DNA of 34,410 nucleotides from Gallionellaceae bacterium. Its GTDB lineage: Bacteria > Pseudomonadota > Gammaproteobacteria > Burkholderiales > Gallionellaceae. This document shows positions 1 through 34,410 of this stretch, piece by piece. The notes beneath the pieces were generated by a model that saw nothing but the letters and a program-made list of their open reading frames with translations, made no database searches and was not told the DNA's origin. The stretch lies in contig JAQTOM010000012.1 in the NCBI GenBank assembly GCA_028713345.1, positions 1,291 to 35,700 of the forward strand, written 5' to 3'. A program made the translations under genes and the position numbers. Numbering within the stretch: the first letter of the stretch is position 1; the number at the start of each line of letters is the position of its first letter.

Positions 1-1
1 T

Positions 2-172
2 CCAATGAAGGGTGGCCAAATGCCTGGGGGCTGCCCGATGGGCGGTGGTTCAGGCAACCCGATGATGAAATGTCCGATGATGGAAATGATGGGAAAACAT
101 GCGGACATGATGCTGCTGATGATGGAGCAAATGATGGAGCATAACGAAGCGGCAATGGCTGCACGGAAGTGA
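2..172 (+). CDS. C-terminal part of a Met-rich (Cys/His-containing) protein, truncated by the window edge
   Basis: Open frame 2 from the window start to TGA at 170-172: PMKGGQMPGGCPMGGGSGNPMMKCPMMEMMGKHADMMLLMMEQMMEHNEAAMAARK. Start codon not seen upstream, so probably partial. Confidence 0.55.
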   Translation, partial: PMKGGQMPGGCPMGGGSGNPMMKCPMMEMMGKHADMMLLMMEQMMEHNEAAMAARK

Positions 173-235
173 TGCGGATGCAGGTTGTATTTGTTGCATG
201 TGGGCACGACGAAGCCACATTTTATTCATAAAGTT

Positions 236-259
236 TTTGCCGGGGGTAACCCCGGCAAA
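236..259. terminator. Perfect 10-bp GC-rich hairpin between convergent genes (terminator-like, no clear U-tract)
   Basis: TTTGCCGGGG-GTAA-CCCCGGCAAA at 236-259. Confidence 0.45.
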
Positions 260-321
260 GTGGCAGGAAGTGGCCCTGTTTGGGGTTCCGGGCTGCCTCC
301 GGCAAAGGCAAATCGCGCCCA

Positions 322-954
322 TCAGGGCGCAACCTGCCCAATTTCCCATTCATCCACCAGCAACTGCAATTCCATCCCCTCGCGTTGCAGGCTCATGCGC
401 AACGGCAGGCTATCCGCTGCCTGTGTCGCATACCTTGTGTAGCGTATCTCCCATCCGTCCTGATGCATCACGCTCACTTGCCCGTTGGCATCACGCTCAA
501 TACTGGCCTCACTCCCTGGCGCAGGCAGCGCCAGCGCCCAGTATTGCAGGCCTTCCAGCGGCAGGTGCCAGCCCAGCGCACGTTGCGTCAATTCTTCGGT
601 ATCCTGCGCGTTGTAGTGCTTGTCCGGCGTATCCAGCACCACACCCCGTACATCGCGGTGGATGCGTGCCATGGTCTGTCCAAACGGGGCCAGCAGCAAT
701 ATCTCATCTTCTGCGGGGCGGTGCGTCCAGCGCACATTTGAGGAGGAACGCTCACCGTCGTGCCTGACGGCAATCCGTCCGTTCAGGGCAAACGCAACGT
801 GTTCCATACGGGCAGGGCGCGCCACTGCTTGCGGTGCGGGCGGCGCAGCCGCACATCCCGCCAGAATAGAAGCAACGATTACCAGCGCCAGATGCGTCAG
901 TCGTAATTGCCGGTGATTCCAATTCGCATTCAAAGCAATCATGTTTCCGTTCAT
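322..954 (-). CDS. lolB: Outer membrane lipoprotein LolB-like
   Basis: Lipoprotein signal (LALVIVASILAGC), LolB-like body (FALNGRIAVRHDGERSSSNVRWTHRPAEDEILLLAPFGQTMARI). Start chosen at an internal Met. Confidence 0.8.
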   Translation of the reverse strand: MNGNMIALNANWNHRQLRLTHLALVIVASILAGCAAAPPAPQAVARPARMEHVAFALNGRIAVRHDGERSSSNVRWTHRPAEDEILLLAPFGQTMARIHRDVRGVVLDTPDKHYNAQDTEELTQRALGWHLPLEGLQYWALALPAPGSEASIERDANGQVSVMHQDGWEIRYTRYATQAADSLPLRMSLQREGMELQLLVDEWEIGQVAP

Positions 955-1082
955 GCCGAGTCTTTCAACTCCGTGTGGCTGCATTCAGGGCGAATGATGA
1001 TGAAGTATTTCAGGGAGAGTGGCCGGTGAAGTCGGAGCATTACAACTATATTTGAATGTGCCTGATATGTGGAACCGGCTGG

Positions 1083-1370
1083 CTAGCCAGTCAGCCTGCG
1101 TTTCACCGCAAGCACCACGCGCCACATCACCCAGCCGCGCCGCAGCCAGCCGAACACGCGCCTGGGGCGTATCAAGGCGGTGAATGCCACTGCCCCGGCC
1201 AGCAGTGCCGGATGGTTCGCAAGGTAACGCGCTATCAGCATACCTTGGTCTGCTGCCGCCAGCGGCTTGCGCCAAGGCGCCAATGCCTGCGCCAACTCGG
1301 TGCGCTGCGTTGCTGCCCTGGCCACCAGCGTGGCACGGCGCTCTGCCAGTTCGATCAGTTTCGCATTCAT
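1083..1370 (-). CDS. YqjK-like small membrane-associated protein
   Basis: 95 aa ORF (RRATLVARAATQRTELAQALAPWRKPLAAADQG) directly following the YqjE-like ORF with a 4-nt overlap. Confidence 0.65.
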   Translation of the reverse strand: MNAKLIELAERRATLVARAATQRTELAQALAPWRKPLAAADQGMLIARYLANHPALLAGAVAFTALIRPRRVFGWLRRGWVMWRVVLAVKRRLTG

Positions 1371-1771
1371 GGGCGTGGAGTCAATTGCTCGCGATCCTTG
1401 GACAATTCCCTGATGCTGGCCGCAAATAACCGGGGTTTGGCCCTGGCCTTGCCGAGCGCGATCCAGCCAGCCAGCAATGCTCCAAGCAGGAACAGGAACG
1501 CCAGGATACCCAATGCCAACAGGCGGTGATCATCCCAGAAAACGACCACCACCCATAGTGTAACCAGCACGATGCAAAGCGCGGCGCAAAACATTGCGGC
1601 CAGCGTCCATAGCAACATGGAGCCTAGCCTTGTCCGCTCCTCTTCAATCTCGATGGAGAACAGCTCCAGCCGCGTCTGGCCCGTGGCAACCAGAGTGGCC
1701 GCCAGCATCCTCAGGGAATTGAACAGCCCGCCGCGTTGGCCTGTGCCGTGATCCTGCGCTTCAGGGGACAT
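1367..1771 (-). CDS. YqjE-like / holin-superfamily III membrane protein
   Basis: Two hydrophobic helices; RLELFSIEIEEERTRLGSMLLW motif typical of the YqjE family; position between YqjD- and YqjK-like ORFs. Confidence 0.75.
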   Translation of the reverse strand: MSPEAQDHGTGQRGGLFNSLRMLAATLVATGQTRLELFSIEIEEERTRLGSMLLWTLAAMFCAALCIVLVTLWVVVVFWDDHRLLALGILAFLFLLGALLAGWIALGKARAKPRLFAASIRELSKDREQLTPRP

Positions 1772-1781
1772 CGGTCCGGGA

Positions 1782-2102
1782 TCAGCGGCGTGAAATCAGG
1801 GCGCCGAGCAGAAGGCCAGCCACTGCTGCAATGCCCACGGCTTTCCATGGGTTTTCATGCACATATTCGTCGGTGGCCTTGGCGGCTATCTTGGTTTTTT
1901 CTACCAGCGCTGCCTGTGCATCTGCGAGCCTTACCCTGGCGACCCGCAGCGATTCCTCGGCTTTTGTGCGCGCTGCCGCAATGCGCTCGCCGGTCTGGCT
2001 GGCGGTTGCCTTAAGCAATTCTTCCGCATCGGTTACGACTACCTTCAAATCTTCCATCAATTTTTCTTTGGAAACGCGTTCCACTGCTTCTGGGGTATTC
2101 AT
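1782..2102 (-). CDS. DUF883 / YqjD-ElaB family protein
   Basis: Amphipathic helix plus C-terminal DEYVHENPWKAVGIAAVAGLLLGALISRR, a hallmark of DUF883. Confidence 0.85.
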   Translation of the reverse strand: MNTPEAVERVSKEKLMEDLKVVVTDAEELLKATASQTGERIAAARTKAEESLRVARVRLADAQAALVEKTKIAAKATDEYVHENPWKAVGIAAVAGLLLGALISRR

Positions 2103-2453
2103 GGCTAAGCTCCTTCTGGGTAAAAATTAATGATACTAAAATGCCAATGGCTACTTCCTGTGGACCAGCTTGTTGCCTTGCCTGCTGATATTATTATTTG
2201 TTACTGTGCTTTTGATGACTCAACCTGAACTGTAGCAGCCGTTCCGGCATTGTGGAGCCTGATTGTAACCGGGAACCTGAACCCTTCCCACTTTGCTTCC
2301 ATCCCTGCCGCACCAGATGGTCAGGGGTGAAATATACCCGTAACTTGTGGCAATTGACACCGCGCATGTTAGCGCAATTACTCGTGCTTGTGAAAAATGG
2401 CGCAATAATTGTCCGGGGAAATGGCATGAACGCCTGCCAATTCAGGCAGACGG

Positions 2454-4196
2454 TCAAGGCATGAATTTCTTCATCACAGCCTGCAGCGCCGTGTTGTCGG
2501 GATATGCTTTCAAAGCGTCGCCCCATATTTTTTTTGCCTGCTCTTTTTCACTATGCATCCACAGCACCTCGCCCAAGTGCGCGGCAATTTCCGGGTCGGG
2601 ATTGGCGCTATAGGCGCGGCGCAGGAATTCCAGGCTCTTGGACAGGTTGCCCAGGCGATAATGTCCCCAACCGACGCTATCGATAATGGCGGCATCATCT
2701 GGAACCATCTGGTTGGCCTTCTCCACCAGGCTCATCCCTTCCTGCAAGCGCTCATTGCGATCCAGCAGGTCGTAGCCCAGCGCGTTATATGCCTGTGCAT
2801 GGTCAGGCTTGACCTGAATCACTTTGCGCATCATTTGCTCAAAAGCATCATGGTCGCCGAGCATGCTTGCCAGCATCGCCGCTTCGTACAAAAGGTCAGG
2901 ATGCGTGGGTAACTTTTCCAGACCTTGCACCAATACCTGGTAGGCTGCTGCGGCCTGTTTCGCATCACGCAGGAACTGCGCCTCAATCAACATCAATTGC
3001 ACGCGCTGCTGGTTGTTCTGCGCGACGGTCTGATGCAAATATTCACGCGCCTCCTCCAGCTTTCCCTCCTTATGGATCAGATAGGCCGCACGCAAACGCG
3101 CGCTATAGACATGCTCGCCGCTCTGCACCTTGCGGTAGTTTTGTAATGCACCTGCATTGTCCTTCTTTGCCTCAAGCAACTGGCCGAGGTAGTAATACAC
3201 TGTGTCCTCGTCTTTCTTGCCCTTGGCAAGCGCCTGCTGCAACTCGCTCTCCGCCCGCTCCAACTCACCCATCTCCAGGGACAGCATTGCCACAGCAAAT
3301 GCCAGATCGGCGTTTTCAGGATGGGCCTTGAGCAGTTGCTGGAATTCGACGCGTGATTCCGCAAATTGTTTTTGCTCCAGCAGAATGCGCGCATAGAGCA
3401 AGCGCGCCTCGTTGGCTTCCGGGAAGGCAGCAAGATATTTCTTCAGCAGCGCCAGTGCCTGTTGCGGCGATTCGCGTTGCAGTAATTGCGCCTCAAGCAG
3501 CGTGGTCACCTCCCACTCGGGGCGCAGGGAACGCGCCTGGCGCGCCTCATCCAGGGCCAGTTCCCGCTTGCCGGCGGCTTGCGCCGCCCGTGCCAGCACC
3601 CAGTGCGCCTCCGCTGATTTGGGATAGGGTTGCGCCAGTTCTTGCAGCAGTTTGAATACGGCATCCTTGTCTGGATGCTGCGCGAGGAGGGGGTAAATCT
3701 GGAGGAATGCATATCCAACCTTGTCCGGGTATGCCGCCAGCAAGCCCTCGATATGCGGACGCGCCTCATCCAGCTTGCCACCGGCTACCAGCATCAGGGA
3801 CAGCATCTGTTTTGCGGGCAGCGAGGCTGGATCCAGTTCCAGCCACAGGCTGAACGCTGCTACTGCCTTATCCATCTCGTGCGCATCGTAGGCCAACTGT
3901 GCGGCACGGCCCGCTATGCGGGGGTCGCGCGTGGAACTGGCCAGATCCAGATAAATCTGCGCCGCCAATTCCGGCATGCCGCGCTGGTTTGCTACTTCAC
4001 CCAGCAAGAATTTGTAGAGCATTGGCCCGGTCAATTCCAGCTTGGGCAATTCCGGTTTGGGCAGTTCCTGTGGTTTTTCCACTCGTTCCACTTGCGGCTC
4101 GGGTTTTGACGCCGGCTCTGCGGTTTTTTGCTGCGGCGCGTGAGCGCAGGCAGCAAGCAGCATGGAAAGGGTAATCGCGCTACGTTTGAGTATCAT
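2454..4196 (-). CDS. Tetratricopeptide repeat lipoprotein
   Basis: 580 aa, lipoprotein-like N-terminus (MLLAACAHAP), many TPR-like helical repeats (e.g. DHAQAYNALGYDLLDRNERLQEGMSLVEKA). Confidence 0.9.
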   Translation of the reverse strand: MILKRSAITLSMLLAACAHAPQQKTAEPASKPEPQVERVEKPQELPKPELPKLELTGPMLYKFLLGEVANQRGMPELAAQIYLDLASSTRDPRIAGRAAQLAYDAHEMDKAVAAFSLWLELDPASLPAKQMLSLMLVAGGKLDEARPHIEGLLAAYPDKVGYAFLQIYPLLAQHPDKDAVFKLLQELAQPYPKSAEAHWVLARAAQAAGKRELALDEARQARSLRPEWEVTTLLEAQLLQRESPQQALALLKKYLAAFPEANEARLLYARILLEQKQFAESRVEFQQLLKAHPENADLAFAVAMLSLEMGELERAESELQQALAKGKKDEDTVYYYLGQLLEAKKDNAGALQNYRKVQSGEHVYSARLRAAYLIHKEGKLEEAREYLHQTVAQNNQQRVQLMLIEAQFLRDAKQAAAAYQVLVQGLEKLPTHPDLLYEAAMLASMLGDHDAFEQMMRKVIQVKPDHAQAYNALGYDLLDRNERLQEGMSLVEKANQMVPDDAAIIDSVGWGHYRLGNLSKSLEFLRRAYSANPDPEIAAHLGEVLWMHSEKEQAKKIWGDALKAYPDNTALQAVMKKFMP

Positions 4197-4363
4197 ATTG
4201 GTATGATTCTATGGGTATGTTCTGGTACAAAGTAGTGTTCGACCTGGATGCCGGTAATTAATTCAACAGCCAAGCCAGGCTTGCTCCAGATACTTTGAGT
4301 TTTTAGAGACGCTCATATTAGGTTATATTGGGTACCTATCACAACCCGCAAACACATTACTAC

Positions 4364-5302
4364 ATGCCTGACGCAGCACCAACAACCCTGTCCGCACGCA
4401 ATCTGAGCCGCCGCTTCGGCCAGCGCGAGGTCATCCACGGCGTGTCGCTGAAACTCAAGCACGGGGAAGTGCTGGGCCTGCTCGGCCATAATGGCGCGGG
4501 CAAGAGTACCACGCTGCAAATGCTTACCGGCGCGTTATTGCCGCATTCCGGGCAGATCGAGATATGCGGTTTCGACCTCGCGCGCCAACCCGGGCAAGCC
4601 AAGGCGCGGATTGGCTTTTTGCCGGAAACGCCGCCGCTGTACCGGGAAATGAGCGTGGACAATTATCTGGCATTCGCCGCCAGATTGCACCTCGTGCCGC
4701 GCGGAAGGATCGCGGGTTCCGTAGCCGAAACCAGGCGCCGCTGCGGCTTGCAGGACAGCGGCAAGAAAATCATCGGCACGCTTTCCAAAGGCTATCAGCA
4801 GCGCGTCGGCATCGCGCAGGCGATCATTCACCAGCCCGAGGTCATCATCCTCGACGAACCCACTGTCGGCCTCGACCCGTCGCAGATCCGCGATATCCGC
4901 ACGCTCATCCGTGAACTCGGCGACGCATACAGCGTGATCCTGTCCACCCATCTGCTGGGCGAAGTGGAAAGTATTTGTGACCGTGTCGAGATCATGCATC
5001 ACGGCCGCATTATCTACGGCGACAGCAGTGCCAAAATGCAGCAGTACGGCCACCAGCCCGGCTTCATCGTCACCTTGCGGGCGCCGCCTGGGCTTTCCGA
5101 GTTGCAAGCCATCGCCGGGGTGCAGCAGGTAGAACAGCTTTCCGCCACGCAATTCCGCATCCTGCACGTGATCGATGCCAACCCCGGCGCCGCGCTGCTC
5201 GCGCTTGCCGCACAGCGCGGCTGGCAGGCGGAGCAACTCGTGCCGCTGCAATCCAGCCTGGAAGACGTGTTTGTAAAAATCACCGAAAGCGAAACAGCAT
5301 GA
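4364..5302 (+). CDS. ABC transporter ATP-binding protein, GldA/NosF-like
   Basis: Walker A GHNGAGKST, signature LSKGYQQRVGIAQA, Walker B VIILDEPTVGLDP. Confidence 0.93.
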   Translation: MPDAAPTTLSARNLSRRFGQREVIHGVSLKLKHGEVLGLLGHNGAGKSTTLQMLTGALLPHSGQIEICGFDLARQPGQAKARIGFLPETPPLYREMSVDNYLAFAARLHLVPRGRIAGSVAETRRRCGLQDSGKKIIGTLSKGYQQRVGIAQAIIHQPEVIILDEPTVGLDPSQIRDIRTLIRELGDAYSVILSTHLLGEVESICDRVEIMHHGRIIYGDSSAKMQQYGHQPGFIVTLRAPPGLSELQAIAGVQQVEQLSATQFRILHVIDANPGAALLALAAQRGWQAEQLVPLQSSLEDVFVKITESETA

Positions 5303-6042
5303 TCTTCACCATAGCCCACAAGGAATTCCGCAGCTTGTTTGCCGCGCCCTCGACCTGGCTGATCCTGGGTATGCTGCAATTTATCTTTGCCTGGTTTTTT
5401 CTCGCGCGCCTGGACGCATTCCTGCAGGTGCAGGCGCAACTGGCGCAGCTTGCCAACGCGCCGGGCGCCACACAAGCCGTAGCGGCTCCGCTGTTCGGTA
5501 CCGTTGCACTGGTCATGATGATGCTGGTGCCGGTGTTCACCATGCGCCTGATTGCCGAGGAACGGCGCAACCAGACCTTGACGCTGCTGATGGCCGCACC
5601 GGTTTCCAGTGTGCAAATCGTATTGGGCAAATTCCTGGGCCTGCTGCTGTTCCTGCTGTTCATCATTGCTGGCTGCCTGTTGATGGTGCTGGCGCTGGCC
5701 GCAGGCACACAGCTGGACATGGGCCTGCTGCTCAGCAATGCGCTGGGGCTGCTGCTGCTCACCGCCGCCTATGCCGCGCTGGGATTGTATATTTCTTCCC
5801 TCACCGCGCAGCCGGTAATTGCCGCCATCGCCGCCCTGGCCGCGCTGTTCGGGCTGTGGCTGACGGAAATCAGCGCGGTGGATAGCGGCAATGCATGGCG
5901 CGCACTCGCACCCACCAGCCATTTCGAGAGCTTTAACCTCGGCCTGCTGAACAGCGGCGACTGGATATTCTTCCTGCTGTTCTGTATCGCCTTCCTGCTG
6001 CTGGCGATACGGCGGCTGCACAATAACCGGATTTACGGCTAA
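5299..6042 (+). CDS. ABC transporter permease, GldF-like
   Basis: Six hydrophobic segments; EERRNQTLTLLMAAPVSSVQIVLGKF motif of ABC-2 permeases; overlaps the ATPase ORF by 4 nt. Confidence 0.9.
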   Translation: MIFTIAHKEFRSLFAAPSTWLILGMLQFIFAWFFLARLDAFLQVQAQLAQLANAPGATQAVAAPLFGTVALVMMMLVPVFTMRLIAEERRNQTLTLLMAAPVSSVQIVLGKFLGLLLFLLFIIAGCLLMVLALAAGTQLDMGLLLSNALGLLLLTAAYAALGLYISSLTAQPVIAAIAALAALFGLWLTEISAVDSGNAWRALAPTSHFESFNLGLLNSGDWIFFLLFCIAFLLLAIRRLHNNRIYG

Positions 6043-6091
6043 CGGTCATGGCAATTGTGTCACTCCTGATAATGAAACTTGCCATGACCGT
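6042..6091. repeat. Perfect 13-bp inverted repeat immediately after the permease stop codon
   Basis: ACGGTCATGGCAA (6042-6054) and TTGCCATGACCGT (6079-6091), 24-nt loop. Confidence 0.85.
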
Positions 6092-6150
6092 CTCCCCCAC
6101 CCCAGCCCTCCCCCGAAGTGAGAGGGGGACAATGTCTCGCTTCGCGAGTT
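6088..6150. repeat. Composite palindromic intergenic repeat (two hairpins)
   Basis: CCGTCTCCCCC...CCCTCCCCCgaagtGAGAGGGGG followed by CTCGCttcGCGAG; same layout as the in-gene copy in ftsY (13833-13900). Confidence 0.65.
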
Positions 6151-6160
6151 TCACGCTAAC

Positions 6161-7507
6161 ATGAAATTCCCGCAGCCCAATCTGTTGCTCAAAAATATCG
6201 CCTTCACCGCGTTGCTGCTTGCGGCGACCGTTACGCTGTACCAGCTTGCCGCACGCCACCCGATGCAATGGGATATGACGCAAAGCGCCAGCAACAGCCT
6301 GCAAGCCAGCAGCGTGGATGTGCTGAAACAACTGCCCGGCGAAATCAAGCTCACGGTATATGTCACGGGGCAGGATGCCAGAATGGGCGATGTGCACAAG
6401 CTGGTCCGCGATTTTGCCGCCCTGTACCGGCGCCACAAGCCCGACATCACGCTTGCCTTCATCGACCCGGTGAAGCAGCCGGAGGAGGCGCGCAAGGTCA
6501 ATATCCAGGTTAACGGCGAGATGCTGGTGGAATACGGCGGGCGGGTCGAGCACATCACCATGCTGAACGAGCAGACGCTTACCAGTGCGCTGTTGCGCCT
6601 TGCACACAACAAAGAACATCTGCTGATGTATCTGGACGGGCACGGTGAGCGGCGGCTGGATGGCATCGCCAACCACGACCTCGGCGAGTTCGGCAAGCGC
6701 CTGCAACAGAACGGCTTCCGCATCAGCCCGCTGAACCTGACGCTGGCGCAGGATGTGCCGTCCAACGCCAGCATGCTGGTCATCACCCAGCCGCAGGCCG
6801 ACCTGCTGCCGGGCGAACTGGACAAGCTGCTGCGTTATATCGCAGGCGGCGGCAACCTGCTGTGGTTGATAGACGCCGAGCCGCTGCATGGGTTGGAACG
6901 GCTGTCCGAAAAACTGGGGCTGCTGCTCACCCCAGGCACCGTGTTTGACCCCGCAGCGGAAGAAATGCGCGCCCCGGCGAATTGGGCGCTGGGTGCGGGT
7001 TATCCGCCGCACCCCATCACGCAAAATTTCAACCTGATCACCGCCTTTCCGTCTGCGCGCACCATCGGCTGGGAAGAAAGCGGGGAATGGCGCCACACGC
7101 CGCTGGTGGAAGCCGCACCGCGCGGCTGGGTGAGCAGCCGCGCGCAGCAGCAAGGCAAGCTACCGCGCTTCGACAAGAACCGCGACGTAGCCGGCCCGGT
7201 GACCATCGCACTCGCCCTGCAACGCAACATAAACGACCGCGACCAGCGCATCGTGGTGGCTGGCAGCGGCTCGTTTCTCGCCAATGCCTACTCCGGCAAT
7301 GGCGGCAATCTCGATCTCGGTATCAACATGGTGAACTGGCTGAGCAACGAAGATAAACTCATCGCCATCCAGCCGCGCGCGGTAAAAGACGGCGCGATCA
7401 CCTTGAGCAAAACCCAGCTAACCCTCATCGGCGGTGGTTTTCTGCTTGCCCTGCCCGCGTTGCTGATGCTGGTGGGCGGAGTGTTGTGGCGGCGCAGAAG
7501 GGGCTAG
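6161..7507 (+). CDS. GldG-like ABC-type transport system auxiliary protein
   Basis: 448 aa, N- and C-terminal TM segments, GldG-like periplasmic domain ([38 protein letters not shown]). Confidence 0.85.
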
Positions 7508-7508
7508 C

Positions 7509-8324
7509 ATGCCCGAACTCCCCGAAGTCGAAACCACCCTGCGCGGGCTTGAGCCGCATCTGGCCGGGCAGCGCATCACTGGCGTAACGATCCGCCATCC
7601 GCAGCTGCGCTGGCCCATTCCCAGGAACCTGCCCGAACTATTGCGCGGACAAACCATTCGCTCCATGCACCGCCGTGCCAAATACCTGCTCATCGAATTC
7701 GACCACGGCACGCTGATACTGCACCTCGGCATGTCCGGCAGCCTGCGCATCCTGCATGCCGGCACGGCACCGGAAGCGCACGACCACTTCGACCTGCTAT
7801 TCGCAAACGGCCTGCTGATGCGGCTGCGCGACCCGCGCCGTTTCGGCGCGGTGCTGTGGCATGATGGCGATGTCTCGCAACACCCGCTGCTGAAAAAGCT
7901 CGGCCCGGAGCCGCTGCAAGAAGATTTTGACGCTGAGCATCTCTACCAGGCCACGCGCAAGCGTAGTGCTGCGATAAAACTCGTCATCATGGACAGCCGT
8001 GTGGTGGCGGGCGTGGGCAACATCTACGCCAACGAGGCATTGTTCCGTGCCGGCATCCGCCCGCAACTGGCGGCAAGCAAATTAAGCAAGCCGCGTTGTG
8101 CGCGGCTGGTACAAACTATCCGCGAGACATTGCGCGAGGCGATCAATCTCGGCGGCAGTAGTCTGCGCGACTTCGTGGGCAGCGATGGCAACCCCGGTTA
8201 TTTCCAGCAGCATTATTGGGTGTATGGACGGGCAGGGGAGTCGTGCAAAAAATGCGGTACACTGATCAAGCAGGCGCGGCAGGGGCAGAGATCGAGTTTT
8301 TATTGCCCGACATGCCAGAAATAA
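7509..8324 (+). CDS. mutM: Formamidopyrimidine-DNA glycosylase
   Basis: N-terminal [29 protein letters not shown]; zinc finger [25 protein letters not shown]. Confidence 0.98.
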
Positions 8325-8397
8325 ATACCGCCAATTTCTCCTTGCTCCACAAACCGAACAAGACCAGCGACGGGATATTGCAATCGAAACCATGCTG

Positions 8398-8447
8398 ATG
8401 GCGCCCGCCAACCCTGCACATCAATAAGTAGTGTTGGCGGGTGCCAT
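8398..8447. repeat. Long hairpin in mutM-ferredoxin intergenic region
   Basis: ATGGCGCCCGCCAAC (8398-8412) against GTTGGCGGGTGCCAT (8433-8447), one G-U type mismatch, 20-nt loop. Confidence 0.8.
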
Positions 8448-8744
8448 ATCGTGGAATTGAAGCGTGCCAATAACCGGACGCAACGCAATGCCACTCTGCC
8501 GGTACATCACATCATGTGGAGATGTTGACGTTTCCGGTAAATTGGCCGCGACAACCCTGGCAGGCAGCGCGTAGAGCAGCGCCAACTCAGCCAAGGCAAA
8601 CCAGGCCAACGATAAACCAGAAACCGATTCATGACGTTTTGCCTTTATGCCTTGGCATATTCAATCAGCAACCCCAAGCTCCTGGTTGTGCCAGGTATTT
8701 CTGTTACTGGGGTGATCATTGTTACTGCTGGTGATGCGCCGGTA

Positions 8745-9005
<261 letters not shown>

Positions 9006-9040
9006 CTAAAAATAGATCAAGTTAATTTACTCTCCATCAA

Positions 9041-9281
9041 TCATGCCGCCATCATCAGGCGCTCATGCTTGGCTTGTAGCCGCTCCCTGCTTTGGGTCGT
9101 GCAGTATGCAATCTACCGGGCAGATATCCACACCTTGCGGCTCATCAAAGTGTCCCACACATTCGGTACACTTGTCATGATCGATTACAAAAATATACCG
9201 GCCTTGCGAAATGGCCTCGTTCGGGCCTTTCCATACGCGTACGGCACAGTTAACACAATCGTTTGTAATTATTAGTGCTAC
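9041..9281 (-). pseudogene. Decayed tandem copy of the neighbouring ferredoxin
   Basis: Conceptual minus-strand reading [64 protein letters not shown]..., start codon is GTA, several ligand Cys replaced, frameshift before ...LQAKHERLMMAA*. Confidence 0.85.
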
Positions 9282-9304
9282 GCTCCCCTTTCCAGTAAGT
9301 AAAG

Positions 9305-9775
9305 TTAATTTTTTTCAACCAATCTGGCCGCCACCAAGGGTGCGACAAACTTGCTCACGTCGCCGCCGAAGCGCGCGATCTCACGCACCATGCTGGCGGA
9401 AATAAACATGTATTGCTCGGCCGGCGTCAAAAATATGGTTTCGACATCGGGATGCAGGCTGCGGTTCATCCCGGCCATCTGGAATTCATATTCAAAATCC
9501 GACACCGCGCGCAAACCACGCAATATTACGCGCGCATTCTGCGCGCGCACGTAATTCATCAACAGCCCATCGAAACCCTCCACGCGCACATTGGAAGAAC
9601 CCGCAAAGATTTCGCGCGCCATATCCACACGCTCGCCCACGGTAAACATGGTCGCCATACGGCTCGCTGCCACCGCTACCACCACCTCGTCAAACAGCCC
9701 GGCGGCACGGCGCACCACATCCTCATGCCCGCGTGTGATCGGATCGAATGTTCCCGGATAAATTACCCTGACCAT
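9305..9775 (-). CDS. coaD: Pantetheine-phosphate adenylyltransferase
   Basis: [41 protein letters not shown]. Confidence 0.97.
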
Positions 9776-9778
9776 ATT

Positions 9779-10336
9779 TTACATGCCTTCAGCTTTTTCT
9801 TGCACCTGTTGCAGCAACTGATAAAACACCTTGCCCGCTCGTCCCGATTTTACCACCCGCCAAGCTGCATCGGGTTTGAACATATCACCCGTTTCAACAT
9901 ACACCAGTCCGTTTCCTGTCAGCCTGCAGGCCAGCAACGGAAGCACTTTAGGCAGATAGTCACTCTGGAACGGAGGGTCAAGAAAGATCACGTCGTAGCA
10001 CTTGCCTTCCTGCCGCCGCGCGAATCCCAGCCCGTCTTCGCAGCGCAATACGATGTTGGCAAAGGCCAACTTCCCGCTATTTTCCTGCAAGGCACGAAAC
10101 GCTGCACGGTTATTTTCCACCATCACCACTTCGTCCGCACCGCGCGACGCCGCCTCGAACCCCAATGCGCCGCTGCCGGCAAACAGGTCCAGGCAGCGCC
10201 TGCCGGTCAAGTCCTGCCCCAGCCAGTTGAACAAGGTCTCGCGCACCCGGTCCGGCGTGGGGCGCAATCCTTCCGCATCCGGAAACGTAATCCAGCGGCT
10301 GCGGTGAGTGCCGCCGATGATGCGAACCCGATTTAT
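9779..10336 (-). CDS. rsmD: 16S rRNA (guanine(966)-N(2))-methyltransferase
   Basis: RPTPDRVRETLFNWLGQDLTGRRCLDLFAGSGALGFEAASRGA, DVIFLDPPF. Conserved-looking N-terminus NRVRIIGGTHRSRWITFPDAEGL is in frame upstream of the tracked ORF start, without ATG/GTG/TTG; start position tentative. Confidence 0.9.
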   Translation of the reverse strand: MNRVRIIGGTHRSRWITFPDAEGLRPTPDRVRETLFNWLGQDLTGRRCLDLFAGSGALGFEAASRGADEVVMVENNRAAFRALQENSGKLAFANIVLRCEDGLGFARRQEGKCYDVIFLDPPFQSDYLPKVLPLLACRLTGNGLVYVETGDMFKPDAAWRVVKSGRAGKVFYQLLQQVQEKAEGM

Positions 10337-11655
10337 TGCGCTGCTCCCTCTTTAGCTTCCGGGGCACCGACGATTACCGTCGCCATCGCATCCGGATTCA
10401 CGCGCCGCCTGAAGGCGTCGTGGATTTGCATGACGGTGACTTTGTCCACCTTGCCGGTAAAATCGTCGAGGTAGGTCAGAGGCAAATCATAAAACCCGAT
10501 GATGCTGAGATAATCAAGTATCTTCCTGTTGCTGTCGATGCGCAGCGGGAAGCCGCCGATAATGTTCTGCTTGGCGGCTTGCAATTCCTGTGCGGTCGGT
10601 CCCTTGGTGATAAATTCACGCAATGTGGCGCGCACCAGTTGCAACGCCTCGTCGGCCTGCTCTTTCTTGGTTTGCAGGCCGATCTGGAATACACCCGGCT
10701 GCTGCGTCGGCACGAAGTAGCTGTATACGCTGTAGGCCAGGCCGCGTTTTTCGCGGACTTCATTCATCAGGCGCGACACGAAGCCGCCACCGCCCAGAAT
10801 GTAGTTGCCTACATAGAGCGGGAAGTAATCCGGATCCTTGCGCGCCATGCCGGGCACACCGGTCAGGATATGGCTCTGCGTGGCCGGGTGCACAATGCGC
10901 TGCTCGCTGGCGTTGATCCGCATGGTCACCGGCGGAACGTGCGCCACATCTCCACCTGGCGGTAGTTGTCCCGTGAGTTTTTGCGCAATGGACTCGGCTT
11001 CGGTACGTGTCACATCGCCCATAATGGCGACCACAGCGGCCTTGGCGGAATAGTAAGTACGGTAGAACGTTTCCAGGTCGGTGCGCTGGATTTTTTCCAC
11101 GCTATCCACCGTTGGCGACAAGCCGTAAGGATGCTCGCCGAACACGGCCTTGCCGAAAGCCTTGCCGGCAATGCTCTCCGGCTTGGTCTCGGCTTCCTTC
11201 AGAGTGGCAATCAGGCGGGTCTTTTCGCGCACCAGCACTGTTTCCGGAAACAGCGGGTGCTGCAGCACCCGCGCCAGAATGTCCAATGCCGGATCGCGTT
11301 CTGCCACGCTGCTCAGGGTGCGCAGCGACATGCCGGAACGGTCCGTATCCAGATGCCCACCCAGTTGCGCCCCGATGTCGGCCAGGTTGCGTGCAATGTC
11401 GTCTTCGCTCATTCCTTCTGCGCCAAGGTCGAGCAAGCCCTGCGTCAACCCGGCAAGTCCGGATTTTTCCGCCATATCGAAACTGCTGCCCGCAGCAAAA
11501 TCCACCGCCACGTCCAGCATGGGCAAGTCATGGTTCTCCACAAAATACACGCGCGCGCCGCTCGGCGCCTGCCAGTACTGGATTTGCGGGGTAGCGAGGG
11601 CAGGAGCAATAAACGAAAAAAACAACGTGACGACGGCAGTAATTTTAGTGCGCAT
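10333..11655 (-). CDS. M16 family peptidase (likely non-catalytic partner subunit)
   Basis: Signal peptide; M16 fold motifs (GLAGLTQGLLDLGAEG, GGGFVSRLMNEVREKRGLAYSVYSYF) but no HxxEH. Confidence 0.9.
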   Translation of the reverse strand: MRTKITAVVTLFFSFIAPALATPQIQYWQAPSGARVYFVENHDLPMLDVAVDFAAGSSFDMAEKSGLAGLTQGLLDLGAEGMSEDDIARNLADIGAQLGGHLDTDRSGMSLRTLSSVAERDPALDILARVLQHPLFPETVLVREKTRLIATLKEAETKPESIAGKAFGKAVFGEHPYGLSPTVDSVEKIQRTDLETFYRTYYSAKAAVVAIMGDVTRTEAESIAQKLTGQLPPGGDVAHVPPVTMRINASEQRIVHPATQSHILTGVPGMARKDPDYFPLYVGNYILGGGGFVSRLMNEVREKRGLAYSVYSYFVPTQQPGVFQIGLQTKKEQADEALQLVRATLREFITKGPTAQELQAAKQNIIGGFPLRIDSNRKILDYLSIIGFYDLPLTYLDDFTGKVDKVTVMQIHDAFRRRVNPDAMATVIVGAPEAKEGAAQ

Positions 11656-13012
11656 GGCGATTTGCTCCCTTAGCAGGCTTGTGTTCGCCGGATAGCGGTT
11701 GTGGATCGAGCACCGCGACGGTCAGGTTGTCGTCCAGGAGAAACTCGCGCGCCACTTCCTGCACCTGCTGCGTCGTTACCGCCTGTATTTTTTTCAGCAT
11801 CAGCGGAATATCTTTGTAAGAGAGGCCGATGCTTTCCAGTTGCCCGATCTGCATCGCCTGGTAAAACACCGAGTCGCGCTTGTACACCTCGCTGGCGGTC
11901 ACTTGTGCCTTGACGCGCTTCAGTTCTTCCTCGCTTACGCCATGGTGTACCAGTTGCGAGATTTGCGCGCGCAAGCCCGCTTCCAGTTCGGCCACGCTCT
12001 TGCCTTCGCTGGGCGTGCCCTCCAGTGTGAACATGCTTGGGCCGCGCGAAGTGGCGTCATAGCCCGCACCGACACTGCTGGCGAGTTGCTGTTCGCGCAC
12101 CAGCGTCTTGTTCAGGCGCGCCGACTCGTTGCCGTCGAGTATCCCGGCCAGTACTTCCAGCGCATAAGGCTGCCAGTCCTGTGCCGGATCGCGCAACACC
12201 GGTGCATGGTATGCCATCACCAGATGCGGCAATTGCGCCGGTGCCTTGACCACGATGCGCTTCACGCCCAACTGGGGCGGCTCGCTGAAGTTTTTGCGTG
12301 CGGGCAGTTTGTGCATGGGAATATCGCCATAGTAGCGTTGCGCCAGCGCAAATATTGCGTCCGCCTTAACGTCGCCAGCCACTACCAGTACCGCATTGTT
12401 GGGTGCGTACCAGCGTTCATACCACGCCCGCGCATCGCCTGCGCTGAGCGCCTGCAAGTCGCCCATCCAGCCGATCACCGGATGCTGGTAGGGATGCTCC
12501 TGATAGGCCACGGCCATCATCCTTTCAAACATCAGTGAATGCGGCTCGTCATCGGTGCGCGAGCGCCGTTCTTCCATGACCACCTTTATTTCCTTGCCGA
12601 ATTCCACATCGGACAGCAACAGGTTGTGCATGCGGTCGGATTCAAGTTTCATGGCAAGCGGCAATTGGGATTTGTGCAACTGCTGGAAATAGGCAGTGTA
12701 GTCATAGCTGGTAAAGGCATTCTCGCGCCCGCCAGCGGCAGCGATGCGCTTGGAGAATTCACCCGCAGGCACACTCTTGGTACCCTTGAACATCATGTGT
12801 TCCAGCACGTGGGCGATGCCGGTAGTACCGGTGCGTTCATCCATGCTGCCGACGCGGTACCAGATTTGCTGCACCACTACCGGCGCACGGTGATCTTCCT
12901 TGACGATCACCCGGAGGCCGTTGCGCAGCGCCTGCTCGAACACTTCGGCGTGGGCCGTGACAGCGGATAGCAAAGCCAGGGATAGCAGGTGCTGCATAAA
13001 TTTTGCGCGCAT
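11645..13012 (-). CDS. M16 family zinc peptidase
   Basis: HVLEHMMFKGT (HxxEH zinc motif); signal peptide LLSLALLSAVTAHA; overlaps the second M16 gene. Confidence 0.93.
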   Translation of the reverse strand: MRAKFMQHLLSLALLSAVTAHAEVFEQALRNGLRVIVKEDHRAPVVVQQIWYRVGSMDERTGTTGIAHVLEHMMFKGTKSVPAGEFSKRIAAAGGRENAFTSYDYTAYFQQLHKSQLPLAMKLESDRMHNLLLSDVEFGKEIKVVMEERRSRTDDEPHSLMFERMMAVAYQEHPYQHPVIGWMGDLQALSAGDARAWYERWYAPNNAVLVVAGDVKADAIFALAQRYYGDIPMHKLPARKNFSEPPQLGVKRIVVKAPAQLPHLVMAYHAPVLRDPAQDWQPYALEVLAGILDGNESARLNKTLVREQQLASSVGAGYDATSRGPSMFTLEGTPSEGKSVAELEAGLRAQISQLVHHGVSEEELKRVKAQVTASEVYKRDSVFYQAMQIGQLESIGLSYKDIPLMLKKIQAVTTQQVQEVAREFLLDDNLTVAVLDPQPLSGEHKPAKGANRHAH

Positions 13013-13132
13013 TTTTATAGCCCAAACCGGATCAATCAGCATAGAATAACAACGGCGGCAGAAGCCGCCGTAGCGGGCGTGTATTATGCGCTATTTTGTT
13101 ACTTTTCAGCCACCTCAATATCCTTATCAAAC

Positions 13133-14176
13133 ATGTTTGGCTTCCTGAAAAAAACCGCCACCGAACAACACACCCCAGAAAAAACCGGTTGGCTCAGCCG
13201 GTTGAAAAGCAGTCTGGTGCGCACTGGCGGACAGTTGTCCGAGCTGTTTGGCCGTGGCGGCAAAATTGACGAAGACCTGTATGAAGAGCTGGAAACCATC
13301 CTGATCACGGCGGATGTCGGCATGGATGCCACACGCTTTTTATTGGCCGAATTGCGCCATTACGTCAAGGTACAGCACCTCACCGAAGCCGGGCAACTCA
13401 AGGAGGCGTTGGCGCACTGCCTGCTCAAGCTGCTCAAGCCGCTGGCGCAACCGCTGGAAACCGGCACGTATCAGCCATTCGTCATCATGCTGTGCGGCGT
13501 AAATGGCGCAGGCAAGACCACCTCCATCGGTAAGCTGACGAGGTATTTTCAGGGGCAAGGGAAATCCGTATTGCTGGCGGCAGGCGACACCTTCCGCGCC
13601 GCTGCACGCGAACAACTAATGGAATGGGGCGCGCGCAACAACGTCACCGTCATCGCCCAGCAAGGCGGCGATCCCGCCGCCGTGATTTACGATGCGGTAC
13701 AGGCCGCCATGGCGCGCAAGATCGATGTGGTATTGGCGGACACCGCCGGGCGCCTGACCACGCAGGCGCACCTGATGGAAGAGATCAAGAAGGTGAAGCG
13801 CGTCATCGCCAAGGCGCTGCCGGACGGGCAAGCCCGTCTCCCCCTATCTAACTTTCCCCCGCAAGCGGGAGAAAGGACAAACGAATCGCTACGCGAGTCT
13901 GGCTCTAGCGCGCCACATGAAGTGCTGCTGGTGCTGGATGCCAACACCGGACAGAATGCGCTGAGCCAGGTCAAGGCATTCGGCGACGCGCTCGGCGTTA
14001 CCGGCTTGGTGCTAACCAAGCTGGATGGCACCGCCAAGGGTGGTGTGATTGCCGCCATCGCCAAGGCGCACCCCATCCCGGTACGCTTCATCGGCGTGGG
14101 TGAGGGGCTGGATGATTTGCGTCCGTTCGTGGCGGAGGATTTTGTTAGCGCCCTGCTTGGGCTGGATAATGATTAG
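13133..14176 (+). CDS. ftsY: Signal recognition particle receptor FtsY
   Basis: GVNGAGKTTSIGKLTRYF, DTAGRLTTQAHLMEEI, LVLDANTGQNALSQVKAF, LTKLDGTAKGG. Confidence 0.97.
   Translation: MFGFLKKTATEQHTPEKTGWLSRLKSSLVRTGGQLSELFGRGGKIDEDLYEELETILITADVGMDATRFLLAELRHYVKVQHLTEAGQLKEALAHCLLKLLKPLAQPLETGTYQPFVIMLCGVNGAGKTTSIGKLTRYFQGQGKSVLLAAGDTFRAAAREQLMEWGARNNVTVIAQQGGDPAAVIYDAVQAAMARKIDVVLADTAGRLTTQAHLMEEIKKVKRVIAKALPDGQARLPLSNFPPQAGERTNESLRESGSSAPHEVLLVLDANTGQNALSQVKAFGDALGVTGLVLTKLDGTAKGGVIAAIAKAHPIPVRFIGVGEGLDDLRPFVAEDFVSALLGLDND
13826..13906. repeat. Palindromic repeat inserted in frame in ftsY
   Basis: GGGCaaGCCC; CCGTCTCCCCC; CTTTCcCCCGCaaGCGGGaGAAAG; TCGCtaCGCGA. Encodes GQARLPLSNFPPQAGERTNESLRESGS between the G3 region and APHEVLLVLDANTGQNA. 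Confidence 0.75.
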
Positions 14177-14846
14177 TTTCAACCAGGTCTGCAAGCGCTA
14201 TCCCGGTGGTTATGAGGCGCTGAAAAGCGTCACGTTCGACATCGCCGAGGGCGAAATGGTGTTTCTCACCGGCCATTCCGGCGCGGGCAAGAGTACATTG
14301 CTCAATCTCATTGCCGCCATTGAACGGCCCAATACCGGCAGCGTGGTGGTCAAGGGACAGAACGTTGCCTCGCTCAAGGGCGGAGCGCTGCCCTATCTGC
14401 GCCGTAATCTCGGCTTGGTGTTCCAGGACCATAAGTTGTTGTTTGACCGCAGCGTATTCGACAACGTGATGCTGCCGCTGCAAATTTGCGGTTTCGACCA
14501 CCGCGAAAGTGCCAAACGCGTGCGTGCCGCACTCGACAAGGTGGGGTTGTTGCAGCGCGAGAAAGCAAATCCCATCGCGCTATCCGGCGGGGAACAGCAG
14601 CGCCTGTGCATCGCGCGCGCCATCGTCAACCGTCCCTCCATCCTGCTCGCGGATGAGCCGACCGGTAACCTGGATATGGCCTACGCCGCCGACATCATGG
14701 AAATCTTCAAATCCTTCCATCAGGTCGGTGTCACCCTGCTGATTGCTACCCACGACGAGGGTACCTTGCACCGGTTCGGGGCGCACGTACTGACACTGAA
14801 ACACGGAGAATTGCAGCCCACTTCGACAGGCTCAGGACAGGCATGA
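14169..14846 (+). CDS. ftsE: Cell division ATP-binding protein FtsE
   Basis: [46 protein letters not shown]; overlaps ftsY and ftsX. Confidence 0.97.
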
Positions 14847-15751
14847 AAAACTGGTTGGCACAGCATGGGCGCGTGTTGCTGTTTACCGTACACCGCTTCC
14901 TTGCCACGCCAGTATCCAGCCTGCTGAACATTCTGGTCATCGGGATCGCACTCAGCCTGCCGGGAGGGCTGTATGTGCTGTTGCAGAATATCCAGGGCAT
15001 GGCCGAACAGGTGGCTGGCACACCGCAAATCAGTGTGTTTCTGAGCATGGATGCGAGCCATGACGATATCGCTCGTATCAATAAGCAATTGAAGCAGCAC
15101 GAGGCGGTTGGGCGGGTTGAGTTTGTGCCACGCGACCGTGCACTGGAGCAACTCAAGCGCACCACCGGACTGGCGGACGTGATCGGCGGGCTGACACAAA
15201 ATCCGCTGCCGGATGCTTTTATTGTTTACCCGAAGAAATCCGATGTGCAAGTGCTGGAAGTGCTGCGTGACGAATTACAAAAATGGCCCAAGCTTGAACA
15301 TGTGCAACTGGACTCGGATTGGGTGCGCAAGCTGGAAGCATTACTCAAATTTGGCCGGCTGGCAGTGTTAATTCTGGCGATACTGCTCAGCTTTGCGCTG
15401 GTAGCCGTTACCTTCAACACTATCCGCCTGCAAATTCTTACCCTGCGCAACGAGATCGAAGTATCCAAGCTGATTGGCGCCACCAATTCCTTCATCCGCC
15501 GCCCTTTCCTGTATTTTGGCTTGTTGCAGGGATTGCTGGGCGGCGTGGCGGCATGGCTCATTATCATGATGGGCATATTCCTGCTCAACAGCAGCCTTGC
15601 CGGGCTGGCACAACTGTACTCCAGCAATTTCGCCCTGCACACCCTTCCTGCGGGCGACAGCCTCACCCTGTTATGCTTTTCAGCCTGGCTTGGATGGCTG
15701 GGGGCATGGCTATCGATGGCACAACACCTGCGGCAGATTGAACCGCGTTAA
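14843..15751 (+). CDS. ftsX: Cell division protein FtsX
   Basis: Four TM segments, ISVFLSMDASHDDIARINKQL, NEIEVSKLIGATNSFIRRPFLYFGLLQGLLGG. Confidence 0.96.
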   Translation: MKNWLAQHGRVLLFTVHRFLATPVSSLLNILVIGIALSLPGGLYVLLQNIQGMAEQVAGTPQISVFLSMDASHDDIARINKQLKQHEAVGRVEFVPRDRALEQLKRTTGLADVIGGLTQNPLPDAFIVYPKKSDVQVLEVLRDELQKWPKLEHVQLDSDWVRKLEALLKFGRLAVLILAILLSFALVAVTFNTIRLQILTLRNEIEVSKLIGATNSFIRRPFLYFGLLQGLLGGVAAWLIIMMGIFLLNSSLAGLAQLYSSNFALHTLPAGDSLTLLCFSAWLGWLGAWLSMAQHLRQIEPR

Positions 15752-15982
15752 TCACTCGAAAAACTGACCGGCGCAATTTATTCCGGAAAAATCAGTTAAC
15801 CGCAGATTAGGTACGGATTAGCTTTGCATGGCCATCTGACTAGACTGTCCAAAAACGGCAGTCAAGTCATTGGTTAGCGCCGATGAAGCCCACTGGTGAT
15901 CCGTGAACGTCTGTGTTGTTTCATGGCCGGTCTGCGCTTTTCAGGATAATTTTTGCTTTCATTTCAAGACAATCTTTTTCCC

Positions 15983-16009
15983 CTAGCACTCGTTCTGTAG
16001 GAGTGCTAG
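15983..16009. promoter_or_regulatory. CIRCE-type operator (HrcA site) upstream of rpoH
   Basis: CTAGCACTC-gttctgtag(N9)-GAGTGCTAG; CIRCE consensus is TTAGCACTC-N9-GAGTGCTAA. Perfect 9-bp arms, 26 nt from the rpoH ATG. Confidence 0.88.
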
Positions 16010-16034
16010 AATTTATCGCGAGGAGATTATAAGC

Positions 16035-16892
16035 ATGAATAATACATTGGCGTTACAGATACCTTCTGCCGTTGGCAGTTTGGAAGGCTATGTCCAGACG
16101 GTGAACAAATTCCCCATGCTGACGCATGAGGAAGAGTTGGAATTGGCAGCACGCTTCCGCCGTGACAACGACTTGGAGGCTGCGCGCCAGCTTATCGTAT
16201 CGCACCTGCGGCTTGTGGTCAGCGTAGCGCGCGGTTATGCTGGTTACGGCCTGCCGCAGGCAGACCTGATACAAGAGGGTAATATCGGCCTGATGAAGGC
16301 AGTCAAGCGCTTTGACCCGGAGCGGGGTGTGCGTCTGGTGTCGTTCGCGTTGCACTGGATACGCGCTGAAATGCACGAATATATCCTGCGCAATTGGCGT
16401 CTGGTCAAGATTGCCACCACCAAGGCACAACGCAAACTGTTCTTCAACCTGCGCAGCCTGAAGCAGGGTTCGGAGTCGCTCAGGCCGCAGGAAGCCAACT
16501 CGATTGCGCAACAACTGAATGTCAGCACAGACGATGTGCTGGAGATGGAAGCCCGTTTCAACGGCCATGAGGTCGCGCTGGATCCGGGGGCAAATGATGA
16601 AGATGACAGCTATGCGCCCATCACCTACCTGGCGTCTGCTGCCGACGACGAGCCTTCCTCCATGCTTGAGAGAAAACAACTGGAGACGCTGAAGAACGTG
16701 GGGTTGGCACAGGCATTGGCTGGCCTGGATGAGCGTAGCCGCCGTATTATTGAGGCGCGCTGGCTACGCGAAGATACCACTGCGACACTACATGAATTGG
16801 CCGATGAGTTGGGCGTGTCAGCCGAACGCATACGCCAGATCGAACAGAAAGCGCTGGCGAAGATGCAGGTTACATTGTTGTCAGCCACATAA
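16035..16892 (+). CDS. rpoH: RNA polymerase heat-shock sigma factor (sigma 32)
   Basis: Sigma-70 family regions: DLIQEGNIGLMKAVKRFDPERGVRLVSFALHWIRAEMHEYILRNWRLVKIATTKAQRKLFFNLR (RpoH box), C-terminal HTH ADELGVSAERIRQIEQKAL. Confidence 0.97.
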   Translation: MNNTLALQIPSAVGSLEGYVQTVNKFPMLTHEEELELAARFRRDNDLEAARQLIVSHLRLVVSVARGYAGYGLPQADLIQEGNIGLMKAVKRFDPERGVRLVSFALHWIRAEMHEYILRNWRLVKIATTKAQRKLFFNLRSLKQGSESLRPQEANSIAQQLNVSTDDVLEMEARFNGHEVALDPGANDEDDSYAPITYLASAADDEPSSMLERKQLETLKNVGLAQALAGLDERSRRIIEARWLREDTTATLHELADELGVSAERIRQIEQKALAKMQVTLLSAT

Positions 16893-16917
16893 CGCCGAGA
16901 TTGGGATCGTAACTATT

Positions 16918-16950
16918 AAAAAAGCCGCAGGATTTTCCTGTGGCTTTTTT
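16918..16950. terminator. Bidirectional rho-independent terminator between rpoH and sspB
   Basis: AAAAAAGCCGCAGGA-ttt-TCCTGTGGCTTTTTT. Confidence 0.92.
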
Positions 16951-17341
16951 ATTTCACTACCCTGAGATATGGCTTGGTTGGCGGAGGTGGCGACTTGTCG
17001 CCGTCCTCGGGTTCTGCTGCAGGCGCGGATTCCTGCACCTGAAACACCAGCCCTTGGCCATTTTCCTTGGCGAAAATACCGATTACCGCAGCTATCGGTA
17101 CAACAATCCCATGTGGCACTCCGCCAAACCGTCCTTCGCAGGTAATCTCATCGTTATCCAGATGGAGATTGCGCACCGCATCCACACTAAGGTTGAGTAC
17201 GATCTCCCCATCCTTGATGAAGGCCGTCGGTACCCGCGTCATCCCGTCTACACGCACCGCCAGATAGGGTGTCAGGCCACTGTCGGCACACCAGTCGTAA
17301 ATCGCGCGAATCAGGTAAGGTTTGGTGGACAGGTCACTCAC
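16949..17341 (-). CDS. sspB: ClpXP protease specificity-enhancing factor / stringent starvation protein B
   Basis: STKPYLIRAIYDWCADSGLTPYLAV...GEIVLNLSVDAVRNLHLDNDEITCEGRFGGVPHGIVVPIAAVIGIFAKENGQG; C-terminal KPYLRVVK. Confidence 0.96.
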   Translation of the reverse strand: MSDLSTKPYLIRAIYDWCADSGLTPYLAVRVDGMTRVPTAFIKDGEIVLNLSVDAVRNLHLDNDEITCEGRFGGVPHGIVVPIAAVIGIFAKENGQGLVFQVQESAPAAEPEDGDKSPPPPTKPYLRVVK

Positions 17342-17346
17342 AATGC

Positions 17347-17946
17347 TTACTTGCGCATCGCTTTTTCGGCAGGCGTCATTGCCTCAATGTAGGCGGGGCG
17401 GGAAAACAGCCTTTCGGCATATTTCATCAGCGGCGCAGCCTCCTTGCCGAGCTGGATACCATAATGATCCAGACGCCACAGCAACGGTGCAATTGCCACA
17501 TCGAGCATGGAGAACTCATCGCCCAGCATATATTTCTGTTTGGTAAATACCGGTGCGAGTTGCGTCAAATTATCGCGTACCGCCAGGCGCGCCTTGTCAG
17601 CTGCTTTCTGTGCGCCATGCTCAATGGCATCAATATGGCAAAACAATTCGCTCTCGAAGCGGTGCAGGAACAACCTTGCGCGCGCGCGCATCACCGGGTC
17701 GGCAGGCATCAACTGCGGGTGAGGGAAACGCTCATCGATATATTCGTTGATGATGTTGGCCTCAGATAAAATCAGGTCGCGTTCCACCAGCACCGGAACC
17801 TTGTTATAGGGGTTCATTACGGCAAGGTCTTCCGGTTTGTTGAACACGTCCACATCAATAATCTGGAAGTCCATGCCTTTTTCAAACAGGACAATGCGGC
17901 AACGTTGGCTGAACGGGTCTGTCGTTCCCGAGTAAAGCGTCATCAT
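17347..17946 (-). CDS. sspA: Stringent starvation protein A (GST-fold)
   Basis: MTLYSGTTDPFSQRCRIVLFEKGM...NPYNKVPVLVERDLILSEANIINEYIDERFPHPQLMP. Confidence 0.95.
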   Translation of the reverse strand: MMTLYSGTTDPFSQRCRIVLFEKGMDFQIIDVDVFNKPEDLAVMNPYNKVPVLVERDLILSEANIINEYIDERFPHPQLMPADPVMRARARLFLHRFESELFCHIDAIEHGAQKAADKARLAVRDNLTQLAPVFTKQKYMLGDEFSMLDVAIAPLLWRLDHYGIQLGKEAAPLMKYAERLFSRPAYIEAMTPAEKAMRK

Positions 17947-17954
17947 AGCGCGGC

Positions 17955-18089
17955 TCACTCCTTGATCTGTCGGTGGCGACGCATCGCACCGCTCGCCGGT
18001 ATAAATAAAAACTTCGTCGCTGCCGCACCAACCAAGGCAGCGAACAGCACCGGAGCATTGCCGATACTGTGATTACCATTTGAAAACAT
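17955..18089 (-). CDS. Hypothetical 44-aa protein with a hydrophobic segment
   Basis: MFSNGNHSIGNAPVLFAALVGAAATKFLFIPASGAMRRHRQIKE; preceded by GGGGAG and ending just before sspA. Confidence 0.3.
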   Translation of the reverse strand: MFSNGNHSIGNAPVLFAALVGAAATKFLFIPASGAMRRHRQIKE

Positions 18090-18303
18090 GAAATTCTCCC
18101 CGTTTTTTCTGTACAGTACGAACCAAATCGCAATGCACAGGCTCGACCACAAAGGGCGGATGATGTCTATTTTGGAAAATAAAGTCAACTCCGAGTACAT
18201 TCCATAAAAGTCGGGAATGCTCATTCATCCACGGTTAAAGCCGTGGTATCCTGTCCTTAATACAGCGTAAATTGACATCAAATAATTCGGGAATCCAGAG
18301 TCT

Positions 18304-18984
18304 ATGGGCAAATTTATTCTTATCGCATTGCTTCTCTCACTCAACACGGCTGCCGCACTGGGGCTGAACGACCTTTCCGACAAGAATGCGGTGGCGGGGT
18401 TGAAAGAGGCTTTGGTGAAGGGTGCAGGTAATGCGGTGGGTAAGCTCGGCAGAGCAGATGGCTTTCTTGGCAATGCCCAAGTGAAAATTCCGCTGCCCGA
18501 TTCACTGCAAAAGATGGATGGGTTGCTGCGCAATTTCGGCATGGGAAAGTATGCAGACGACCTGATAGTGACCATGAACCGCGCTGCCGAAGCAGCCGTG
18601 CCGGAGGCCAAAACACTGCTGGTAGGTGCGATAAAAAATATGAGCGTGCAGGATGCCAAGGGTATACTCGCAGGTGGCAACACTGCCGCTACGGAATATT
18701 TCCGCAACAAGACTTCGCAGCCGCTGGCTGAAAGATTTCTACCCATCGTAAAAAGGGCCACTGCCAAGGTGAATCTCGCCCAGAAGTATGACCAGTTCGC
18801 GGGGAAAGCCGCAAAATTCGGCCTGGTGGATGAAAAACAGGCGAATCTGGAAAGCTATGTCACACAAAAGGCGCTGGATGGTATGTTCCTGATGATGGCG
18901 GAAGAAGAAAAAAATATCCGTGCCGACCCAATGGGACAGGCCAGCAAGCTGCTATCAAAAGTATTCGGTGCAATCGGAAAATAA
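18304..18984 (+). CDS. DUF4197 domain-containing protein
   Basis: Signal peptide; GLNDLSDKNAVAGLKEALVKGAGNAVGKLGRADGFLGNAQVKIPLPDSLQKMDGLLRNFGMGKYADDL, typical DUF4197. Confidence 0.88.
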   Translation: MGKFILIALLLSLNTAAALGLNDLSDKNAVAGLKEALVKGAGNAVGKLGRADGFLGNAQVKIPLPDSLQKMDGLLRNFGMGKYADDLIVTMNRAAEAAVPEAKTLLVGAIKNMSVQDAKGILAGGNTAATEYFRNKTSQPLAERFLPIVKRATAKVNLAQKYDQFAGKAAKFGLVDEKQANLESYVTQKALDGMFLMMAEEEKNIRADPMGQASKLLSKVFGAIGK

Positions 18985-19128
18985 ATCTGGAACAAATAGT
19001 ACCTATGGCTGTCACATTTGGCGTTAAGCACACTTGCAGTATAAATTCCGCCGCTATTTGTTGGCTTAGGACAAATATGAGGGTTGGAATGAGTCACATA
19101 TTTTTATACGTTAAGGAGGGGGCATCAA

Positions 19129-19448
19129 TGAGCATTCGCAATCTGGTTATGTTGGCGGCAGGTTTGGTTCTGGCAGGTAACGCACTCGCCGAAAATGGTG
19201 AGGCACTGGCGAAAAAAGGCAATTGCCTGACTGGTTGCCACGCAATTGACAAGAAGCCACTTGGTCCATCTTTTAAGGATGTTGCCGCAAAATACAAAAA
19301 TGACAAAGGTGCACAAGTCACGCTGGAAAAGAAAGTACGTAACGGCGGCGTCGGCGTATGGGGTTCAATACCAATGCCGGCAACTGCCGGCTCAATCAGT
19401 GACGGCGACATCAAGGCCATCGTGCAGTGGGTGTTGTCACTTAAGTAA
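19129..19448 (+). CDS. Small class I-like cytochrome c with CX3CH motif
   Basis: RBS AAGGAGGGGG, signal peptide, KKGNCLTGCHAIDKKPLGPSFKDVAAKY...GGVGVWGSIPMPATAGSISDGDIKAIVQWVLSLK (axial Met in IPMPA). Confidence 0.88.
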
Positions 19449-19466
19449 TTGCCTGCTTTCTACATG

Positions 19467-19499
19467 AAGACAAGGCCAGCGTGAAGCTGGCCTTGTCTT
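19467..19499. terminator. Rho-independent-type terminator after the cytochrome c gene
   Basis: AAGACAAGGCCAGC-gtgaa-GCTGGCCTTGTCTT, perfect 14-bp stem. Confidence 0.85.
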
Positions 19500-19705
19500 T
19501 AGTCTGGTAATTCCCCTGTCTTAAAGGTTTCCCCGGCTTAAGCTTGGGGTTTTTGCCGTTGCGGCCATTTGGCCTGCCCGGCGCTTCCACATTATTCTTT
19601 GGCTTGCGGCAATACCGGGAATGCCCATTCCCGAGAAGGCCAAAGCGAATTGGAGATAGGCGCTGGGGTATAATTGATTGCGCTACACTTATTGCCGCAC
19701 CATCC

Positions 19706-21748
19706 ATGAATATTTTCTACGAAGAAGACGGCACTTTCAAAGTCGGCACTATCCTTGCCGACAACACCACCTCATTGCAGGTGGAAAGCATGCATGGCAA
19801 GCGCAGCAAGATCAAGGAGGCAAGCGTGCTGCTGCGCTTTGCCCAGCCGGGATTGACAGAATTTATGGCGCAGGCGGGAAACATCGCAGCAGACATGGAT
19901 GTGGAGTTCCTGTGGGAATGCAGCCCGCCGGAAGACTTCGGCTTCAGCAAGCTGGCCAGCGAGTATTTCGGCCATGCACCCAACTCCATCGAAGCAGCAG
20001 GCACGTTGATTCGCCTGCATTCCTCGCCGATGTATTTTTACAAGAAGGGCAAGGGGCACTACAAGGCCGCCCCGCCTGATGCGCTCAAGTCGGCGCTGGC
20101 CAGTGCCGAGAAAAAACGTTTGCTGGCCGCATTGCAGGCGCGTTACACCGAGGAACTGACCTGCTTCAAATTGCCGCCGGAATTTGCCGACAAGTTGCCG
20201 CAACTGCTGTACAAGCCCGACCGCAACCTGCCGGAAACAAAGGCGCTGGAAGCCGCCTGTGCCGCCACGCGTTTGTCTGCGGTGCATCTGTTGCAGCGCT
20301 GCGGCGCGCTGCCTTCCTCGCAGGACTACCATTTGCAGCGCTTCCTGTTCGAGCACTTCCCGCAGGGCACCGGTTTCCCGCAAGTCAGCGTGGACCCGCA
20401 CCCGGAATTGCCGCTGGCCGAAGATACCGCCTTCAGCATCGACGATGCGTCCACCACGGAAATTGACGATGCCTTCTCGGTACGCAAACTCGCCAGCGGC
20501 AACTGGCGTATCGGTGTGCACATCGCCGCGCCTGCACTGACCATTCCTCCCGGCTCGCCGATTGATGCCATCGCCGCCCAGCGCATGTCCACGGTGTACA
20601 TGCCGGGCGACAAGATCACCATGCTGCCGGACAGCGTGGTGCAGGCCTATACGCTGAGTGCGGACACCGTTTGCCCGACGCTTTCCATGTACCTCGAAGT
20701 GGAGGCCGATACGCTCGCCGTACTCAATACGGAAAGCCGCATCGAGCGCATCCACATTGCCGCCAACCTGCGCCATGACACGCTGGAGCCCCTGTTCAAC
20801 GAAGCCACGCTGGCCGCCGGCAAGCAGGATTATCCCTACGCGCCGGAGCTCAAGCTGCTGTGGAGCATCGCACAAAAGCTGGAAGCGCTGCGCGGCAAGT
20901 CTGCCGATAACAGCACCCAGCAGATAGACTATAATTTTCATGTGGAAAGTGACCGCGTCACCATCAGCACGCGGGAGCGTGGCTCACCCATCGACAAGGT
21001 GGTGGCGGAGTTGATGATTTTCGTCAATGCGGAATGGGGCAAATTGCTCGCGGCGCACGACGTGGCCGGTATCTACCGCACACAGGGCAACGGCAAGGTG
21101 AAGATGAGCACAGTGCCTGCGCCGCACCAGGGGTTGGGCGTGGCGCAGTATTTATGGTCCAGCTCGCCGCTGCGCCGCTATGTGGATTTCGTCAACCAGC
21201 GCCAGATCATCAACCTGTTGCGTGGCGAGGCACCGGCCTATGCAAAGAACGACACCGCATTATTCGCCGTGATGAGCGATTTTGACGCAGCCTACACCGT
21301 GTATAACGAATTTCAGCGCAACATGGAACGTTACTGGTGTCTGCGCTGGCTGTTGCAGGAGAAAGACAAGCTGGCCGTTACGGGTAACACTCCCCTGCTT
21401 GAAGCCCCCCGCCTCAATCCTCTGGGTGAAACAACTAGCCATTCAACTAGGCTGCAAAATACCGCAGCCAAGTTGCTGGTTACCCCGCAAGCGGGAGAGG
21501 AGGCAAGCGTGAAAACGAGGCCGAAGGCCGAAGTTTCGAGGGACGGCCAAAGCAATCTTATTGTCGAGGCGCTGGTGCTGCGCGAAAACCTGGTAAGGCT
21601 TGCGAACATCCCGCTGATGGGACGCATCCCCTCTCTGCCGGAGCTGCCGCCCAATAGCCGTGTCGTACTGGAAATCGGCGAGATTGACCTGCTCGACCTG
21701 AATTTCAATGCCCGCTTCGTGGCAGAGGCAGATACAATCGCATCATGA
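19706..21748 (+). CDS. RNase II/R family exoribonuclease
   Basis: DPHPELPLAEDTAFSIDDASTTEIDDAFSVRKL; GNGKVKMSTVPAPHQGLGVAQYLWSSSPLRRYVDFVNQRQI. Confidence 0.92.
   Translation: MNIFYEEDGTFKVGTILADNTTSLQVESMHGKRSKIKEASVLLRFAQPGLTEFMAQAGNIAADMDVEFLWECSPPEDFGFSKLASEYFGHAPNSIEAAGTLIRLHSSPMYFYKKGKGHYKAAPPDALKSALASAEKKRLLAALQARYTEELTCFKLPPEFADKLPQLLYKPDRNLPETKALEAACAATRLSAVHLLQRCGALPSSQDYHLQRFLFEHFPQGTGFPQVSVDPHPELPLAEDTAFSIDDASTTEIDDAFSVRKLASGNWRIGVHIAAPALTIPPGSPIDAIAAQRMSTVYMPGDKITMLPDSVVQAYTLSADTVCPTLSMYLEVEADTLAVLNTESRIERIHIAANLRHDTLEPLFNEATLAAGKQDYPYAPELKLLWSIAQKLEALRGKSADNSTQQIDYNFHVESDRVTISTRERGSPIDKVVAELMIFVNAEWGKLLAAHDVAGIYRTQGNGKVKMSTVPAPHQGLGVAQYLWSSSPLRRYVDFVNQRQIINLLRGEAPAYAKNDTALFAVMSDFDAAYTVYNEFQRNMERYWCLRWLLQEKDKLAVTGNTPLLEAPRLNPLGETTSHSTRLQNTAAKLLVTPQAGEEASVKTRPKAEVSRDGQSNLIVEALVLRENLVRLANIPLMGRIPSLPELPPNSRVVLEIGEIDLLDLNFNARFVAEADTIAS
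21370..21550. repeat. Composite repeat-derived in-frame insertion in the exoribonuclease gene
   Basis: Contains CCCCGCaaGCGGGAGAGGAGG-type repeat (about 21482-21503) and AAACGAGGCCgaaGGCCGAAGTTT (about 21512-21535); encodes about 60 low-complexity aa between RYWCLRWLLQE and ALVLRENLVRL. Confidence 0.6.
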
Positions 21749-21880
21749 TCAGGAAAAAATCTACAGAGATCGCCGCAGACAGGCCGGGCTGCAATGCGTA
21801 CACACTGTACAGTGGTTTGCGATGAAGACTAATCCCCGGTTTATGTCTGAACCGTACAGGTAGACGAGAAACGAGCAGGC

Positions 21881-22768
21881 ATGCAATACAGCAGACTGGC
21901 CGCACAGCAGGCCTTGGCAGGTTTCCTCAAACAGCCGCTTTCGGCTGCTTTTGCCTTCTCGTTGGTGCTGCATTCTATTGTGCTGTTTGGCGTCGGCTTT
22001 GTCCTGCCCGACCCGCGCAAGGCTGCCGATTCCCAGCACCCGCTGCAAGTGGTACTGGTCAACAGTAAATCCAGGGAACGCCCGGCCCACGCCGATGCAC
22101 TGGCGCAACACAACCTCGATGGTGGCGGGAATACTGCTGAAAAGCTCAGGGCGTCCACTTCCATGCCAATACTAAGCGATGACAAGCAATTCACGCCGGA
22201 GCAGGCCGCCCAGCGCGTACAACAACTGGAACAGGAAACCAAACGCCTGATGACCCAGGCCAAGAGTACATACAGTGTTGAACAGGAAAAAAATCAGCAG
22301 CAACAGCAGGAGAGCGACCGCAAGAGCGGCGAAGACCTGGTGCAGCGTAGCCTGGAAATTGCCCGCCTGGAAGCGCAAATCGAGAAAAACACTCGCATGT
22401 ATCAAGAAATGCCCCGACGCAAGTTTATCGGGGCACGGACTCGAGAGTATCGCTTTGCGCAATATATCGAGGACTGGCGCATCAAGGTAGAGCGCATCGG
22501 AAACCTGAATTACCCCGAAGATGCGCGCAGGCAGAAAATTTATGGCAGCCTGCAACTGACCGTATCCATCCGTGCCGACGGCAGCGTGGAAAGTGTGGAG
22601 GTAAGCCATTCATCCGGGCAGCGCATCCTGGATGCGGCGGCACAGCGCATCGTCAAGCTGGCTTCCCCCTTCGCGCCGCTCCCGCCGGACATTCGCCGCG
22701 ACACCGACATCCTCAGCATCACCCGCACTTGGACTTTCACCCAGACAGAGAGACTGGAGAGTGAGTAA
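21881..22768 (+). CDS. tonB: TonB family energy transducer
   Basis: N-terminal TM (AAFAFSLVLHSIVLFGVGFV), coiled coil, C-terminal TonB domain (YPEDARRQKIYGSLQLTVSIRADGSVESVEVSHSSGQRILDAAAQRIV). Confidence 0.9.
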   Translation: MQYSRLAAQQALAGFLKQPLSAAFAFSLVLHSIVLFGVGFVLPDPRKAADSQHPLQVVLVNSKSRERPAHADALAQHNLDGGGNTAEKLRASTSMPILSDDKQFTPEQAAQRVQQLEQETKRLMTQAKSTYSVEQEKNQQQQQESDRKSGEDLVQRSLEIARLEAQIEKNTRMYQEMPRRKFIGARTREYRFAQYIEDWRIKVERIGNLNYPEDARRQKIYGSLQLTVSIRADGSVESVEVSHSSGQRILDAAAQRIVKLASPFAPLPPDIRRDTDILSITRTWTFTQTERLESE

Positions 22769-22848
22769 ACTTCCTTCCTTGGCACCATCGCCGTTCGGCT
22801 ATATTGTGCGGAAGGCAGGTAAGTGCGGCCATCTCGGGCGCACAAAAG

Positions 22849-22879
22849 AAAATGGCTTGCAGCAATGCAAGCCATTTTT
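22849..22879. terminator. Rho-independent terminator after tonB
   Basis: AAAATGGCTTGC-agcaat-GCAAGCCATTTTT. Confidence 0.9.
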
Positions 22880-22913
22880 GTACTATTGATCCGGCACGGA
22901 TTAAACTAAACCA

Positions 22914-22986
22914 CCGTTCGTGCTGAGCATGTCGAAGCACATGAATCCGTACACATTTCGACAGGCTCAATGCGAACGGATTCATG
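22914..22986. repeat. REP-like palindrome with a second overlapping inverted repeat
   Basis: CCGTTCGTGCTGAGCATGTCGAA...TTTCGACAGGCTCAATGCGAACGG plus CATGAATCCGT (22940-22950)/ACGGATTCATG (22976-22986). Confidence 0.85.
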
Positions 22987-23025
22987 GATAAAGTGTGCCG
23001 AACCTATAGTAACAGGCTGGTAGTT

Positions 23026-23904
23026 TCAGCGTATCCCCTCACGCTGAGTCAACCAGATGCGGTAGACGGCAGGCTGTTGGTGTGATACTGATCCGGCGCT
23101 GGCCACAATCACGGGGGTATCAACCGGACCTGCTTTAGCCACGGCAGGCTGTGAACTTTTTATGCCGTCATCAGCAGATGTTTTCCCAGTTGCACTACCA
23201 TCATCCTCATCCTCAAATTTTTCGTGTGGAGGATCGCCGTCATATACCAGGCTTCGGCGGTGTTGCAGATAGGCGTCGCGGATAAAGGTATAGCGGTCAA
23301 TGGCGGCAGTATCCAGTACTTTTTCCTGATCCAGCACTCCGGCACGGTAGCTTATACCTTCGGCCAGGATCAGCTGGTTGCGTGTAGGCATATGCCTGAC
23401 GTGGGTAATGAGGCTGGCTTTGGTATCGGGGATCAGGCCGATGCCGTCCCGGATGGAACTGGGCCCGAGAATGGGAAGTACCAGATAGGGGCCGCTGTCG
23501 ATGCCCCAGTAACCCAGGGTCTGGCCAAAATCCTCATTGTGTTTTTCCAGCCGGTCAGCGACATTAATCAGGCCGAAAAGTCCAAGTGTCGAGTTAACCC
23601 AGAAACGGGTTCCGTCAGAGAAGGCTTGGACAAATTTGAATTGCAGCACGTCGTTCAGGGTAACAAGCACATCGTCAAGATTGGAGAAAAAATTGCTGAC
23701 CATTGTTTTGCCGGGGCCAGGCATGACCGTGCTGTAGCCTTGTGCAATGGGCTTGAATACAGCCTTGTCCACCGTATCGTTGAATTGATATACGCCGCGA
23801 TTAAACGGCTCGAACGGGTCTTTGGGGTTATGGTGGGATGAGGCACAGCCACCCAATACAAAGCCGGTGAGGAGTATGAAAATACGAAATGTATGCATGA
23901 GCAT
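23026..23904 (-). CDS. mlaA: MlaA/VacJ family lipoprotein
   Basis: Lipobox LTGFVLGGCAS; DPFEPFNRGVYQFNDTVDKAVFKPIAQGY; GYWGIDSGPYLVLPILGPSSIRDGIG. Confidence 0.95.
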   Translation of the reverse strand: MLMHTFRIFILLTGFVLGGCASSHHNPKDPFEPFNRGVYQFNDTVDKAVFKPIAQGYSTVMPGPGKTMVSNFFSNLDDVLVTLNDVLQFKFVQAFSDGTRFWVNSTLGLFGLINVADRLEKHNEDFGQTLGYWGIDSGPYLVLPILGPSSIRDGIGLIPDTKASLITHVRHMPTRNQLILAEGISYRAGVLDQEKVLDTAAIDRYTFIRDAYLQHRRSLVYDGDPPHEKFEDEDDGSATGKTSADDGIKSSQPAVAKAGPVDTPVIVASAGSVSHQQPAVYRIWLTQREGIR

Positions 23905-24080
23905 CCGGTAAGGTGCGATGTTAGCTTTTGCGATTATAGAACGAATGCCTGTTGCCGCAAAGTCCCAAAATTTTCCATTAGCTGTTTGAAGTGCGGTCCG
24001 GGATAAAATCCAGCCAGGACTGACACTGCGCCTCATGGCGGCTACGTGCAACGCAGAGAGGGGCGGCAAGTGTAAGCAAG

Positions 24081-24623
24081 TTAATGCGCAGGCGCGGTAA
24101 GATTCCCGATATGGAACTGAAAATTATTTGCCTTGCGGTCGGCGAAGAAATGTTGCAGGGTAAAACGCACCGGGCGGAAGGCGAGTTCATCCCAGGGGAT
24201 GTCCGGCTCTTCAAACAGCTCAACTTCCAGGCTTTCCGTGCCTGGCGAGAAATTCAGGTCGAGCAGCCTGGCGCGGAAGATCAGATGCACCTGATTGATG
24301 TAGGGCAGGTTGTACATCGAATACAGCTCGCCAGTCTCGATACGCGCATTGGCTTCTTCCAGTGTTTCGCGTATGGCCGCTTCAGCCGTGGTTTCGCCGT
24401 TTTCCATGAAGCCTGCAGGCAGCGTCCATAGCCCGTGGCGCGGTTCGATGGCGCGGCGGCATAACAGGATGCGCCCATCTTCCCACTCCGGGATGGCGCC
24501 GATAACCAGCTTGGGATTCTGGTAGTGGATGGTGGAGCAGTTGGTGCAAACGTAGCGCGGGCGGTTGTCATCGGGCAGTTGGCACAGCGCAACCGGTGCG
24601 CCGCATTCGCTGCAGAACTTCAT
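24081..24623 (-). CDS. NUDIX hydrolase with N-terminal zinc ribbon
   Basis: CSECG...CTNCSTIHYQNPK; Nudix box GFMENGETTAEAAIRETLEEANARI; ATGA overlap with bamD stop. Confidence 0.93.
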   Translation of the reverse strand: MKFCSECGAPVALCQLPDDNRPRYVCTNCSTIHYQNPKLVIGAIPEWEDGRILLCRRAIEPRHGLWTLPAGFMENGETTAEAAIRETLEEANARIETGELYSMYNLPYINQVHLIFRARLLDLNFSPGTESLEVELFEEPDIPWDELAFRPVRFTLQHFFADRKANNFQFHIGNLTAPAH

Positions 24624-25517
24624 TTCCAGAGCTGCCACCACGATTTTTCCTCCTTTGGGGGCGGTTCGGCATTTTTTTGCTGGGGGATGGCAGCAGGTGT
24701 TGCCTTCTCTTCTTCCCAGAATTGCCACCACGATTTCCTGTTCTTGAGCGAATAGGGTGAAGCCAGCGCCATGTCACTTTTCGTGGTGTTCTTGTCGAGT
24801 ACGCGCTGTGCATCGTCACGCAACTCCTTCATTCCCATGGCGTCATAAGCCTGCACCATGATTTGCAGCGCATCGCGTGTTTGCGGGGTTTGTGGGAAGT
24901 CGCTGAGTATCCCCTTGGCACGGTTGACGGCGGCTACATAGGCGCCGCGGCGCAGGTAATAGCTGGCGACATGAATCTCATTCTGAGCCAGTGCATTGAT
25001 CAGGTATTGCATGCGCAGCCGGGAGTCGGGCGCATATTTGCTGTCGGGAAAGCGCGTCACCAGTTCCTTGAATGCGTCGAAAGAATCCCGTCCGGCCCTG
25101 GGGTCACGCTCGGAAAGATCCCTTTTTACTAGCTCGCCCAACAAGCCGAGATCCTCATTGAAATTGGTCAGGCCTTTCAGGTAGTAGGCATAATCCACGT
25201 GCGGGTTGTTGGGATATTGTTTGATAAAACGGTCTGCCGCAGCAAGCGCCGAGTCCGCATCTTTCTGTTTATAATAGGCATAGGCGATTTCCAGTTGTGC
25301 CTGTTGCGCGTAGCGGCCATAGGGATAGCGTGACTGTAATTGTTCAAAAGTTTTTATCGCTGTTTCATAATGCTCATCTTTCATCTCATCCATGGCATCT
25401 GCATAAAGCTCATTGACCGGTTTGTTGGATGTTGTGGTGGGCATTCCCTCAGGTAGCGGCGAGAACATATTGCACGCGGTTAGCGTGAATAGCAGGATTA
25501 AAGCTAAACTATGGCGC

Positions 25518-25519
<2 letters not shown>
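24620..25519 (-). CDS. bamD: Outer membrane protein assembly factor BamD
   Basis: Lipobox LFTLTACNMF; LYADAMDEMKDEHYETAIKTFEQLQSRYPYGRYAQQAQLEIAYAYYK...RYPDSKYA-type TPRs. Confidence 0.96.
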
Positions 25520-26661
<1,142 letters not shown>

Positions 26662-26675
<14 letters not shown>

Positions 26676-27396
26676 GCATTGCATCATTCCCGACTGGCCA
26701 GCACCGGAAAATGTGCATGCCTTGCAAACCACGCGCAACGGCGGCGTAAGCAGCTCGCCCTACAACAGCCTCAACCTTGGCGATCATGTCGGCGATGTAC
26801 CGCTTGCCGTGGCGCACAACCGCATGTTGCTGGAATCATTGCTGCCGAGCGAACCGGTGTGGCTCAAACAAGTGCATGGCGCGGCGGTGTCTGATGCCCA
26901 TGATGCGGATTGCGGGCCGGAGGCGGATGCCTGTGTGTCATCGCGCGCAGGCGCGGTGTGCGTAGTGATGACGGCGGATTGCCTGCCCGTATTGCTGTGC
27001 GATGAACAAGGCAGCGTGGTCGGCGCGGCACATGCGGGCTGGCGCGGGTTGTGCGAGGGCGTAATCGAGCAGACCGTGCGCACCATGCATGTAAAACCCG
27101 CTGCCCTCATGGCATGGTTGGGGCCAGCTATTGGAGCGCATAAATTCGAGGTGGGTGATGAAGTGCGCGCGGCATTTATCGCCAGACAGCCGCAAGCTGT
27201 TGTGGCTTTTGCAACCGGTGCACCGGGCAAATGGTTGGCCGACATTTACCGGCTCGCGCGCCTGCGCCTGAATGCGCTGGGCATCACACGTATTTACGGC
27301 GGCGGCCTGTGTACTTACACCGACCATGAGCGGTTCTTCTCCTACCGGCGCGACGGTGTGACCGGGAGGATGGGTACTTTTATCTGGCTGGAATAA
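26662..27396 (+). CDS. pgeF: Peptidoglycan editing factor PgeF / YfiH multicopper-oxidase-like purine nucleosidase family
   Basis: TRNGGVSSSPYNSLNLGDHVGD; TADCLPVLLCDEQGSVVGAAHAGWRGL; GGGLCTYTDHERFFSYRRDGVTGRMGTFIWL. Confidence 0.94.
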
Positions 27397-27472
27397 GCGG
27401 AAATGCCGGTAACAGTTTTCGAGATGCGGCTGCGCGGCTTGCCTGCCTGAATATTTACAGATTGGGGTTGGT

Positions 27473-28066
27473 TTAAAGCAAGGATTCCACTGCCGCCATA
27501 TCCGCATGTCTTTCCGGCTTGCGCATGCCGCTGTGGCGTGTATTCTCGGGCAGTACGGCAATGTGCACCGGCACACCGCTTTCAGTTTGCAGTGTAAAGC
27601 TGGGAACGGCTTGTTGCCTGCCCTTCAATTGCGTGTGCCACTCGCCGCTCTCGAAGGGTAATTCGTGTTTGAGCAGGAACATCATTACTGCCTTCTCATC
27701 GTCGGAATAAATCAAAAGGTTGATGTCTGATTGCTCGCCTGCCGTGCCGTCCAGCACGGAGCCGGTAAGGTAGGGCTGGAATGGCTCCAGCAGGCGCATG
27801 ATGGCCAGCGCCTCCCGGCGTAATTGTTGCAGGACGGGCGGGTGGCTTTCGTGCTGGTACAAGGCGCGGAAACTGCGTAATGCGGCTTCGATTTCTTCAT
27901 TGCTGGGCAGGTGTTGCGTATCTGTTGCCCCCATTTGTCTGGCAGCCTTGCGCTTGGCAAAGGCATAGTCGGTAATGCCGTGTTCAGCCATCAGGCGGGC
28001 GGCATGGTGCGTAAGCTGTTCGCGCATAAGGTCGCGCCGGTGAAAACGGTCTTTGTCTTTGCTCAT
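27473..28066 (-). CDS. Conserved hypothetical protein with nucleotidyltransferase-like segment
   Basis: 197 aa; LEPFQPYLTGSVLDGTAGEQSDINLLIYSDD resembles the GS...D NTase motif. Confidence 0.6.
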   Translation of the reverse strand: MSKDKDRFHRRDLMREQLTHHAARLMAEHGITDYAFAKRKAARQMGATDTQHLPSNEEIEAALRSFRALYQHESHPPVLQQLRREALAIMRLLEPFQPYLTGSVLDGTAGEQSDINLLIYSDDEKAVMMFLLKHELPFESGEWHTQLKGRQQAVPSFTLQTESGVPVHIAVLPENTRHSGMRKPERHADMAAVESLL

Positions 28067-28075
28067 TATCTCAGG

Positions 28076-30382
28076 TCAGAATAGCTGATCCTTGACGGCT
28101 TCGTTTTGCGATTGCCCGGCTGGTGTGGCAGATTGCTCCGGCGGGAGGTTTTCCTGGTAGAAATATTCCACCAGTTCCCCGTTGGCATCACGCAGACCGT
28201 TATTGTTGATGCGCGCAGCCACCATGTTGCCGGGCATGCTGTAAACCGCTTCGGGCACATCTTTCAGGACCTTGCTCATATAGTCCATCCAGATAGGCAG
28301 CGCAGCCCCTCCCCCGGTTTCCTTGTCGCCCAGGCTGCGCGGGTTATCAAAGCCGATCCATGAAATTCCCACTATGGTGGGCTGGAAGCCGCAGAACCAT
28401 GCATCCATGGAATCGCTGGTAGTGCCGGTTTTGCCTGCCAAATCATGGCGGCCCAATTGCATGGCGCGGGTGGCGGTACCATGACGCACCACATCCTGCA
28501 TCATGCTGACCATGCTGTAGGCGTTGCGCACATCGATCACCTGCTCGGCGTTTTCTCCGGCCACAACCGGGGCGGCCTGGTTCAGTATATTTCCCTTGTT
28601 ATCTTCAATGCGCTGGATCAGGTAGGGGGTGATGCGGAAGCCGCCGTTGGCAAAAACAGAATAGCCTGCCAGCAATTGCATGGGCGTGACCGAGCCGGCG
28701 CCCAGCGCCATGGTGAGATAGGGCGGGTGCTTGGTTGCATCGAAGCCGAACTTGGTGACATAGTCCTGCGCATACTGCGGCGTAATGGCTTGCAGAATAC
28801 GAATGGAAACCAGATTCTTGGACTTGGTGAGCCCCTGCCTCATGCGCATGGGGCCTTCGAATTTGCCATCGTAATTTTTTGGTTGCCAGGCCTCGCTGCC
28901 CGTTTCTGCGGCGCCAAATACCAGAGGTGCGTCGTTGATTACGGAGGCGGGCGTAAAACCTTTTTCCAGTGCGGCAGAATAAATAAACGGCTTGAAGCTG
29001 GAGCCCGGCTGGCGCCAGGCCTGCACGACGTGGTTGAACTGGTTGCGGCTGAAGTCGAATCCGCCAACCAGGGAGTATATTGCGCCATCATGCGGGCTGG
29101 CAGAAACAAAGGCGGCTTCCACTTGCGGGAGCTGCGTAATCTGCCAGACTCCCTTTTCGTTTTGCTGCACACGGATTAGCGAGCCAGCGCGTATACGCTG
29201 GTTCAATGCGGCCTTCTCACCCAGCGCGCGCTGTGCGAATTTCAGGCCGTCGCCGGTAATTTCTGCAATTTGTCCGCCCTTGCAATAGGCGCGAACGGAC
29301 TTTGGACCGGCCTGCTGTACCACGGCGGGAACCAGGTCGTCACTGTCGGTAATGTCTTGCAGCGCGTCTTCCATCTGTTCATCGGTGGCATTGCCATTGC
29401 GCAGGTCAATGTAGCCTTCCGGCCCGCGATAACCGTGGCGCTGATCGTATTCCAGCACATCTTTGCGCACCGCCTTGTAGGCCGCCGCCTGGTCTTGCTG
29501 GCGTATGGTGGTATAGACCCTGATGCCCTGTGTGTAGGTATCCTCCTGATAGCGTTCGTACACCACCTGCCTGACCATTTCCGCCAGGTAATCGGCCTTG
29601 ACCGGGTATTCCTGGTTGCCGTGCTTGGCAACCAAGTGCTGTTGTTGCGCGGCTTCCAGTTGCGCGTCATCTATAAAGCGTAGTTCGTGCATGCGCCGCA
29701 GCACATACATCTGGCGCAGCTTGGCGCGCTTGGGGTTGACCACCGGATTGAAGGCGGAGGGGGCTTTGGGCAAGCCGGCCAGCATTGCCATTTCGGCAGT
29801 GTTGAGCTGGTCGAGATTCTTGCCAAAATAGACCTGGGCGGCAGCGGCGAAACCGTAAGCCCGCTGCCCGAGGTAAATCTGGTTAATGTAGAGCTGGAGG
29901 ATTTCATCCTTGTTGAGATTATGTTCAATCTTCAGGGCAAGCATGACCTCATTGAACTTGCGCGACAGGGTTTTTTCCTTGGACAGGAAGAAATTGCGTG
30001 CCACCTGCATGGTGATAGTGCTGGCGCCCTGTTTTGCGCCGCCCGAGGTAAAGTTGGAATAAGCGGCACGCAATACCCCCGCGTAATCTATTCCTCCGTG
30101 CTCATAGAAGCGGTCGTCTTCGGCGGCGAGAATAGCTTTTTTCATCATGTCGGGGACTTCGCCAATCTTGACCAGCGCACGGCGCTCTTCGCCAAATTCG
30201 CCGAGCAGGGCGCCTTCCGCGCTATACACGCGCAGCGGAATCTTGGGCCTGTAATCGGTCAATACTTCCAGCGAAGGCAATAAGGGATAGGTCAGCATTG
30301 CCGCAAACAAGAGCAGCAGTAACGGCAGGAGTGCGAGAGCAAGTGCGGCGATAGCCGGGTAAAGCCACCAGCGTAAGTTCAT
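28076..30382 (-). CDS. mrcA: Penicillin-binding protein 1A
   Basis: Transglycosylase motifs AILAAEDDRFYEHGGIDYAG, GASTITMQVARNFFLSKEKTLSRKFNEVMLALKIE; transpeptidase QPGSSFKPFIYSAAL and AGKTGTTSDSMDAWFCGF. Confidence 0.96.
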   Translation of the reverse strand: MNLRWWLYPAIAALALALLPLLLLLFAAMLTYPLLPSLEVLTDYRPKIPLRVYSAEGALLGEFGEERRALVKIGEVPDMMKKAILAAEDDRFYEHGGIDYAGVLRAAYSNFTSGGAKQGASTITMQVARNFFLSKEKTLSRKFNEVMLALKIEHNLNKDEILQLYINQIYLGQRAYGFAAAAQVYFGKNLDQLNTAEMAMLAGLPKAPSAFNPVVNPKRAKLRQMYVLRRMHELRFIDDAQLEAAQQQHLVAKHGNQEYPVKADYLAEMVRQVVYERYQEDTYTQGIRVYTTIRQQDQAAAYKAVRKDVLEYDQRHGYRGPEGYIDLRNGNATDEQMEDALQDITDSDDLVPAVVQQAGPKSVRAYCKGGQIAEITGDGLKFAQRALGEKAALNQRIRAGSLIRVQQNEKGVWQITQLPQVEAAFVSASPHDGAIYSLVGGFDFSRNQFNHVVQAWRQPGSSFKPFIYSAALEKGFTPASVINDAPLVFGAAETGSEAWQPKNYDGKFEGPMRMRQGLTKSKNLVSIRILQAITPQYAQDYVTKFGFDATKHPPYLTMALGAGSVTPMQLLAGYSVFANGGFRITPYLIQRIEDNKGNILNQAAPVVAGENAEQVIDVRNAYSMVSMMQDVVRHGTATRAMQLGRHDLAGKTGTTSDSMDAWFCGFQPTIVGISWIGFDNPRSLGDKETGGGAALPIWMDYMSKVLKDVPEAVYSMPGNMVAARINNNGLRDANGELVEYFYQENLPPEQSATPAGQSQNEAVKDQLF

Positions 30383-30494
30383 GTCGAGCGGGATGTTGCC
30401 GAGGATTGGTGACTGATTATTATATAGGCTCTTGCCATTAAAAATAGCCCTAAGCGCTGCACCCGGCAGCTTTTATCTTGGGTCAATTCGTCCG

Positions 30495-31703
30495 CTACAG
30501 CCAGCGTTGCATCGAATAGCCACCGATCAGCGGGCGTTGCAGGGCGGCGCTGACTATCTGCCTGCCCCACTTGAATTCCTTGTACAGTACGAGAAAACGC
30601 CACATGTCGCGCAATACTTTGACACGGTCGCGCCTGTCCAGCGCCATCAGGGCGGCGGGGAAATCGGCCTCGTGCGGGCGGGCGAAGGCGATCTTGAGCG
30701 GGTTCCACTGGTCGGTGGTGCGGCGCACTTCCGAGGCGATCATCTTGCGGTACATTTCCTGCACCGGACGGTTGCGCAATCGGGCTTCCACCACCGCTTC
30801 GCCGCATATCGCGCCGGAGTGCAGCGCGCAACTCATGCCTTCGCCGATCATGTTGAGGAAGCCCGCCGCCTGCCCGGTGATCAGCACATTGCCCTTGCCG
30901 AACACATAGCGGTTGATCAGCGACGGCCCGAAATTCTGGCCGCAACCTTCGTCCTCGGCGTGCGGATGCAGGCGCACGCCGTGCTTGTCGGTCAGGTAAT
31001 TCACCACGTTCTCATGCTTCTTGGCGAAATTGTCGCCGCGCTTGAAGCCCACGCCGACGATCTGCCGCCCATCGCGGGCATGGCTCCAGGTATAGTGTCC
31101 CAGGCCGGGATGGAACCAGAAATGGAAATACTGCTCATCCAGCGGGCACTCGATGATCTCGTGAAATTTCTGCCCCACAAAAAACCACGGGATGGATTTC
31201 TGGTATTCCGGATAGACCGCGCGGATCACCGGTGAATTCGGCCCGTCCGCGCCGATGACCTGGCGTGCCCGGTATTCCACCGGCTCGCCGTTCTTGCGCG
31301 CCGAGACGATCACATGGCCGCCGTTATCCTGCAAGCCGGTAAATGCCGTCTGGTCATGGACTTCCGCGCCGCTGCGCTGGATCGCCCAGTGATCCGCATG
31401 TTTGCGGTGCAGATGCGGCGTGACACCGCCGAAAAAATCCATCGACATCGACACCATGCTGGGAAAGTGGAAAGTCACGCCACGGCACGCGGTCGGGTCA
31501 TGCAGGATTTCACGCGGCAGCGGGCCGAAATTTTCCAGTAAGAAACGATGCCCGCGCGGGGAGAGTATGCCGCTGCAAATCTTGTGGCGCGGCAACTCGT
31601 GACGCTCAAGGACAATGGTTTCCAGCCCCGCATCCACCAGGCGTTTTGCGGCTGCGGCGGAAGCCAGCCCGGCACCGACAATGACAACATCAACCGTGCG
31701 CAT
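30495..31703 (-). CDS. Geranylgeranyl-reductase-like FAD-dependent oxidoreductase
   Basis: DVVIVGAGLASAAAAKRLVDAGLETIVLERHELPRHKICSGILSPRG; QVIGADGPNSPVIRAV; ITGQAAGFLNMIGEGMSCALHSGAICGEAV. Confidence 0.85.
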   Translation of the reverse strand: MRTVDVVIVGAGLASAAAAKRLVDAGLETIVLERHELPRHKICSGILSPRGHRFLLENFGPLPREILHDPTACRGVTFHFPSMVSMSMDFFGGVTPHLHRKHADHWAIQRSGAEVHDQTAFTGLQDNGGHVIVSARKNGEPVEYRARQVIGADGPNSPVIRAVYPEYQKSIPWFFVGQKFHEIIECPLDEQYFHFWFHPGLGHYTWSHARDGRQIVGVGFKRGDNFAKKHENVVNYLTDKHGVRLHPHAEDEGCGQNFGPSLINRYVFGKGNVLITGQAAGFLNMIGEGMSCALHSGAICGEAVVEARLRNRPVQEMYRKMIASEVRRTTDQWNPLKIAFARPHEADFPAALMALDRRDRVKVLRDMWRFLVLYKEFKWGRQIVSAALQRPLIGGYSMQRWL

Positions 31704-31751
31704 CAGGGTAAAACTCCTTCAAGTAAGCGGCCTTCTGTAAAAAACACCCAT

Positions 31752-32822
31752 TCACTCCGCCAGCGCGACCGATTTGATCATCGCATACACGGCAAGTCCT
31801 TCGTGCAAGGCCAACCGGTCACGCGACCATGCGGTGATTTCCGCAAACAGGTTTTGCCCGTCGCTCAAGCGCAAGCCGAGCAGCGCGTGCCCCTCACGCA
31901 CGAGATCGATGCTCTGGATGGTTACCGGCAGGATATTCAGCAGGCTCGTATCTTCCGGTCTGGTGAGCGCGATACCGACATCTTTCGCGAGTATGCGCAG
32001 GCGCTGCGGCCTGCCGGCACTGGCCGCGTGGATGGGATTCCCCAGCCACAGGCAATGTTCGCCGACATGGAAGGAGGTGAGTCCATGCTTCTGCTGTCCA
32101 GACCTGCCCTCGATGACCGACACGCATCCACCGTCGCTGAACAGCGGCGAGTCCGGCCGCGACAAGGCTTGTTTGAGCGTCTCGATGCGGTCGATGCACC
32201 CCTTCTGCATGAACACCACGCGGTCCGCCAGGCGCTCGACCTCGGCTGGCGCATGGGTGACGTACACAATCGGCACACCGGCCTGCTGCACCATGCGCTC
32301 CAGAAACGGAAGAATATCACGCTTGGCCTGGGTGTCGAGCGCCGAAAGCGGCTCGTCCATCAGCAGCAGGCGCGGGCTGGACAGCAGCGCGCGGGCGATG
32401 GCGATGCGCTGCCGTTCCCCACCGGACAGGCTGGCGGGGTCGCTGCGTTCGATCAGGTTGCCCAGCCCGAGCCACTCCACTGCTTGTCCCAGTTGGACTC
32501 TGCGTTGAGCTTGCGGAATACGCTTCAAGCCGTATTCCAGATTGCGCCGCACCGACAGATGCGAAAACAGGCTGGCCTCCTGGAACACATAGCCCAGCGG
32601 ACGCCGGTGTGTCGGCAGGAAATTTGCGCCATCCTGCCACACCTCATCCTGCATCCGCAGCATCCCGCTGGTTGTCCGTTCCAGCCCCGCAATGCAGCGC
32701 AACAGGGTCGTCTTGCCCGAACCGGATGGGCCGAACAGCGCGGTGATGCCGCGTGCGGGCAACTGCAAATCCACGTTCAGCGCAAAGCCGGGATAGGCGA
32801 GATCGAAGCGGGTGTGGATCAT
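31752..32822 (-). CDS. modC: Molybdate ABC transporter ATP-binding protein
   Basis: GPSGSGKTTLLRCIAGLE, LSGGERQRIAIARALLSSPRLLLMDEPLSALD, C-terminal Mop-like domain; adjacent to modB and modA. Confidence 0.93.
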   Translation of the reverse strand: MIHTRFDLAYPGFALNVDLQLPARGITALFGPSGSGKTTLLRCIAGLERTTSGMLRMQDEVWQDGANFLPTHRRPLGYVFQEASLFSHLSVRRNLEYGLKRIPQAQRRVQLGQAVEWLGLGNLIERSDPASLSGGERQRIAIARALLSSPRLLLMDEPLSALDTQAKRDILPFLERMVQQAGVPIVYVTHAPAEVERLADRVVFMQKGCIDRIETLKQALSRPDSPLFSDGGCVSVIEGRSGQQKHGLTSFHVGEHCLWLGNPIHAASAGRPQRLRILAKDVGIALTRPEDTSLLNILPVTIQSIDLVREGHALLGLRLSDGQNLFAEITAWSRDRLALHEGLAVYAMIKSVALAE

Positions 32823-32824
32823 TA

Positions 32825-33505
32825 TTATTTGCGTTTGGTCGGGTTGAAGGTGTAGAGCAGCAGCAGCACGACAAACGAGAACGCCACCATGCTTGCCGAC
32901 AGCCAGTGCGCCTGGGCATATTCTATCGCTTCGACGTGATCGTATATCTGCACCGACACCACGCGGGTCTGGCCGGGGATATTGCCGCCGATCATCAACA
33001 CCACACCGAATTCGCCGACGGTGTGCGCGAAGCCGAGCACCGCCGCGGTGAGAAATCCGGGTTTCGCCAGCGGCAGCGCCACGCTGAAAAACCGGTCCGG
33101 CGCGGAAGCGCGCAGCGTCGCGGCGGCTTCCAGCGCCCGTTCCGGAATGGCCTCGAAAGCATTCTGCAAGGGCTGCACCACAAAAGGCATGGAATAGAAA
33201 ACCGAGGCGACGACCAATCCCGCGAAGGTGAACGGAAGTATGCCGATGCCGAGCGTCTGGGTGAGATGCCCGATGGAGCCGTGCGGCCCCATCGTTATCA
33301 GCAGGTAGAAACCCAGCACTGTCGGCGGTAACACGATGGGCAACGCAACCACCGCGCCTATCGGCGCTTTCCAGCGGGAAGGGGTGCGTGCCAGCCACCA
33401 TGCGATGGGCGTGCCGACGAGCAGCAGGATGAGCGTGACTGTCGTGGCTAATTTGAAGGTGAGCCAGACTGCGGACAGGTCGGCGGCGGAGAAGCTGGAT
33501 TCCAT
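32825..33505 (-). CDS. modB: Molybdate ABC transporter permease
   Basis: [65 protein letters not shown]. Confidence 0.96.
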
Positions 33506-33643
33506 TCTGCTATTTTGCTTTACTTGGCAGAACAAAGCCAGAGCGCTTCATGCTTGCGTGCCTCGCGGCTCATCATGAAGCACGCGTGCGCCTGCTCCTG
33601 CTTCATACATAGGGTGGATAAAGACGCGTAGCGTCGTCGCCAT

Positions 33644-34409
33644 CTATTTGCCAGTGGCTTCGCCAGGCAACACGAAACCGTATTTCGTCATCACGGCACG
33701 CGCCGGTTTGCTGCCCATGTAGCCGGCGAAGCGTTTGGCCAGCGCATTGTTTTCAGCGCGCCTGGTGATGACGTAACCCTGTTCCAGCGGTTCATGCAGC
33801 TTGTCGGGAATAAGGTAATACCCGCCCTTGTTCGCCAGTTCCGGATTAATTGCCAACGCCAGGGCGATGACGCCCACCTCGGCATTGCCCGTCTGCACAA
33901 ACTGTGCGGTTTGTGCGATGTTCTCGCCATAAACCAGCTTGGACTCAATTTTTTCCAGCAGACCGGAAGCACGCAGCGCTTCTTCGGCACGCTTGCCGTA
34001 GGGAGCATGTTTCGGATTGGCAATGGCGACGCGGGTAATTTTCGGATTGGTCAAGCTAGCCAATGTCATTTGGCTCGCATCCATGCTCGCGCTCCACAGT
34101 ACGATGCGGCCAAAGGCGTATGGTTTCACGTCGGAGGCAGCCAAGCCGCTCTTCACCAACTCGCGTGGTAAAGCAATATCAGCGGAGAAAAAAAGGTCAT
34201 AAGGCGCGCCTTGCTGAATCTGTGTGTGAAACTTACCGGAAGAACCATAGGCCACATCCACATCATCGCCCGGATTGGCCGCCTTGAAAATGGTGACGAT
34301 CTCATCCATGGCGAATTTGAGATCGGACGCTGCCACTACAGTAATTTTCTCTGCATGTGCGGTCGTTGCAAGCAAGAGCGAACCGGCTAGCAGCAGGCAG
34401 TTGGCCAGC
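33644..34409 (-). CDS. modA: Molybdate ABC transporter substrate-binding protein (start lies beyond the window edge)
   Basis: Signal-peptide-like LANCLLLAGSLLLATTAHA open to the edge; KITVVAASDLKFAMDEIVTIFKAANPGDDVDVAYGSSGKFHTQIQQGAPYDLFFSADIALPREL. Confidence 0.93.
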   Translation of the reverse strand, partial: LANCLLLAGSLLLATTAHAEKITVVAASDLKFAMDEIVTIFKAANPGDDVDVAYGSSGKFHTQIQQGAPYDLFFSADIALPRELVKSGLAASDVKPYAFGRIVLWSASMDASQMTLASLTNPKITRVAIANPKHAPYGKRAEEALRASGLLEKIESKLVYGENIAQTAQFVQTGNAEVGVIALALAINPELANKGGYYLIPDKLHEPLEQGYVITRRAENNALAKRFAGYMGSKPARAVMTKYGFVLPGEATGK

Positions 34410-34410
34410 C

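Follow-up and report, generated by a model that had tools for sequence, protein, structure and literature searches.

Nested palindromic repeats in frame at a re-used loop of an RNase II/R family gene in Gallionellaceae

In-frame palindromes are already known in bacterial genes. The Rickettsia palindromic elements (RPEs), described as 105–146 bp long in an alphaproteobacterium, lie in frame in many unrelated conserved genes (Ogata et al. 2000, reviewed in PMC2229807). Intragenic REPs of the GTAG and CGTC types are known as in-frame parts of genes for replication, repair and tRNA synthetases, sometimes within other palindromes, and in two Xanthomonas species recB carries a REP at roughly the same position, though not the same REP (Di Nocera 2013, PMC3733652). 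We found no prior description of Gallionella palindromes or of nested in-frame insertions in the open-access literature. Three features of the locus described below appear to be new: a repeat family designated B, the in-frame nesting of palindromes at three levels, and the family-wide re-use of one protein loop by several palindrome types.

The window examined is a stretch of 34,410 nucleotides from a Gallionellaceae genome of 1.96 Mb (122 contigs, 89.7% complete), and all positions refer to it. A preliminary description had reported a low-complexity insert in an RNase gene of the window and had attributed it to an element held in common with an insert in ftsY. The low-complexity peptide and the DNA motifs were both found, at 21362–21565, and the following features were delimited.

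19706–21748, forward strand: gene for an RNB-domain ribonuclease, RNase II/R family (Pfam RNB, E 2.2e-47)
21362–21565, forward strand: whole insert, 68 stop-free codons against about 5 codons in homologues (80 homologues, loop census, AlphaFold)
21406–21422, forward strand: left half of an A2-type palindromic element (...CGCCTCAATCCTC), recognised from A2 copies without B in the same genome
21423–21482, forward strand: element B, 60 nt, TGGGTGAAACAAC TAGCCATTCAACTAG GCTGC-loop-GCAGC CAAGTTGCTGGTTA (present as 47 full copies in the genome; 198 copies collected from the family sample)
21483–21515, forward strand: right half of the A2-type element, CCCCGCAAGCGGGAGAGGAGGCAAGCGTGAAAA, read as PQAGEEASVK (copies elsewhere in the genome 94% identical over query 120–152)
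21516–21548, forward strand: third nested hairpin, D, 33 nt, CGAGGCCGAAGGCCGAAGTTTCGAGGGACGGCC, placed in the A2 tail GTGAAAA/AAAGCAATC
21549–21559, forward strand: end of the A2-type tail (AAAGCAATCTT); A2 copies elsewhere end in GTGAAAAGCAATC...
13829–13905, forward strand: A-type element in frame in ftsY (LSNFPPQAGERTNESLRES), from the repeat search

The host gene probably encodes a protein of 680 aa that starts at the ATG of MNIFYEEDGTFKVG, and the insert lies close to its 3' end. A homology search placed the nearest homologues in Gallionellaceae/Nitrotoga-type MAGs, and the relatives in the PDB are RNase II/R enzymes (2r7d and 2id0, RNase II). The catalytic-type aspartate cluster IDDAS-TTEIDD is invariant across an alignment of 31 homologues; with its RNB domain and conserved aspartates, the gene belongs to the RNase II/R family. 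The insert itself (204 nt) is bounded by the codons for ...LLQE and EALVLREN, a position at which the nearest insert-free homologue, L054, has five codons (NVQQA) and most of the 80 homologues have short loops of the ENVQQAEALV type. Because the loops of homologues, close ones included, are mostly short, the insert is not an ancient conserved RNB domain, the alternative for which the preliminary description had allowed.

An AlphaFold run with the window protein and 30 locus-derived homologues gave a mean pLDDT of 83. Residues 552–606, between a helix at 508–550 and a strand at 610–617, had a pLDDT of about 24, while the flanks were confident (above 80–90); no other part of the protein fell below 50 except its first four residues. 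The model thus presents the insert as a predicted disordered linker that runs from the last RNB helix to the first strand of the C-terminal S1-like domain, and the intact motifs and fold suggest that enzyme activity would be retained. Removal or skipping of the insert during expression, as an intron, an intein or by translational bypass, is extremely improbable. The insert is hairpin-rich, as bypass elements are, but an Rfam scan gave no match above threshold, the low-complexity peptide contains no intein domain, and every one of the 46 long loops read at the 70 family loci described below is a multiple of three without stops, which would be needless if the loops were skipped.

The genome survey combined pattern and similarity searches with the reading of fetched stretches. 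The insert DNA had 50 matches in its own genome besides itself, with E values down to about 1e-23, and most of this repeat content corresponds to 21423–21482, that is, to B, a second family lodged inside the first. The outer element, subtype A2 of the A-type palindromes, has the layout CCTCAATCCTC^TCCCGC-AA-GCGGGAGAGGAGGCAAACGTGAAAAGCAATC, as judged by BLAST against the same genome and by reading the copies, and the window holds both halves: own-genome matches to query 42–60 adjoin those to 120–152. Copies of A that lack B display the empty site. In the window, B is a bulged hairpin placed in the foot of the A2 hairpin, CCTC^[T]CCCGC, between C and T. The 5' part of the insert (21362–21405) is not itself a repeat in this genome, and it resembles the 5' arm of other A2-type loops. 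The motif CCCCGCAAGCGGGAGAG is at 21483–21499, and AAACGAGGCC-GAA-GGCCGAAGTTT at 21513–21536. Hairpin D was rejected as a repeat family, since no second copy was found in its own genome; the RNB loop of L391 carries an unrelated hairpin at the same A2 position.

The core CCCCGCAAGCGGGAGAG, which the ftsY insert has in common with the RNB insert, belongs to the A-type element, a member of repeat family D18. Positions 13854–13883 of ftsY and 21480–21509 of the RNB gene are 80% identical over 30 nt, and CCCGCWWGCGGGAG matched the genome exactly 11+11 times, its reversed control 0+0 times, so the likeness of the two inserts goes beyond chance. The proposal that one element accounts for both genes did not hold, as the RNB insert draws on two families or more, B being nested in A, and has a third hairpin in addition. 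The ftsY site is occupied in five of 156 genomes, this one and four others. Two genomes of another genus (L426 and L427) have a nearly letter-identical insert at the same site, and two more (L428 and L429) have other palindromic inserts there. Elsewhere in the window, a full-length intergenic A-type element (CCTGATAATGAAACTTGCCATGACCGTCTCCCCCACCCCAGCCCTCCCCCG...GTCTCGCTTCGCGAGTTTCAC) lies between two genes at 6040–6165. At 8744–9285, two degenerate copies in tandem, with a spacing of about 285–296 nt and 73–74% identity, lie in a stretch between formamidopyrimidine-DNA glycosylase-like and coaD-like genes that is otherwise poor in genes.

About 50 copies of B are present in the 1.96-Mb genome, 47 of them full, and 198 were collected from this genome and about ten relatives. 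A 5' arm could be recognised in 177 copies, 107 of which have a length of 60 nt and 44 a length of 54 nt. The consensus reads TGATGAAACTAC-TAGCCA-TT-CGACTAGGC-variable tip-GCCAAGTCG-C-TGGTTA. Its stem covaries: at the pair 22–52, 93 of 105 sequences have G-C and 11 have C-G, and the tip pairs occur in three to four types (T-A, G-C, C-G, A-T). One G-T pair is conserved and recurs, as does a bulge. Folded as single-stranded DNA and compared with shuffled sequences, the consensus gave z -5.2 and the window copy z -3.15. B enters at Y^T: the junctions are marked by C before the element in 85% and T after it in 94%, and no target duplication was seen in the flanks. With B removed, 23 of 176 target sites showed a dyad of at least 9 bp, compared with 1 in shuffled sequence, and in 62 of the 176 the target could itself be recognised as a repeat (an A element, a CGTC-type REP, another palindrome or a further B); seven copies are inserted in CGTC REPs at CGTCAT^TCC. 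The core motif was found in 92 of 121 family genomes. Outside the family it occurred in 11 of 368 genomes of the class, only three of which share the order, with one or two matches each, the level of the reversed control. Plasmid and phage collections gave no match. In the genomes sampled, B is therefore a family restricted to Gallionellaceae. At 22884–22985 the window has a further intergenic repeat (TGATCCGGCACGGATTAAACTAAACCACC...CACATTTCGACAGGCTCAATGCGAACGG), which is near-identical in L169, where a B half-element abuts it.

B resembles several known systems in part. Like the RPEs, it is palindromic and lies in frame in several unrelated conserved genes, and the sequences suggest that the host protein is functional; it differs in its length of 54–60 nt and its occurrence in the Gallionellaceae-like family only, and what chiefly sets the present case apart is nesting at a site that is used repeatedly. 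The repair and tRNA-synthetase genes preferred by intragenic REPs fit the hosts of B. However, B has no GTAG or CGTC tag at the expected place: neither GTAG nor GGAG was found 5' of the hairpin on either strand, where copies read ..AACTAC or AACAAC|TAGCCA.., and CGTC is absent from B even though B enters CGTC REPs. A further difference from those REPs is the repeated use of a single loop, in about 42 genomes, by stacks of A, A2, B, GTAG-type and other hairpins. Integron attC sites carry the R''/R' core boxes RYYYAAC ... GTTRRRY, and B has a bulged hairpin that recalls theirs. MITEs with ORFs (ERIC, Correia/NEMIS; PMC2229807) are, as B appears to be, non-autonomous and make in-frame fusions, but B has neither a target duplication nor classical terminal inverted repeats.

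The imperfect or bulged hairpins, the CT junctions and the high copy number of B recall REPIN/RAYT systems, and the C^T junctions agree with the CT site at which TnpA_REP cuts (PMC8266576). One could therefore envisage that A and B are ordinary REPs moved by a Y1 transposase of the RAYT (TnpA_REP) type. We consider this quite unlikely. Searches for Y1_Tnp/RAYT (PF01797) gave no hit in this genome (G000, 89.7% complete) or in the B-rich genome G026, whereas a B-free genus (g8) is rich in Y1_Tnp and many PF01797 domains occur in B-free genomes. Across 33 hand-picked genomes the counts of B and Y1 showed no positive relation (Spearman -0.22, p 0.22), the ten RAYT loci fetched contained no B, and the B hairpin lacks the 5' GTAG tag. 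A resident RAYT was accordingly rejected as the mobiliser.

The search for B within genes relied on ORFs and codon usage, followed by Pfam, and is biased to copies that are still open. At the ORF level 33 copies lie in frame within long ORFs; Pfam confirms conserved genes in most, and in at least 23 a domain spans the element or domains are recognised to either side of it. Besides the RNB gene, the in-frame hosts in this genome are purL, cobQ (two copies), murB, a Methyltransf_28 gene and a hybrid histidine kinase gene. Those in relatives are uvrD, valS, cysS (two genomes), lysA (two genomes, same site), dnaE, mutS, tilS, kdsB, and genes for an M3 peptidase, an N6 methylase, a Mur ligase, a uracil-DNA glycosylase and a 5-FTHF cyclo-ligase. 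The preliminary description had expected other in-gene copies and a family of palindromes tolerated by proteins. The copies are indeed numerous, and together with the ftsY insert they bear out the tolerance of in-frame repeats, although these do not form one family. In three other loci (L004, L011 and L020), B immediately precedes uvrC-, kdsC- and tsaE-like genes and shares their frame; it may be leader rather than coding sequence there. In L020 (contig C95 of this genome) and L145 (contig C9), stretches of N interrupt genes and are flanked on each side by duplicated sequence, an arrangement that resembles scaffolding gaps left by the assembly.

Frame use was tabulated for B and for the RNB site. 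Within genes, B was read 19 times in frame +2 (ETTSHSTR..SQVAGY), 10 times in -1 (ITSDLA..SRMASSSIR) and 4 times in +1 (LMELLAIRL..), while 166, 131 and 148 copies, respectively, are open in these frames. The bias beyond stops had an exact p of 0.012, and the Pfam-supported set (14:6:3) a p of 0.043. Stop codons thus account for most of the frame filtering, with a moderate extra bias. Hydropathy is unsupported as the cause of the preference because the frame that ranks second in use has a mean GRAVY of 0.45 and so is not hydrophilic. A length divisible by three is likewise not a mark of selection within genes; it was found in 123 of 145 copies not scored as in-gene and 28 of 31 in genes (p 0.58), and the former are also mainly 54 or 60 nt. 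At the RNB site, the A-type hairpin is read in the AGEGANESLRE/PQAGE frame in about 27 loops and in the SPASGRGGERE frame in about 12. The use of two frames at one site rejects the strict PQAGE rule that had been suggested, and with B read in three frames, what survives of the proposed frame bias is the moderate preference of B.

A protein search of 159 family genomes found the RNB gene in 148, and the loop was read at 70 family loci in addition to the earlier 80 homologues. Among 129 distinct proteins, 47 had long and 82 short loops. The long loops contained A (23), A2 (10), nested B (7), a GTAG-type palindrome (GGGCGATTCATGAATCGCCCCTAC; 2) or other sequence (5). The GTAG-type palindrome, unrelated to A and B, was seen in the RNB loops of L069, L372 and L376, with a remnant in L417. 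A repeat-derived loop occurs in about 42 of 148 family genomes, a minimum that comes from the part of the loci read, ranked by similarity to the occupied loop, and that assumes mostly short loops at lower-ranked loci, as open-frame lengths indicate. On a gene tree built without the loop, presence and absence of the insert changed 29 times, and 17 changes were forced by supported branches. In one pair, an empty locus (L092) and one with A2 and B in a 72-residue loop (L393) have flanking DNA that is 95–96% identical. The linker of rnb is thus a recurrent landing site with varying palindromes in relatives. The family genomes are mostly MAGs, and as a gene tree alone cannot separate exchange of loops from insertion, part of the patchy distribution could come from recombination among strains or loss, and not from repeated insertion.

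A single ancient insertion of A in the family ancestor, followed by many deletions and gene conversion, with B added later, would account for the A-type loops in most genera of the family, for degraded remnants (L375, L374 and L379) and for the flanking residues that inserted loops have in common (ELIV). This history is nevertheless decidedly improbable: it is at odds with the 29 state changes and with the presence of three palindrome types (A, A2 and the GTAG-type E) at the site; the empty loops are uninterrupted host codons (NIEQVEA) with no scars; and near-identical loci differ in the insert, L357/L375/L399 as well as L092/L393.

The high occupancy of the RNB loop compared with that of ftsY (about 42 of 148 against 5 of 156) might also reflect autoregulation, with hairpins near the 3' end of the rnb mRNA kept because they slow its 3'-to-5' decay by the encoded RNase, so that selection has enriched the loop. 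Stable hairpins make RNB enzymes stall, and the mRNA of the insert folds better than shuffled sequences (z -2.6). We regard this explanation as very doubtful, however; most relatives lack the insert, the same elements lie in many unrelated genes, and tolerance of the loop accounts for the enrichment without regulation.

We conclude, with a probability of roughly 0.83, that the insert is a nest of non-autonomous palindromic elements, REP- or RPE-like, that settled in a permissive linker, are translated, and were selected for frame. An A-type palindrome would have entered the linker first, as the outer element. B, recognised as a folded, bulged single-strand hairpin, would then have inserted at C^T in the foot of A, leaving no target duplication, and another hairpin would have settled in the A tail. 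The survivors would be the insertions that kept the frame and gave a tolerated, disordered peptide, so that the enzyme would keep its fold and activity with a long loop. Since B-type elements often enter existing palindromes, an occupied loop would itself be a target and grow by nesting. The order of A before B, the single-stranded mobility of the elements and selection that acts only by purging harmful copies are what we infer from the arrangement. A bolder reading, which we hold to be unlikely, is that B is a new class of single-stranded hairpin element that seeks palindromes at Y^T by means of an undescribed recombinase. The rnb linker would then be a standing landing pad at which nested palindromes are gained and lost on the time scale of strains; the process could be a neutral ratchet, or it could have a part in regulating the RNase mRNA.

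As a caution, 'unique domains' in such proteins can derive from repeats. The loop of a single protein over about 150 genomes provides a natural series in which selfish palindromes enter, stack and leave with the frame kept, and it makes testable the de novo growth of linkers, the movement of REP-like elements as single-stranded hairpins, and the nature of the mover of RPE-like elements that have no transposase.
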